Shown here piece by piece: positions 1-64,000 of a stretch of 64,000 nt of DNA. Every line of letters starts with the position of its first letter. The first letter of the stretch is position 1. The notes beneath the pieces are model-generated. The model ran no database searches. It saw only the letters and a program-made list of their open reading frames with translations, and had not been told where the DNA came from. Made by a program: the position numbers and the translations under genes. Source of the DNA: Chrysophaeum taylorii (lineage: Eukaryota; Sar; Pelagophyceae; Pelagomonadales; Pelagomonadaceae); contig JAQMWT010000695.1 in NCBI GenBank assembly GCA_029834535.1, forward strand, positions 62,001-126,000, given 5' to 3'.

Positions 1-528
1 GATGTCGTCGAGGTCGAGGACTTTCACACCTTTCTGCGTCACGTCGACGAGGCCCTCGACGGCGAGTTCCTTCGCGACGGCGCGCATCGCGGGCATCATC
101 TCTCTCCAGTCACCGCCGAAGCGCCGCGGAACCTCCGAAGGTCAGCAGGTCTTGGAAGGGCCACGCTCCCGCACGAGCTCGAGGGTGGCCGTCCGCAGGT
201 CTTTCGGCTTTTTCAGAGACGGAACGAACGAGCACCGGCTCACCTTCCCGTCTTTGTCGAACTCCACCCCCTCCTCCTCGAGGAGCCGCCGCTTCTTCTC
301 GAGCCCCTCTCCGCTCGTCTCGCCGCCGAACCCCACGAGCTTGCGGTCGGACCCGATCACTCGGTGTCAGGGAACGATAGGTGCGAACGGATTGCGACGC
401 ATGGCGCCACCCACAGCGCGAGCGCTCCCAGATCCTGTCGCCTCGGCGACCGCCCCGTACGACGCCACCTTTCCCTTGGGAATCGACTTAACCACGGCAT
501 GCACAGACTTCTCGAACGATGTCGGCAT
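1..528 (-). CDS. MGMT (O6-alkylguanine-DNA alkyltransferase) fused to DUF3253, probable double selenoprotein, C-terminus cut by window edge
   Basis: Read from ATG 528 leftwards, the frame first encodes a minimal MGMT DNA-binding and active-site domain. It has IPKGKVASYGAVAEATG near residues 16-32, then the arginine-finger segment ARAVGGAMRRNP, then IVP-TGA-HRVIGSD. In the family this last motif is PCHRV, whose cysteine accepts the alkyl group from damaged guanine; here TGA stands in its place (residue 54). A KKRRLLEEEGV segment closes the domain. A linker leads to KTC-TGA-PSEV, then GDWREMMPAMRAVAKELA and VTQKG, which match DUF3253 (usual form KTICPSEVAR...WRxLMPxVR). The second TGA (residue 129) replaces the conserved cysteine of that domain. 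Homology continues in frame across both TGAs, so selenocysteine is the best reading. The start is uncertain (ATG 567 or an upstream exon is possible). The 3' UTR, where a SECIS would lie, is outside the window. Short MGMTs lacking the N-terminal domain are common in microbes. Confidence 0.85.
142..144 (-). other. In-frame TGA at the conserved DUF3253 cysteine (candidate Sec codon)
   Basis: The context is ACC TGC TGA CCT TCG GAG, read K-T-C-x-P-S-E. The family consensus has cysteine directly before PSEV. The following base is again C. DUF3253 similarity runs on in frame to the window edge, so this TGA is not the natural end of the gene. Confidence 0.75.
367..369 (-). other. In-frame TGA at the MGMT catalytic cysteine position (candidate Sec codon)
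   Basis: The codon is TGA in the context CCC TGA CAC CGA, i.e. P-x-H-R where the family has P-C-H-R. The next base is C, a context in which UGA termination is comparatively weak. Conserved MGMT sequence continues in the same frame on both sides. Confidence 0.8.
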
Positions 529-663
529 CCTCACAGCGGCCGCGATCACAAACACCGCCAAGAGCATGAGGAAGCCCCCAGGAGGGCCTTCCCAACGGAA
601 CGGACGCCGAACCTTCTTTTTGTCTTGAAAACTTTCGTAACCTTCGAGCCAGCCACACGTCAG

Positions 664-694
664 ATCGAATATCGAATCGAATCGAATCGAATCG
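664..694. repeat. Short (ATCGA)n tandem repeat
   Basis: About six imperfect copies of the pentamer ATCGA lie upstream of the MGMT fusion start. They probably belong to its 5' leader or promoter. Confidence 0.8.
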
Positions 695-921
695 GCGCCC
701 CCTGACACGATACAGTGTGTAGACACCTCCGATCCGAATCGAATGCGGCGACGGGTTTTGGTAGGTCGGAATCAGAAAGGCAAAGGCGCAAGCGAGATGA
801 GCAGCAAATACGACGACCACGAACACAAGTACGCGAAGAAGTGCGGCGGGGGTGCAGGAAATCGAGGAAGAAGAAGAAGAAGGGGATACTGCCGAGATCT
901 ACAAAGAAGGGGAAGTAGGCT

Positions 922-1734
922 TCAGCCGGTCTGTTTCTTGACACCCTCGATGCGCGCGCGGATGGCGTCGAGGTCGCCGAGGTACTTGCCCGTGAGCGGC
1001 GCGATGGCCTCCTCGAAGGGGATGGGGTTCATGTCGTCGTCGAGGTGGTAGAGGAGGGGGGTCGCGGTCGGTATGTTGAGCTCGGCGATGACGTCGTTTG
1101 GGATGGCGTCCAAGTACTGCACGAGCGCGCGGAGGGAATTTCCGTGCGCGGCGATGATGATGTTTTTACCCGCCTTCAACTCGGGCACGATGACTTGCTG
1201 CCAGTAGGGGACGACGCGCGCCGCCGTGAGCTCGAGCGATTCGGTGAACGGGAGACACTTCTTGTCGAGATACTGGTATCTGACGTCGTTTCCCGGATAG
1301 TACTCCGAGGACTCGTCCAAAGGGGGGGGCGGCACGTCGTAGGAGCGGCGCCAGATTTGAACCTGGTCCGAGCCATGCTTGGCCACGGTTTCCTTCTTGT
1401 CGAGACCTTGAAGCATGCCGTAGTGCCTCTCGTTGAGTTGCCAGGCCTTGACCACGGGGATCCACATGTGGTCCGTCTCCTCGAGAGCGTGGTCCAAGGT
1501 CCGGATGGCGCGCTTGAGGACCGAGGTGTACGCGATGTCGAACTTGAGGCCCTCTGCAGCAACAAGTTTCCCCCCTTCGATCGCTTCTTCGTGGCCCTTT
1601 TCACTCAGGGCGACGTCGTGCCATCCCGTAAACTTGTTCGCGAGGTTCCACACCGACTCCCCATGCCGCATCAGCAGCACGGTGTGCGCCTGCCGGACCC
1701 CGCGCCGCGCGCACCTTGCTGCCAACGTGTACAT
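922..1734 (-). CDS. PGAM: 2,3-bisphosphoglycerate-dependent phosphoglycerate mutase
   Basis: This enzyme interconverts 3- and 2-phosphoglycerate in glycolysis and gluconeogenesis. The 270-residue product carries the histidine-phosphatase signature LLMRHGESVWN, with the phosphorylated histidine at residue 24. It also has LNERHYGMLQGL with the catalytic glutamate near 102, and AAHGNSLRAL with the second active-site histidine near 197. About 17 residues (MYTLAARCARRGVRQAH) precede the usual bacterial or yeast start. They are arginine-rich without acidic residues, so this copy may go to the mitochondrion; that is inference. The start is ATG 1734 and the stop is TGA, which shows that TGA works as a stop in this genome. 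The gene is divergent from the small membrane protein gene that begins at 1819. Confidence 0.95.
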   Translation of the reverse strand: MYTLAARCARRGVRQAHTVLLMRHGESVWNLANKFTGWHDVALSEKGHEEAIEGGKLVAAEGLKFDIAYTSVLKRAIRTLDHALEETDHMWIPVVKAWQLNERHYGMLQGLDKKETVAKHGSDQVQIWRRSYDVPPPPLDESSEYYPGNDVRYQYLDKKCLPFTESLELTAARVVPYWQQVIVPELKAGKNIIIAAHGNSLRALVQYLDAIPNDVIAELNIPTATPLLYHLDDDMNPIPFEEAIAPLTGKYLGDLDAIRARIEGVKKQTG

Positions 1735-1818
1735 TTTTCCGAATCTGACCTGGGGTAAGGGTTTGGATCGGTCGTTTCACCACTTGACGTCACCAACGGC
1801 TGGTGGCGCTAAACGACG
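1735..1818. promoter_or_regulatory. 84-bp divergent intergenic region
   Basis: This short spacer separates two divergent start codons (1734 minus, 1819 plus). It must hold both core promoters and 5' leaders. No clear TATA box is visible. Confidence 0.5.
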
Positions 1819-2192
1819 ATGAAGTACGAATACATCAGCCCGTCGGCGGGCGACATCCAGGACGACGATCCCGACTATGCGAGCTTCGTCTTGTGGGCGA
1901 CGGTCTGCTTTCTCTTCACGTTGCTCGGGATGGTGGGGAGACATACATCCCTTGTCAGATCATCACATTTTCGCAGGTTCTCACCTACTGCGCGTGCTAC
2001 TATTGCAAGCAGGTGAGATGTGTTGAAGGAACAGCCGCCGAATGGCCTTTCTCTCAGGTCCAGCCGACTACCGTTGAGTGCGGACCTGTGCCGTGCCTCG
2101 AGTCGTTGTGCGGATGCGAAGACGACAAGGTGCTGCGCGGTCGGTTTGTGTTGTCGACCTCCTCCTCGCAGGACAAAAAGCAAGAAGCGTAA
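1819..2192 (+). CDS. Small single-pass membrane protein with cysteine-rich tail, three exons
   Basis: The best model joins 1819-1932, 1977-2012 and 2058-2192, giving 94 residues. Exon 1 encodes MKYEYISPSAGDIQDDD and a membrane segment (FVLWATVCFLFTLLGM). Exons 2 and 3 encode a cysteine-dense tail (CACYYC, then VECGPVPCLESLCGCEDD) and end in KKQEA. Intron 1 (44 nt, GTGGGG...CGCAG) is not a multiple of three and is needed to join the frames. Intron 2 (45 nt, GTGAGA...CTCAG) is in phase, so its removal is less certain. The two introns match the 43-44 nt introns found elsewhere in the window. I do not recognise the family. The CxC and CxxC spacing suggests metal binding or disulfides, which is inference. 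Confidence 0.55.
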
Positions 2193-2659
2193 CCAGCCTG
2201 CCTGCTTTGTGCACGACGACGAGATGAGTATCGTGATTCGGGGCGACCTACATCTCTCTCGATGTCGTGTTTCGCTCGCTCCTCCAAAATATATAATACC
2301 CCCTAGGCTATTAGGCAACGCCACTCTCTATTTTTCTAGCGACGAAACGCAGCAGGACAGTCAAAATGTAATCAGTTATCCCCGGGGCACGTGCGTTTAG
2401 ATGAAACGATAAATGGAATGTTTCTTTTCCACTTCAGCAGGCATTCGTGAGGGAGAAGAGATTTCGCCGAAAAAAAAGGACGATTGTGGTAATGACAATG
2501 TTCTACGTCAGTCTTCACTTCACCAAAAAAGAAGAACCTGCGGTTCCACTGGTCAGTCAATCGCGCACATATGCGGCTCTCGAGCGCGGACCCATGCTTC
2601 GGACAGTATCTACCCTAAGAGCCCTCGCTCGAGATACTCGAGGATAATCTCCTCTATGC

Positions 2660-5600
2660 AAAAAAAAATTCCGTGTCGTAGGGTCGGGTAAGAAACGTGG
2701 CTGGGGCCAGAAATCCCAAAAGATTGGCCCGGTTCTTTAAGGGCCCTGAAATACACCCCGTATGCCGCCCGATCTGATCTCCGTAGCTGCCAAGTTTAGA
2801 AAGTTCGTCGGGAGCTTGCCTATTATTATGGCCCACGAGTGAGTTGGGGTCGTCACATGCGAAAAGGACAGATAGCTCAAGAGGAGCGGTACATAATTGT
2901 TCACAGGGGACAATATGACGTCGCTTGCATCGAACTTCGACCAATTTGACTGGTGAGGCAGTATCTGCGAGACATCCGTCATTGACGACAATCAGCGTCG
3001 TCATCCGTCCACCCACCACCCATTCATAAACCCGTGAGTGTCCTCGTCCTAGTTCCCGTCATTCTCCTCGCTCTCCATGTCCTCGTCGTCCTTAACATCC
3101 TATTCATTGTCCGCCAACTCAAAGCGCCAGGAGCCAGGCTTGGTACCATTGGACGATCCGCCTTGAGCCATACTGCGAAGCCGTCATCGTCCTTGACAAA
3201 TATTCAAAGCAGCCCCATCTTGCGGCGACAGTCTTTTGAATTCACCGTCGAGACCGTCTCAATGACGCCGAGGCTCCTGGCTGGGCAGCCAACTCCCAGA
3301 GCACCTCGAACCGCGTAACAACCAACGAGTGATCGATCGTCGGAAGTTGTGAGCGACGATTCAGTCGTTGCCTTCTTCGACGCGCATCGCTCCTCGACGT
3401 GGCGCTCCTCGTCGCTCATGACCCGCCGAGATTCCAGGTTGAGGCGTTGCGCCCGTCGCGGTAGCCAGTATTGGCAGTTGCCGTGTGTGCGTCCCAGGGC
3501 ACAATCGCCTCGGTCAAAAACTCGCGGCGCTTCGACTTAATGACGTCGTAAATGTGCTTCCGGCTCCTGGTCAAAAAGGCCACGTTCTCGGCGGTGCTGG
3601 CTTTGCCCATTGTCGCGTCCTGCGTGGATGTGTACGACTCGGGCTCGAGTCCTCATGCCGGTGCATGGACCGTTCTTCAAAGTTCGGCTTGAGCTCCTAA
3701 CACGTAACAACGGGGTAACTGCTCGAGGGCGACTTTGAGGCGCGCGTTGACAGTCGAGGTCTACGTCTTGTTTCCCGGCGTGAGCGCGGCCTCGTTGACG
3801 AGGTGTTTGACATACGTGGCATCGCGAGCCTCGGTGAAGTCGGTGATCTGCCGCTCGAGGAGCACCTTTTTCGACGGCCTTGGCGTCTCAGGCCAGATGG
3901 TGGTCGATGATGCCTTTCCGACGCGCTAGCGACATGTATCTGTGCGACCGAGATGAGCTGCCTTGATGACGGCCAGCCCAACGTCCGCGCTGAGATCGTC
4001 GAGACGTCCCGCTGGGTTCTTCGCCATCGTGTCACGGGCCTCGGTGTCGTTGACACTGTTATGGCGCTTCACAGCACAAGTATCAGCGCGATAACCGAAG
4101 ACGTTGTCGAGCTGACACGAAACGACGCCGGAGACGCTTACAACATGCATAATGTTGGAGAACATCCCGGCATAGTAATTGGTTGAGCCGAACTCGCCCT
4201 CTACCCAATTCGTGTTTCGGCCCGATCACTTGTGTCTTGTTGGCCGCGGCGAGGTCGCCGTCGTCGACGTAGCGCCTGCCCTGGATGTTCTCGGAGGTGT
4301 GGATGAATTCGATTACCTGGAGCATGGTCTTGGTTGCCGGATTCTCGTCAAGTCGAACATCTTAGAGCCTCGGCCGCGACGTCGGCAATCTTCGCCCGAC
4401 CGTCGACAGACAGTCTGATCGACGCCACCCCCCGCGCGAGAAACTTGGCGTAGGCCTCCGCGGAGACGTCGAACAGCTCTCACTCCGCTGTCGCCAGGTT
4501 CTGTGGGTTGTCCCGGTATGTCTCGAATAACGAGCGCGCGTGCTCGTTGATTCTCGCCATTTCGAGGATGGACCAGTCGCCGAGGTCGTGGGAGGCGGCG
4601 AAGAAGCGGAAGGTTATAATGAGCTTATCGTGGATGAAGCCCCGGCCTAGTAAGGTGCTGATGACCTCATTTGCGGTAAGCGTGAAGAAGAGGTTAGGCT
4701 GCAGTGTGTTCCTCCTCGAGCTTGTCAACGCGTGCTCGGAGCCGCTCGATTTCCTCGTCATGGGTCTCGAGGCGGCCCTAAGCAGCGGCGAGTTTGAGCG
4801 TCATTTGCTTCGCGTTGCGATTAACAGCAGCGTGGCGGTCCTCGAGTCGGCAGAGCTTTTGAGGGTGACACTCCTTCGCACAACTCCTTCGTTCGTTCGT
4901 TCGTTCGTTCGTTCGTTCGTTCGTTCGTTCGTTCGTTCGTTCGTTCTGCCACCTCGGCCTCCACCGCTTTGGCACTTTTCGCCGCCTCTAACTTGTTTAT
5001 CGCGCTTTACAAATTCATCACGTCGCGCTCGAGCTGCTCCTCCGACGCGGCATCGTGGCGCTCGATCAGGACCCAGAGTCGCTCCCCCGACGAGCCGCAT
5101 CCTGGACCTCGACCTCATGCTTCATCTCGCCATCTCAGCGGCCATTTGCGCCTCCATCCCTGCAGCCAAGGCCTCCTCGGCCACGAAGGCGCCCGCGAGG
5201 GACATCTCGGTCTCGCGCTCGGCAACGACAGCGCGTCGCTGCTGCGTCTATTTGGCCACATTGAGACTGTTCTTGTCCTTGTGTGCTCACTGCTTCAAAA
5301 GGGATGGCGAGGACAGGCTGGGCGCATTGGTTGGTCGAGGTTGAAGCGGGCGGTCGACACACTCCGCGCCTCCTCTATGCGTGTTGAAGGACGATTGTTC
5401 TCGTTCTTCCGAACGCCGGCGAGGCCAACGTTGACCACCGTCTTATCAACAACACACTCGACGGTGAGCATCACGGTCCCCGTCCCGGATTCCTAACCAT
5501 CTTCTGAACCACTCGTCCACTCTTTGACAGCTCGAATAGTCTTGAACGACTCGCGCCTTATCGCCGTCCGGCCGAATCCGCGTCTCGACGTACAAGTATC

Positions 5601-5760
5601 ACGGGCACGAAGTCTCGCCTACAAGAGGAGGGGCAAACATAAAAGTCGATGCTGCCGTCGAGTCCCGTGATGTTCGTGATGCGGCCCAGGTCGAGCGAGC
5701 GACTCTCCCGAGCGTCGTTCAAGCATGGCAACGCAACAGACCAACAGACGCGCACTCTCC
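2660..5760 (-). pseudogene. Long decayed coding-like block, family not recognised
   Basis: No intact gene is visible between 2193 and 6103. On the minus strand, however, protein-like stretches appear one after another. Near 5560-5755 there is a globular-looking piece (NITGLDGSIDFYVC). Around 4700-5230 there are charged, coiled-coil-like stretches. Near 4480-4690 there is FIHDKLIITFRFFAASHDLG. Near 3416-3610 there is VAFLTRSRKHIYDVIKSKRR, and acidic sequence lies near 3050-3110. The order and amino-acid usage suggest one former gene of roughly 3 kb that has decayed heavily. It could be a host gene or part of an old mobile element; nothing assigns it. Confidence 0.35.
4886..4946. repeat. (TTCG)n microsatellite
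   Basis: About 15 tandem copies of TTCG interrupt the decayed coding-like block, consistent with loss of constraint there. The same tetramer recurs in shorter runs near 36590 and 48787. Confidence 0.95.
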
Positions 5761-6029
5761 ATCGACGAGATCTATGCGTCTCTCACGCCTGACACCTTTC
5801 AAGCGCTCCCCCGGCGGATCCGCCGCGTCGAGAGCATCGGTGGGCTGATCCCCAACGTACGTGCATAGAAGTTCCCATCTTCTCACCCGCCACCGCCATT
5901 ATTGGTGTGCGAGAGGCGCCAGGGTTTCTTTCTCGCTCTGGGTCTAGTTTTCAGCATTCTTATCTCTTAACCCTACTTGCCGATTCAATCGAGGGTTTAT
6001 TTTTGCTTGTTGTGAGACTCCTCGAGGGT

Positions 6030-6058
6030 TACTTATTATTATTATTATTATTATTATA
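6030..6058. repeat. (ATT)n microsatellite
   Basis: Roughly nine ATT units lie about 50 bp before the start of the ankyrin-DHHC gene. They form an AT-rich patch in otherwise GC-rich sequence. Confidence 0.9.
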
Positions 6059-6103
6059 GTACTTGGTTTGATACTTGGTTTGGTGAACGCAGAGATCGTA
6101 GTG

Positions 6104-8029
6104 ATGGGCGGGCAAGGAGGTGTCGTGGTGGTCCCGGGGGTCGTGGAGAGCAAGACCGAGGAAGGCGCGACGAGCCGCGCCCGGGCCGCCGCGCAGTACG
6201 GACGTCTCGCGGAGCTGGAGGAGTTGGTGGATGCGGGGGCTCTGGGGGTGAACGACAGGGACGAGGAGGGGTGCACGCTGCTTCAATGGGCGGCGATCAA
6301 CGGACGAGGCAAGGTGGTGGAGGCATTGCTGCGTCGGGGGGCCGACCCCGGGGCGAGCGGAGGGGTGCTTGACGAGACGGCGCTGCAGTGGGCCGTGCGG
6401 CAGGGCCACGTCGAGACTTGCGTTTTGATTCGAGAGGCGGGTTGCGACGCGGGGCACCGCGGCGTCGAGGGCGGGAACGCGGTGCACCTGGCCTGCCGTT
6501 ACGGAAAGCACGTCACCGCCGCGTACCTGCTGGCGCGCGACGAGGTGCCTCCGGGGTCGCCCATCGGACTCCTCGATTTGCCCGACGAGCGAGGACGCAC
6601 GCCGTTGATGGTGTGCGTCGAGTGGTACTGGCACGAGCCGCGCGGCGGCTTGGAGATGGTGCGGGTGCTCGTCGGGCTCGGGGCGTCGGTGACCTTCGCC
6701 GAGCGCTTGACGGGCCGCACCGCACTCCACCTCGCCGCCGAACGCAACGTCGAGCGCGCGGCGCTCGAGGTGCTCGTCGACGCGGGGGCGGCGCTCGAGG
6801 CCGAGGACGGCGAGGGTCGAACTCCAGAGGCCGTCGCGATGGCCAGCGGCCACTACCAGACCGCCATGGTCCTCCGCGGTTTCCGGACCTCGAGCTGCGC
6901 GACGTTTGAGTGGTGCAACGGCTGCTGCCGACCTCGGGCTACGCCGTGGTGCGGGTCGTCGTCTCCAAAGCCCAAAGCCGAGGCGCGGCCTCTCTTGGAC
7001 GACGAGGAGACGGGGGAACTCGAGAAGAAGAACCGGCGCGAGACGACCCACGGCGTGTCCTCGTTTGCGGCGGTTTACGGGTTCTTCGCACCGTGGGTCG
7101 GCGCGGCCTGCGTCGTCGCCGTCGCCGCCGATAGAGGCTGGCCGCTTGCCGTTTTTGTCGCGCCCGCTGCCGCCGTCGTCCTCGTCCCGCTCGCCCCCCG
7201 CGGGGCCTCGCGCTGGGGCATGTGCGGCTTCGCGGCCTGCTCGATTGCCGTCATCGTCGCGAGCTTTTTGTTTGCCGGCTTTCACAGGACCTTTTCCGCC
7301 GCCGCCCTCGCCCTCTACTTTGGCCTCGTCGCGGCCTTGGTCGCCAATTTTGCGCTCGCGATCCTCACCGACCCCGGCATAATCGACCCTCCCCGCGCCG
7401 AACGCGTCTTCGGGATCGTCCAGCTCGCCAGAGCGGGCAAGTTGGCCGCGGCAAACTTGTGCTCGACCTGTCTGATCGAGAAGCCCCCGCGCTCCAAGCA
7501 CGATCCGACCTTGGGCAAGTGCGTCCGCCGCTTCGATCACTTCTGCCCCTACGTCGCCAACGTCATCGGCGAGCAAAATTATCTCTATTTTTACTTGTTT
7601 CTCGTCTTCGTCGTCCTCGCCATTGCCTTCCACCTCTTTCTCGTCATCCCGCGCTTGGCCTGGCTCTCCTGCCAAGAAGGACCCCGCATCTGCGTCACTT
7701 CCAAGGACCACGCCCCTCTCCTCCTCGGCACCCTCCTTGCCATCCTCCACATCTGCTGGGTTGCCGCCCTCTGCGGGGTCCACACCTCCCTAATCTGTCG
7801 CGACGTCACCACCTACGAGAGCATGCGCTATGGTGATACTCAACAACAACAACAATATCAACAACCGGCCGTCTCTCCCGACACTCAGAAGAAGAAGAAG
7901 AAGAAGAAGGAGAATTGCTGCGCCCTCGGCCTCGCCAACGCCCGCAACTCGCTCTGCCAAAAGCCCCCACCCCCGGTTGTGGTCACAGACCCCCCCGCTG
8001 CCGCCGCCGCCGCCGGGGCGTCGTCCTGA
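6104..8029 (+). CDS. Ankyrin-repeat DHHC-type palmitoyltransferase (Akr1/HIP14-like)
   Basis: This is a probable S-acyltransferase of the Golgi or plasma membrane that attaches palmitate to cysteines of client proteins. The 641 residues open with ankyrin repeats (about residues 25-270; e.g. GCTLLQWAAINGRGKVVEAL, then GRTALHLAAERNVERAALEV). Two pairs of membrane segments flank a cysteine-rich domain (about 445-495). In place of DHHC the active site reads DHFC (D478 to C481), within CVRRFDHFCPYVANVIGEQNY. Yeast Akr1 has DHYC at this site, so loss of the second histidine is tolerated in this subfamily. A TTYE motif near the end matches the conserved TTxE. The tail is low-complexity (QQQQQ, KKKKKKK, AAAAAA). 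ATG 6104 is the first in-frame ATG. The helicase gene begins 41 bp after the stop. Confidence 0.88.
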   Translation: MGGQGGVVVVPGVVESKTEEGATSRARAAAQYGRLAELEELVDAGALGVNDRDEEGCTLLQWAAINGRGKVVEALLRRGADPGASGGVLDETALQWAVRQGHVETCVLIREAGCDAGHRGVEGGNAVHLACRYGKHVTAAYLLARDEVPPGSPIGLLDLPDERGRTPLMVCVEWYWHEPRGGLEMVRVLVGLGASVTFAERLTGRTALHLAAERNVERAALEVLVDAGAALEAEDGEGRTPEAVAMASGHYQTAMVLRGFRTSSCATFEWCNGCCRPRATPWCGSSSPKPKAEARPLLDDEETGELEKKNRRETTHGVSSFAAVYGFFAPWVGAACVVAVAADRGWPLAVFVAPAAAVVLVPLAPRGASRWGMCGFAACSIAVIVASFLFAGFHRTFSAAALALYFGLVAALVANFALAILTDPGIIDPPRAERVFGIVQLARAGKLAAANLCSTCLIEKPPRSKHDPTLGKCVRRFDHFCPYVANVIGEQNYLYFYLFLVFVVLAIAFHLFLVIPRLAWLSCQEGPRICVTSKDHAPLLLGTLLAILHICWVAALCGVHTSLICRDVTTYESMRYGDTQQQQQYQQPAVSPDTQKKKKKKKENCCALGLANARNSLCQKPPPPVVVTDPPAAAAAAGASS

Positions 8030-8070
8030 GTCATTACCAACAACTGATAGATAGTAATACCATATTTAAA

Positions 8071-10350
8071 ATGATGCTTCGCCGTAGCAGTCCCGTCGGA
8101 CGCCGACGACAACAACAATTAGCGGCGGCGGCGGCGGCGGCGGCGGCGTCGTCGATGGAAGAAGAGAGCGCGCTGTGGCCGTCGTACCTCGAGTTCGTCG
8201 CGGCGCTCCTGTCCGACATGGAGTCCCCGGAGCGCGGCGAGCTCGCGGCCGTGCCGTTGGGACGGGGGTGGGACTCTCCAGCCCAGGCCCTCGGCGTGCT
8301 GGGCCCGGCCCTGCGCGAAGAAGCCCTCGCTGGGCTCCGCGAGGACCAGCGGTTGCGGCGCGGACGCGGGCGCGCGGTGGTGGAGGCGATGGGGGTCGCG
8401 ACCCACGAGAGCTTGGTGGTCGTTTTCCTTCGAGAAGTGGGAAAAGAGGATCCGCTCCTGAGCGAGGGGAGCGTCGTGCGGTTCGTCGACAAGACGTACG
8501 GCATCGTCGCCTCGTCGCGCGACGCGCTCCCGACGTTGTTCGAGGGGAAGGGGGTGTTCCGGGTCCTCGCGCTTCGGGGACCGGAGAAGGGTCGAACGAC
8601 GATCGAAATCGCGAGCGACGCGCTCACCGCCATCCGCGAGTACCAAGCGCTCAAGTCGCTTCCGTGGTGCGCGCCCGAGCTGGTGGGGCCGCTGCTCGCG
8701 CCGGGAGCTATGGATCAAGTTTCAGAACCTCCCGCGCGGTCCCCCCTCTGGGACGCGCTTCGCGCGCGCTTCGACGCTTCTCAAGTCGAAGCGATTTCGG
8801 AAGCGACGCGCCGGCGCGGGCCTTTCGCGCTCGTCCAGGGCCCGCCGGGGACCGGAAAGACACGCACCATTCTCGGGATTATAGGGGTGTTGTTGTGCGA
8901 CGACGGTACCAAGCGCGGGGCCGTCCGGGTGATCGCCAAGGGCCGATCGGGGCCGATCTTCCCTCGGCCGCTCCGGAGGGTGCTCGTGGCCGCGCCCTCG
9001 AACGCCGCCGTCGACGAACTCGTCGCGAGACTCTTGGAGGATGGGGTCGTCGGCCGCGACGGCACGCGCCGCCGCGAACTTCGGATTTGTCGCGTCGGCG
9101 TTCCCGGCGGCTACCGCGGCGAAGAGGAGAATCCGCGCGTCTGTACCGTATCTTTGGATAGTCTCGCTGCGGATGTGGACTTCGAGGCGAGACCCATCGA
9201 CAAAGAGTTGGCGCGCGGCTCCGCGCGGATCGCGCGCCGCATCGCGGTGCTCCTCGCGTGCGACGTGGTCTGCGCCACTCTCAGCGGCGCGGGGTCGTCG
9301 ATCCTCGTCGACGCCGCAGAAGCCGCGCGACTCGTCGAGAACAACAAACCCATATTCGACGCCGTCGTCGTCGACGAGGCCGCCCAGGCCGTCGAGCCCT
9401 CGGCCCTCATCCCCCTCAAGTACGGTCCGCGGCGCGTTGTTCTCGTCGGCGATCCTCAACAGCTCTCGGCGACGCTGCTGTCCGACGCGACCAAGCGCGC
9501 CGGCTACGCGCAGTCGCTCTTCGAACGGCTCTGGCGGGCTTCTCACCCCTACGCGCTCCTCCAAACCCAGTACCGCATGCACCGCGCGGTCTGCGGCTTC
9601 GTGTCGCGCCACTTTTACACGAACCGCCTCGTCACGGCCGACGACTTGGAAGACGAGTCCCTCGGCCTCGGAGACGTGGACGCCGCTGCTTTTCCGGAAA
9701 ACGACCTCTTCGCCTCGCCCCTCGCCTTCCACGACCTCCGCTACGCCCGCGCCACCCCGCGCGACCAGTCCTATTCTAACCCCTCGGAAGCCGCCTTCGT
9801 CGCGCACCTCGTATCCTCGCTCCGCATCGATCCCTCGCGCGTCGGCGTCATCACCCCCTATCGCGCGCAAATCGACGAAATACGCGCCAGTTTGCTCCTA
9901 TTAACCACCACCGCCGCCGCCGCCGCCAAGGGTAAGGGTGGTGGCCCCGAGGTCGCGACCGTCGACGCCTTCCAGGGCCGCGAGAAGGACGTCATCATCC
10001 TCTCCTGCGTCCGCACCGACAACAGAATCGGCTTCCTTTCCGACAACCACCGCCTCAACGTCGCCCTCTCCCGCTGCCGCCGCGCCGTCTGGGTTGTCGG
10101 ACACGCCTCCACCCTCGGGACCAACCCCGACTGGCGCGCCTACGTCGACGAAGCCCACCGTCGCGACGCGCTCCGCCGCTGGCCCGCCCCTCCCCCGTCT
10201 CTCGCGGGGGCCTTTCGTCCGGGCCTCCCGACCGCCGGAGCCACCGCCGCCGCTGCTGCTGCTGGTGGTGGTGCCAAAAAAAGATACCTCCCCCCCCACG
10301 TTTCGAAACACGTCGCCCCACCGCAAAGACGCAGGAGACACCACAAGTAG
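8071..10350 (+). CDS. Sen1/senataxin-type superfamily 1 RNA/DNA helicase
   Basis: This is a probable nuclear helicase acting on RNA or R-loops, of the Upf1/Sen1/SMUBP2 group. All SF1B motifs are present in the 759 residues. Walker A is GPPGTGKT (257-264), followed by motif Ia APSNAAVDELVARLL. Motif II is DEAAQ (435-439), then motif III VLVGDPQQLSATLL. After these come QYRMH, VITPYRAQ, DAFQGREKD and LNVALSRCRRAVWVVG. REYQALKSL before the helicase core and DVVCATLSGAGS between motifs Ia and II favour Sen1 over Upf1, and no CH zinc domain is seen. A polyalanine stretch lies near the N-terminus. The C-terminus is proline-rich and basic and may carry a nuclear localisation signal (QRRRRHHK). The start ATG 8071 follows a TATTTAAA tract and lies 41 bp after the upstream stop on the same strand. 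Confidence 0.92.
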   Translation: MMLRRSSPVGRRRQQQLAAAAAAAAASSMEEESALWPSYLEFVAALLSDMESPERGELAAVPLGRGWDSPAQALGVLGPALREEALAGLREDQRLRRGRGRAVVEAMGVATHESLVVVFLREVGKEDPLLSEGSVVRFVDKTYGIVASSRDALPTLFEGKGVFRVLALRGPEKGRTTIEIASDALTAIREYQALKSLPWCAPELVGPLLAPGAMDQVSEPPARSPLWDALRARFDASQVEAISEATRRRGPFALVQGPPGTGKTRTILGIIGVLLCDDGTKRGAVRVIAKGRSGPIFPRPLRRVLVAAPSNAAVDELVARLLEDGVVGRDGTRRRELRICRVGVPGGYRGEEENPRVCTVSLDSLAADVDFEARPIDKELARGSARIARRIAVLLACDVVCATLSGAGSSILVDAAEAARLVENNKPIFDAVVVDEAAQAVEPSALIPLKYGPRRVVLVGDPQQLSATLLSDATKRAGYAQSLFERLWRASHPYALLQTQYRMHRAVCGFVSRHFYTNRLVTADDLEDESLGLGDVDAAAFPENDLFASPLAFHDLRYARATPRDQSYSNPSEAAFVAHLVSSLRIDPSRVGVITPYRAQIDEIRASLLLLTTTAAAAAKGKGGGPEVATVDAFQGREKDVIILSCVRTDNRIGFLSDNHRLNVALSRCRRAVWVVGHASTLGTNPDWRAYVDEAHRRDALRRWPAPPPSLAGAFRPGLPTAGATAAAAAAGGGAKKRYLPPHVSKHVAPPQRRRRHHK

Positions 10351-12505
10351 GAGAGACTTAATTAAATGAGAAGCACTTTTTGGGGACGGTGCCTCATGAA
10401 TCCTGAGCCTTGCGAGGGCGTCCGCCCTCCCGGCGTAGGTTGGCACCTATTCGCCTCCCGGGCGGGCCGGTTGGCAGCCGGAACGTTCGCAGTGGGACGG
10501 GGTATGGCCGGGGGGCGAAGACGGAAGGTTATCGACGAGTTGGTTGTCAGTCACATCGCGGTCTCCTCGTCGCACGGCGACAAGCTTGATGGTCACTCTC
10601 CGCCGACCGACCTTTCGGCGCTCCTCGTCTACAGGCCCGTGATTCCGGACTGGCTCCTGTCGGTCCGGCCTGGCTCCCATGCTCGGGAGAGGTCTGAAGT
10701 TAGTTAGTTAGTTAGAAGCACTTTTTTTTTCTTGCCGTCGGTCCTTCGGTATGTAGCGCGAGACGTCCACCCTGGTGGTGGAAAGGCGAGTTGTTCTTTC
10801 GTACGAGCGCGCGGCATTCTTCTGTCCGCCGTTCTTTGGCTATCCCGACATCCACGATGTCGTCGTCGCGACGGATATGGCACCACAATCACTCTCGCCG
10901 CCGCTGGCATCAGAGCGCCGCGCCGCGCCGCGCCGCGCCGCCCAAGGGACGTTGGTGTCGTCGTCTCGCCACAGCAGCTGTCGACGCTGCTCTCGAGCAA
11001 CGAGTACGCAACACTTTCCAAGCTCCAGATGTACGTTTTTCCTCCCTCTTTTAACCGCCTCGTCAATTGCGACGAACGACCGTCTCGCGTGACTACATAT
11101 CGCCACTACTAAACGCGTGCTCTCCGATGTCTTCGGCATCTTTTTTCTTCTCGCGGTACCGCGCGGTAGGCGCCCGACATCACCCTCACGCTCGTCCGGT
11201 AAGCATCACCACGACGACGTCGTCGAAACAGGGGCAGCGTGGGTTGGTGCCACAGGCTCCTCCGACACGCATCTGCGCGATGACAATCGGAGACGTGGAT
11301 CGCAACGTCACCGAGGCCACACCGAGGTTGGGGCATCGCAGGTGAACGCCCATTGGAAACCCTAACGATTGTCCGGCGTCCGTCAAACCCGGTCGGTCGG
11401 TAACCCTACACGCTAGAAAGCATTCCGGTGAGACTAGTCTAGTGAGGGTTTTCTTTTCAGCTAAATAACGAAACATGTCGTGCAACATGCCGTGCACGTG
11501 CCGTGACGCAGTTTAGGGGTCGTGATGGGACGCGATGGCGCCATTCTCCGCGACGGTGCGCGAGCTTAGACCGCGCCCAAGGAGCGAGAAGGCCTCTCTT
11601 GTGCCCCGGGCGGCGATGGAGGTGGTACGGGTTGGCAGCAAGATGTCGGAGGCCGCCCTCGCGCAATTCATTGCATGCAACCGAGTCGACAACGGAGCCC
11701 GAGCCCAAGGCAGCTGCTGCCCTGGACCGGCCCCTCAAGGAAAGATAAAAGCTATGGCTGTCGAAGGTCTGGGCTGGCGTCCGCCGACGAGAGCGGTGCG
11801 CGGCTGACCTTATTGGCGGCGGCCCTTGCGGAATGGGCGGAGGAGGGCTCATAGTTCGTTGCCTTCAAGTCCGAGGTCTCGATCATCAATTACAGCCGCA
11901 GACATAAAAAGAAAGAAAGGCCCGCGCCTTATTACTCGAATTAAACATCATCATCTAAACGGTGGATGCCAAAGTCGAGTACGGCATGTTTTCTGCATCC
12001 TCGACGAGCGCGAGTTCGGCGGCGGCATGGTGGCCGGAACCAAGAAGAAGAAGTCAAACCATTAGAAATCAGGAGCGGGCCCGCCGCGCGAGCGCCCCCA
12101 GCCAGTTACCCTCGACAGCCGCTGCTGACTGACCTTCATTCAGAACAGCCGCAATTCGGTAAATTGGGCGCGCCTGGTTGGCGTTTCGCTTCACCCTGTT
12201 CGTCAGTCCCTCCGTAATAATAAATATAGGAAGAAAGGAATATTCCCTGCGCAGAAGAGAAGGGCCCACCGAACCACATAGAGCTCATAATAACCCCCAT
12301 GACGTCATTAGGATTCGTCGAACATCATTACACCTTCCTGACGTGGTATAAGGGTAAGGGGTTTTTAGAGAAAAGCCGACGACGAAAACGTCGACCATTT
12401 AATAATAAACAAAGTAAAAACCCTCCATTCAAGTTCGAGACTCTGAAAGTTTTTGATTCTTGGAAATTTTTCGTCCGAGCAATGCTCGTCGTCTGACACC
12501 CAAAA
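10351..12505. other. Gene-poor interval with one weak small ORF
   Basis: No gene can be supported with confidence here. A 72-residue plus-strand ORF from ATG 11127 to 11345 (containing RICAMTIGDVDRNVTEATPR) looks mildly protein-like. It could be an exon or a small gene, but it has no recognised family. A GCCGC tandem run lies near 10919-10941 and a (TTAG)n run near 10699-10713. The rest reads as frame-poor sequence on both strands. Confidence 0.4.
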
Positions 12506-13021
12506 ATGCTGGCGGCCAACGCGAGGTACGACAAGGACGAGGTCTTCTCCGAGCAGGAGTACATCTACCGCCTGTCTCTCGAAGCGGCGGAAGCCCTCGC
12601 CGCGGCGGCGGCGATGCGGTCCCACCAGCGACCCGTCCACGATGACCCGCTTTCCCTCGAGGCGGCTGAGGCCCTCACTGACGTCATGCGGGGACCCGTC
12701 GTAAACACCGCCGTCAAGGTCGAGCCCCCGCCCCCGCCCCCGCCGCGCTCGAGCCCCCCGACTCCCGAGCGCCACACCTACCAGCACCGGGGAAAGTACC
12801 GCTGCGGTCGCTGCGGCCAGATGAAGGTCAATCATGTCTGCCCCGTCGGCCGCGCGCCCCTCCAGCGCTCCCTCGCTGTCCAGACCGAGCCCATCTTTTC
12901 CCCAAACGACTCCTCCCTTCTCGCCCGCCCCCGCGGACCGCGGGACCGCCTCATCTCTGTCCGGCGTTGGGACGCGCGAAAGCGCAGTCTCGACTCGGAC
13001 ATTAAGCGCGCTGCTGTCTGA
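12506..13021 (+). CDS. Small protein with a CxxC...HxC zinc-knuckle-like motif
   Basis: The 171-residue protein contains YRCGRCGQMKVNHVCPV near residues 97-113. Two CxxC-spaced cysteines followed by an H-x-C pair would suit one zinc ion. Similar YxCxxCGxxKxxHxC motifs occur in stramenopile and haptophyte proteins, often nuclear. Upstream are two copies of an LSLEAAEAL segment (about 23-31 and 50-58) and a proline run. Downstream is a basic segment (RRWDARKRSLDSDIKR) that could be a nuclear signal. The function is unknown; a DNA- or RNA-binding role is inference. ATG 12506 is the first in frame, and the upstream AT-rich DNA fits a promoter. Confidence 0.6.
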   Translation: MLAANARYDKDEVFSEQEYIYRLSLEAAEALAAAAAMRSHQRPVHDDPLSLEAAEALTDVMRGPVVNTAVKVEPPPPPPPRSSPPTPERHTYQHRGKYRCGRCGQMKVNHVCPVGRAPLQRSLAVQTEPIFSPNDSSLLARPRGPRDRLISVRRWDARKRSLDSDIKRAAV

Positions 13022-13369
13022 CTCACTCCCATTTTTGACATCTGTTGCCTGCGCCGCGCACCCCTCGCGATCGATCGTCTAGGCGCCGATCTCACGAGCA
13101 GCAAGATGATGATGATCTCCCCTGCTCTTCCTGTCCAGTTCTTGTACTCCGCGCCGGCACACCAGTTTTTTTTTTTTAATAATCTACTCGCACGACCTCT
13201 CCCTTTGCTTTGGCGTGCGCGTTGTTCGTTCGGTTCAGAGGAGGCACCCACAACAGCATCATTGAAAGGAAGGAAAGGACAAACAAACAAACAAACAAAG
13301 CCTCGGTCGGTCGGTATGTCGGTCGTTCGCGAGGAGGACATCCTTCCTTTCGCGGCAAAAAAACGCGAG

Positions 13370-13612
13370 TCACTGTTGGAGGAGTTTGTCGGCGGCGGCC
13401 CGCGAAGCCTCGGCCGCTTTGCGAGCCGCCTCTTCTCGTCTGAGCGCGGCTTCGCGCCGCGCCATTCTCAGGTCTATGATGTGTTGCACGTCCGAAACCT
13501 GGTCCTGGAACGCGCGCACGTCCTGGCACACCTCGTCGATCTTCTTCACGCTCAACGTGAACTCGACGTGCGATTTCGCGCACAACCTCCTCACGTCGTT
13601 CTCGGCGTCCAT
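13370..13612 (-). CDS. 80-residue helical/coiled-coil protein
   Basis: The ORF from ATG 13612 encodes an acidic start (MDAENDVRRLC), a mixed helix (VKKIDEVCQDVRAFQDQVSD) and a strongly charged Ala/Glu/Arg helix to the end. The predicted structure is almost entirely helical. The size and helix pattern resemble small subunits of vesicle-tethering complexes (BLOC-1/BORC type), but no signature confirms this. It faces the zinc-knuckle gene tail-to-tail. An upstream exon cannot be excluded. Confidence 0.45.
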   Translation of the reverse strand: MDAENDVRRLCAKSHVEFTLSVKKIDEVCQDVRAFQDQVSDVQHIIDLRMARREAALRREEAARKAAEASRAAADKLLQQ

Positions 13613-13639
13613 TCCAACAATTAAATATTCTTCTGCAAC

Positions 13640-14840
13640 GGAGGGTTCCCGCGTTACTCGAGTTTAACTAACGGGTCGCGTTTAACGGGTCGCTTGCCGG
13701 CGAGTGAGGGAAGAAAGCGCATCCTTCACGAAACTATTTGTCTCAAAGAGGCGTGCGCCGGCAGTCGCCGTCGATCGTTGGTGGATGGCGGCGAGCCCAA
13801 CCAGACGTCCGAGCGCAATATCAACCTGAACGATTAGTCTGAGGATGACGAGGAGCTGGCGATGATCCTGCCTCAGAGAACGACGGGAATGCGCCTCGCC
13901 TGCGGTTTGAGCTCGGCCTCCTACGGCAGCTGCGCGCAAAGCAAATCAAGAAGCAGCAATTTCGTCTTCTACTGGGCGATGAAAGAGACCAAGATGCCAC
14001 TTACCCTTCGCGTCGCTTGCAAGATCCTCGCGGACGCCGCGTCGCAAGCCACGGTCGAAGGAAAAGTTTACTGAAGCATATCTTTCTCCGTGGCGACAAC
14101 CTGGGCAACGATATTCGCGAGTGCCTCGTCTTCGCGACCCTCAGTCTCAACCAGATGACCACTAAACGACCCGCCGAGGCTGCTGTTCGCGCCGATGGAG
14201 ATGCACCTGGGCTTGTACGCTAAAGCGCTTAGGAACGAACGCCAACCGCGCCGCTTCCTCCGAGCAGACCTTCGTACTACTTTCTACCCCCCGTACTGGT
14301 TCGACAATGGATTCAAAGCCGGCGCCATCCTCCTCAATGGTGCCGACGACAACCTCCCCCCGAGTCCGCCGACGTCAACGAAGGCCTCGTTTCCCCGATT
14401 TAAGCAGTGCTATCACCACCACCACCACGTTCGAGTTTAAGTCCAAGGGCTGACCCTTTTCTGCTCTTTGGCCCTTTTCTTCAGCGTTGGGACGAGATCT
14501 TAACCCGTGGTCACATTCGTGGACACGGCGGTGACCGTGGTAATGCCGTGCCAATGAGATTTTTCTTTTCGCCACGGATTTGGGTCACGCGGTCACCGGT
14601 GTGCCGCGACGGTCCGATGGCTTCGCCGGGAGTTGCGGCTATGAACGACATGGTGACGCACCACCAGCCCACAGAGGAAAAGCACGTTCATGACGTGCGC
14701 CCGCAGCAAGTATGGGTTTGTCCTGCGCGCGAAGCTTGCGGACCCATCCGAAGTCGCGTTAGCTGCCCCCTAATCCAGCCTGAGCGCACTAAGACACCGC
14801 TTCGAACCTTGGTATGATTGACTTTGTGGGATGAGCAGAC
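13640..14840 (+). pseudogene. Decayed coding-like stretch, unidentified
   Basis: Short plus-strand open stretches with protein-like content follow one another. One near 13862-14074 contains KILADAASQATVEGKVY. Another near 14017-14223 contains KHIFLRGDNLGNDIRECLVF. No family is recognised and no intact gene can be drawn, so this is listed as a probable relic. Confidence 0.3.
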
Positions 14841-15059
14841 GCGTTCGACGTCAGCAGGTTTGGACCGCGAGCGAGAAAGAAGAAGAAATATAGAGACGAT
14901 TTCGAGGCGCGCGCGCTAGCGCGGGCGAAAAAAACGTCCGTGACAGAGTGGCGTTGGCGCACGTCGAGGAAAGTGTCTAAATTCCTAAACAGAAAAGGAA
15001 ATAAATCGTGTGTGATTATTGTGACCGTGCTGACGTCACGGCCACGGATCGGTCAAGTT

Positions 15060-15310
15060 AACACATCTGATCAAAACGTTTGATCGAGTTGTTTGAAGTT
15101 ATTAGATCCTTTTTGTTTATGGTTGTGGAGAATTATATAAATTTGACGATGTTTGTAAAAAAGTGTTTGATCAATTAAATTTAGTCATGTCCCACAAGGT
15201 GCATGTAAGTTTGATGAGTTTCTGTTTTAAGTTTGATGAAAATATTACAAAGTTTGATCATTTTTTACAAAGTCTGGTCAACAAGCTTGATCACTACGCC
15301 TCAAACTTTT
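15060..15310 (+). repeat. Cluster of degenerate AAGTTTGATCA-like repeats (left)
   Basis: At least seven imperfect copies of an 11-12 base motif close to AAGTTTGATCA are scattered here in an AT-rich island, for example near 15163, 15204, 15228, 15247, 15270 and 15283. Most share one orientation. A matching cluster lies about 0.95 kb to the right. Confidence 0.75.
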
Positions 15311-16239
15311 GGTTCCGACCGTTACAAAAGTAACGAGGCATTCTAAGGCGCGCGTGAGCGCGATTTAGAGCGAAAATGCTATTATAAGTACGAGCTAGGT
15401 GCTGCGGCTACGCAGATCTTACCGTGGCGGTACGCGGACGGCATGGGCACCCTCCCAAGACCGCCTTTGAAGAAGATCATAAGAGAAAACGGCGATACGC
15501 GAGGAGTCTGAGGTAGTGAGGGCAGCGACGCGGGGCCTCGCCACCAGATTCCCACGGCTTGCCGTGGTTACGAAGGGCCCATTCTCGCCCCTTCTTCCAT
15601 CGCGGGAGCATCCCAAACCGCAGCTCACCATGGTGCTGTTGCCGTGGTCGTCCGCCTTTCTTAGGCAACAGGCGGACATCGGTAGATAGAGGTACATGGT
15701 CTGTGTGAGACGGATCACCCCCATTCTGGATCCCAAAATCCGAGAGGAAGAGCATCTTTGCGAGTCGACTTGGGGTCGAGAGCGCGCAACTCGACAACCA
15801 TGAGCAACTGCGCGAGGCAACGCTCGCAACTGTACGAGGCAATGCTCCTGGAGCACCCGAAGATTGTAGTCCCACACCTGCGCGAGGCCGTATAGAACCA
15901 CCCACCCCGTTCAGGCGTACTTCGCCGTAGCGTACCCGATCCGGAGTTAGCTTTCCAGCTGGGACATGGGACGCACGTGCCGTTACGTCCGCATGAACAA
16001 CTCGCACGACCGTCACTAAAACTTCCTTATCCTCCTCCTCCTCCTCCTCCTCCTCGAGCATTTCACCCCCCCGCCCCGCCGCAAGATCTCCCGCTGCTTC
16101 GTCGAGCACTGCACGAGGACGTCGGCAAATACGAGCCGCAGCATCTCGAGTGCGACGGGATGCCAACCTCCGAACACCACCCTTCTAATACTAATGCCAT
16201 CATCAATAAGAGTCTCGAATACCACAAGTGTCTGGTGTG
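15311..16239. other. Interval between the two repeat clusters, no supported gene
   Basis: The sequence is moderately GC-rich and holds open stretches on the minus strand (about 15477-16166), but these lack protein character. A (CCT)n run lies at 16028-16056. The flanking clusters suggest this could be the body of a mobile or repeat element, but no transposase or terminal inverted repeat is evident. Confidence 0.35.
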
Positions 16240-16400
16240 CTTCTTCGAAGTTTGATCACACCAAATTAAAATACAAGGGTGGATCACGAAAAAGCTACAA
16301 GTTTGGTCACGAATTCACAAGTTTGATTACAAAGCCGCAAGTTTGATCACAAAGTAAGATCACAATGTTACAAGTTTGGTCAGAAAGCTACCAAGCTTGA
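16240..16400 (+). repeat. Cluster of degenerate AAGTTTGATCA-like repeats (right)
   Basis: About six copies (ACAAGTTTGGTCACG, ACAAGTTTGATTAC, GCAAGTTTGATCAC and similar) recur at a spacing near 20 to 30 bases. They are in the same orientation as the cluster at 15060-15310. Confidence 0.8.
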
Positions 16401-16761
16401 ATAAACACATGCATCAATGCGCGCGAACGCTCGCAGAACAACATCCACAAATAAGGCCTGTGCGAAAGACAGCGCTGATACCGCGCTGTTTCGTCGCAAA
16501 AGAGCACTCATTCATTCGGTTGCACCTGAGTTCGATGTTTATGGCAGATTCCAGGGAACGAACGGTCCCGGTTTGTCATGTCTCGTGCCTTTGGCGGATG
16601 ATGACGACGTTGTGGATGTTTATCAAACGCATTTGCCGCGTAGAGCCGCCGGACTTGCCCTCGATAAAGCCTTTTGGACCGCAGCAGCTGTGTTGAGGGT
16701 TTAAGGTGTGACCTTGTTGTCTCCGGACACTGGCTCTTAGGTCTGCAGTTAGTTTTTTTCT

Positions 16762-18048
16762 ATGGTGCAAGCTGCAAACTCCACTTTTCCCTTTTGGTTC
16801 CTCGCGGCGGCGAGCTGGAGTGTCTGGGTCGTGCTGTCCGCGTTTGCCGTGCCCGGCAAGTTTATGGACGTCCATAAAGTTACATTGCGCGGGAGTCCGG
16901 TTTGCTTTCGGCCCGCGTGGCTCCCAGGCGAGTGGTTGTGCCGCGTGTACCGGCGCGAATGGCTGTACCTGTGCGTTTGCCACTGGGCCCCTGTCGCGCT
17001 GATGCTCCGTCACCGGCTCCTCGCGTGCGCGTCGTTCTGGACGTACGCGTTGCTGGAGACGTCGCTCTCCCACTGGCATCGGGACCTGGCGAGCTGCTAC
17101 GCCCTGGCTTGGGTGCTGCTGGACGAGCCCTGGGCTCGCGCCGGCGCTGTTGCCGTCAGCGCACACATCATGTTTTCCTCGGGCGCCGCCAAGCTGCGCG
17201 TCGGCGGCTCGCGATGGCCCGAATCGGTCGTTCCGGTTCTCCGAAAGTACGCTTCTGCGGGTCCGTTGTTCGGTCCTCTCTCGCCGGCGCTCGCCGGTTG
17301 GCTCGCGAGCCACCCCAATTGCGCGTGGTGGGTGGGGTTTGCCACGCTCGTATTCGAAACCGGGTTCCCGTTGTTCTTGTCGCGGGCCCCTCGCTCGTTT
17401 CTTTTTGTCGCGTGCTGCTCGTTGCACGCGGGAATCGTAGTCTTCCAGTCATTCGGCGTCGGGTTTGCCTTTCTCCCAAACGTGGTCGTCTATGCCTACG
17501 CGTTTGCGCGACCTATCGACCGTCGCGCCTATCTTCTCGCGGGGCTCTCGATCGCGCGATTTGTGGCGTTTGGGATCGCGCCGAGGGACTTTCCGACGAG
17601 TCCGTTCGCGCTTTTTGCGTGGTCGGGACCGCAGTGGGACGCGCTTCATCGCCGCTACAACGGAAGACGAAGGCTCGCTCTCGGCGTTCGTCCGCCCAAA
17701 CCCGGCGACCGCCTCGTCGACCGATTCTACTCGCACGCGCTCGGTCCCCTCGACGACGACGACGACGACGACGACGAAAATACTGCCTACGACGGCTGGG
17801 AAAGGTGCTTTGGGGAGACCCTCGTCTTCAAGCCCCTTCTCAAGCCGATTCTCCGGGATCTCCACGAAGAAAAAAAAGAACCCGCCGACCTCGTGAGAGA
17901 TATCGCCGATTGGCTCCGGAAGAGGAGGCCGCTGGTCGAAGTACGGTCGGGGCGATACCTCCGATACGTTTCCTACGTCGAACTCGACGACCCCGCGACG
18001 ACGACGACGAATAGCACCATCGCTCGCATCATCGTCTCCAGCGCATAG
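16762..18048 (+). CDS. Multi-pass membrane protein, HTTM-like (vitamin K-dependent carboxylase superfamily fold)
   Basis: The 428-residue protein has about eight or nine hydrophobic segments between residues 5 and 280 and a soluble acidic/basic tail. The stretch HIMFSSGAAKLRVGGSRW, followed by a segment with FETGFPLF, then HAGIVVFQSFGVGFAFLPNVV, follows the pattern of HTTM domains. Those domains share a fold with gamma-glutamyl carboxylase. The catalytic lysine of true carboxylase cannot be confirmed, so no reaction is claimed. The tail contains an Asp run (near 331-339) and a lysine/glutamate-rich part. The gene converges on NudC with 109 bp between stops. Confidence 0.6.
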   Translation: MVQAANSTFPFWFLAAASWSVWVVLSAFAVPGKFMDVHKVTLRGSPVCFRPAWLPGEWLCRVYRREWLYLCVCHWAPVALMLRHRLLACASFWTYALLETSLSHWHRDLASCYALAWVLLDEPWARAGAVAVSAHIMFSSGAAKLRVGGSRWPESVVPVLRKYASAGPLFGPLSPALAGWLASHPNCAWWVGFATLVFETGFPLFLSRAPRSFLFVACCSLHAGIVVFQSFGVGFAFLPNVVVYAYAFARPIDRRAYLLAGLSIARFVAFGIAPRDFPTSPFALFAWSGPQWDALHRRYNGRRRLALGVRPPKPGDRLVDRFYSHALGPLDDDDDDDDENTAYDGWERCFGETLVFKPLLKPILRDLHEEKKEPADLVRDIADWLRKRRPLVEVRSGRYLRYVSYVELDDPATTTTNSTIARIIVSSA

Positions 18049-18106
18049 AAAGGGAGAAAATAAGAATTAGGAATGAAAAGGCCACAAAGAAGGAGAAGAA
18101 GAAAGG

Positions 18107-18122
18107 GTGTCTGTCTGTCTGT

Positions 18123-18152
<30 letters not shown>
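18107..18152. repeat. (GTCT)n/(GGCT)n microsatellite between convergent genes
   Basis: Four GTCT units are followed by about seven GGCT units and a final GTCT. The repeat lies in the short gap between the stops of the HTTM-like gene and NudC, hence in one or both 3' UTRs. Confidence 0.9.
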
Positions 18153-18153
<1 letters not shown>

Positions 18154-18157
18154 TCTT

Positions 18158-19069
18158 TCAGGAGAACTTGGCTTTGGAAAAGTCCATTTCGGGATGTTGC
18201 TTCATGAATTTTTCGAGGATGTCCTGCTTGCCCATCTCGTCGGCGGTCGGCTTTCCGAGAGCCTTCTGGCGCTGGTCGAACATCATTTTCTCGACGGTCA
18301 TGCGGGTCTCGCCATCCAGGTCGGAAAGCTTGGAGTTTTCCGGCTGGACTTTCTGCGTGTTGATCTCGGGGTCGCCCTCGATGACGCACTTCCACCATTC
18401 CATCTTGTTCTCCTTCTGAAGCGAAATAACCACCTCCTTCTGGCCGGCCGCGTCCTCCTCCAGAGTCCAGAAGCAGTCGTCGACGATCACCTTCTTGTGG
18501 AGGTCACCCTCGACGAACACCTGGCCGCGCTTGATGGCAACCTTGAGGGTCTTCTTGCCGATGTCGACCGCGAGGTCCTTGGACTTGGTACCGGCCGGCA
18601 CCGGCACCTGGACCTGGAGATCCGTGAGTTGCTGGGTCCAAACGCCCCAGGTCGTCGTCCCGCCGTTCCCGGGCGGGGGTGGCTCCTTGTCTTCCTCCTC
18701 TTCGGCCTTGGGACCCGCCGCCGGCGCGGGCGCGGGGGGCGGGTCGGCGCTTTGCTGCTGCTGCTGCTGCTGCTGCTGCACTTCGTCGACCTTCTTCTTC
18801 CGCGCCGCCTCGCGCCGCGCGGCCGCGCGCGTCTCCTCGTCGGCGCGGCGCTTCTTCTTCTCAGAGTCGGTCCGTTCGGCGAGAGCTTCGTGCTTCTCGA
18901 ACATTCGAACCACCTTCTTGCGGGCCATGTCCCCCTCCCCCTGGTAAAAGTCCGTCTTGCGCCGCAGAAACGAGAACAAGGTGTCCAGCAACGGGTCGAT
19001 ACCCTGGCACTGCTGCGCGAGGTTCAGCAACAGCCCATCAAAGCGCTCCTCCTCGAGCATCTCCGTCAT
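18158..19069 (-). CDS. NUDC: NudC nuclear-distribution protein (CS-domain dynein cofactor)
   Basis: NudC is a cytosolic co-chaperone that works with Hsp90 and dynein/LIS1. The 303 residues have the full NudC layout. An N-terminal helical segment (RFDGLLLNLAQQCQGIDPLL) is followed by a charged coiled coil with a polyglutamine run and then a proline/acidic linker. A CS domain starts near residue 140 (WTQQLTDLQVQVPVPAGTKS, then KKTLKVAIKRGQ). The typical C-terminal block includes LSDLDGETRMTVEKMMFDQRQ and ends FMKQHPEMDFSKAKFS. The start is set at ATG 19069, just before EMLEEERFDG. Codons further upstream stay open but look like leader. Confidence 0.95.
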   Translation of the reverse strand: MTEMLEEERFDGLLLNLAQQCQGIDPLLDTLFSFLRRKTDFYQGEGDMARKKVVRMFEKHEALAERTDSEKKKRRADEETRAAARREAARKKKVDEVQQQQQQQQQSADPPPAPAPAAGPKAEEEEDKEPPPPGNGGTTTWGVWTQQLTDLQVQVPVPAGTKSKDLAVDIGKKTLKVAIKRGQVFVEGDLHKKVIVDDCFWTLEEDAAGQKEVVISLQKENKMEWWKCVIEGDPEINTQKVQPENSKLSDLDGETRMTVEKMMFDQRQKALGKPTADEMGKQDILEKFMKQHPEMDFSKAKFS

Positions 19070-19116
19070 CGCACAACGCGCTTCTTCTTCGCCGGCGAAA
19101 GAAAGTCCCTCCCTCC

Positions 19117-19173
19117 ACGTTATACAACCTTTACTTCCCCTAATAACGTTATACAACCTTTACCCTAATAACG
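19117..19173. repeat. Direct repeat in the NudC-RING spacer
   Basis: Two near-identical tandem copies of a roughly 27-31 base unit (core TTATACAACCTTTAC, end CCTAATAAC) fill the 121-bp gap between the RING stop and the NudC start. They sit in the NudC promoter and/or the RING 3' UTR. Confidence 0.85.
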
Positions 19174-19190
19174 AAGGACGACGACCCCTA

Positions 19191-19955
19191 CTACCGCGTG
19201 CCGCCGTCGTCGTCGCGAATGACCATCTCGCCCGAGTCGAGGAGGGCCTGGATGAGGTCGGATCGCTCAAACCCCCGCGTCGGGAGGACGCTCGCGCGCT
19301 TGGCCAGCCGCAGGAGCGCGGCCGTGGCCATCTTGTCGACCTCGGCCCTCGTGGCCACCAGCCTGTCCTCGATCACGGCGACGTGGTCGCTCCACATGGC
19401 CAACTCGACGAGGTCCGCGCGCTCGAGGCACGTGCGCATCCGCTCCGACTCGCCCGCGGCCGCCAGCAGATCGCGCACGGCCTTAACGGGAAGTTCGTCG
19501 AGTTCCGTTCGCCGAATCCGCACGAACCGACGATTCCGCCGGTTCCGCTCGGCGCGCCCGAGTTCGAACCCCGCGACGTCGGTCCCGATCTCGAACCGGC
19601 ACACGGGGCAACTACAGTGCCGAGAAAGCCAATCGGTCAAGCAATCGCTGTGAAATAAGTGTCCGCACGGCATTCGCGTCACCATGCTGTTCACCACATG
19701 ATCCTCGAGGCAAATGCAGCACGCCGTCGTCTCCTCGTCGAGGTGTGCGGCGCGCACGCGGATCTGCGGCAGCCGGCTCAGGGCGACGCTCGATGCTGGC
19801 GGCGGTCCCCGCTGCGGGGGCGCCGCCTCCTGCCGCGTGCGCGGAGTCGGCGGCGGCGGGGGGGGCGGCACCGTGCGTTGAGGGATTTCCCGCTGACGAT
19901 CGGGGGCCGTTGACCTGCGCCGAAAACATGCACCCAAACTCTGGAACAGCCTCAT
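19191..19955 (-). CDS. RING-H2 finger protein (probable E3 ubiquitin ligase)
   Basis: The 254-residue protein has a C3H2C3 RING (CCICLEDHVV...MPCGHLFHSDC...CSCPVCR) around residues 80-122. Such domains recruit E2 enzymes for ubiquitin transfer. The start ATG 19955 gives an N-terminus rich in proline and arginine. The C-terminal half is helical with LDELPVKAVRDLLAAAGE and another segment ending DLIQALLDSGE. The two are alike (LPxxxxRxLLxxxG), recalling SAP-like helices. The open frame continues upstream past 20107, but that part lies antisense or out of frame to VTA1 and is not counted. No membrane segment is seen. Confidence 0.85.
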   Translation of the reverse strand: MRLFQSLGACFRRRSTAPDRQREIPQRTVPPPPPPPTPRTRQEAAPPQRGPPPASSVALSRLPQIRVRAAHLDEETTACCICLEDHVVNSMVTRMPCGHLFHSDCLTDWLSRHCSCPVCRFEIGTDVAGFELGRAERNRRNRRFVRIRRTELDELPVKAVRDLLAAAGESERMRTCLERADLVELAMWSDHVAVIEDRLVATRAEVDKMATAALLRLAKRASVLPTRGFERSDLIQALLDSGEMVIRDDDGGTR

Positions 19956-20106
19956 AGTCGTCCTCCAGGATCGATCGATCGATCGATTTTCGAGGACGGA
20001 AGAGGGCAAGCCTCCAGTGCTCAGGGTTACAATAAAAAGTACGAGAGGGAGGACTTTTTGGCTCCTTGCTGAAATAAATGTCGTGACTGGTGTCTGGTCC
20101 AGCGAA

Positions 20107-20940
20107 TTAAGACTCATGGTTCCCACCCAGCGTCGTGAGCGCGGCTTGAAGACGCATTGCTGCGAGGGGGATGTCTCTCGCCTCGAGGGCTGCGATGGCG
20201 AACTTGGAATACTCGATGGCATCTGCGATTTGGGCCTCGCTCGTCTCGCCCCGAGCGAGTCTCGGGGGCGCGGAAGGGGGCGCGGGGACCACCACCGGCG
20301 GCGCGGGGACCACCACCGGCGGCGCGGGGTCCACCACCGGCATGGAAGGGGCCGTAGCAGCCACTGGGGAGGTGGAGGGGGCCACCACCGGCGGGATGTC
20401 GGCGTAGGGCGGGGGGTCTGGCTGGTCAATCGGGGGCAGAAGGTCCGCGGGTCCGCCGGAAGAAGGCGCGCGGCCTTCCTTGAGAGCTTTCAGTATGTCG
20501 GCCGCCTTCCACTTGGCGTAGCGACACTTCTCGTCGACCTCGTGGCCGCGGTCGCCGAACTGTTTGAGGGTATCAAAGAAAATGGACGCGGCGTAAAACG
20601 TCCTCGCCGTCGATTTTGTCGCTCTGCCGCCTCGATCCTCGGCATCCGCGCGATCGAAGACGTCGCTCGCGAACTTGTAGACGATCTGCTCGCCATCTTC
20701 CTTCGAGACCTCTGGTTTCGAGGCCTCCAACCTTTCCATCAACGACAGCAAAAATGCTTGCGTCTTGTCTCCGTTCTCGCCGCCGGCCTCCCCGCGAAGT
20801 GCGATTCCCAACTCCATCGCGTACTGCCGGCAATAAAACGCCACAACTTGAGCCTCGGGACTCTCAGCGTTGTCGAGCTCCTCGGCGCGCTTCAGATACG
20901 GCGTCACTGCTTTCAGCTCACTAGGTGCTGCCGAGGCCAT
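20107..20940 (-). CDS. VTA1: VTA1/LIP5, ESCRT-III Vps4 cofactor
   Basis: VTA1 activates the AAA ATPase Vps4 during multivesicular body sorting. The 277-residue protein begins at ATG 20940 with paired MIT-like helices (LKAVTPYLKRAEELDNAESP, then VVAFYCRQYAMELGI), as in yeast Vta1. A second helical part includes ASIFFDTLKQFG. A long proline-rich linker follows, with two or three tandem copies of VVVPAPP (encoded by a DNA repeat near 20275-20340). The C-terminal Vta1 helices (AIEYSKFAIAALEARDIPLA) bind Vps4 in the family. Length and order match the family. It lies on the same strand as the RING gene, 151 bp upstream of it. Confidence 0.93.
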   Translation of the reverse strand: MASAAPSELKAVTPYLKRAEELDNAESPEAQVVAFYCRQYAMELGIALRGEAGGENGDKTQAFLLSLMERLEASKPEVSKEDGEQIVYKFASDVFDRADAEDRGGRATKSTARTFYAASIFFDTLKQFGDRGHEVDEKCRYAKWKAADILKALKEGRAPSSGGPADLLPPIDQPDPPPYADIPPVVAPSTSPVAATAPSMPVVDPAPPVVVPAPPVVVPAPPSAPPRLARGETSEAQIADAIEYSKFAIAALEARDIPLAAMRLQAALTTLGGNHES

Positions 20941-21012
20941 AATCAATGTACTCGATCGAGGGTTTGAAAATAATACTGCTTCTTCAAAAAGAACGATTCC
21001 TGACCGTTGACA

Positions 21013-21636
21013 CTAGTATCCCACCACGACGCCGACGTTGACGACGATCATGTCCTCGGAGGTGTCGCCCATGGCCTCGATGGCGATGCCGCTCGAGAAG
21101 ACCGCTCCCCCGGGCTGAATGTCGCAGGCAATGATGTTCCCGTAGGGAAAGACCGCCGCAACGGCGGTCTTGTCGAGCGCGTGGTGATACTTCTCCGGGG
21201 CCGCGATGGAGATCCGGAGGAGCATGTTGGCATAGCTGCCCGGAACAATGGCAGCGATGCTGGGAATGCTGTTGAACTCGATCGCGTTTCTCGCCGCGCG
21301 CACGGCGGCTTTCGTCACGTTTTGACCGTGTTGATCTGCGCCCCACCCGACTTGAACGAAAAGGACTTGCTGGAAGCTCCCCAGAAAGTCCCCCCAGCTC
21401 GTCCACTCGGCGGCGAACGCTTTGTCGGGATCACGGGGGAGAGCGTAGGCGCCTGGACACCGATACTCGCGGTACTCGGCTTGGTCCTTGAACCCAAAAG
21501 ATCGCGCGTATTCTCGGGCCTCTTCGAAGCTCCAGGGACTCCGCGCGCGCATCGCGACGCCCTTCTCGACACATTGGGGTGCGTGCTGGAAGGCGCCACT
21601 TCTCGACCTCAACAACACAACTAGCACAAGAAGCAT
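21013..21636 (-). CDS. Plastid-targeted Lin0512-family protein with an algal SFEEAR...SWGDFLG repeat
   Basis: Three parts are visible in 207 residues. Residues 1-15 are a signal peptide (MLLVLVVLLRSRSGAF) whose end, SGA-F, resembles the ASAFAP plastid junction of stramenopiles. Residues 34-85 form one copy of a repeat common in algal proteins (WSFEEAREYARSFGFKDQAE...WTSWGDFLG). Residues 92-207 match the Lin0512/TIGR02058 family (VGWGADQHGQNVTKAAVRAA, then AVFPYGNI, GGAVFSSG and a closing VVNVGVVVGY). That family is widespread in bacteria and algae, and its biochemical role is unknown to me. The fusion and the plastid address are direct readings; the function is open. The start is ATG 21636. 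Confidence 0.8.
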   Translation of the reverse strand: MLLVLVVLLRSRSGAFQHAPQCVEKGVAMRARSPWSFEEAREYARSFGFKDQAEYREYRCPGAYALPRDPDKAFAAEWTSWGDFLGSFQQVLFVQVGWGADQHGQNVTKAAVRAARNAIEFNSIPSIAAIVPGSYANMLLRISIAAPEKYHHALDKTAVAAVFPYGNIIACDIQPGGAVFSSGIAIEAMGDTSEDMIVVNVGVVVGY

Positions 21637-22010
21637 TCAGAAACCAACGGAACGATGTAACGGACTCATAAGAATCCTCTTGCTTTACCAACGGATCGAA
21701 AAACTGCCAGTCCAGGACGCAATAATCATCATCATCATGTCGGTGGTGGGCGAGGCGCGAATAATCAATTCGTGAAGAATCAGTCAACCAGTCAATATTG
21801 GAAATTCCCCCCGAGGCGAGTCGGCGAGGCGGCGAGGCGGCGAGTCGGCGAGTGAGCTGCATTCTTGATTGTTTGGGGAGGAGAGAACGTGGAGGAGGTC
21901 GCTGGCATGATCGACGCTTGGGATTGGGGACAGCCCCCCCCCCCCCAGGAAGAGGGATGGGGGACTCGAGAGGTCGAACAACAAACACACAGAGACACCG
22001 CCCAGGGACG

Positions 22011-22787
22011 CTAGGGCGCGTCGCTGACGTGGTCGTAGTCTTTGCCGTCCTCTGCCAGTTGGAGCGTGGTGGCCTCGAAATCGTCGTCGTCTAGCCAGCT
22101 TTCGAGGTCAAAGTCGGAGGTCGTCCGCTTGGGTGTTTCTGGCGCTGCGGGGACAGGCGGCGGGGCCACCGGTGATTCTTCCTCTGCTTCCTGGACCGCC
22201 GCCTCGGCGAGGGAGGCGGCGAACGGGTCGTCGACGACGAGGTCATCGTCGTCGTCGTCGTCGTCGGCGGGTGGCCGGCAACACCGTCGTCCAAGGCACT
22301 CTTGTCGGAGCTTGGCGCAGCGGTAGAAGTACCTCGTCCAAAAAACGTCTTCCTTGAGCCTCGCCGACAGCTTGGAGTGCATGGCCTTGAGGTTAGGATC
22401 GATCCTGAGCAAATCGAGGACGACGCGCTTGCGTTTCTTGACGCAAAAGGCGTAGTCGACGTCCGGCGCGACCCTGAAGGTGTCCTCGTGGCGCGAGAGC
22501 TCGAGGACCTTTGACTTGAGCTCGCGCGACGTGGCCTCGTCGGGCGCGTCCCACGGAAGCGCGCCGAGCTGGCCGTCGTAGAGAACTCGATCGTCGTCGC
22601 AGACTTCGATGCAATCGTCGCGCTCCTCGGCCTCGCACTCGGCGACGAACCGTTCGTGCTCCTTCTTTATCGAGTCAAGGCTCGAGTCGATTCGCTCCTG
22701 CGCGCATTCGATCTTCTCCTGGACCACGGCGGCGATGTTGCTCACGGCGCCGCCTAGGGTCCACAACGCTCTTTCTGCCGCTCCCAT
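22011..22787 (-). CDS. BSD-domain protein
   Basis: The 258-residue protein has an N-terminal helical region (VVQEKIECAQERIDSSLDSI) and a BSD domain near residues 90-160. The domain ends with the typical aromatic motif VFWTRYFYRC. BSD domains occur in TFIIH p62, in synapse-associated proteins and in plant/animal BSDC1-like proteins. The layout with an N-terminal amphipathic region fits the last group. The tail is acidic with an Asp run (DDDDDDDD) and a WLDDDDFE segment. ATG 22787 is the first ATG in frame. A more upstream ATG (22866) could be joined only through a 22-nt GT-AG intron, which seems too short. Confidence 0.8.
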   Translation of the reverse strand: MGAAERALWTLGGAVSNIAAVVQEKIECAQERIDSSLDSIKKEHERFVAECEAEERDDCIEVCDDDRVLYDGQLGALPWDAPDEATSRELKSKVLELSRHEDTFRVAPDVDYAFCVKKRKRVVLDLLRIDPNLKAMHSKLSARLKEDVFWTRYFYRCAKLRQECLGRRCCRPPADDDDDDDDLVVDDPFAASLAEAAVQEAEEESPVAPPPVPAAPETPKRTTSDFDLESWLDDDDFEATTLQLAEDGKDYDHVSDAP

Positions 22788-23034
22788 AAAGCTCACCGAG
22801 ATCGGCGATCCGCCGCTTCGTCCCAGGGTCGAGGCCGTCGGTGACCTTGGACAAGAACGGAAGCATCGAACAGCCCCGAAGCCACAGGTAGAGAGAGGAT
22901 TGTGAGGAGAGATCAGACCTGGTTGAATTTGAAGTTTTTTAAAGGCTTTTTTAAATGTCTACTGCTCTGGGACTGACGTCATTAATGATGTCATCAGACG
23001 ACACAAAAAGTGCTATTGTACTAGTTGATCACAT

Positions 23035-23721
23035 ATGCGCGGAGTGTGGCTGCTTGTCTCTGCCGCCGCTGCGCAGACGCCCGCGCCGCGGCCGACGTTC
23101 GAATTGAACAACGCCAAGGCCTTCCGGTCGAGCGACGTCGAAGACATCGACGACGACTACTTGACAGTTCTCAGCAAGAAACGGCCAACGGAGTGTTACA
23201 CGGGGAGCCAGATGTATGAGCTGACCAGGGTATTTTGCGACCAGCTGTGCCGCCGCCACGAGTCGGGCCGCGAGGATGTTTCGAGGCAGTCTGGCCGTGG
23301 CCCCAACTCTCGCGCCGACAGAGAATTTTGCAACGGCCCTTGGTACTGCTCGCAAATGGAAATATGCGAAGCTTTTCACAGGAGCGATCCGGATTCGGAC
23401 GACGCCTCGGGGAAGAACTGCATGATCGTCCGCAGCTGCGCGAATCACTCCCAATGCTTTCCCACGTCCGAAGACGCCGCAAACATGAACATCATTTTTG
23501 AGAACCAGACGGCCGACAACGTGCGGGAGCACGGCTATCGCGCTTTTTACGGCGGCATGAGCTTCCGCACGACGTGTTGCAGCAATCGCGAAAACTACCG
23601 ACCCGGGATCGACAGCCCCTGCAATAGCGCCGCGTCCTTGCACTACGCTTCCGCGCTCGCGATCACCTTCCTCGCCTCTGCCCTCCTTCTAGCCTCCTCC
23701 TCCTCCCGGTGGTCATCATGA
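23035..23721 (+). CDS. Secreted, probably GPI-anchored cysteine-rich protein (LU-like)
   Basis: The 228 residues start with a short signal peptide (MRGVWLLVSAAAAQ) and end with a hydrophobic segment and small-residue tail (SALAITFLASALLLASSSS) typical of GPI attachment. The ectodomain has about 14 cysteines, including PWYCSQMEICEAF, CMIVRSC and TTCCSNRENYR...PCN. A CC...CN ending recalls Ly6/uPAR three-finger domains, but the spacing is looser, so only resemblance is claimed. Putative N-glycosylation sites (ANHS, ENQT) are present. A cell-surface role is likely. The gene is divergent from the BSD gene and converges on the histidine-kinase gene. Confidence 0.6.
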   Translation: MRGVWLLVSAAAAQTPAPRPTFELNNAKAFRSSDVEDIDDDYLTVLSKKRPTECYTGSQMYELTRVFCDQLCRRHESGREDVSRQSGRGPNSRADREFCNGPWYCSQMEICEAFHRSDPDSDDASGKNCMIVRSCANHSQCFPTSEDAANMNIIFENQTADNVREHGYRAFYGGMSFRTTCCSNRENYRPGIDSPCNSAASLHYASALAITFLASALLLASSSSRWSS

Positions 23722-23830
23722 TGAACCCCATTATTCCCTATCAAGAGAACGAACATTTCACAGCTCGTCAACCTTGTTATTGTATTAGGGACGACCTCGT
23801 TGTCGCTGTTGTTGTTGTTGTCGTCTTTTT

Positions 23831-23875
23831 GAATGAATGAATGAATGAATGCATTCGAAATGAATGAATGAATGG
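23831..23875. repeat. (GAAT)n microsatellite with a central GCATTCGAAATG interruption
   Basis: Two GAATGAAT blocks flank GCATTCGAAA just after the LU-like gene. The repeat lies in the shared convergent 3' region. Confidence 0.9.
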
Positions 23876-23928
23876 ACTTAAAGGGGAGGGATCCCACGAA
23901 AGGGCTGGTGGTTCTTTTTGTTCGTGGG

Positions 23929-23931
<3 letters not shown>

Positions 23932-23961
<30 letters not shown>
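23932..23961. repeat. (AC)n dinucleotide repeat
   Basis: About 15 AC units lie between the convergent LU-like and histidine-kinase genes. Confidence 0.95.
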
Positions 23962-23962
<1 letters not shown>

Positions 23963-24059
23963 GAAAGTCAGCAGTCTTTCGTCGTTGTTTTTGTTTTGTT
24001 TTGTTTCGTTTGGTTTCGTTTGCGGACCACAGCGCTTGGCGGGTCTTTTTCGTTCTCTC

Positions 24060-26147
24060 TCAGCAGGCAGACGCGGCCATCGGCGGCTCTTTGGGCGAAA
24101 CGGCGCTAGAGGAGGAGGTGGGTGACGGCAGGCGTTTCATATCGGCCAAGATGACATTGATCATGCGCTTTGTCGACCCGTGCTTCCCGACGATGGAAGC
24201 GAGGCGGGGGTCCTGGACCTTGTCGGCCGACGCGCTGACGAGATGGATTCGGCGCTCGACGATCGCGCCGTGGAGCTTGGGCGAGGCGACGAAGCGGTCG
24301 CGGAGGACCGTGCCGGTTACGGGGGCGTACTCGAGGTCGGCCGTGAGCTCGAAGAGGTGTTCGTCCATGAGGACGACGAGCCGTCGGCCCTTGCTCGCCT
24401 CTTCCCAGATGATGGGGACGGCGGCGGCGACCTCGGCGGGCGTACAGAGCACGCGAAGGTCGACGCCGTGGTGCTCTCGAAGTTGCCGCACCCACAGCTT
24501 GCAAATCATGGGACTGTCTTCGATGATGACCCAGTTGTAGGCTCCGGGCTCGTGCGGCTCGAGCAGCGAGGGCGGAGGAGACTCGCCCAAGGTCGAGCGC
24601 GACGCCGTCGACATCAGATCTTCGGACGAGGAGCGCGGTTCGTCGTCGTCTTCGCTGCCACGCGGTGGCCGCCCCCAGAACCGGGAGGATGTAGCCGGCT
24701 CGGTCGTGACGGCGACGCTCGTAGTAACGACGCCGTCGCGCACTCGGACCTGGACGCCGAGGTTGAGGGCGTCGCATTCTGCTTTGAGCGCGCAAAGACC
24801 TCCTTTGTGATGCGCCGTCGAAGACTGTGGCTTGACGCGCGTCGCATCGACGACAACACGATTCGAGAAGTCGAGACTCGAGGGCGATCGCGCGACGAGG
24901 ATCTTGCCGTCTCCGCACTTGATGCAATTCGAGACGACGTGCAGCAGGACCTTGACTTGAACGACCCTGTAGGGAATGGTCGTGCCACGGAGATCCTTGA
25001 ACCAGTACTTGGTCCGGTCTTTGATGGGGTCGCCGTCGTACGAGAGCGACTGGAGACACGGCCTCAATAGCGTCTCGAGGTCGACGGGTTCGTTGCGGAG
25101 GTTGTCGACGTTCCCGCGTCTGATGTCGACCTCGTCGGCCAACAACTCGAGCGCGCCGTTGAGCATCGCGTGGTCGCCGACCTCGAGCAAAAGCTGGCAC
25201 TCCCGCAACAAATTCCCGAACCGGTGGTCGATGATGTCTCGGCAAAAGTCTTTTTGGATGGCGTCGATCGTCGAGAAGTACGACTCGGTCGCGTCGAGCG
25301 TCGTGCCGCAGAGGAGCGCGCGCACGCAGCCGCCGCACGCGTCTGATTTCCAGCGACAGCACACGTGCGCGCGAATTTCCACCGCCTGCCTGTCCTTCTC
25401 GACAGAAGACGTCGAAAAAAACTTCGTCAGCAAGAACGACGCGTCGGGAGGCCGCGGCGAACGGAAATCCGTACACGCGCCGTGGAAGTTCCGGACCCGC
25501 TCTTCGTCAAAGTCATACTCCAAAAACGAGCGATACGGATTGGCGAGAAACTCGTCGACGGAGACATTTTCGTGGACGAGCTTGACGCTCGAGCTGTCGA
25601 CGCCGACGACCATCGCGCGCGGCTCTTTCGCCGTCGTCTCGGGCTCGCCAAAGCTCACGACGCCGAACCACTTGTACATGTTCTTGACGCCATCCACTGT
25701 TGAGTCGAGCGATTCGCACTGTTTGCAGCACCGCGGACCGAACTTTATCGGGAGCCCACCCAGCGTCGGCGACACTTCACCACTCCACGTCCGCCTCATG
25801 TATTGTTCGACGTCGTACAACATCTGAATCCCCATCGCTTCCTCCAGCGTCAGGTTCAAAATCGTCTTCTTACAAAGCATCTCGCGCGGCCCTCGTCTCT
25901 TCTTCGTCCGGTGCAACATTCTCCAGGCTATCTTCCTCGGAACCTCGGAGGGTCCCTCGTCCATAACAGAATTCCCGTTAGGTGTGTGTGTTATCGAAGC
26001 GTTCCTAGACCACTCCTTCATATAGGGCAATCGGCCCATACGCAAGAGTTCAAAACCTAACTCTTTTCGCGAATTCTGTACAGAAGGGGAATGAATACAT
26101 CTGGGGGAAACACACAGTTGCTGGAAACCCAAACAAAAAAACATCAT
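24060..26147 (-). CDS. Divergent hybrid histidine kinase with C-terminal receiver-like domain
   Basis: The C-terminal 150 residues follow a response-regulator receiver. They show an acidic pair in VIIEDSPMICKLWVRQL, a phospho-acceptor-like aspartate in VVLMDEHL, VSASAD in the Ser/Thr position and a lysine in GKHGSTKRM. Upstream, RDIIDHRFGNLLRECQLLLE resembles a DHp helix with a candidate phospho-histidine. VLLHVVSNCIKCGDGKI resembles the N-box of an HATPase, and HHKGGLCALKAECDALN suggests a degenerate G-box. The N-terminal 250 residues contain cysteine pairs (GPRCCKQCES, CCRWKSDACGGC) and no known sensor domain. Catalytic competence is doubtful because the G-motifs are weak. ATG 26147 gives 695 residues; ATG 25964 (634 residues, MDEGPSEVPRK) may be the true start. 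Confidence 0.6.
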   Translation of the reverse strand: MMFFCLGFQQLCVSPRCIHSPSVQNSRKELGFELLRMGRLPYMKEWSRNASITHTPNGNSVMDEGPSEVPRKIAWRMLHRTKKRRGPREMLCKKTILNLTLEEAMGIQMLYDVEQYMRRTWSGEVSPTLGGLPIKFGPRCCKQCESLDSTVDGVKNMYKWFGVVSFGEPETTAKEPRAMVVGVDSSSVKLVHENVSVDEFLANPYRSFLEYDFDEERVRNFHGACTDFRSPRPPDASFLLTKFFSTSSVEKDRQAVEIRAHVCCRWKSDACGGCVRALLCGTTLDATESYFSTIDAIQKDFCRDIIDHRFGNLLRECQLLLEVGDHAMLNGALELLADEVDIRRGNVDNLRNEPVDLETLLRPCLQSLSYDGDPIKDRTKYWFKDLRGTTIPYRVVQVKVLLHVVSNCIKCGDGKILVARSPSSLDFSNRVVVDATRVKPQSSTAHHKGGLCALKAECDALNLGVQVRVRDGVVTTSVAVTTEPATSSRFWGRPPRGSEDDDEPRSSSEDLMSTASRSTLGESPPPSLLEPHEPGAYNWVIIEDSPMICKLWVRQLREHHGVDLRVLCTPAEVAAAVPIIWEEASKGRRLVVLMDEHLFELTADLEYAPVTGTVLRDRFVASPKLHGAIVERRIHLVSASADKVQDPRLASIVGKHGSTKRMINVILADMKRLPSPTSSSSAVSPKEPPMAASAC

Positions 26148-26751
26148 TGAACGTGCGGAACGGAAACCAAAAGGCCGGAATCAGAACTTTCATAGATTAA
26201 AGAATATTCTTGACTTGTGACATTACGATTGTTGAACTTGAACGCCGCCGCCGCCGCCGAGTAATCATAAAATATACTTAATTATTACCCTGGGCTCTGC
26301 CACGTGTTCGTGTTACCACGCCGTATTACAGGATCTCGCTCTGCTCTGGGACGACGACCCTACTCCGCACGCGGCGCTGGGGTACGTGACGTGCCGTGGA
26401 CACAGTGCCCGTGCCGCGCGACGCTATTTATTTTTTAGCGATTATAGATATAGTGCACGAGCATGCGCAATGCACGCAGGCGTCGACGTCAATGACGGAA
26501 GCGAGCGTGAAGTGGGTGTCGTTCGTAGGAGTAGAAAGTAGAAGTCGACGGCCAGCCAACGGCCCCTCGGCGCCATGCTCCAAATCTGTAAGACGAGGTC
26601 GTTGACGTCAAAGTTCTGCCCATGCTGAGCTACCTCCTCCTCGTTCGTGCCCTCGGCTGATATCGTCTTCGCCTTTCCCGCGGCATCATCCCTCACGTCT
26701 TGCGCTTGTCTTCACGCAAGCCACCACCGATGATGATCTTGTCGGCCTTTT

Positions 26752-26787
<36 letters not shown>

Positions 26788-26833
26788 ACGAACGAACAAA
26801 CAAACCCCAGGGGAGGGGGGGGGCGGCTAGAGG
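26148..26833. other. Intergenic, no gene seen
   Basis: The sequence is AT-richer near 26210-26290 and otherwise unremarkable. It contains the kinase promoter, the exchanger 3' end and a GAAA microsatellite. I see no coding or RNA gene signal. Confidence 0.5.
26752..26796. repeat. (AAGA)n to (AACG)n microsatellite
   Basis: About nine AAGA units grade into AACG and AACA units, just downstream of the exchanger stop. Confidence 0.92.
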
Positions 26834-29800
26834 TTAAAGGGAGGCGACGGGGATTGGTGCTGCTTGAGGTCGTTCGTTGGTTGTGAGTGGCGCGAGGAGG
26901 GCTTCTCGGATGATAAAAGCCTTGGCGCCAGCGGAGAGCTTGAGTTGGCGGGATTGAAGTTTGTCGTCAATGGTGATAATGGCGATCGCGTGGGCGGCGT
27001 GCAAGGGCTGATTCTGATCTTGGGTCGCGTCGCGGGGGTAGATGAAAGCGCAGCCTTTTAAGAGGAGGAGGAGGGAGCCCGGAGGGACGTTGTGGGGCTT
27101 GGCTGCCTCGACGACGGCGGCGTACTCGGCGTTGAGCTCTCTCCTTCGCATCGAGGCGCGGCGCATCTCGGCGGCCGTCGAAACGGCGTTCCGGACCTTT
27201 GCCCAATACTTTCCCGTTCCCCGTCTGGTGGCGGCCGTCGTCTTTGCCTCGGCGTCGTCGTCGGCGGGGGGGGCGTCGAGGGTCGCGAGGGAGGGGTTTG
27301 ACCTCGACGTCATGATGCCGAAGCGGTCGTCTTGGGGGGGAGAGGTGGCTTCGAGGCAGAAGGGCGAGTCGGTCGCCGCTCGATGATGATGATTACTGTT
27401 ATTATTATCAGTATCGGGGGGGGAAGACCGAGCATCTGCTTCTTCTTCTTCTTCTTCGACGTGGATCGCCGCGATCTCGTCGTCGGTCGTGGCCTCGGGA
27501 GAGCGGCGGCGCTGCTTCGCGGAGGGACGTCGGAAGCTGCGCGACAGCCTGACGAAGGTCCCGCGGCGCGAGAGATGCTCGTCGGCGCGGAGTTTCCGGC
27601 GGTTTTCGTTTTCGTTTTCGTCGTCTTCGAGATCGTCTGGGTCCGGAACTTCAATAAAGTAGGCCGTGTCCCGGATTTGGGCGAGGCGCGCGGCGGAGAT
27701 CGGGTTGGTCGCCGGGGACTCGCGCAGGACCCTGGTCGCGACGGAAAACCACAATCGGCGTCGGAGCGCGACGTGATCGCGCGCCACCGCGAGGATCGCC
27801 TCGGCGTCGACGTAGACGAGGTGACAGAGCGAAAGCGTCGAATAGGTCGCCGTCATGGGGATGCCGAGGAGCTGCTCCTCGAGGCAACAGACGGCGCCGG
27901 CGGCGTGGAGGGTCGGCGGAACATCATCATCGTCGTCGTCGTCGTCGTCGTCCCGGCGCGCGACGACGGAACCGCGGACGACGACGAACCAGCCGTACCG
28001 GACGGTCGAAAACTCGCGGAGACGCTCGAGCTTGCGTCGGCCGCGGCGCGCGAGGACCTTGCCGGCGAGCGCGATCTCGCTGTGGCACCGCGAGTCGTCG
28101 CGGACCAGGTCGACGAGGTCCTCGCGGGCGCCGGCGTCCATCAAGAACGGGACCTTGAGATCACGGAAGAGCGTCGTCTCGAGCGACGGCATGAGCTCGC
28201 GGGGAGGGTGGAGGTCGAGCTTGATTCTCGAGGCGTTGATTTCGTCCGAGGCCGCCTCGAGCTCGGTCTCGTTGATCGCGCCGTGCTCGTGCAGCTCGGC
28301 CACGAGTCGCTGGAAGAGGACGAGGACGTATCGCGCGGCGACTTGCGTCTTGACGGCGTTCGCCGCGTCCGGGAAGATGGCGACGTACTCGTTGACCGTC
28401 GTCTTCGCGAGCCGTCGCTGCCGCGAAATTTCCGCCACGATTTCGGTCTTGTCGCGCCCGTCGTCGACGAGTTCGTCCGTGTCGATGTCGCCGTGGGCCT
28501 TGATGAAGTTGTACGCGAGCTCGAAGACGAAGGCCGTCTGCCGGAAGACGTACGCGTCCAGAAGTTTCGCCAACGGTGGCACCAACACCAAGTACGGCTT
28601 GAGGCCGCGCAACTTGTCGAGGGTTTCGAGCCGCGATATGTCCGACGCCACCAGCCGCTCCCACTCGTCCAGCTTGCGGCCCGAGTCGTCGAGCTGGAAG
28701 TCCACGTTCTCTCGCAGCGCGCGCAGCCCCGCCGGCGACAGCCGCCCGCGCGCGAAGGCCGCGTTATAATTGGCCTTGGCTTGCCACATGCATCGCGCGC
28801 GCGCCTCGGACCGCACGGCGCGGGGTCGTCCCAGCGACGTCGACAGCTCGGTGTTATTATTATCATCATCCTCCGACTCGCCGCGGGCGGCCGCCGAGTC
28901 GCTCGACGGCGGCTGCTCGACGGCCGGCGTGCCGGCCGTCGTCTCGACCGGAAAGAGCGTACGCTGCTTGGGCCTTAGCACGCGCCGCAGCAGGTTGGCC
29001 GGCATGAGCGTGTGCCTCTTCCGCGTCGTCGTCGTCGTTGCCTTCGAGGGAAGGTTCTCGAGAGACCGCACGCTCTCGTCGTCGTCGCCGCCGCTCGAAG
29101 CAGCCTCGACGGCAGCCGCCATCGAGTGCTGGAGGGTGAGCCCGCGCTCGAGCTGCGGCTGCTCGTCGTGCCGCTCTTCGGCGTCGTGGCACACCACGTC
29201 GACCAGCATCACGGCCTCGAGGATCTCGTCGAAGGTCGGCGCGGCAGCGCTCGAGACGACGACCTCCTCGGGGGATGATGAAGCGTCGCGGCGTAGCCTA
29301 GCCCTCACGTTCTCCCCCGGCGCGAGGTGCAGGAACTTGGGCACCCGGCCGCCGTGGCAACGGTGGTACTCGAGCCACCGGTCCCTGAGCCGCCAGGGCA
29401 CCGGGTATTCCCTCGACCGCGAGCGACTCGCCATCGCCGACGACGACGTAACGACGGCGCGTCGGGCGTCGGCGAGCTCGGCGTCGCTGAGCTGGAGTCG
29501 GCCGTCGCGGAGCCGAAGCCAGTAGGCGTCGGCGCTGAGGATCGGCACGTACCGCCAGACCATCGCCCAGTCGGCGTCGCCGAAGAACTGCTCCCTGCGC
29601 AGACGCGAAATCTCGCGGGAAATTTTTTTCTCGACGTCGACCGACACGTGCGCGAAGATCTCCTCCTCGGCGTCCGAGGACCGGTCGAGCTGGAGGGAGT
29701 GCAAAAAGGGGCGCATGGTGGTCGCGTTGACGCATAGCATCAGCACGACGATGCCCGAGACCTGGAAGAGGACGCGGAGCTTTAAATTGTCTTCGATGCC

Positions 29801-31045
29801 GTCCGTCTCGTTGATGACGAGAGCGAGCGCCAAGCCGATCGCGCCGCGGAGGCCTCCGTACACGACGACCGACGCCTGCGGAACGGACATCCCGTAGGCC
29901 CCGCGCCACAACACGGGACTCGAGACGAGGACCACGATGCCGCGGATCACGTGGAGCGCGACGTAGAGGATAATCAAGTATCCAAAATCGAGAGCTCGGA
30001 AGCTCCGGCACCGCGTCTCGTCTTCCGCCTCGTCTCCGTGGTGGTGATGGTCGTGGCCGCACCTCACGCAGTCGTCGCCGAACGACTTTCCGCGAAATCC
30101 AAAGACCCGCACCGCCATGATCAACCCGCTCAGAAAAAACACGGCCGTGTTGGCCACGTGCGCGAGCACCGCCCAGAAACTCCGCATCGACTGCTCGACG
30201 TCCGCGCTTATGCGACCGCGCGCGTGCCGAGACATGTACATGCCCGCGCACACGACGCTCAAGACTCCCGAGCTCCCCACCACACCCTCGGCAACCCCAA
30301 AGGACGCATAACACGCGAGGAGCGTGATGGTGATCTCGTTGAACGGATCGTTCAGCACGAACCCGAGCAACCTCGTGCAGCACAAACCGACGATCGCGCC
30401 CACGACCGGTCCCAGCGCGGCCAACCTCAACAACAACACGACGATGTGCGCCGGTTTCGGAAACTCGGGCTCGCACGGCGCCTCCTCCAGCGCTTCGAAG
30501 AACACGTCAAAAATTACGATGGCCGTGCCGTCGTTCAGCAGGGACTCGCCCTCGATCAACGTCCCGAGCCGCTCCGACACCCCCAGCTCCTTCAACAGCG
30601 CCACCACCGCCACCGGATCCGTCGCAGACATGATCGCCCCAAACATCAGACACGTCGGCCACGACCAGTTGTACGCGACAAACGCAAACCTCACGAACAC
30701 GGCCGTCAGGATCGACGCGACCAACACGCCCGGACCCGCGAGCGTCAGGATCTGCGTCGCGATCCGCGAAAATATGTGCGTGTCGATCATGAAGGCCGAC
30801 TCAAACACCAATATCGGAATGAACGTGTACAGGAGCACCTCGGGAGACATCCTGTACCACGCGCGGATCGTCGGCGACTCGATCTCTCGGCCGTTCATCT
30901 CGCGCTCGATCACCAATCCGACCACCGCCCCGCACATCATCATCACGACGGTGTACGGCACGTGCGTCACCCGCGCGACGTACTGCCGCGAGAACACACC
31001 CAGCGCCAAGATCATCACAAACGTCAACAGCCCGAACTTCTCCAT
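26834..31045 (-). CDS. SOS1-like Na+/H+ exchanger (CPA1) with cyclic-nucleotide-binding-like C-terminal domain
   Basis: This is a plasma-membrane cation/proton antiporter. The first 450 residues of the 1403-residue product hold about 12 membrane segments. They include the ion-binding motif SATDPVAVVALLKELGVSER, with ESLLNDGTA close by, and GGLRGAIGLALAL. The long cytosolic tail (nearly 1000 residues) has helical parts like plant SOS1. Around residues 1080-1200 lies a cyclic-nucleotide-binding-like fold (FVVVRGSVVARR, then an Asp run in the beta-loop, then CCLEEQLLG). Low-complexity linkers follow. A histidine-rich loop (CGHDHHHHGDEAEDE) sits between membrane segments. The first ATG in frame, 31045 (MEKFGLLTFVMILALG), is the start. 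Sperm-type SLC9C also pairs an NHE with this domain but adds a voltage sensor, which is absent here, so SOS1-like fits better. Confidence 0.9.
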   Translation of the reverse strand: MEKFGLLTFVMILALGVFSRQYVARVTHVPYTVVMMMCGAVVGLVIEREMNGREIESPTIRAWYRMSPEVLLYTFIPILVFESAFMIDTHIFSRIATQILTLAGPGVLVASILTAVFVRFAFVAYNWSWPTCLMFGAIMSATDPVAVVALLKELGVSERLGTLIEGESLLNDGTAIVIFDVFFEALEEAPCEPEFPKPAHIVVLLLRLAALGPVVGAIVGLCCTRLLGFVLNDPFNEITITLLACYASFGVAEGVVGSSGVLSVVCAGMYMSRHARGRISADVEQSMRSFWAVLAHVANTAVFFLSGLIMAVRVFGFRGKSFGDDCVRCGHDHHHHGDEAEDETRCRSFRALDFGYLIILYVALHVIRGIVVLVSSPVLWRGAYGMSVPQASVVVYGGLRGAIGLALALVINETDGIEDNLKLRVLFQVSGIVVLMLCVNATTMRPFLHSLQLDRSSDAEEEIFAHVSVDVEKKISREISRLRREQFFGDADWAMVWRYVPILSADAYWLRLRDGRLQLSDAELADARRAVVTSSSAMASRSRSREYPVPWRLRDRWLEYHRCHGGRVPKFLHLAPGENVRARLRRDASSSPEEVVVSSAAAPTFDEILEAVMLVDVVCHDAEERHDEQPQLERGLTLQHSMAAAVEAASSGGDDDESVRSLENLPSKATTTTTRKRHTLMPANLLRRVLRPKQRTLFPVETTAGTPAVEQPPSSDSAAARGESEDDDNNNTELSTSLGRPRAVRSEARARCMWQAKANYNAAFARGRLSPAGLRALRENVDFQLDDSGRKLDEWERLVASDISRLETLDKLRGLKPYLVLVPPLAKLLDAYVFRQTAFVFELAYNFIKAHGDIDTDELVDDGRDKTEIVAEISRQRRLAKTTVNEYVAIFPDAANAVKTQVAARYVLVLFQRLVAELHEHGAINETELEAASDEINASRIKLDLHPPRELMPSLETTLFRDLKVPFLMDAGAREDLVDLVRDDSRCHSEIALAGKVLARRGRRKLERLREFSTVRYGWFVVVRGSVVARRDDDDDDDDDDVPPTLHAAGAVCCLEEQLLGIPMTATYSTLSLCHLVYVDAEAILAVARDHVALRRRLWFSVATRVLRESPATNPISAARLAQIRDTAYFIEVPDPDDLEDDENENENRRKLRADEHLSRRGTFVRLSRSFRRPSAKQRRRSPEATTDDEIAAIHVEEEEEEADARSSPPDTDNNNSNHHHRAATDSPFCLEATSPPQDDRFGIMTSRSNPSLATLDAPPADDDAEAKTTAATRRGTGKYWAKVRNAVSTAAEMRRASMRRRELNAEYAAVVEAAKPHNVPPGSLLLLLKGCAFIYPRDATQDQNQPLHAAHAIAIITIDDKLQSRQLKLSAGAKAFIIREALLAPLTTNERPQAAPIPVASL

Positions 31046-31161
31046 GTCCCACCTTGTCTTTCGCGGCACACAGAATTGTTGCGGCCTCCTCCCGGCGACG
31101 AACCTTTTATCTTTCTTTATTACCCGTCCCCACGTCAACTCGTGGGGGGGGTCTGTCTCCT

Positions 31162-31614
31162 CTATCCGAGGTCGTTGGCGGCGTCGTTATAGAAGCGTCG
31201 GCGGTGAGGGGTCCTCCGATCCGCGACGGCCGTCCAGCAATCGTACTGCGACACGAGCACAAAGGGCAAGACGTAGATAGGCACGCACGTCTGAAACACA
31301 GCGCGGAAGTGGAAGATGCGCTCGGCCATGGGCGCCGAGGCAGGCGTCAAGTACGCCGCAACCGCCGCGCGCGCGCCAGAAAGCGCGACGCCGACGCCGG
31401 CAGCGAACGCCGACAGCCGCGTGCACGCCCGCCTTGGATGCTGGTCCATCTCCCTGTCGTGCTGCTGCAAGACGCGCTCCAGCGGCGAGATGCATGACGC
31501 GTTCGAGTATCGTCGCGCAATAGTCGCAGACTCCGTGCTCCACTGCGAGTCGGCCGAAGGCGGGGTCGGCCACACGTCCGGATACTCGTCATCATCATCG
31601 TTTCGGACAGACAT
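31162..31614 (-). CDS. Small two-TM protein of unknown function
   Basis: The 150-residue ORF from ATG 31614 has an acidic N-terminus (MSVRNDDDDEYPDVWPTPP) and two hydrophobic segments (LSAFAAGVGVALSGARAAVAAYL and FQTCVPIYVLPFVLVSQYDCW). The short tail is basic and asparagine-ended. No family is recognised. The hairpin shape suggests an organelle-membrane protein; that is inference. It lies on the exchanger strand, 116 bp upstream of its start. Confidence 0.5.
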   Translation of the reverse strand: MSVRNDDDDEYPDVWPTPPSADSQWSTESATIARRYSNASCISPLERVLQQHDREMDQHPRRACTRLSAFAAGVGVALSGARAAVAAYLTPASAPMAERIFHFRAVFQTCVPIYVLPFVLVSQYDCWTAVADRRTPHRRRFYNDAANDLG

Positions 31615-31757
31615 CGTATACTAACTGTTCTGAAGAAAGGAAACACAGCGTCAACAGCGGATTGATTTTAGGAGAAATCAACAACAACAACAACAACACA
31701 AGGGTTGGGATAACTTGAGGGGGGCAGGCAATCTTGGTACAAAATGGCGGGCACGAG

Positions 31758-32820
31758 ATGAATCGGCGGCGGCGAGTCCTGCTAGTGCTCATCGACATGG
31801 ACCCCCTCGCGATGCTCAACGGCGGCATCGAGGACGAGGCCGCCGACCTGGAAACGAAACGCGACGCGCTGCGCGGAAAATGGTCGATGCGTGCGAGGAG
31901 TGGCTCTTCGAATTTTCGGATGACGTCTCCGAGGAGGCCCTGGACGCGCTGGTGCGAAAGCACGTCGAGGACCTGGCCAAAGTCGTCGAAGTCTCTAAGC
32001 TCTTCGACGACAAGGTCGGCGTCAAAAACCACAAGCACGAGCTGCGTGCTCGAGGTGATGGTGCCCGGCCGCGCCTACGACGCCGTCGTCGACGACGACG
32101 TCCGACTCCCCGCAGGCGTGCGATGCGAAGCGTAGATCTCGAAGAATTCGTCGAGCTCGGGGCCGTCAACTGGATTGACTGGTTTCTTCAGCGACACGCT
32201 TTTTACCGGCGTTGCGTTTGCCAGATCGCCGCCAGGGGCGGAAACCTCCGAATTCTCGAGCGGGCGTAACGACTGTCCTTGGGACGAAATGACGTGTGCC
32301 ATGGCCGCGAAAGGCGGTCACCTCGAGGTCCTTCAATAGGGCGCGCGGGAGCCCGTGGGACGAGAAGACGTGCGCGCTCGCGGCCCACGACGGCCGCGTC
32401 GATGCGCTCGAACGGACGCGCGCCAACGGTTGGTATCACGAGACGTGCTCTCGCGCTGCGGGGTGGCCATCTCGATGTTCTCAAACGAGCGCGCGCCAAT
32501 GGGTGTCGGTGGAACTATTTGACATGCTCTTCCGTGGCTCAGCGCGGACATCTCGAGGTCCTCAAGGATTGCGCGCGAATCGCTAGAATTCGCGGACGTG
32601 CAACTTCGCGCGGCTCGAGACGGTCATCTCGAGTGAGTTTCTCCAGTGGGCGCGCGCCAACGGATGCCCTTGGCACAAAGATGAGTGCGCGGATTCGCAC
32701 AACGCCGACGTCCACGCTTGGGTGCGAGACCAAGCGGATTAGTCCTCGTATATCATCCGCGAATCTCGTTCTAGCTCCTCGTTGGAACAAAAGTCCAAAT
32801 CAACACTAGTCATCCGGCGC
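31758..32820 (+). pseudogene. Ankyrin-like (LEVLxWARxxG) family pseudogene
   Basis: The N-terminal domain is recognisable by comparison with the relative at 52027. It reads DLETKRDALRG, then MVDACEEWLFEFSDDVSEEALDAL in another frame, and a third frame gives FVELGAVNWIDWFLQRHAF. The repeat region retains pieces such as KGGHLEVL, RARANGC and SRDGHLE in alternating frames. Frame changes near 31880 and 32030, and several in the repeats, leave no usable reading frame. Intact relatives are host proteins of stramenopiles with cysteine- and tryptophan-containing ankyrin-like repeats, often in large families. The relic may extend to about 33050. Confidence 0.7.
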
Positions 32821-33324
32821 GTGTATGTCGAGAGCCCTCCATGACACCAATAAGAGATGAGGGACGAGGTCCTCGCGCGTTGTTGGCGCGCGCCAAGCGG
32901 GTGTCACAACAGTCGTCGTCTCGTCTGTGGGACAGGCACACTTTTCGCTATCTCGGGATCTTCAAAACCGGGATCATCCATATCGAGGGTCGACTTAAAA
33001 GGGCGAGCGTCAACAAGCGCAACCCAGGTCGCGTCGTGCGAAGCAAAGTGGCCAGTATAGCAGCTGGTGGCGCGCGCTTGGCAAGACATATATATTACCC
33101 GCAACAGCTTTATTATGTAAGACTACTTCTCCATTACCCGGTGCCGCGCCCGCCCTCCGAAGGAAGGAGACACACTCCACACATATAAGATGCAGCGGCG
33201 GGTGAGAGCGGTGAATGAATAAATGAATAATAAATAATGTTGTCGAGAAGACGCTACATGTCGCAGTGTTCATGCCTGCGGACAGAGAGAGAATCCACCA
33301 CAAAAAAAAAAAAAATCATCATCA

Positions 33325-34842
33325 TCAGACGCACCACTCGTGGAAGATGTCCATGGACTTTGTGTCGTCCATGCCTGCCCACTTGATGAGCTCCTTTCCC
33401 TCGGTTTTGCGCTTGATGCGATATGCAATCGCCGCGAAGACGACGAAGAGTCCGAACGTGCCATAGGGCGTAATTTCGTGCGAGTACACCAAGGAGGAGA
33501 GAAGAATCGAGAGAATGATCCGCGTGTTCATGCAGATGGCGAAAATGACCGGACCGAAGGCCTTGATAGTTTTGAAGATGAAGAGCTGTCCAATCGTCGA
33601 CGCGAGCGAGAAGACGACGAGGTGGATATGCATATCGGCGTGGTTGTAGACAAAGTAGCAGGCGTCGTAGAGTTCGTGGGTGTGCAGCAAGGTGATGAAG
33701 GAAAAAATCATGGAAAACGTATTGACCATGAACATCATCGTATAAGCCGAGAGCTCCGGGTGCTCGTTGAAGAGGCGCGCTTGGTACTGCCCGGTGAAGG
33801 AGTCGAACACCAAAAAGAACAAGAGCAAGATGATGCCGCAGATGGTGCCGCCGATCGTTTCGACTTCGCCGATCGAGTCCTGGCCGATGTCGAGGTCCTC
33901 GGTAGAGACAGCGAAGACGGCGATGCCGACGCCGATGGAGAGCGCGACGACGTAATCGTAGAGAGGGTAGCTCTTGGTGCCGAGCATCTTGCCCATCAGC
34001 ATGATCGGCATCAACTTGAAGCACTTGAAGAGCATCTGGGTCGGAAACGAGACGTATTTCAACGCCTCGTATTGGCACCACGAGCTGAGCATGTTCGACA
34101 CGCTCGGGAACGCGAATCTATACGCGATCGCGTTCGAGTCGGGCGGGTTGAACGCGTACAACATCGCGCCGCTAATCACGAAGCCCCCGAGCCGATTGAG
34201 GAAGACGAGCCCATAACTGGACGTGAAGTAGTCGCCGCCGTACGGCTTGGTCAGCATGCGCTCTTGGAGGACGCCCCACACCAAGAACGACGACAGCAGT
34301 CCCGACACGCACACCGCGAGCCTGGTGAGCACTTCGCGCTTGGTTGCTTTCTCTTGGTCGAAGGTATCGTCCACCGACAACACCCCAAAGCTCGAGGTCC
34401 GCCGCGGGAGCTTGGGCATGGGTGGGAGTGCGCCCTCCTCGTTCTCTCCGACCATCGGCTCTCCCTCGGGTTGGTGTTGTCGCGTCGTCCTGACGGTGCC
34501 CCTCTTGATCGAATCCGGAAAGTAATAGTGCTGCATCAGCGCCGTGATGATCACGAGCGCAATATACAGCAAAAAGTTTTGCGCGAGCACGTACAGCTCG
34601 GCGCCCGCGCCTACGCCCTCGTCGTCGCCACCGCAACACCGCGTGACACTCACCAACGTCGCTCAGCACCTTGCCCCCCCCCTCGAGGACCGACTTGGTC
34701 GGGTTCTCGGCGAGGGCCCGCGCTGCGAGATGTGACGGCGGAGACTCATCTTCCAACTAACGAAGGAACAAAGCGCACCCAAGGCGAGCACCATTGTCTC
34801 TTGTTTCTCGAGGGTGCGGGGATGACTCACACTCGCATACAT
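33325..34842 (-). CDS. PAPS transporter, SLC35B2-like (Golgi), three exons
   Basis: This carrier exchanges cytosolic 3'-phosphoadenylylsulfate into the Golgi for sulfotransferases. The model joins 34842-34831, 34756-34654 and 34610-33325 (minus strand), giving 466 residues. Exon 1 holds only ATG TAT GCG AGT before a 74-nt intron. Intron 2 is 43 nt (GTGAGT...GCGTAG) and restores the frame across an otherwise premature stop, giving KVLSDVGAGAELYVLAQN. The body has ten membrane segments and the PAPST1 hallmark LSSWCQYEALKYVSFPTQ, followed by CFKLMPIMLMGKMLG. It ends with a lysine-rich cytosolic tail. Both introns have good GT-AG ends. The body is firm, and the tiny first exon is inference. Confidence 0.88.
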
Positions 34843-34891
34843 ATAACCAACCCTGTGTCGACCTTTAAAACCATACCCCTCGAATGGGTGA

Positions 34892-36343
34892 TTATTGATG
34901 GCACCACGCTCTTGCGTAGTCCGGCAGCATGAGGGCGAGGGCGTGGTCGAGCGAAGTGCAGTCTTCGGGCTGGAGCTCCCATTGCGCGCAGTAGAAAGCC
35001 GCAATAAGCGAGGGGTGGTCCCCGACATTGATGGCTACCTCGACGCGGGAGCCGTCGCCGAGGACGATCGGCTGTGTCGCCGGGCGGCGGTGGCGGCGAA
35101 GAACGTCTTTGGCTTGAGTGGCGAGGTTGGTGACCGAGACGCGACACCGCGGCGTGTCGGCGCCAGCGGTTTGGCACCAGCGCGCCGCGAGGTCGACGGG
35201 GTCGTCGCATAACCCGACGGCGAGGGGCGTCGGTTTTCCGTCGAGGTCGATGCTCAACTCGAGCGGGCCGGGTGGCTCGAGTGGTGGTGGCGCGCGCGGT
35301 CGCACGCTCTTCTCGTCGAGCGCGCAGAGCCGCCAGTAGTGTAGAGGTGCGGGTTCGTACGTTGCGACGACCGACGACGACGAGAGCGCCTCCGCGAGCG
35401 CGGGGAACTGGTCGCGCCAGACGCGCGACGGCATCGAGCCGACCTCGTCGCCGACGTGAACGACGGCCGGCCGGAATTTCGAGCGGCACGAGCCGACGCC
35501 GTACGCCTGCGAAACGGGCGCTCCGTTCTCGACGATCGCGCCGAGCGCGTGGACGCGGCGATCGCAGGGCGGCGGTTCGCCGACGCACTCGGGGATGCCG
35601 TCCAAAACGTCGACGGGAGCTTGCGTGAAGCCCGCGGGGCTCGACGTCGAGATGTTGAGCGCGGCCATGTAAGTTCCCCACATGATATCGTCTGCGAAAG
35701 GCGACGCGAGCTTGAGCCCTCGGCCAGAGTCCACCACTCTGCGGCCTTTGTGGTGGGTGGGAAGCGGCCACTCGGGGCCGCCGCACACTTGACCGTGGTC
35801 GGTGTAGTTGCAGCCCATGGTCCAGGTCAGGAGATGGTAGAGGTCGAGGTGCGCGACGGCCAAATCGGCAGCGCGCGCGCTCAACGCCCACCCGCTCCCC
35901 CCCAGCGCGGCCTCGAACTTGCACGGCTCGACGGTAATCATCTCGCCCACGTACCACGCGCGGTCGTCAAACTTCGCGAGCTCTGCGGCGAGCGCGTCGA
36001 CGTCGACGAACGTGTCGTCCATGACCCTCGCGTACCATCGAGCCCTCGGCGCCCGCTTGACGAGCTCGGTCAAAGCACAGGCTGATTTGCACGGGAGGCC
36101 CCAGTGGCTCGCGCTGCACGCGCACGCGACCGTTTCCACGCACGCCGTCGATTCGCACCGACCTCCAACGTCGCTCACGACGATCACAGAGGCGCATGCG
36201 GCCTGTGCGCGCCGTAGCCAGCTCGCACTCAGAGAAGGAAGCCGCGACTCATGCACCGGGCTCGACGTCACGACGGCGATGCCAACGTCCGCGGGCGACA
36301 CCGCGCTCGCGTAACATCCGCGAAGCACCAGACAACGCCACAT
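34892..36343 (-). CDS. Fringe-like glycosyltransferase (GT31-type)
   Basis: The 483-residue protein starts at ATG 36343 with a hydrophobic leader. An N-terminal GT-A-like region includes WLRRAQAACASVIVVSDV and then ARWYARVMDDTFVDVDALAA. The DD-x-F-x-D resembles the DxD metal site of Fringe, and GGSGWALSARAADL matches the Fringe GGAGxxLS block. Such enzymes add a sugar in the Golgi. The C-terminal 230 residues carry paired cysteines (about 10), an LHYWRLC segment and no known domain. The neighbouring PAPS transporter and secreted protein lie on the same strand, suggesting secretory-pathway functions for all three. The acceptor is unknown. Confidence 0.72.
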   Translation of the reverse strand: MWRCLVLRGCYASAVSPADVGIAVVTSSPVHESRLPSLSASWLRRAQAACASVIVVSDVGGRCESTACVETVACACSASHWGLPCKSACALTELVKRAPRARWYARVMDDTFVDVDALAAELAKFDDRAWYVGEMITVEPCKFEAALGGSGWALSARAADLAVAHLDLYHLLTWTMGCNYTDHGQVCGGPEWPLPTHHKGRRVVDSGRGLKLASPFADDIMWGTYMAALNISTSSPAGFTQAPVDVLDGIPECVGEPPPCDRRVHALGAIVENGAPVSQAYGVGSCRSKFRPAVVHVGDEVGSMPSRVWRDQFPALAEALSSSSVVATYEPAPLHYWRLCALDEKSVRPRAPPPLEPPGPLELSIDLDGKPTPLAVGLCDDPVDLAARWCQTAGADTPRCRVSVTNLATQAKDVLRRHRRPATQPIVLGDGSRVEVAINVGDHPSLIAAFYCAQWELQPEDCTSLDHALALMLPDYARAWCHQ

Positions 36344-36682
36344 CTTCTTCTTCGGACAACAACAAGCACAAGGGTTATTATTAGTTAGGGCGAGGCGCAG
36401 GGCAGGGCGATATGCCACACCTCGCTCCGCAGGCGACAGGCATAATGTGGGATCGTTGCTTCGAATCTCATATTCATTGACTTCTCGAAGAGGCTAGGGT
36501 GAGCGGCTCGTAGTTGTTGCAGGTGAACGTGTCGTCGTCGACCCGGTCACTGGCGTCTCGGCGCTTCCAGGCGAGTTCTGCCTCCCTCGTTCGTTCGTTC
36601 GTTCTTTCTTTTTTTCTTTGAGGCAGCAGAACACGCGCAAACCCGCTCGAACGAACCCACATGCGGGCGGTTCGCATGCGTT

Positions 36683-37918
36683 TTACGCTGGAACCTCGAG
36701 AAGGTGGTGCACAAGTGCCCCGACTCGCGTGAGGCAGAATTGATGATTGCCGCGAAGGTTGAGATCGGTCTCCGAGAGAAGAGTGTCGCAAAGATGCGTG
36801 GCGGCGTCTAAAACAGCCTCGTAGTGCTCCCGCATCGCGGGCGCAATTTCTTTCCACAGCCACATCATCGGCTCAAGCGAACCGTCGATGCACGCCAGCG
36901 CGAGGGCGGCAGCGTCTCGGCGCGGCGCGAGTTGCGCGCACCACGAGAAATCACGGATGAAAGGAATGCGACGGTGCTCGATGATTTCCGGGAGCTGTGA
37001 GTTGAGAGACTGGCTCTGCGACTTGGGGTCCGTGCGGAACATGGCATCAGAAAGTCCGATCGCCACGAATTTGTAGCACTGCGCGCGATGTTTGTTGTCG
37101 TCCCACGCGCTCGACGCGCAGAATGCCTCCACAATGCCTTGTCGGTCTCTAGGGGGCTCGTCCGAACGGGCGACAGCACGAACGAAGTCCTTCGAGTGGC
37201 TGAAAACCCATTTGGCGACGTAGGTACCGCAGGCCAAGGCGTACCTCTTATCGAGGCAGGTGTCGAAGTGGCGTGACGTCTTTGCGACGTCGGATGCCTC
37301 GCGTAACTCAATCGGAGGCCATAAGGTCGCATCCGCGTAGGTCATCCACAGTCCCGAAGCACATTCGTAGGAGAGGGGTGGTTTCGTAGCAGCGCAGGTA
37401 GCCTCGGCTCGCGCGACGGCATCGCTCGACGGCGTCCAGTCGTTCTCGGGCACTTTGCACGAAGGCTCGTGCCGCGCAAAAACCTCGCTGAGCAAGACCC
37501 CGTGGCCGACGCCGTGGCCGATTTCCAATGGCTTGCCGGGAATCTGCGTGAGGATGTACTCCCAGAGTTGGGTCGCGTTGGGGTCCGCGTAGAGATACTG
37601 GCGCGCGACGTTCCACAGGACGCCGTGCTCCATCGACACGATGTCGAGTGCCGATGTGGAGTTCTCGGCGCGCCATTCCTCTCGGAGCATCGTCACCAGC
37701 TCGGGGAACCGGTAGACCGTCGCGAGCCATGCCCCAAAGGCGTGAACTTTGCGGTCATCATACGCCGCCCCGCTTAAAACGAGATTGATGCTCGTCGTGG
37801 CGTTGGGCGCCGCGCACGCCGCCTTTGAGAAGCCGCAGCCCTCGCACTCGCGACGCGCGTCGAGCGGAACGGCTTCGTCGAGGCCTCGGTCCCCAAGAAG
37901 GAGCAAAGGAATCAACAT
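36683..37918 (-). CDS. Secreted/lumenal cysteine-rich protein with a GHGVGHG motif
   Basis: The 411-residue ORF (ATG 37918) begins with a short hydrophobic stretch (MLIPLLLLGDRG) that may be a signal peptide or the remnant of one. It has about 14 cysteines and N-glycosylation sites (NATT, ENST, PNAT). A central block (LEIGHGVGHGVLLSE) carries two histidines in a GHGxGHG pattern, a possible metal site. Other conserved-looking parts are SYECASGLWMTYAD and RYALACGTYVAKW. I do not recognise the family. The repeated C...GHG/CGxGH layout recalls small heme- or metal-binding repeats, but this is not established. It lies directly upstream of the Fringe-like gene on the same strand. Confidence 0.6.
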   Translation of the reverse strand: MLIPLLLLGDRGLDEAVPLDARRECEGCGFSKAACAAPNATTSINLVLSGAAYDDRKVHAFGAWLATVYRFPELVTMLREEWRAENSTSALDIVSMEHGVLWNVARQYLYADPNATQLWEYILTQIPGKPLEIGHGVGHGVLLSEVFARHEPSCKVPENDWTPSSDAVARAEATCAATKPPLSYECASGLWMTYADATLWPPIELREASDVAKTSRHFDTCLDKRYALACGTYVAKWVFSHSKDFVRAVARSDEPPRDRQGIVEAFCASSAWDDNKHRAQCYKFVAIGLSDAMFRTDPKSQSQSLNSQLPEIIEHRRIPFIRDFSWCAQLAPRRDAAALALACIDGSLEPMMWLWKEIAPAMREHYEAVLDAATHLCDTLLSETDLNLRGNHQFCLTRVGALVHHLLEVPA

Positions 37919-38984
37919 CGAAAATATCCTTTGGTTGAAAAACTGCTCTCATCAAAAAATATCCTTTCTCTTATCAAAAAAACTCCGGTACTCTCTCTCG
38001 AATTTTTATTGTCGAGTTCTCTTCCTTCCGCGAACCTTGGCAGGAACAAGATTTTGTGGTAATAACAACATACGTCGTCCCATTCCAAAATACACAAAAA
38101 TAGATACGTCAATCAAAACCTCAATCACTGAGAAGAATAAACGAACGATAACGTCGTCGTCACTACTTGAGTGAGCATCACACTCCTTCGAGGCTTTCTA
38201 TCAGAATTGTTGGAAGTCGTTGTTGAAATTGCTCGAAGCTTGAACTGCTGCGAGCTCTTCAAGACGTAACGGCACAATTTTCGTTGCAGTCGAAGCAATT
38301 TAAGAGAAGCAATGGTCTGTAATAATAATAATTGTTCCGACCGTCCGACGTCCAACCACGACTGGTATTATAGAAATATTATGTGACATTTACCCAAAAT
38401 TAAATAGCCATGTTGGGTTGAAGCTTCAAATATCTTGCCGATCTTACTTAGCGTATCTTGCGTGTTTCCCCTCTGTGGAAGAAATGATGGCGACGCCTCG
38501 TGGGACCAGCCACGGCGTCTCGTGCGTAAAGAGCGCCGCGACACCGAGAGACACGCGCGGCTTGCGCGGCACCGCCCGAGCGAAGCTGTGAAGCAGCAGA
38601 AGCACCGCGACCTCGACGCGGACCAAAAACGACAGCGCGTGCGAGCGTTCGGCAAGACTAGGAAAAGGTGCGCGACAGACTCGTGCTACCGCGCGGCCGC
38701 AAAATGACGAAATGGAACTGCCGTCCGTCCGACCGTTCCTCTGTCCGTCGTCCGTCCGTCTATAGTAGTGACAACGTCGTGCTACCGCGCCGCCGCAACA
38801 CGCGTACACTCATGTTTGAGCAAAGGTTGAAGAATTAAACATGTTCGAGCAAAAGCGTTGAAGAATTATTAATTGTCAACGGAAGCCAAGCGGTAGTCCG
38901 TCCGTCCGTCCGTCCGTCCGTCTACTAAAGAAAAACTAGATGAGCCCCCATCAACAGCATCCGAGCGTTAGCCCATCTCGTTTG
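37919..38984. other. AT-rich intergenic region without a supported gene
   Basis: The segment 37920-38430 is clearly AT-richer than the genes around it. It holds no long protein-like ORF on either strand. Simple (GTCC)n repeats occur near 38720-38760 and at 38894-38923. Confidence 0.5.
38894..38923. repeat. (GTCC)n microsatellite
   Basis: About seven tandem GTCC units. A shorter related run lies near 38720-38760. Confidence 0.92.
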
Positions 38985-39383
38985 TCAACACTTGTGATCC
39001 TCGACTTCATCTACCGCAAGAGTTTCGCCGTTGGCGGTGAGAGCACTGCCGTGTTTGTTGGCTTCGGTCGTGGCTGGTGTGTCGCTAGGTTTTGTGCCGT
39101 TGCATTCTGCAACGAGCTTGCACCTCGTTGCGACCGCAGCCAGGTTGTCATCGTCGCATGCACATCTAGAGAGCATCAGTTTCGCAGGTTTTGTCAACCG
39201 CGTTGTCTGTCGTCTTTGGCCTTTGAACGCCGCGACTCGCAGCCTCATGGATCTTCTTCGTGGCCGCGCAGTTCGCGTTGGCGGCGAATCGGCCCGCCGC
39301 GCATGGTTCGGAGTGTTATTATTCCCTAAAATGCAAGATCCCGCGCCATCCTCCTCCGGCCGCACGCACCCGTGATCATCCAT
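38985..39383 (-). CDS. Weak candidate: 132-residue ORF downstream of GNAT-CPBP
   Basis: An ORF from ATG 39383 encodes an acidic start, a basic middle and a cysteine-containing tail (SRCACDDDNLAAVATRC, VAECNGTKP). It begins 31 bp beyond the GNAT-CPBP stop on the same strand, so it could be 3' UTR. No family is seen. Confidence 0.22.
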   Translation of the reverse strand: MDDHGCVRPEEDGAGSCILGNNNTPNHARRADSPPTRTARPRRRSMRLRVAAFKGQRRQTTRLTKPAKLMLSRCACDDDNLAAVATRCKLVAECNGTKPSDTPATTEANKHGSALTANGETLAVDEVEDHKC

Positions 39384-39414
39384 ATTATCTTGCTGGCGCT
39401 CGATCGCTCGCTCG

Positions 39415-40941
39415 CTAGAAGGAGTCCTCTGGAGCAGCAGCACTTGAAGAAGAAGAAGAAGAAGAAGACGAAGGTAGTGGGTTGCGCTGGCGGCGCTTCA
39501 AGTCGTCGAAGACCGCGGCGAGGGAAGCCCGGTCTGCCTCGTAGAAGCGGTCGATTTCGACGAGGGTCCAATAGAAATTCGTCGCGAGATGCGCGACGAC
39601 GGGGGCGACGAGGCGGCTATTGGTGAGGAGGAGGAGGAGGCCGAAGACGAGGCCGTCGGGAAAGGTTTCCTTGATCCAATCGAGGCGTTTGGCGTCGGCG
39701 TCGGGCTCGTCGTCCTGGACCCAGTCGACGTGGGCGAGGGCGAATATCGTAGAAGAGAATAAAAGAGCAAAGGCGGCGGCGACGACGGAGACGAGCGGCT
39801 GGATGTGGTCCGCGCGGCCGACGATGATGCGGTGGAGGCCGTTGAGGACGAGGCCGCGATAATAGAGTTCTTCGGAGAGGACGCCGGGGAGGAGGTAGAA
39901 GAAAAGGGGCGCCAAGAGTTGACCAGACTGTTTGGTCGCGCCGCTCGTTAGGTCCCATAGCTGTTGTTTCTGGGCCGCGTAGCTCATGTCCTCGCGAAAC
40001 TCGGAGACGACACCTTTGTTATATTGGCGGTTCTTGAAGAGCTGGGAGGCAATCGCGGCGGCGAGACCGACCCCGACGTCGGCGACCACCGCTTTGGGTC
40101 CGCCGCTTACGAGAAGATCTCTCGCCATCGCGGCCGGGTTAAAGTCGTAGACCGCAGGGCACACGACGGCGAATAGACCGAATAAACCCAAACCCGCGAA
40201 CAAGAGCGAATCGGAGAGGCTCCGCGCGACGACACCCCAGGGACCCCCCGCGCTAGACAAAAGGTCGAAGCGGGACGCGGGCCCTCGCGGCTCGGCCGCT
40301 TCGGCGAGGTCGGGGGGAACCGTCTTGCGCATCACAACATGGCCCCGTCGGGTCCCCTCGACGGCATCGAAGCCGAGGCGATCGTACAAGGTCAACGCGG
40401 GTCCGTTGTCGTCTTTTACCGCGAGCCAAAGGTCGACGTTCGTCGCCTCGCTCAAACGCGCGGCGCGGCTCGCCTCGCGCTCGCACCAGGACATCAACGC
40501 CGACCCGAGCCCTCGTCGCCGTTTTGAGGCGTCGACGCACACGTACTGGACCCAGAACGCCCGTCGTCTCGAAAAGTCGACGTCGTCGCACGCCTCCTCT
40601 CGGACCAAACACGGCACGAGTTGCGCGCACGCGACCGTCCTTCTCTCTTTCGCCTCGCGGACGACCGCGAGGCTCGACGGCCCCGCCGCGTCGAAGAACA
40701 CGTTCGCCAGGGCCGCGGGGTTTCGCAAGATCTTCGTGTGCTGCGAAGCCTTTGAGCTCGGGAAGCAGAGGGCGCACAGCTTCCCGGCCGCCTCGAAATC
40801 GGAGGCCTCCCGCGCGACGCTCACCAACGTAGCCTCCTCGACTTTGGACTGGAGCCGCGTTCTTCGTCGTCGTCGTAACAACTCGCCGGCGGGCCTCGGC
40901 TCGAACCCGGACGCCACAAGGCCCCACACCACCACCCACAT
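39415..40941 (-). CDS. GNAT acetyltransferase fused to CPBP (CAAX-like) intramembrane protease, plastid-type leader
   Basis: Two enzyme domains are joined in 508 residues. Residues 35-210 form a GNAT domain with the acetyl-CoA loop RRRGLGSALMSWCE and the C-terminal DRLGFDAVEGTRRGHVVMRK. Residues 225-480 form a membrane protease domain of the CPBP/Abi family. It has all three active-site motifs: EELYYRG (EExxxR), FALAHVDW (FxxxH) and HLATNFYW (HxxxN). CPBP enzymes include Rce1 CAAX proteases and plastid proteins such as plant SCO4 relatives. The first ATG (40941) gives MWVVVWGLVASGFEPRPAG, a short signal peptide followed by F, like an ASAFAP plastid junction. The tail is a serine run encoded by CTT repeats. 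The start is 105 bp from the divergent GBP gene. Confidence 0.85.
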   Translation of the reverse strand: MWVVVWGLVASGFEPRPAGELLRRRRRTRLQSKVEEATLVSVAREASDFEAAGKLCALCFPSSKASQHTKILRNPAALANVFFDAAGPSSLAVVREAKERRTVACAQLVPCLVREEACDDVDFSRRRAFWVQYVCVDASKRRRGLGSALMSWCEREASRAARLSEATNVDLWLAVKDDNGPALTLYDRLGFDAVEGTRRGHVVMRKTVPPDLAEAAEPRGPASRFDLLSSAGGPWGVVARSLSDSLLFAGLGLFGLFAVVCPAVYDFNPAAMARDLLVSGGPKAVVADVGVGLAAAIASQLFKNRQYNKGVVSEFREDMSYAAQKQQLWDLTSGATKQSGQLLAPLFFYLLPGVLSEELYYRGLVLNGLHRIIVGRADHIQPLVSVVAAAFALLFSSTIFALAHVDWVQDDEPDADAKRLDWIKETFPDGLVFGLLLLLTNSRLVAPVVAHLATNFYWTLVEIDRFYEADRASLAAVFDDLKRRQRNPLPSSSSSSSSSSAAAPEDSF

Positions 40942-41046
40942 CTGTCTTATTGCGGCTGACAACACTAACCACAGAGACAGATTTTCAAACAACTTGGCGT
41001 TCGTTCCTTCCCTTCGCTTCCAAGACGACGACGACGACCACCAAGC
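40942..41046. promoter_or_regulatory. 105-bp divergent promoter region
   Basis: Start codons of GNAT-CPBP (minus, 40941) and GBP (plus, 41047) are only 105 bp apart. Both core promoters must lie here or overlap the 5' leaders. A GACGACGACGACGACC run precedes the GBP start. Confidence 0.5.
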
Positions 41047-43035
41047 ATGGCGGCGAGAAGGAGTTGCAGTTGTCTTGTGAAACAGAGCGAGAGCGCTATC
41101 GGGGCCGACGGCGAGTTGGCCCTCGAGGTGTGCGAGGAGGGCGTCGAGTTGCTCGAGGCGCTCGAGGCGCCACCGGTGGTGATAAGCGTTGCCGGGATGT
41201 ACCGCACGGGTAAGTCATTTTTCCTGAATCGGCTGGGGGGTGGAAGGCCCGAATTGGGCGTTGGATCAACGACCGAGCCCCACACCCGGGGGATCTGGAT
41301 CTGGCACGTACCGGCGGCGGCGGCGGCGGCACCGCCGCTAATTTTAATGGACACCGAGGGCCTCGCGTCGTCCGATCGAGACGAGAGCTACGACGCCAAG
41401 ATATTCTCTCTCGCGCTTCTCTTGTCGAGCTACGTGGTTCTGAACGTGGTGGGCGTCATCGACGACGCGACCATCGAGCGTCTCCACGTGGTGACGCAGG
41501 TCGCCACCTCGATAATCGTCTCGGAACGAGACGGGGGATCTGTCTCCGAGCACTTTCCGCCTCTCGTCGTGCTCGTGCGCGACTTCGCGCTCCGGCCGAC
41601 CAAAGACGGCGCGCCCCTCGGCGACAACGAGTACCTCGAGGAGGCACTGCGGGACCGCGAGGATCGGCGTCGCCCGCGGCGGAATCAGACTCGAAAGACG
41701 CTCAGGACGGTCTTTCCGAGCCGCGCGTGCTGCACGCTCGTCAGACCCGTTTCCGACGAGGACGCGCTCCGGCGCGCCGCAAACCTGAGCGACGACGAGC
41801 TCCGGCCCGAATTCGTAGAAAAGCTTGCTCGCCTGAAGGCCGCGATACTCGAGGGTTGTGGCGAAGAAAACGTAGCGCCTCGCGCGGATATCAAACGCGT
41901 GCTGGGCCACGCGTGCGGCGGCGCGACGCTCGCCGCGTTGACGCGAAAGCACGTCGACGCCATCAACTCCGGGGCCGCGCCCTCGATCGCGGGGGCCTGG
42001 GAGGCGGCGAGTCGCGACGTATGCGCGCGCGCCGTCGAGGCGGCCGAGGACGCCTACGCTCCCGACCTCCCGGCGGACGGAACGCTGCCCGCGCACGCCG
42101 AGCGGCCGCTGAACAGGACCGCCGACGTCGACGCGCTCCATCGCGACGCCGTTCTGCGCGCGGTCGCGGTCTTCGAGGCGCGGGCCGTCGCGCCGGCGCG
42201 AAACGAGGCGCGCGACCGCCTCGACCGCCGCCTCGCCGCGCGGGCCGAATCGCTCGCGGCCGACGTCGTTGCCCGCTCGGTCGCGGCGTGCGTGGACGAC
42301 GACCCGGCACCCGTTCCGGCCTTGGACGACCCCGAGGAAGCCGGGTTCGTCGAAGCCACGACGGATTTTTTAGAGAGAAGAATTTCGAGACTCGAAAGTA
42401 TAGCGCGAGGTCCGAGGCGCGACGCTTTTTTGAAGAGGGCGCGCTTCGACGCGGAAAGGGCGGCGGTCGCAACGTGCGCGTCTCGCGTCTCGCGCTTGCA
42501 CGCGGCCCGCCGGACGGCCGAGCGCGAGCGCCGCGAGGCAGCTATCGACGCGGCTTCCGAAAGGACGCGCGCCGCCGAGGAGCGCGCCAACTGGCAAGCA
42601 ACCCGCGCCGACAACGCCGAGGCCGCCGCGCGCGCCGCGACCGACGAGCTTCGCGCGGCGCGCCGCGAGCTCCTCGACGAGGCCGCGGAGATCGACTCCC
42701 TCCGAGAGCGCGCGGCTTCTCTAGCCCGCGAGCGCCTCGCCGTCGGTGCCGCCGCCCACGCCCTCGGGCGCCTCGTCGCGGCCGTCGAGGCCGCCGACGC
42801 CCGCGACGCCGACGCCCGCCGCCACGCCGCAGAGCTCGGGGAGCTCGCCTTCCGCGTCAAGGACGAGACCCGCCGCTCGCTCCTCGACGAGGCTGACCAT
42901 CAGCAGCAGCAGCAACCGAAGGAATTCTTCGCTCCTCTCGGGAAGCTCTGGGCTGTCGGCCGAGACAAGGTCGCGTCGGTGGCCGAGCACGTCCTCCAGC
43001 AAATCGACGAGGAGCTTGAGGGGGACCCCGCATAA
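41047..43035 (+). CDS. GBP/atlastin-like large GTPase
   Basis: The 662-residue protein has a dynamin-superfamily GTPase of the guanylate-binding type. The P-loop GMYRTGKS lies at 50-57, followed by the switch threonine in STTEPHTRGIW (74-84) and G3 DTEG at 102-105. The guanine-specificity motif is RD at 178-179 in VVLVRDF, which is the GBP/atlastin version of G4. Residues 280-640 are helical and very rich in Ala, Arg and Glu. They correspond to the GBP middle and effector helices. No C-terminal CAAX box or membrane hairpin is visible, so it is probably soluble. Plant and protist relatives of this type have roles in defence or membrane remodelling; no specific role is claimed here. Confidence 0.9.
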   Translation: MAARRSCSCLVKQSESAIGADGELALEVCEEGVELLEALEAPPVVISVAGMYRTGKSFFLNRLGGGRPELGVGSTTEPHTRGIWIWHVPAAAAAAPPLILMDTEGLASSDRDESYDAKIFSLALLLSSYVVLNVVGVIDDATIERLHVVTQVATSIIVSERDGGSVSEHFPPLVVLVRDFALRPTKDGAPLGDNEYLEEALRDREDRRRPRRNQTRKTLRTVFPSRACCTLVRPVSDEDALRRAANLSDDELRPEFVEKLARLKAAILEGCGEENVAPRADIKRVLGHACGGATLAALTRKHVDAINSGAAPSIAGAWEAASRDVCARAVEAAEDAYAPDLPADGTLPAHAERPLNRTADVDALHRDAVLRAVAVFEARAVAPARNEARDRLDRRLAARAESLAADVVARSVAACVDDDPAPVPALDDPEEAGFVEATTDFLERRISRLESIARGPRRDAFLKRARFDAERAAVATCASRVSRLHAARRTAERERREAAIDAASERTRAAEERANWQATRADNAEAAARAATDELRAARRELLDEAAEIDSLRERAASLARERLAVGAAAHALGRLVAAVEAADARDADARRHAAELGELAFRVKDETRRSLLDEADHQQQQQPKEFFAPLGKLWAVGRDKVASVAEHVLQQIDEELEGDPA

Positions 43036-43566
43036 TAATTAATTTATTTATTAATACAAGCATATTCGACCATGGACCAACACGATTTTGTGAGGGTTTA
43101 GTGTCAAGTTCCTTGTTCGGCCATCTAGGAGGGCCAAAGTCTTCTGGCAAAGACGCATCGATCGGCATCCCGGCCCAAGCTGGATTCTTCGATAGCACAC
43201 ATCTAGTCTCGGAGTAAAAAAATTGCTTTTGTCTGTAGAATGTGCTCAGCGTCGCCACTGCCGTGGGCCAGGATACCGATCGACGCGTCCTCGACCTCCC
43301 TTTTATATCCAATATCAAATTTTTAACCCAAAACCCTCCCAAATTCCTTCCTGCACGAGTCGTGTGTCAGGGTGTGAGCTGGTGAGCACGCAGGGCGTTG
43401 GGTGGTAAGGAGTAAGATAGATAAAAGGGTTAGGGAGTATAATTAAGTGAAAAGGGGGAAAATTAAAGGGTTAGGGAGTGTATTTCAGAGGCTAGAGTTT
43501 GCTGTGTCTCTTGATTTCCCGTGTGGCGCTGGTAGCGCCTCGCCGAGGACCGACGAGCGCGACAAC

Positions 43567-44540
43567 ATGTCGGCAGCGCATGTACTGGAAGTGCTGCTGG
43601 ACACTCCTGCAACTGTTGATGACCTCCACGGACGAAACGCGCTTCGCACCACAACCCGGCTCCACTGGTTTGATGACAACTCGGGTGACAAGCATTATGA
43701 CAAGCTTCGTCTAGTAGCGACCAACGTGACAGATCCCGACGTTTACGACGAAGAAGACGACGACGGCGACAACGATGTCGACCTCACGATCGATCCGACA
43801 ATCAAGCCCCCTTAGAAAAGGTCATCCTATCTGAGCGCGGCGGCGTCGAGTGGTTCCAGTCCGCGGCTCTCTAGACTCTCAAGGTTGGCAAGCAGCACTG
43901 CAAGGCTTATGGGACTCGGATAATTTTCTCCTTCAGGTCGAGGACGTCCTCGATGTCATGGAGATTTGGTGCCTTCGTCACCAGTTCCTAATTGAGGTCG
44001 ACCACTCGTTGTGACACGTATCACTCGCTCAGTGGCCAGCTCGACAAGTGCGGCGACATCGTTCCGGGGGCCTCAAGTAAGGAGATCCTCGGCAATTGCC
44101 CGGACTTCAAGAACGAACTCAACCTCCTCCAGCAGCTCGTTCTTGACCGTGGCCACATCCTACTCTCGTCGCCGAAATCCACCCAGAGCATGCCGGCGAT
44201 GGCGTTGAGGATGGCTGGGGCCAGTCAAAGCGGTACTACCGCCAACATAACACCAGAACAGAAAGTGAGATGGCGCGCCGACAACGTGAACGCGTCTTCG
44301 ACAGCATTGGCCCCTAGAGCCTTCCGCCTCTCCGGCTCGTGCGGTTCTCTCTCGCGTTGCCTGGGAGTATAAACTCGTCTACCGCTGCGAGGGCGTGGGC
44401 ACCGCCGAGTTCGAACACGCCAAAATCGAGCGACAAAGAGAGACTGCACGTCTCAAGCGCAAACACTCCGCCCATCGCGCGATCGACGCGCCAATTCTAT
44501 CTGCGTTGACTCTGGAGGAGGATAACGTCGCTGACTAGCT
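43567..44540 (+). pseudogene. Decayed DDE transposase (IS630/Tc1-like DNA transposon relic)
   Basis: The best landmark is near 44100-44290. CPDFKNELNLLQQLVLDRGHILL leads, after a change of frame, to HPEHAGDGVEDGWGQSKRYYRQH. This is the pattern of the catalytic-glutamate region in algal and fungal DDE transposases (CPDF..E..L..L...GH..L..PK.HPELAG.GIEY.WG..K..YR). Upstream pieces (RLHWFDDNSGDKHYDKLRL from an ORF at 43567-43815, acidic DEEDDDGDND) could belong to its N-terminal part. Stops and at least two frame changes show it is dead. No terminal repeats were located. Confidence 0.6.
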
Positions 44541-44944
44541 ATGTGCACGACTCTGGTGATGACCTCGACACTCGAAATGCGCGGCGAGAGGGCAGGAACA
44601 GTCCCCTCGCGTATCGGAGCCGCTCTGCCGTCCGACTTGAGTCGCTTCCGACCGCTCGCGGCACGTAGGGCGTCGAGATTGGACTCGTCATACAGTCGCC
44701 AACTTCCGGTATAGTGTATATACGTCGTACGCGCTCGCCCGGAGTCACTTGTACCTTCACGGGCACAGCCCAAGAGGACCCACTCGGAGGCCCGAGCGAA
44801 ACTCTGGTCCAAATCGACCGATTTCCCGCTCAAAGAAACCGCAGACTCAAAGGGGGTTTATGGTCGAATATACTTGTAGGCGGAATTCTTTTTCTTCCCC
44901 TTGTTATTATTATCATTGGGGTCTAGTGAGAAGAAGAGCTAACG

Positions 44945-46615
44945 ATGATGATGATCATGCGTCGTCGTCGTTCGGAGAGCATGTCGTCGACGCTCTTGGT
45001 TCTCAACGTGGCCGCGTGCCTGAGCGGGTTCCTGTTCGGGTACGACACCGGGGTCGTCTCGGGGGCCGTCGAGGACGTGCAGAAGACGCTCAGGCTGTCG
45101 ACGCACGCGACCGAGACGGCCGTCGCGGCGACGCCCTTCGGGGCGTGCGTGTTCTCGCTGGTTGCGGCCCCCCTGAACGCGTTAATCGGGCGGCGGTCGA
45201 CCCTGCTGATCGCGGCGCTCTCGTACACTCTGGGGGCGGTCCTCGTAGGCTCGGCATGGAATTTATCCTCGCTCGTCGCCGGAAGGACGGGTCTGGGCGT
45301 AGGCGTCGGCCTCGGGTCGATGACGGTGCCCATATTCATCGCCGAAGTCGCCCCCGCCGACCGCCGCGGCCGAATGGTCACGCTCTACGACATGAACATC
45401 GTCTTTGGACAGGTCGTCGCGGGCGTGGTGAACGGCGCGGCTTTGTACGCGAACCGCGGCGCGTGGCGCTTCACTATGGGCGCCGCCGCCCTCCCGGCGA
45501 TAATCCAGGGAGGGCTCCTTCTGGGGCTCCCCGAGTCCCCGCGGTGGCTCCTCCACGCGGGCCGCCGGGACGCGGCAATCGACGCCCTCAAGCGAGTGAG
45601 GGTTTCGGGCGACCGCGCCGTCGTGCCCGGCGCGGTCGCTTCAGAGCTCGCAGCCATCGAGCTCCTCGTTTCCAAGGAGCGCGAGGCGCGAAGGGCCGAG
45701 ATGATCGATTCGAAATTTTTCTTCAGTTGGCACAACAACCCGTGGGCGGCCGTCGCGCGCACGCCGGCGAGACGACGCGCCCTCGCCGTCGGCGTCGCCA
45801 TCATGGTCGTCCAGGCCCTCTCGGGCATCAACGCCATCATGTACTACGGTGCGAGCATCGCGCGCCAGGTCGGCCTCAAGCGCAAGCAAGCGGTCTGGAC
45901 GGCGGCCGTCTTCGACGTGGCCCAGCTCTGCGGGGTTATCGCGTCGATCGCCCGCATGGACAGCGACGGCCGGAGGACGCTCGCCCTCAGGTCGACTTCG
46001 GGCGTCTGCGTCGCGCTCTTCGCGATGGCTGCCTGCTCGCCCCCCTCCGCCATCAAGACCTCCATCGGGGTCCTGCTCGCCTGCATCTTTTATCTTTTTC
46101 TATTTGGCTCGGGCCTCTCGGGCGTCGCCTGGACCCTTAACAGCGAGATACACCCGCTGGTCACGCGCTCCCACGCCCAGAGCCTCGCCGTTTCCACGAA
46201 CTGGGCCTGCAACTTTGCTATCTCCTACTTTTTTCTCTCCGTCTCTACGACTGCCGGCCCTGCCGTCGCGTTCTCCGCCTTTTTGGCCGCATCCCTCGCG
46301 GGCTTGCTCTGGCTCTTCTGCTTCCTCCCGGAAACAAAGGGCGTCTCGCTCGAGCACCTCGAACTCCGCTTCGAGCGACCCCTCTCCAAGCACGCGGCCC
46401 TCCCGATGGTGACGCCACTAGCCGATGAAGGAGGAGGAGGAGGAATCCCCGCCGCGCCCTGCAAGCCGCACCACCCTCTTCACCTCGACGACCACGACGA
46501 CGACGACCACCACCACCACCACCAATACCAGGGGGAGAGCAAGCGCGGCGACGTTCCCCGGCACCACCAGCGACGCAACTCCGACGAGAACTTCGTCGAG
46601 GTCGAGCTCGTCTAA
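44945..46615 (+). CDS. MFS sugar/polyol proton symporter
   Basis: The 556-residue transporter has 12 predicted membrane segments and the sugar-porter motifs. These are GFLFGYDTGVVSGA (TM1), GRRSTLL, RTGLGVGVGLGS with IAEVAPADRRGRM, PESPRWLLHAGR, QALSGINAIMYYG (TM7) and PETKGVSLEHLE after TM12. The family moves hexoses or inositol across the plasma or vacuole membrane. The nearest feel is myo-inositol/H+ symporters, but the substrate is not proven. The N-terminus begins MMMIMRRRRSESMSS, so a later Met may be used. The C-terminal tail is rich in His and Asp (HLDDHDDDDHHHHHQY), possibly metal-binding or regulatory. Confidence 0.92.
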   Translation: MMMIMRRRRSESMSSTLLVLNVAACLSGFLFGYDTGVVSGAVEDVQKTLRLSTHATETAVAATPFGACVFSLVAAPLNALIGRRSTLLIAALSYTLGAVLVGSAWNLSSLVAGRTGLGVGVGLGSMTVPIFIAEVAPADRRGRMVTLYDMNIVFGQVVAGVVNGAALYANRGAWRFTMGAAALPAIIQGGLLLGLPESPRWLLHAGRRDAAIDALKRVRVSGDRAVVPGAVASELAAIELLVSKEREARRAEMIDSKFFFSWHNNPWAAVARTPARRRALAVGVAIMVVQALSGINAIMYYGASIARQVGLKRKQAVWTAAVFDVAQLCGVIASIARMDSDGRRTLALRSTSGVCVALFAMAACSPPSAIKTSIGVLLACIFYLFLFGSGLSGVAWTLNSEIHPLVTRSHAQSLAVSTNWACNFAISYFFLSVSTTAGPAVAFSAFLAASLAGLLWLFCFLPETKGVSLEHLELRFERPLSKHAALPMVTPLADEGGGGGIPAAPCKPHHPLHLDDHDDDDHHHHHQYQGESKRGDVPRHHQRRNSDENFVEVELV

Positions 46616-47023
46616 AACTAGTGGGTTTTTTCTTTCTTCCCCCCTTTTTTTACTTACGCGATTGTAATCTTTTTGCTGCGTTTGTAGTAGTTTTATTAAT
46701 TAACATCACCACAACCAATAGGGGATGGTAGTCCTTCGCTCGCCGCGCAACAATGCCGAACTCGTTCTCGGGGGGACAGGCGAGTGTACACACACACCAC
46801 CGCCGAGAAGAAGAAAGAGGTAGCGAAAGGGCGCACGTGCAGCGGCAAAACACTGGCAAAATAAATAAATCCATCCTCATCGGTAAAATAGACGTACACC
46901 ACGACCTGGGGATGTTCGATCCCGACCCCGATCCTCCCGAAATAAATAAAAAGGAAAGTGCCGGAGCCTCCACGGTCAGTTTTCGTCAGAAGAGGTGATG
47001 TTCCGGCCAGGCGTGGACTTTCT
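46616..47023. other. Intergenic, no gene seen
   Basis: This is the region between the convergent sugar transporter and sigma factor genes. It holds short A/T runs and AATAAATAAA tracts (46858-46868 and 46941-46952) that may serve as polyadenylation signals. Confidence 0.4.
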
Positions 47024-48481
47024 TTACTGGTAGTGGTAGAGGATATCTTCGCGGTCGAGGTTGTAGGCGCGCAAGGACTGTCGCGAGTGGGGCGTCCTGA
47101 GCTTGCGCAGCGCGCAGGCCTCCATCGACTTGACCCACTGCTTTGTCTCGCAACACTCCTCGGCAATCTGGCGGTGCGTTTGCACCCTGCCATCGGCGAG
47201 GCCAAAGCGGCGGCGGATAACCGTCTGCTCATCGAGGGTAAGGTACTTCTGCAGCGCCTCCTCGATCGCGTTATGCATGAGCGAAAATTCGACGTTCATC
47301 TCTGCCGGGGGCTCGGACGTCATCAAAGTATCCGAATATTTAAGGCCTTTGACCTTTTGCCTCGACGGCGCGGACCACGAGGCGACCCTCCTGTTGTTGA
47401 CGACGACTCGCGGCGCGCCCGAGGCGTCGTCGAAGAGCTTGTTGCACGGACGGCCAACCAGCTGAGACGGACCGTATTTGTCGGCGTCGGACCGAACGAT
47501 CGCGTCCGTCGAAACCGGCAACGTCGCCCTGAGCGCCGTCTCGAGGCGCTTGAGTTTGTCAAGGCTCCAGTCCATCGCCTGGCAGAGCTCCTCGTCCGAG
47601 GGGTCCCTGCCGTGGGTCCACAGAAAAGCTGACCTGCAACGCGTCATCCTTACCACCTCGTCGTGCACGTACATCGGCAACCTGATCAACCGCGAGTCGC
47701 AGGCCAGGGTCCTCAGGATCGCCTGGCGGATCCAGTGGTACGCGTAGGTCGAGAACTTGTAACCGCGATCGGGGTCGAACTTGGTCGCGGCGCGCATCAG
47801 TCCGATAGACCCCTCCTGCACGAGGTCGGACAATCCGACGCCGTAGCCCTCGTGCTTTTTCGCCAGAGCATAGACGAGCCGCATGTTCGCCGCGACGAGG
47901 GCCTGCCGCGCGGCGCGCCCGGCCCCGATCAGCTCCTCCAGGTCCGCCGCCGACGTCAGGTTCGCGCGCACGGCCCATTCTGCCAAGAACCCGTCGGTCG
48001 ACGCGTGTTCCTTCCGCCACTCGACCTCCGCCGGATCCTTATGCCGGACCCCTTTGCGACCCGGCAGCCGGTCCCGCTTTTTTCGTTTCGTTACCTCGCG
48101 CCGCGGAAAGTGCTTTTCCACGCGCTCGTCCATCAGAGCGTCGCGCGCCCTCTCGAGGCGCAGCAACCGCTGCGCGACCTTCCCCAACTCGCGCTCCTCC
48201 GACGAGTCCAGCAGCCGCGTCGTGAACAGCGTGTCCTGCGGCGAATTGTTTTCTGCCCGTCGCCGTTTCCGCCGGAGCCCCTCCTCGGGCGCGGCCTCGC
48301 TCGTCGTTCTCAAGATCAGTTGCTCGGCAAATCGTCGATCGGCCTCCGCCGCCGCCCGCACGGCCGCCTCGAGGTCCTCCTTGGCGCCCCGAAGACACTG
48401 CGTGCTCCGCGCCGGCGCCACCACGCTGAACCCCGACGAGGCTGTCGTCAAAAGCAGCGCAATCGCCACACCGAGGACCAT
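47024..48481 (-). CDS. Nuclear-encoded plastid RNA polymerase sigma-70 factor
   Basis: This factor directs the bacterial-type plastid RNA polymerase to promoters. The 485-residue product starts at ATG 48481 with a signal peptide (MVLGVAIALLLTTASSGF) whose junction SSG-FSVVAP is a clear ASAFAP-type plastid motif. A charged N-terminal region follows. Region 2 is intact (AANMRLVYALAKKHEG, DLVQEGSIGLMRAATKFDPD, then KFSTYAYHWIRQAILR with the aromatic melting motif). Region 3 is moderate. Region 4 holds the helix-turn-helix (LTLDEQTVIRRRFGLADG, then THRQIAEECCETKQWVKSME). Algae with red-derived plastids usually have several such factors in the nucleus. Confidence 0.95.
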   Translation of the reverse strand: MVLGVAIALLLTTASSGFSVVAPARSTQCLRGAKEDLEAAVRAAAEADRRFAEQLILRTTSEAAPEEGLRRKRRRAENNSPQDTLFTTRLLDSSEERELGKVAQRLLRLERARDALMDERVEKHFPRREVTKRKKRDRLPGRKGVRHKDPAEVEWRKEHASTDGFLAEWAVRANLTSAADLEELIGAGRAARQALVAANMRLVYALAKKHEGYGVGLSDLVQEGSIGLMRAATKFDPDRGYKFSTYAYHWIRQAILRTLACDSRLIRLPMYVHDEVVRMTRCRSAFLWTHGRDPSDEELCQAMDWSLDKLKRLETALRATLPVSTDAIVRSDADKYGPSQLVGRPCNKLFDDASGAPRVVVNNRRVASWSAPSRQKVKGLKYSDTLMTSEPPAEMNVEFSLMHNAIEEALQKYLTLDEQTVIRRRFGLADGRVQTHRQIAEECCETKQWVKSMEACALRKLRTPHSRQSLRAYNLDREDILYHYQ

Positions 48482-48762
48482 CTTCTTCGACGGCGACGAG
48501 ACTTGTTGGAACAACAACAACCAAAATCCTTTGCTTCAAGCTTGAGATTGGTTCGTTCCTGCCGCCTGCTCTAATTTGTATACATACCAGCTGTCTTTTG
48601 CGTTCTGGGGCCCCAAGACGTGACACAACTGCGACGTCACCGCACCCCGCCGTGACGCCCTCCTTGTTCCGTTCAGTGGGGGTCGCTGTCATTTCCTTCG
48701 TCGCGTCGTTGGCCCCAAGCACCAGCTCGATGCCGAGCTGGTCCCACTCCTCGAGGACTACG

Positions 48763-49407
48763 TCAAAGTCCCGCCGTTAAGAGAGGTTCGTTCGTTCGTT
48801 CGCCACAACGTCGCACTCCGCCCCAAAAAAAAATCGACTCTTTCTTTCTTTCTTTCTCTCGAGATGGCGGTTGGTGAAAGAAAGCCCCCCCCCCCAGTTG
48901 CCACGCCATCCCCGCATCCCGAATTTTCGAAAATTGTCCGTTTATATTTCCGTTGTCGAAGAGAGACGGCACCAATGATGGAGAGGTCGATTCCACGGGA
49001 CTGCATGTGCCCTCAGAAGCGATGAATGTTCGGCGAGACGGGATTCCCTTCTCGCCGTGGTGCGCGCGCTTCAGCGCTGGTTGATCTGTCCTCGGTCGTA
49101 GTTCGTTATCATGCGATGATTCCAAGAGTTTTTTTATCATCGAAGCTCGTAGATGTCGAAAGGATTGATTGCTCGTATCGTTGTTGCCCACCTCGGCTGC
49201 TGGGCCGACGGGTGTCTCGCGTAGCGACTCGCATGCCGAGTAGAAGTGAGCGGGAATAATAGATCTCCGCGATTTCGCCATCTCTTGGATCGACGGCGTT
49301 GTCTTCAGTATCGAATTCCGATCACCGACGCTGCGGAGCAGTAGAGCGAACTTTTCAACGTCTTGGTAAATATCATCCCAGGAAAAAAATTGCGAGCTGT
49401 ACGACAT
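48763..49407 (-). CDS. Weak candidate ORF in a gene-poor interval
   Basis: This 214-residue ORF starts at ATG 49407 with a protein-like opening (SSQFFSWDDIYQDVEKFALL, then KSRRSIIPAHFYSACESLRE). Its second half runs through a homopolymer C tract and a TTTC microsatellite, so at least the C-terminus is doubtful. It may be an exon or a relic. No family is recognised. The rest of 48482-50062 shows nothing supportable. Confidence 0.25.
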   Translation of the reverse strand: MSYSSQFFSWDDIYQDVEKFALLLRSVGDRNSILKTTPSIQEMAKSRRSIIPAHFYSACESLRETPVGPAAEVGNNDTSNQSFRHLRASMIKKLLESSHDNELRPRTDQPALKRAHHGEKGIPSRRTFIASEGTCSPVESTSPSLVPSLFDNGNINGQFSKIRDAGMAWQLGGGAFFHQPPSREKERKKESIFFWGGVRRCGERTNEPLLTAGL

Positions 49408-50062
49408 TCGCGAGACTTGTTCGATGAACTCGCCGAGACAGCCGCGACGGTGGCTACGAATGCCCTTAAGACAATGAGGCTGCCTTCGAGCGACTTGCCT
49501 GAGGACTAAAGAACAACTGACTGCAAAGGCCCTTGAGACGATCGTCGTCCAAATGCCAACGCGTGACCTGCGCCTGGGTAACCCACGACGATCGCGCGGG
49601 TGTTATTAAATTGTTCAGGGCAGCGGGCATCTTTCGCTACGACCCCTCAAAGCAGGCAAGGACAACCGCTGCATCCCTGGACAAGACCTCTTCGTGCCCT
49701 TGCCCGGGGCTGGGCAACGACGCTGACGGCGGCCAAATGACTCGCACAATATTCCCGACAAAAAAACCACCATCCCAGTTGGTGTCGAAAACAACTCGTA
49801 GGAGAAAACAGCCCCCACCACCACGGTATGGTCAGTCAGTCAATCTGCCGCCAGGCGCTGGCGTTGCCGGCCATCCTCGCGCGCCGCCCCCTGGTCAACC
49901 AAGGTACGTATGCCAAGGAGGCCATTCCATGCGTTCGTCGACGAGCACGCCTTGGCTTCTTGGGGTGTGGCTCCCGCGGCACCGTTCCTCCTCTCGATGC
50001 CCCCGGCTCGCTCTCACGAAGCAAAATTGCTCCGATATAGTACCCATAATAAACTGTCTGTA

Positions 50063-51013
50063 CTACGGGTCGACATGACCGCAGCCTTCTTTCCAGTACT
50101 CTTGTACGACGATGAGGGTCTTTGTTGTTGTTGAGGCGCCATCGTCGAGAAGAGGCTTGACTTCAGCGTCGGCGGACGCGCAGCGGTCCTTGGTTTCGAA
50201 GGAGAAGACGCCGCAGAGGCCGAGGGAAACGAGAATAGACCCAATGAGCTGGGAGCGCGTGGCCCGCTCATTCAAGATCGTGATCTGGACGATGATGCCG
50301 AAGAGGATTTCGGAGAAGGCGGCCAGGGCGGGGATAGTTAAATCGGGGGCGACCGAATACGCGATTGTAAGGAGCATGCCAGCGAAAGCTCTCGAGATGG
50401 CGCAGAGGATGATGGAGACGGCGATTCGGAGGGTCGAAGAGAAGAGAGAGATCGTCTTGGCGACGTGGAAGACGTCGTCAAAGCCCAAGGCCGCGACAGC
50501 TGCGACAGCGACCGTCGGAAAGGCAACGAATAGGATCGCGCCAGTGACGGCGTTGAGCTGAGCTTTCCAATTTAGGCCATACCCCAAAAGCGCGTCGCTG
50601 ACAAAGGGGGTGAGGGCGTTGGCGAAGGCGCCGAGCACGGCAACGATGTAGCCGAGCAATACGCCGGTGCCGTCAGTCCACGGTCGGTAGGCCACGACCG
50701 CGCCCGAGAGGCAAACGACCGAGCACGCCCACAAAATCAATCGCGGCGGCTTGCGGCGCCGGAGGGCAGCCAAGAAGAGCGTGATAACGGGAGCGAGCGC
50801 GCGGATCACGACAAGAATTCCGAACGGAAGAAATGTCGCCGCAATGAAGAAAAACAACGAATCTAACACTTGGAGGTAGCTTAGAATTACGACGAGCATT
50901 CCAGAATAGCACGAGTCGACATTAGGTCGTTTCTCACCCGTGGGTATCATTCGCACCACGAGCACAAGAAACCGGATCGCAAACACGATCGCCAAAAATG
51001 TCAACACCGGCAT
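50063..51013 (-). CDS. DMT-superfamily (EamA-like/nucleotide-sugar-type) transporter
   Basis: The 316 residues from ATG 51013 (MPVLTFLAIVFAIRFLVLVV) contain ten hydrophobic segments arranged as two five-helix halves. They include FLPFGILVVIRALAPVITLFL and SRAFAGMLLTIAYSVAPDLT, then ALAAFSEILFGIIVQITILNERATRSQLIGSILVSLGLCGVFSF. The latter resembles the EamA signature of the last two helices (E..F..I....L.E......iG..li..G). The substrate is unknown. The open frame extends to 51484, but that part is arginine-rich and lacks membrane character, so it was left out. ATG 51160 is an alternative start. The tail ends in a short acidic, cytosolic sequence. Confidence 0.75.
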   Translation of the reverse strand: MPVLTFLAIVFAIRFLVLVVRMIPTGEKRPNVDSCYSGMLVVILSYLQVLDSLFFFIAATFLPFGILVVIRALAPVITLFLAALRRRKPPRLILWACSVVCLSGAVVAYRPWTDGTGVLLGYIVAVLGAFANALTPFVSDALLGYGLNWKAQLNAVTGAILFVAFPTVAVAAVAALGFDDVFHVAKTISLFSSTLRIAVSIILCAISRAFAGMLLTIAYSVAPDLTIPALAAFSEILFGIIVQITILNERATRSQLIGSILVSLGLCGVFSFETKDRCASADAEVKPLLDDGASTTTKTLIVVQEYWKEGCGHVDP

Positions 51014-51484
51014 GTTGTACAAAACGATCGGGGCCACAGTAATGTTGTACCTGTGTCGCGTCTGACAACGACACACCACGTTCGTATGACACCGCTGTCG
51101 CACAAGGCTGCGCTCGTGACGCGCGCCGCGGGCCCGGCGAACCGACCCGTCATCCAACATGATGTTCTGGGCCGCGATAATGGTGTCGGAGCTGGTCGAA
51201 GACACATCGCCCGTCCGACGCAGAAACTGCTCCTTCCGAAAGATACATAGATACATGGGTAGTTGGAGCAAGTATACTGTACAATCTCGGAATTTCCTGC
51301 TTTCAAAAGACGGGACGAAGAGGACGCCCAACACTGGCAGGAGACCGAAATCGACGACCTCGCCTTTTGGATTTGGAGCTGGGAGCCGAGGGGGCTGTGG
51401 TTGGCTGGCGACAGTGACGCCCCCCACTCCACCTTGATGATTGGCATCGACTTCGACGCCTGCGTGCGCATTTGCCGGGCGCAC

Positions 51485-52026
51485 AGCTGGCTGGTGGCGG
51501 GTTGTTTGTTCGCAAGCCCGACGGAGCGGGGTTCTTCTTTAGTCCGCGGGTGACGCCGCAGGCCCGAAATATCGGCAACACCAACCTCGACGCCATGCCG
51601 CGCGGCGTGCGACAAGCATAGTGACCGTGATTGCAGGCGCGACGTTATTCGAAGGGAGCAGCGCTGTCTAATCTGTGACTCGTCTGCGTCGTCCACTGAT
51701 GTCAGCGCCGGCGGTAAACAGCGACGGCAACGCCCGCGGGGTGGTGGCATCGACTTCGCCGAGCCCCAGATCGCGGGCATGAGACGCACGATACGCGTCG
51801 TTTCACAGCTCCGACGTCGGGATAGTCGCGCGGGGCTACGAAGGAGAAGTCCGGCAAGCTCCCAGATACCGTCGACAAGCTGTCAGCGGCCATTGGCACA
51901 CGCTCAACAGCGTCGATGCCGCGGCCTGCGGAACCATACACACACCAGTATGTGTATTTCACCACCTGGTCAGCGATCAGCCGAAGATGGCAGACGAGAC
52001 GTGCCCACCGAAGCAAACCAAGTCGA
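51485..52026. other. Interval without a supported gene
   Basis: Short open stretches only. A plus-strand piece near 51500-51620 (LFVRKPDGAGFFFSPRV) looks mildly coding but is isolated. Confidence 0.3.
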
Positions 52027-52941
52027 ATGACTAAAATCGACGTGTGTTGCGGATGCTTATTGACATATGGGCGCGCTCGCGCTTTTCGACAGCGTCGACG
52101 CGACGAAGATTCCGACCTGAAGACGAAGCACGCCCTGCTGTACGAAATGGTCGACGCGAACGAGGAGTGGCTCTACGGTTTGCTCGACGGTGTCTCGGAG
52201 GACGCCCTCGACGCGCTTGCTCAGAATTGCATCACAACGCCGGCCTGCCTAGTCGAAATCTTGAGACTCTACGAAAAGGTCGGCGTCGACCAGCACCAGC
52301 ACGTGCGCGAGCTCGCGATGATGAAGGTGCCCTCGGACAACTACAATCCCAACATGGACGACAGCATCATGTTGCCGAGTGGTGTGGGGCCGCGTGCGAC
52401 GGGAACTGACGAGGAGCTGACGGAAAAATTCGTCGCACTCGGCGCCATCGTGTGGATCGAGTGGTTCCTCCGTCGACACGAGGGTCTCGAGCCTGTTGAA
52501 TGCGGCTATGCCGCTCAGACCGGCCATGTCGAGGTCCTCGAGTGGGTGCGCCAATATGGCTGTCCGTGTAGCGGAAGCACGTGCTCCTTCGCAGCTTACG
52601 CCGGCCATCTCGAGGTTGGTTGCGTGCCAACCGGTGACCGCGGGACGAGTGGGCGTTTTTTGATGCGGCAATCACGCACGAGAAAGTCTCGTTGGCACAT
52701 GCCAACTTGCGTCCGTGAAAACGAAGGCACGGTCTCCAACGCAGCTTCTGCGGGCCATCTCGAGAGAGGCCCTCTCGAGGTCCTCAAGTGGTCGCCGCGC
52801 GCCGACAAGTGCCTGTGGAATAAGGAGCCGCCGGCTTTTCCCGCGCATGCCTTGTTGCGTGGGTGCGCTGGCAAGCGGAGGAAACCCCCCGCCAGCCCGC
52901 ACCAGGACTGCTCTTCCGATTCTTCCCTCCATCGTGAGTAG
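52027..52941 (+). pseudogene. Ankyrin-like family member, N-terminal half intact, repeat half degenerate
   Basis: From ATG 52027 a single frame runs to 52941 (304 residues). The first 170 residues look conserved (ALLYEMVDANEEWLYGLLDGVSEDALDAL, here shortened; then EKFVALGAIVWIEWFLRRHE) and two repeats follow (GHVEVLEWVRQYGCPC and a GHLEV unit). After about 52615 the expected repeat (DEWAFFDAAITHEKV) is found in another frame, and the open frame reads as nonsense apart from GPLEVLKWSPRADKCLWN. It is therefore probably a decaying paralog of the relic at 31758. A truncated functional protein is possible. Confidence 0.55.
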
Positions 52942-54844
52942 CGTCGTGGATTAATAAAATCGGCATTATTTGAAGAGTGATAAGAGAGATGAGAAAATCG
53001 ATGGTCCTTTATTTCCCGTGTTGTTGTTGTTGGTGTCGGTTCCAAATCGGTTTTTTGGAACGTTTTTTTTTCAGAAGGTGCCAAGGAAGGCCGCCGACAG
53101 AGTGGAGTAAGCATCATTAATGTGTCTCGTGGGCGTCCAAATTGTCGTTCAGAAGAGGAGCGAGCGCAGGGTGTAATAACGTCTGGACGTAAGCGTAGCC
53201 TTGTCGGTCGTAAGATCAGCTCGTGCGACTGTACAACGTCACCACCACGAAACCGCTGGTCCGATGGATATGAACAACAACGACATCATCTCCGTGTATC
53301 GGTGGCTCCGTGACCCTCGCTATGTTTCGTGTTCGATTTTTTGGGCTGCTACATCTTCCACGGTCTCGGCGATCAGCCAGCGTCGCCAACCTAAAGAACA
53401 AGAGTAAATTGACATATAGCTAGGGCCCTTGTCATGATGGCAGTCGTCTCTCAAGAACCGCCGCAGCCGGGCCGACGATACACGTAGGCCGCTAGGCCGC
53501 CATCCCGCCACAGAGGCCGTTGTGGTAGCCTATCTTGCCTGCTCCGCGGTCACAAACCTGATCCTGCACTGCTTGCTGTCCTCACCCTCCGACATGTCGG
53601 CTATTGACAACCCACTAGCCCTCTCGTCGTGCCAGCCTCGAATGGCCTCTGAATCGTACAGACATCCAATTTGCGCACGACACGTTGCAGCTCTGGTGTT
53701 ATTGTCGTGTGATCTTTTCTCCTCTCCAGAGAAAGACCATACGCGTCGTGCCCTTTCGCCCACTCGGCACTCGGCGTGCGGACTCTGCGCGCAAAAAAAA
53801 AAATACCTCGCTGATGCTGCTCGGGTATCCTGTTCACCACTTTTTGCTGTCTAGTTTTTTTGCACGGGAAATGCTGCATGCTGAAGGAAGATGGACGAGA
53901 TCCGTGGCAAGTTGCACTACTAAGCCGGGTATGATCGTTCAGAAAGTGCCGATCGCGATCGACAAGGCCTCGGAAGACTCAATAGAATTTGGTCTTACTC
54001 AGTCGAATCGACCAGCAATCGGCGGCACAGCACGCGAGCGAGACGGCTGTGGGTGACCGTGGCACGGGCAACAAGACGCGCGGCTCGCTCGATGTTTTTT
54101 CTCCACCCAGGAGCTACTAAATCTTGGCGATGAAGACCGCGCGGCGTTAGGTTCACGGAAGAGTCGAAGATCATCATCCTCTCTTAGAACATTAGTTTCA
54201 GAGCCGAGTACGAAGTGTGGACGCACGAGCGGACATGTGGCATGATACTCATGCTGCGGGCGACCGCGAGGCACTTGTGCTCGTGTGCTCGCCCGAGGAA
54301 CGAAAAAAAAAAAAAAAAAGCGAGGAGCCATCAACTTTATTAGCATCGTTCAGCACGGCACAACAAGCATGCAAAAAAAGGACAGGATAGTACTCGTCAT
54401 CGGTCCGCCGACAAAGGGCGTGTTGCGCGCCTCTGGACCATAAAGACGGTAGAGTTGTTCGCCTCGACGAAAAGCAAGAATCTTGCAGCGGGGGGCGCAG
54501 TATACGTCTTCGATACAGAGCGATTCGAGAAACGAGCTTCGGAAGAGTCTTGTCAAAAAACTGCTGTTGCTGAACTTGACATTACTTCAGAGCACCAACT
54601 TGGTCAGCCAGCGGGTGGCGCTTCTTTCGTATCGCACCGTTCCCGCGCGGAAATGGCGGGGACAGGACGGCGAATGTCCTATTCGTGCGTGCGCACGGCT
54701 TCCACTCCACAATTATGTTGTCGTCTAGAAGCTCGAGCGCGCCCAACAGGTTGGTTGAGGCTACGGGTTGTAGGGCTGCAGGTTCGAGTGTGCACGTGCT
54801 CGGTTCTGGGCAGGCCAACTGGGATAATGCTCCCATAATTTAGT

Positions 54845-54867
54845 GTATGTGTGTGTGTGTGTGTGCG
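54845..54867. repeat. (TG)n dinucleotide repeat
   Basis: About ten TG units lie in the gene-poor stretch. Confidence 0.9.
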
Positions 54868-55550
54868 TAAAAAAGAGTGATGATTCCTGAAAGACAAAGT
54901 GGCCCAACGGTGATAAACTCCGTGAATGCGCTTGTATACAGACGTATGATTGAACGAATGAGTGCGTACCAGCGAGGAGTGTGTGTGATGTGCGTGGAAT
55001 CGAGCGGATGTAGAGGATTTTCCAATACAAACAAGTCTTTTTTTTTTTTTTTTTTTTCTAAAGGAAAACTACAGCACGCTGTGGAGAAAAAAAAAATGAA
55101 TCGACAAGCCGCGTGTCCTAACCACGATCATCAAGAGAGAGTGCCGACCCTCGAGGAACCAACCAAGGTTGGCGTCTGCATAGGCGGCTTTGTGTGTGAG
55201 AGAGGAAAAACACACACGGCTTCTTCTTTCTTTCTTTTCTTGTCCGAGGCAGGCTCACAACAACAGTAATGAAAAGAAAGAGACCTCCGCCGTTGGAGAG
55301 CAAGCAGACAAGATGGTGATTATTAAGGTTGTTAGGGCAGCGTGTTTCAGGCTGCTCTTGAATATCGAAGGAGCCGCAGGTAGTGCGCGCTCGTCGAGGG
55401 GTCGAGGACCGAAGACGCACGCGGTCCGTCGGCATATATCTCCTTCCCCCCCCCCCCCAGTTCGAGAAGAGATGTGGAGAGGAGACGTGGTGCGTCGAAG
55501 CGAGGAGTCGACGGCAAGGAGAAGGGAGGTGTGATAACAAGAAGAAAGAG

Positions 55551-55577
55551 AAGAAGAAGAAGAAGAAGAAGAAGAAA
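55551..55577. repeat. (AAG)n trinucleotide repeat
   Basis: About nine AAG units lie downstream of the PH-ankyrin gene stop, probably in or just beyond its 3' UTR. Confidence 0.9.
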
Positions 55578-55632
55578 GCGCAACAAAACCAAAAGTCCGC
55601 CGCCGCCTTTATCGTAGAGACGGAAGAGTAAA

Positions 55633-56653
55633 TTATTGGCTGACGAGGTCGGGCGAGGCCGCGGCGGGGTCTTCGTCGTCCGAGTCGTCGTCGCCGACCT
55701 TCCAGTCGAGGGGCCTGCGGATAGGTCGCGGCGTAAGAAAAGGAATCGCGCACCAGTTGCCGTTCCTGGCGAGGCGGATGCACTCGGCGTAGTCGCCTAG
55801 TAAAAAAAGGTCAAGAGAACTTAAAGAGAAGAGCACCGACCGTCCTCTATGGCGGCGCTCATCGCGTCGAGCTGCGCCGCGGCGTCGAAGAAGCTGCGGT
55901 CCTTGGCGACTCGTCGGGGCGTGCGTCCGTTGGCGTCGCGGATGGTCGCGTCGGCGCCGCAGTTGAGGAGAGCGGCGATGGCGGCTCGGGCGCCGACGTT
56001 GGCGGCCGCGTGGAGGGGGGTCGCACCCGCGACGTCGACGGCGTCGAGGGCTTTGGAGACGTCGTCGGCGTCGTCCTTGAGTCTCGAGGCGAGGAGGTGG
56101 ACGACGTTGGCGTGGCCGCGGCTGGCCGCGTGCCAGATGGGTCCGCGTCCGTTCGCGTCGAGGCGCGAGACGTCGGCGCCGGCGTCGAGGAGGAGCCTGC
56201 AGGCGTCGGCGTCGCCGCTCGCCGCGCAGACCGCGAGGGGTGCCGCGCGGACCGAGCCGTGGGGGGCGTCGACGTCGAAGCCCTTGACGCGGTCCTTGGG
56301 TTTTGCGCGGGCGAGGACGACGGCGAGGGTTGCGAGGTCTGGCTGGCGACAGGCGCGAAGGAGCGGTGTTTCGGCATCCGATCGGCGCTTGGGGTCGGCG
56401 CGGCAGGGGGCGAGGGCGTTGGCGCCCGCCTCGAGGAGCGCGGCGACGCTCGCGCCGTTGCGCTGCGAGACGGCGAGCGCCAGCGCGTGGTCGATCCTCG
56501 CCTGGAACGCGTCGTCGTCCTCCTCCTCGTTCTCGTCCTCCACCGACAGCTGGCTCTTGAGGACCTTGAGGTTGTGCAGGCGCACCTCCGCTGCCTCCTC
56601 CTCCTCGTCGTCGTCGTCGTCGTCGGCGTCGGAAAGAATGGGGTCGTCCTCCT

Positions 56654-56700
<47 letters not shown>

Positions 56701-59700
56701 TCGTCGCGGTCTTTGAGCTTGTCGCACTCGTCGATGGCCGTCTGGACCGCGCGGAGCTCGGCTTTGTCGTCGGGTTCGTCAAAACAAGCGCGCTCGAGGG
56801 CCGAGCGGCCCTTGGCGTCGCGGGCCTCGGGGTCGGCGCCGTTGGCGAGGAGGGCGTGCGCGACCGAGACGTGGCCCCGGCGGAGGGCCTCCATGAGGGC
56901 GGTCGCGCCCTCGTCGTCGTCGCGGCGGTCGACGTCGAAGACCGCGAAGCGCTGGTCGAGGAAAATGCGGACGGCCTCGAGGTCGCCCGAGGAGACCGCG
57001 AGCATGAAGGGCGTCGTGGTTAGTTTTGGGGAGAGCGCCGCGCGGACGCGCGAGTCGGCCGTGTCTCCGACGGGAAGCACCGAGAGGTTTTCGGAGGAGG
57101 AACCGGAGGATGGTATTTTCTTCTTTTTCACCACGGCAACAGTCGCCGCCGCGGCCGCGGCGGCCGCCGCGCGGAGGTCGTCGTGCGCGACGCGCGGGAC
57201 CTGGTCGCTCGTCGAGACGCAGGGGGCGAGGGGCTCGGCGCCGCGCATGAGGAGGAGCTTGATGAGCTCGTGGCGGCGCCGCGAGACCGCGAGGCGGAGG
57301 AGGGGCGCGGCGTCGTCGAGGACGGGCCGGACGTCGCAGCGCGCCTGGAGGAGGGCCTCGGCCGTCGTCGGCTGCCGGCACCTCGCTGCCGCCGAGAGCG
57401 CCGCCTCCAACTCGTCGACGGCGGTCTTGGTGGTGGTATCCGCCGAAACCGCCGAAGCCGCGGCGGCGTTATTATTGCCGGAAGAGCCGAGCTGGAGGGC
57501 GGCCTCGACGCAGTCGGCGCGGCCGCAGGCGGCGGCGCGCGTGAGGAGGGTGCGGGCGTCGGCCGCGGCGGCCGAGACCGAGAAGCAGCCGCGGGAAACG
57601 AGGCGGATGGCGCGGTCGAAGTCGCCGTCGTCGACGGCCGAGCGCATGGCCTCGAGTCTGCGGGCGGCGTGGCGCGCTTTCGAGCGCTTGGCCGAATCGA
57701 GGGGCGTCGAGGCCGAGGCGTCGGTGACGTCCGAATCCGCGCCCGCGCCGAGGAGGAGGCTGACGACGGCGCCGTCGTCGACGGTCGCGGCGCGGGCGAG
57801 GGGGGTCGCGCCCCGCGCGTCGCCGGCGCGCAGGAGCTTGGCGCGCTCGAGGTCGTTGGCGGCGAGCGTCGTGATGAGCACGGCGGCCGCGTCGTAGCTG
57901 CGGTTGGCCGCGGCGACGTGGAGTGGGGTGCGGCCGCTCGCGTCGCGGGCAAACGGGGCGTCGTCGAGGCGGAGGTCCGCGTCGCGCGAGAAGCCCGCGT
58001 GCGCGGCGGCGACGTCGTCGCCCGCGGGGTCGCGGCAGAAGCGCAAGAGCAGAGAGAGGGAGTCGAAGCGGTCGGCCGCCGCGGCCGCGTGCACGGGCGA
58101 GACCGGGTGGTTCCTCTCGACGGCGGCGAGGATCGCGCGGCGGAGGGTTTCGCGTCGGGCCGCGCGGAGGGCGGGGGCGTCGGGGGTCGGGGAGTCGACG
58201 TCGCCGAGGAGCTGCTTGAGCATCTCGACGCCGCGCGGCGGCGGGGCGGCCGCGGCGCGCGCGAGGGCCGAGAGCTGGGGCGCGGCCGCCGCGTCGGGGG
58301 GGAGGGGGTGCGCCCTCGCGTACTCGTCGCGCACTCTTCTCGGCTCGAGGACGACGTTATCAGCCTCGGTCCGACTGGTGGTGCCGCTGGGGACGGCCGC
58401 GTCGGCGCCCGAGGCGACGGCCAACTTCGCGAGGGCCGCGTCGCCCGTGTCGACGGCGAGGGCGAGCAACAAGGCGGCGCCCTCGGGGCTCGGGGCGGCC
58501 CCCTTCTCGAGGAGGACGCGGGCCGCGCGGCCGCGGCGGTGGTCGGCGGCCGCGTCGAGGGCGGCCGCCCCGAGGGCGTCGGCGAGGGGCGCGCCGCCCA
58601 CCAAAAGGAGAGCGGCGACGCCGTCGGAATCGCCCTCGCGCGCCGCCGAGACGAGGGCGAAGGCGCCGTCGCCGGCCGTGAGGGAGTAGTTGCCGCGGTC
58701 GGCGAGGGCGGCCGCGCGCGCGTAGACGCGGGCCTCGACGGCGCGTCGCATGACGGCGAGGCGCGCGACGCACGCCGCGGACCTTTCTTCGACGACGCGC
58801 TCGTCGCCGTCGAAGAAGCTGCCGAGCGACGACGACGCCGCCGCCGCCGCCGCCGACGTCGAATCGGCGGTCTTGGCCGCCGCGAGGTCGAGCGGGGTCG
58901 CGCCCGCGAGACCGTCGGGCTGCTCGGCCGTCGCGCCCGCGCGCAGCAGGGCCGCGACCGTCGCCGTCTGGGCGGCCGCGGCCGCCGCGTGGAGGGCGGC
59001 GCGCTCGTCGCCCGCGGCCGCGCCGAGCCGCGAGACGGGGGCGAGGGCGCGGACGACGGCCGCGTGGCCCGCCTCGGCCGCGAGGGCCAGCGCCGCGCGG
59101 TTCCGGAGGTCGGCGGGCGTGTCGGGGCGCGCGCCGGCCGCCAGCAAAGCGCGCACGGCGAGGCGTCGACCCGCGACCGCCGCCGCGCCCAGCGCCGTCA
59201 CGACGTCCGCGAGCTCGTGGCGAAAGTCGAGGTCGAACGGCGAGGTCGCGTGGTGCGCCAGCAACGCCTCCAGAACGGCCTGGGCGTCGGCCGCGTCGCC
59301 GCGCGCGAGGCGGGTCGTCTCGTGGTCCGCGACGAAAAATTCCTCGTCGACGTCCTTGGGCGGCCACGCGCCGCTCGCGAGGAGCAAAGGCGTCCGGCCC
59401 GCGGCGTCGGGCTTTAGGGGGTCGGCGCCGCGCGCGAGGAGCAGCGCCGCCGCCTCGCCGCGGCGGCGCGCCCCTCCCACGAATCGCGGCGCGCCCATTT
59501 CCGAACCGCCCGCGACGACGTGGAGCGGCGCCTCCTTCCGCTTGTCGTCGACCGCGTTCGCGTCGGCGCTCGCGTCCAACAGGAGCTGGCCGAGCGTCAC
59601 GACGCGCTCGCGGCGCTCGGCGGTCGCGTCCAGAAGCGCGCCGCTCCGCGCGGCCGCCAGAAGCGGCGTCTCGCCCCTCGCGTCGGGCTTGTTCGCGTCG

Positions 59701-62700
59701 GCGCCCGCCTCGAGAAGCCGCGCGGCCGCGGGCGCGTGGCCGAGACGGCACGCGACCAAGAGCGCGGTGCAGGCGCCGTGGTCGTCGCCCGCCGGCTCGT
59801 CCACCTCGTAGTTTCCGCGCTCCACGTACCGCAGCGTCGCCGCGTCGTCGCCGGCGACGATCGCCGCGCGGAACCGGCCGAGGGTCCCGGCGATCTGGGC
59901 GTCGCCGTTGTCGAGCGCGATCGACAGCGGCCGCATCACCAGCGACTCGGTGATCGTCGTAGCCTCGGTCGCGTCGGAAATCGACGCCGCGCGGATCTCG
60001 TAGTGTGGCGCGGCCTGCTGGACGTCGGGCCTGCGGCCCATGGCCGTCGTCAGCCCCGAGAGCCCGCTCGTCACCGAGGCGGTCTCGTCGTAGCACGACC
60101 GCGCGTCCTCGCCCACGGGCGCGAGGTATCCGCGCCGGAAGCTCGTCGTCGCGGCGTACCGACCGTCGTCTTTTCCAGAACAAGAAGAAGGCGGCGGCGG
60201 CGGCGGCGCGTAGCTCGAGGACGCCGAAGCCCCGAAGCGCAAGAGGGCACCCACGGCGCCGTGGGCGTGCGCGGCCGTCGCGACCTGGAGGGCCGTCTGC
60301 GCGTTGAAGTCGACCGCGTCGACGTCGAGCATCGTCGCGATCGAATCGCCCGACTCGCCCGAGGACCTCCGGCCAAAACTCAACAAGAGCTCGACGTTCT
60401 CGGCGCGGTCGGCCTCGGCCGCGTAAAACAAGGCCGTCCGGCCCCGGTGATCGACCTTGCGGAGGTCGGCCGTGCGCACGCCCTTCTTGGGGCCGATCGC
60501 GCGCCGCTTGAGGCCCGCGTCGGCCGCGAGGTCGTGCGCCCCGAGAAGCGTCCGAAGCACGGCCGACGTCTCGGGCATCGCCGCCGCGAGCATCAAAGCC
60601 GTCGCTCCGTACTTGCCGTGGGCCGCGTCGACGTCGATTCCCACCACCACCGGAACCGCCTGCTGGGACCGGGGGAGGAGGAGGACCGCCTCGACGGGCG
60701 ACGCGAGGAGCGTCGGACTCGACGACGGCAGCTCGCCGAGCCCGTCGTCGTCGCCGGCCGAGACGTCGCTCGCGCCCCCCATCGACGGCTTGCGCCGGTG
60801 GTCGTGGTGGTCCTTGGCACCAACAACAAGATGTTGCGTCGTGGTGGTGCTGGTGGTGGTGGTGGTGCTCCCCCCAAACAGGAGGAGGTCGTCGGCCGAC
60901 TGAATCGCGCTCGCGCGGCGCGCGACGAGACTCGTCGTCGACATCATGCGATCGACGAGCTGGACGTCTCTCGCGTCGGCGGCCGCGATGCTCAGGGGAG
61001 ACCGGTCCTTGTGGTCGCGCTTGAGGGGGTCGGCGCCGTGCTCGAGGAGGAGGGTCGCGACGTCGCGGGCCGAGGCCGCGTTGACGGGCACCGTCCTCGA
61101 GCGCGCGGCCGCGAGCGCGGCCCGACAGAGCGCGGTCGCGCCGTTTGCGTCGCGCGCGTCCACGTCGCACCGCCCCGTCGCGAGGAGCGTCTTGCAGAGG
61201 TGGCGGTCGCCCCGCGTCGCGCAGGCCATCAGCGGCGTGCACCGTTCGCGGGCGTCGTGGTCGGCGTGGTTCGCGTCCGCGCCGATCTTGAGCCAGAGCT
61301 CGACGCCCTGGCCGTCGCCGTTGTGGCAGCACCGGAGGAGCGCGGTCAGCTGGCGCGACGGCGGAAGCGCGCACACGTCCGCGGGAAAGTTGGTCAAAGG
61401 CTCGCCGCGGTATCCCCCCTTTCCGCCGTCCTGGGGCTGCGCGAGGGTCGCCTGCGCCGCGTCGCCCGCGCCCGACGCGAGGAGCTCGTGCGCGGCCTCG
61501 CGGAGCGCGCGCCTCACCGAGATCGCGAGCTCGCCCGCGCGCGCCGCGTCGAACTCGGCCGCCCCCAGCGCGCACCGGAGCTCGGCCGTGGCCGCGACCA
61601 GCTCCGAGGCCCGCACGCACGCGTCGGTCGCCGGAAGCCGCTGCCGCTGGAGGGGCGCGGCCGCGTCGCGCTGGAGGAGCGCCGCGACCGTCGCGACCTG
61701 GCCCTCGGTCACCGCGAGCTGCAGCGGGGTCGATCCGTTCGCGTCGCGCGCGTCGACGTCCGCGCCCGCGTCGGCGAGGGGCGATATCACCGAGGCGCGC
61801 CCCCGGGCCGCCGCGTGGTGCAGCGCCGTGCGACCCTCGGCGTCGCGCCGCTCGACGCTCGCCGCGCACGCGACCGTCAAATCGAGCTCGTCGCGCCACC
61901 GGCCGCCGTGCGCCAACGCGGCGACCACTCCGCCGTGCCCCGCCGCCGCGGCCGCCGCCAGGGCCGTCGCGGGATCGATCCCAAACTCCTCGTCGGGGTG
62001 CGCGAGGAGCTCGCCGCGACGCTTCGACTCGCGGGGCTCCTTGGCCGCGAGGCACGCGATCGCCCGCAACAGCCCCGTCGCGACTTTGGCGCCTCCGAGC
62101 CGCGCGGCCGCCAAAAGCGGCGTCTCGCGCGAGTCGTCCTGGAGCGTCGGGTCCGCCCCCGCCTCGAGGAGCTTCACGACCGCCTTCAGAGCGTCCGTCC
62201 TCACGGCCCCCAACAGCGGCGTCTCCTCCACCCGCGGCTCGGCGCCCGCCGCCGTCTGACGACGCTTCCCGACCGACTTGGAAGACCTGTGGTGCGGCCC
62301 GTCGGGCAGCGCGCCGAGGTCGAGGAGCGACTCCACCAAGTCCGCGCGCGCCGCGCGCGCCGACGCCAGCAGCGCCGTCACCCCGCGGTCCGACGCGTCG
62401 CGGCCCACGTAGTCCACGTCCAACCGTCCGCGTCGCAGCGCGAGCAGCGCGACGTCGACCTTGGCCGGCCTCGCCGCGAGCGCCTCCTCGAGCTCCGCGG
62501 CGTCCCTCTCCTTCTCGCGCGCCTCCCGGAGGGGTTCGAGGAGCGTGTCGAGGTCGGTCGTCGCGACGCGCTGCAGCAAATCGAACCACATCTCCAGTCC
62601 CTCGCTCGACGTGCAGTCGAGCAGTCGCTTCTTGCCCGAAGCCGCGTTGAAGTCAGACACCGACAGAGTGAAGGGCCGCCCGGGCTGCGGCGCCTTGTGC

Positions 62701-63011
62701 ACCGACGTCCCGGCCGTTATCGTCATCTCCTTGCAGTACACAAAGCTCGGAGGGGCTCCCAAGGTCGTCGAGTCCAGCCGCAACGTCAGATTCTCCAGCT
62801 CGGCGTTCACCCGCACCCACTTTCCGCTCCCGATCGGCGCGAGCGACCCCTCCCGTGTCAAAACCTCCACCACGCCAGACTGACGCAAAGCGATGTCGTC
62901 CTGGGTCCGCTCCGACCCCAACCCGTCGGACGACGGCGCCTTGAGACGCTGCTTCCTGGAACCAAAGCTGTTCATCTTCTTGCGTGGGGTGCCAAAAAAA
63001 ATTACAACCAT
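55633..63011 (-). CDS. Giant PH-domain plus ankyrin-repeat protein, two exons
   Basis: This is a scaffold-like protein of about 2,440 residues. Exon 1 runs 63011 (or ATG 62975, MNSFGSRK) to 55841. A 44-nt intron (GTCGGT...TACTAG) is followed by the last exon, 55796-55633. Splicing joins AIEDG to DYAECIRLARNGNW and adds a tail with an acidic stretch and SQ end. A PH domain spans about residues 35-150 (VVEVLTREGSLAP, RVNAELENLTLRLD, CTSSEGLEMWFDLLQRV). Ankyrin repeats of the form GxTPLxxAAxxGHxxVVxLLLxxGADP then fill most of the length, with alanine, aspartate and serine runs. A separate helical motif of the form AVxxGDFxxAxxLxxRGNY recurs four times between repeat blocks. A membrane-phosphoinositide-bound scaffold role is inference. 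Confidence 0.88.
55797..55840 (-). other. 44-nt intron of the PH-ankyrin gene
   Basis: It starts GTCGGT and ends TTTTTTTACTAG with a good pyrimidine tract. Removing it fuses two conserved halves of the GD(Y/F)xxAxxLxxxGN motif that is repeated three times elsewhere in the same protein, which strongly supports it. Confidence 0.85.
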
Positions 63012-63281
63012 CTTCAAACCCTCGTGATGAAAGAAATTGTTGTGTTGGGATCCCTCTGCTGCTTGGCTTGGTTTGCTGCCTAGAAAAAAAAAAATATTTT
63101 AGACGCCTACAACAACTTTTTTTAGTACTAGTAGTCTTTAGTCCCTCCTATTTTGGCTGGCCGGCGACGACCCCGGTTGTTTGTTCTCGGCGACGACCAA
63201 CATTTTTATTATTTAGGGTTCGGGAGAGAGACATCAGACATATACGTCTAGAGGAGGCAAAACTCAACCATAAAACTGGGG

Positions 63282-64000
63282 ATGTTGTTTTTTCGGCAGC
63301 TGCGATGCCTCGCCGCGTGCCGGCCCTCGGTGGGGGCCGGGATCGTGTGGGCGACGACGACGTGCGAGGCGGAGGACCGGAGCGACGAATGGATGGCGCG
63401 GCAGGGGGAACACGCGTGGCTCGAGGAGGTGGAGGGCGCCGAGGCGTTGAAGTGGGTCCGAACGCAGAACGCCATGACGACCTCGCGACTTGGGGAACCG
63501 ACGACGACGACGACGACGACGACGACGTACGAGAAGGTCCTGGCCCGGCTGCAGTCGAAAGAAAAGATTCCCGGCGTGCGGAAGCTGGGAGACCACTACT
63601 ACAACTTTTGGACGGACGCCGAAAACCCTCGGGGCGTGTGGAGGCGGACGAGTCCCGAAGAATTTAGGAACGCTGAACCCGCGTGGGAGACGGTGTTGGA
63701 CGTTGACCTGTTGGGAAAGGAAGAGAACGAAAGCTGGGTGTGGAAGGGGCACACCGTCCTGAAGGAGGAGGGCGCGTCGCCGAGCCGGACGCTCGTCGCT
63801 TTATCTCCGGGCGGCTCGGACGCGGTCGTAAGGCGCGAGTTTGACTTGAACACGAAAAAATTCGGCGGGTTCGAGGTCCCGCTCGGCAAGTCGAGGGTGA
63901 GCTGGGTGGACAAGGACACGTTGCTGGTGGGAGCCGTGTTGCGAGAGTCGGACGCGACAAATTCTGGCTACCCGCGCGTCGCGAGAGAATGGAAGCGCGG
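63282..64000 (+). CDS. Prolyl oligopeptidase family serine peptidase (S9A), N-terminal part, cut by window edge
   Basis: From ATG 63282 the frame stays open to the right edge (239 codons). It encodes WLEEVEGAEALKWVRTQN, the usual D/WLE...ALxWVxxQN start of S9A peptidases. A threonine run (from ACG repeats) follows, then YEKVLARLQSKEKIPGVRKL, YYNFWTDAENPRGVWRRTSP and beta-propeller blades (SPGGSDAVVRREFDLNTKKF, SWVDKDTLLVG). The catalytic Ser-Asp-His domain lies beyond the window. About 35 residues precede the domain (MLFFRQLRCLAACRPSVGAG), a possible organelle presequence. This is a bacterial-type secreted or organellar oligopeptidase by family; its exact location is inference. Confidence 0.85.
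   Translation, partial: MLFFRQLRCLAACRPSVGAGIVWATTTCEAEDRSDEWMARQGEHAWLEEVEGAEALKWVRTQNAMTTSRLGEPTTTTTTTTTYEKVLARLQSKEKIPGVRKLGDHYYNFWTDAENPRGVWRRTSPEEFRNAEPAWETVLDVDLLGKEENESWVWKGHTVLKEEGASPSRTLVALSPGGSDAVVRREFDLNTKKFGGFEVPLGKSRVSWVDKDTLLVGAVLRESDATNSGYPRVAREWKR

Follow-up and report, generated by a model that had tools for sequence, protein, structure and literature searches.

The first 528 nucleotides of the window, as we call the whole 64-kb stretch of DNA that was analysed, very probably encode most of a eukaryotic, probably algal, two-domain selenoprotein in which MGMT is fused to DUF3253, selenocysteine (Sec) stands at both of two in-frame TGA codons, and the SECIS element lies in a 3′ untranslated region (UTR) beyond the window. 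The features of this region are as follows.

1 to 528, minus strand: read-through coding frame MGMT-DUF3253, with 176 codons visible from the ATG at 528 to the window edge.
265 to 516, minus strand: MGMT catalytic and DNA-binding domain (PF01035), residues 5-88, from Pfam, TIGR00589 and PDB matches.
367 to 369, minus strand: TGA codon 54 (TGA-1), putative selenocysteine 1, at the catalytic cysteine of PCHRV (Cys145 of human AGT).
7 to 201, minus strand: DUF3253 domain (PF11625), residues 110-174, from Pfam; a relative of PDB 2ns0.
142 to 144, minus strand: TGA codon 129 (TGA-2), putative selenocysteine 2, at the cysteine of the DUF3253 ICPS motif, directly after Cys128.
529 to 567, minus strand: possible in-frame 5′ extension from the ATG at 567, an alternative start, with the hydrophobic, signal-like sequence MLLAVFVIAAAVR.

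The initial annotation had followed a single frame leftwards from position 528 through MGMT and then DUF3253 across two TGA codons, and profile searches bear this out. On the read-through translation, PF01035 matches over profile positions 2-81 of 81 (E 4e-29, 100.6 bits against a cut-off of 27), TIGR00589 scores 80.1 bits against a cut-off of 46.4, and PF11625 matches over positions 3-70 of 81 (E 1e-15, 58.2 bits against a cut-off of 22.1). Both TGA codons fall within these Pfam matches, TGA-1 in PF01035 and TGA-2 in PF11625, and they are the only stops in the 176 codons of the minus-strand translation of 1-528, where TAA and TAG are absent. As the DUF3253 match stops at position 70 of the 81 in the profile, the window lacks roughly the last 10 codons of the gene together with its stop codon; these, like the 3′ UTR, would be located past window position 1 on the minus strand. 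Upstream of the ATG at 528, the frame is open as far as a TGA at 774, with a codon score of 0.62 over the 14 codons of 529-570.

The initial annotation had set the two TGA codons exactly at the key cysteines of the two families and had noted a C after each; both observations hold, with TGA-1 at P-C-HRV (codon 54), TGA-2 at I-C-PSE (codon 129), and C as the following base at either codon. An in-frame TGA thus coincides twice with a cysteine site of homologs, and neither the homology nor the coding signal breaks off at the TGA codons. Taken as Cys, TGA-1 closes a piece that corresponds to positions 2-52 of PF01035; from codon 56 onward the sequence corresponds to positions 54-81, a weak match when scored alone (19.3 bits, cut-off 27). 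When eight readings of TGA were compared (the residues C, W, S, R, G, Y and L, plus X), Cys scored best at both sites, with 100.6 bits on PF01035 followed by Trp with 99.4 at TGA-1, and with 58.2 bits on PF11625 followed by Ser with 54.8 at TGA-2.

In alkyltransferase-like proteins (ATL) the catalytic Cys is replaced by Trp (P-W-HRV), and the narrow gap of 1.2 bits between Trp and Cys at TGA-1 raises the question of whether TGA is read as Trp and the protein is an ATL. A structure model of the protein gives some encouragement here, as its first Foldseek match is the Schizosaccharomyces pombe ATL 3gva. The 39 Foldseek matches with E no higher than 0.001 comprise MGMT as well as ATL structures. 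Against this, Trp falls 5.7 bits below Cys at TGA-2, the best PDB matches by sequence are MGMTs (4wxc, E 6e-16, as against E 3e-8 for 3gva) whose chains align IVP-C-HRVIG at TGA-1, and all 141 Trp codons of the 16 family-bearing open reading frames (ORFs) elsewhere in the window are TGG. We therefore regard the ATL reading as practically negligible. The MGMT relatives point the same way: the motif PCHR is present in 37 of 37 aligned sequences, chosen among 81 loci found, a unanimity that is partly due to selection because one search seed contained PCH.

The remaining active-site columns of the same 37 relatives are nearly uniform, with Tyr in 37, Arg in 34 (Gln in 3), Asn in 37, His in 37 and Glu in 34 (a gap in 3). 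Both Tyr and Arg have roles in the MGMT active site. All five of these residues are retained in the window, as Tyr24, Arg37, Asn46, His55 and Glu86, so that only the nucleophile depends on how its codon is read: TGA supplies it if translated as Sec or Cys. For human AGT, Asn137, Cys145, His146 and Glu172 are named in the corresponding description (PMC4150793). Stops within MGMT matches are otherwise absent from the material compared, at 0 of 55 matches in 30 prokaryotic genomes.

At the second site, the cysteine is a feature of one type of DUF3253. Among 34 bacterial matches, 33 cover the site, and 20 of these 33 have Cys there while 13 do not; wherever Pro-Ser follows the site, the residue is Cys (20 of 20), and the window has Pro-Ser-Glu. 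Cys is also invariant in alignment A1, which consists of 17 of the 34 rows picked as being of the ICPS type. The residue that precedes the site is Ile in 23 of the 33 bacterial rows, Val in 6, Ala in 2, Lys in 1 and Leu in 1, but Cys in none, so the vicinal Cys128-Sec129 pair of the window would be unlike anything in these rows. The solved DUF3253 protein, 2ns0 (Rhodococcus RHA04536), is matched by profile A1 at E 1e-31 and by the model in Foldseek at E 0.045 with a probability of 1.00. It shares the domain and its ICPS motif with the window gene, although it is a stand-alone bacterial protein of 85 residues with Cys at the site, whereas the window has a fusion to MGMT, TGA at the Cys position and an extra Cys immediately before it. 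Judged by the helices and strands of the model, where confidence is modest, DUF3253 looks winged-helix-like. The model has a mean pLDDT of 78.2 and a pTM of 0.59, with ten-residue blocks at 77-94 up to residue 100 and at 51-77 beyond; since its alignment covers the MGMT half only, the relative placement of the domains and the distance between the two sites in it are unreliable.

A general reassignment of TGA would also put Cys at both sites, as the Euplotes code does by reading TGA as Cys, and both TGA codons do lie at Cys positions. The genetic code of the window speaks strongly against it. Twenty ORFs were scanned, 16 of which bear a recognizable family and 15 of which end inside the window; these 15 terminate with TAA (6), TAG (5) or TGA (4), the last group including phosphoglycerate mutase, as expected from the earlier observation that TGA is an ordinary stop elsewhere in the window. 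All 213 Cys codons of the 16 ORFs, some of which encode DHHC and RING domains, are TGC (170) or TGT (43), and Cys99 and Cys128 of the MGMT-DUF3253 frame itself are encoded by TGC. The lack of internal TGA in the 16 ORFs holds by construction, and it is the stop codons together with the Cys and Trp codon counts that mark TGA as a stop in this DNA and as no general codon for Cys or Trp. It is thus scarcely credible that the organism reads TGA as Cys rather than Sec.

A recently decayed pseudogene, in which two nonsense mutations happened to strike two key cysteines, is the natural alternative for a frame with two in-frame stops. Further features consistent with decay are a conserved DUF3253 column with Ala in 97% of bacterial rows and Pro in the window, and a codon bias that is weak over the first 53 codons. 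The coincidence needed is a severe one: if TGC is assumed at both sites, where 50 single-base changes would create a stop in the frame, two random nonsense hits fall on exactly codons 54 and 129 with P = 0.0005-0.0008 (transition weights of 4 to 1), a value that is uncorrected for the inspection of the entire window for unusual features. The earlier judgement that decay could hardly explain the coincidence is upheld by this estimate. Moreover, the 176 codons contain no other stop and stay in a single frame throughout, the active-site residues are intact, and gene-like codon bias persists past each TGA. With the family-bearing ORFs of the window as training set, the codon-usage score is 0.01 for codons 1-53, 0.36 between the TGA codons and 0.57 for the 47 codons after TGA-2, and in each piece this frame outscores the other two forward frames; phosphoglycerate mutase, which belongs to the training set, scores 0.46. 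Overall, we consider a pseudogene improbable.

Codon usage alone does not single out these two codons, as shown by a ranking of the 197 TGA codons in the window with 40 open codons on each side, where TGA-2 comes 4th and TGA-1 20th by the score of the weaker side. Among the three ranked above TGA-2, those at 22512 and 62257 on the plus strand overlap a family-bearing ORF on the opposite strand. The 2nd of the 197 lies in the stretch 4761-4350 on the minus strand, where an ORF stops at the TGA at 4482-4480 with the codon score staying high for 40 codons beyond; the read-through has no NCBIfam match, and this TGA may mark the edge of an intron, be an ordinary stop or be recoded as well.

A more restricted version of selenocysteine decoding would accept Sec at TGA-1, as in the known algal MDP proteins, and take TGA-2 as a true stop or as a nonsense codon in a trailing remnant, with DUF3253 incomplete. 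Precedent leans this way, in that a Sec-MGMT family is on record in algae and a DUF3253 with Sec was not found in the literature searched. The sequence leans the other way: TGA-2 sits within the DUF3253 match at its Cys column, the 47 codons that follow it have the highest score of the three pieces, and termination there would leave only about 20 residues of DUF3253. We give this version little credence, and the two-selenocysteine protein remains our preferred reading.

The two-selenocysteine protein had been proposed at the outset, and it stands as the best reading, with its rivals fitting worse; what does not stand is the novelty attached to the MGMT site, which had been presented as a possibly unreported selenium-based alkyl acceptor for algae. 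Sec-MGMT is already described in algae as the 'MDP' selenoprotein family, linked to DNA repair (PMC7539508). MDP proteins are MGMTs that carry Sec in eukaryotic algae, as the window gene probably does; no DUF3253 fusion or second Sec is mentioned in the text examined, and the string 'DUF' is absent from the main text (PMC7539508). The same source gives some marine algae large selenoproteomes, of 82 and 96 genes (PMC7539508), which together with the eukaryotic setting of the window we count in favor of Sec at both sites. It also describes GST-MSRA of Emiliania huxleyi, in which two selenoprotein families are likewise fused in one algal protein, although these are redox-related enzymes, unlike MGMT-DUF3253 (PMC7539508). 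Among prokaryotic sources, one Sec-MGMT sequence is listed from ocean metagenomes (PMC2398784), ABB14497.1 appears in a table as a Sec-MGMT (PMC13188914), and the family is listed again elsewhere (PMC7435645); these have the same PF01035 with Sec, but differ in being prokaryotic and in having one Sec listed (PMC2398784; PMC13188914). A legend to a selenoprotein figure gives 'MTR, methyltransferase' with no detail (PMC5917014), while the available text of another article has no occurrence of the word methyltransferase (PMC6627142).

The literature search returned no relevant paper on selenoproteins of Pelagomonas, and the names DUF3253 and PF11625 were not found in the literature searched. The selenoproteome of Aureococcus was reportedly treated by Gobler and colleagues in 2013. 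With no report found in the literature searched, figures and supplements aside, both the MGMT-DUF3253 fusion and the Sec in DUF3253 appear to be new.

A bacterial origin of the fusion was sought and not found. The collections searched for relatives were prokaryotic, viral or plasmid, and yielded 81 MGMT loci (1 from IMG/VR and 80 kept of 189 relatives in genome contigs), none of which has DUF3253, either by tblastn with the DUF3253 half or by the DUF3253 profile (0 of 81 each). Conversely, no MGMT accompanies DUF3253 at 34 loci of 2.1-3.3 kb each, apart from two short chance matches (E 0.7 and 0.9). DUF3253 itself is present in 4 of 30, 17 of 115 and 14 of 119 genomes, with one genome (G029) common to the first two sets. 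The phage collection has 22 records that match the query protein P0001, none over 80% of its length, and the matches listed (20 of the 22) are all within residues 1-71, the MGMT half; the DUF3253 half alone matches 2 plasmid records. Searches of IMG/VR gave one MGMT at 40% by protein, 2 hits to the pattern P-TGA-HRVIG and 1 to TGA-PSEV, all due to chance (the former two on translation), 9 pattern matches to the DUF3253 profile with no relative among them, and no copy of the exact 30 bases at the window edge.

Judging from its gene content, the window is nuclear DNA of a eukaryote, probably a photosynthetic one. Long open frames carry eukaryotic genes for DHHC-ankyrin, NudC, RING, Fringe, guanylate-binding protein, Na/H exchanger and UAA transporter proteins. 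Alongside them, at 47027-48535 on the minus strand, a sigma-70 family protein is encoded whose region 2 exceeds the cut-off and whose matches to regions 3 and 4 are weak; the gene, presumably a nuclear one that serves transcription in the plastid, suggests that a plastid is present. ARAGORN detects no tRNA genes in the 64 kb. An Rfam scan of the same 64 kb, to which the 3′ UTR of the MGMT-DUF3253 gene is external, gives 0 matches at the gathering threshold and, up to E 2, three matches below gathering scores with no SECIS among them, an outcome that has no bearing on this gene.

Several other features of the window are recorded here for their own sake. A 2425-residue open frame of ankyrin repeats extends over 55824-63098 on the minus strand, in a stretch rich in G+C where two 4-kb blocks reach 76% and 69%; CCG is repeated there in a run, 15.7 copies long, at 56654-56700. 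At 4888-4946, TTCG is repeated in perfect tandem, in 14.8 copies, which gives FVRS repeats in a plus-strand ORF. A single open frame at 39418-41214 on the minus strand has GNAT acetyltransferase and Rce1-like CAAX protease domains, and may be a fusion or two genes.

In the mechanism we propose for the MGMT-DUF3253 protein, a SECIS in the 3′ UTR, immediately past the window edge, would direct the insertion of Sec at the two TGA codons, and Sec54 is predicted to attack the alkyl group of O6-alkylguanine. The closest experimental parallel is engineered human AGT with Sec145, which protects E. coli from MNNG (PMC4150793). Here Sec is likewise at the alkyl-acceptor position, though the protein is man-made, has one Sec and uses a UAG codon (PMC4150793); as an analogy, it shows that Sec is capable of the chemistry, not that this organism uses it. 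The N137A variant of human AGT is dead with Cys and active with Sec (PMC4150793), and the equivalent of Asn137 is kept in the window as Asn46.

The DUF3253 domain of the window may contribute DNA binding or, by way of the vicinal Cys128-Sec129 pair, a second reactive centre. A bolder proposal is that of a selenium alkyltransferase with two selenolates, in which Cys128-Sec129 works with Sec54, either by accepting another type of lesion, in the manner of the Ada N-terminal domain, or by dealkylating or redox-gating Sec54 to let a suicide repair protein turn over. We regard this as a long shot; if it were true, the Cys of bacterial DUF3253 would be a reactive residue, and DUF3253 would gain a role in alkylation repair.

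Known selenoproteins are for the most part redox catalysts with turnover. Spending costly Sec on a single-use repair protein would be odd, and placing another in a domain whose function is unknown would be odder still. Because Sec usually replaces a reactive Cys, TGA-2 suggests that the cysteine of the ICPS motif in DUF3253 takes part in chemistry. The site thereby offers a concrete route to the function of DUF3253, and to why some algae would keep selenium in DNA repair.
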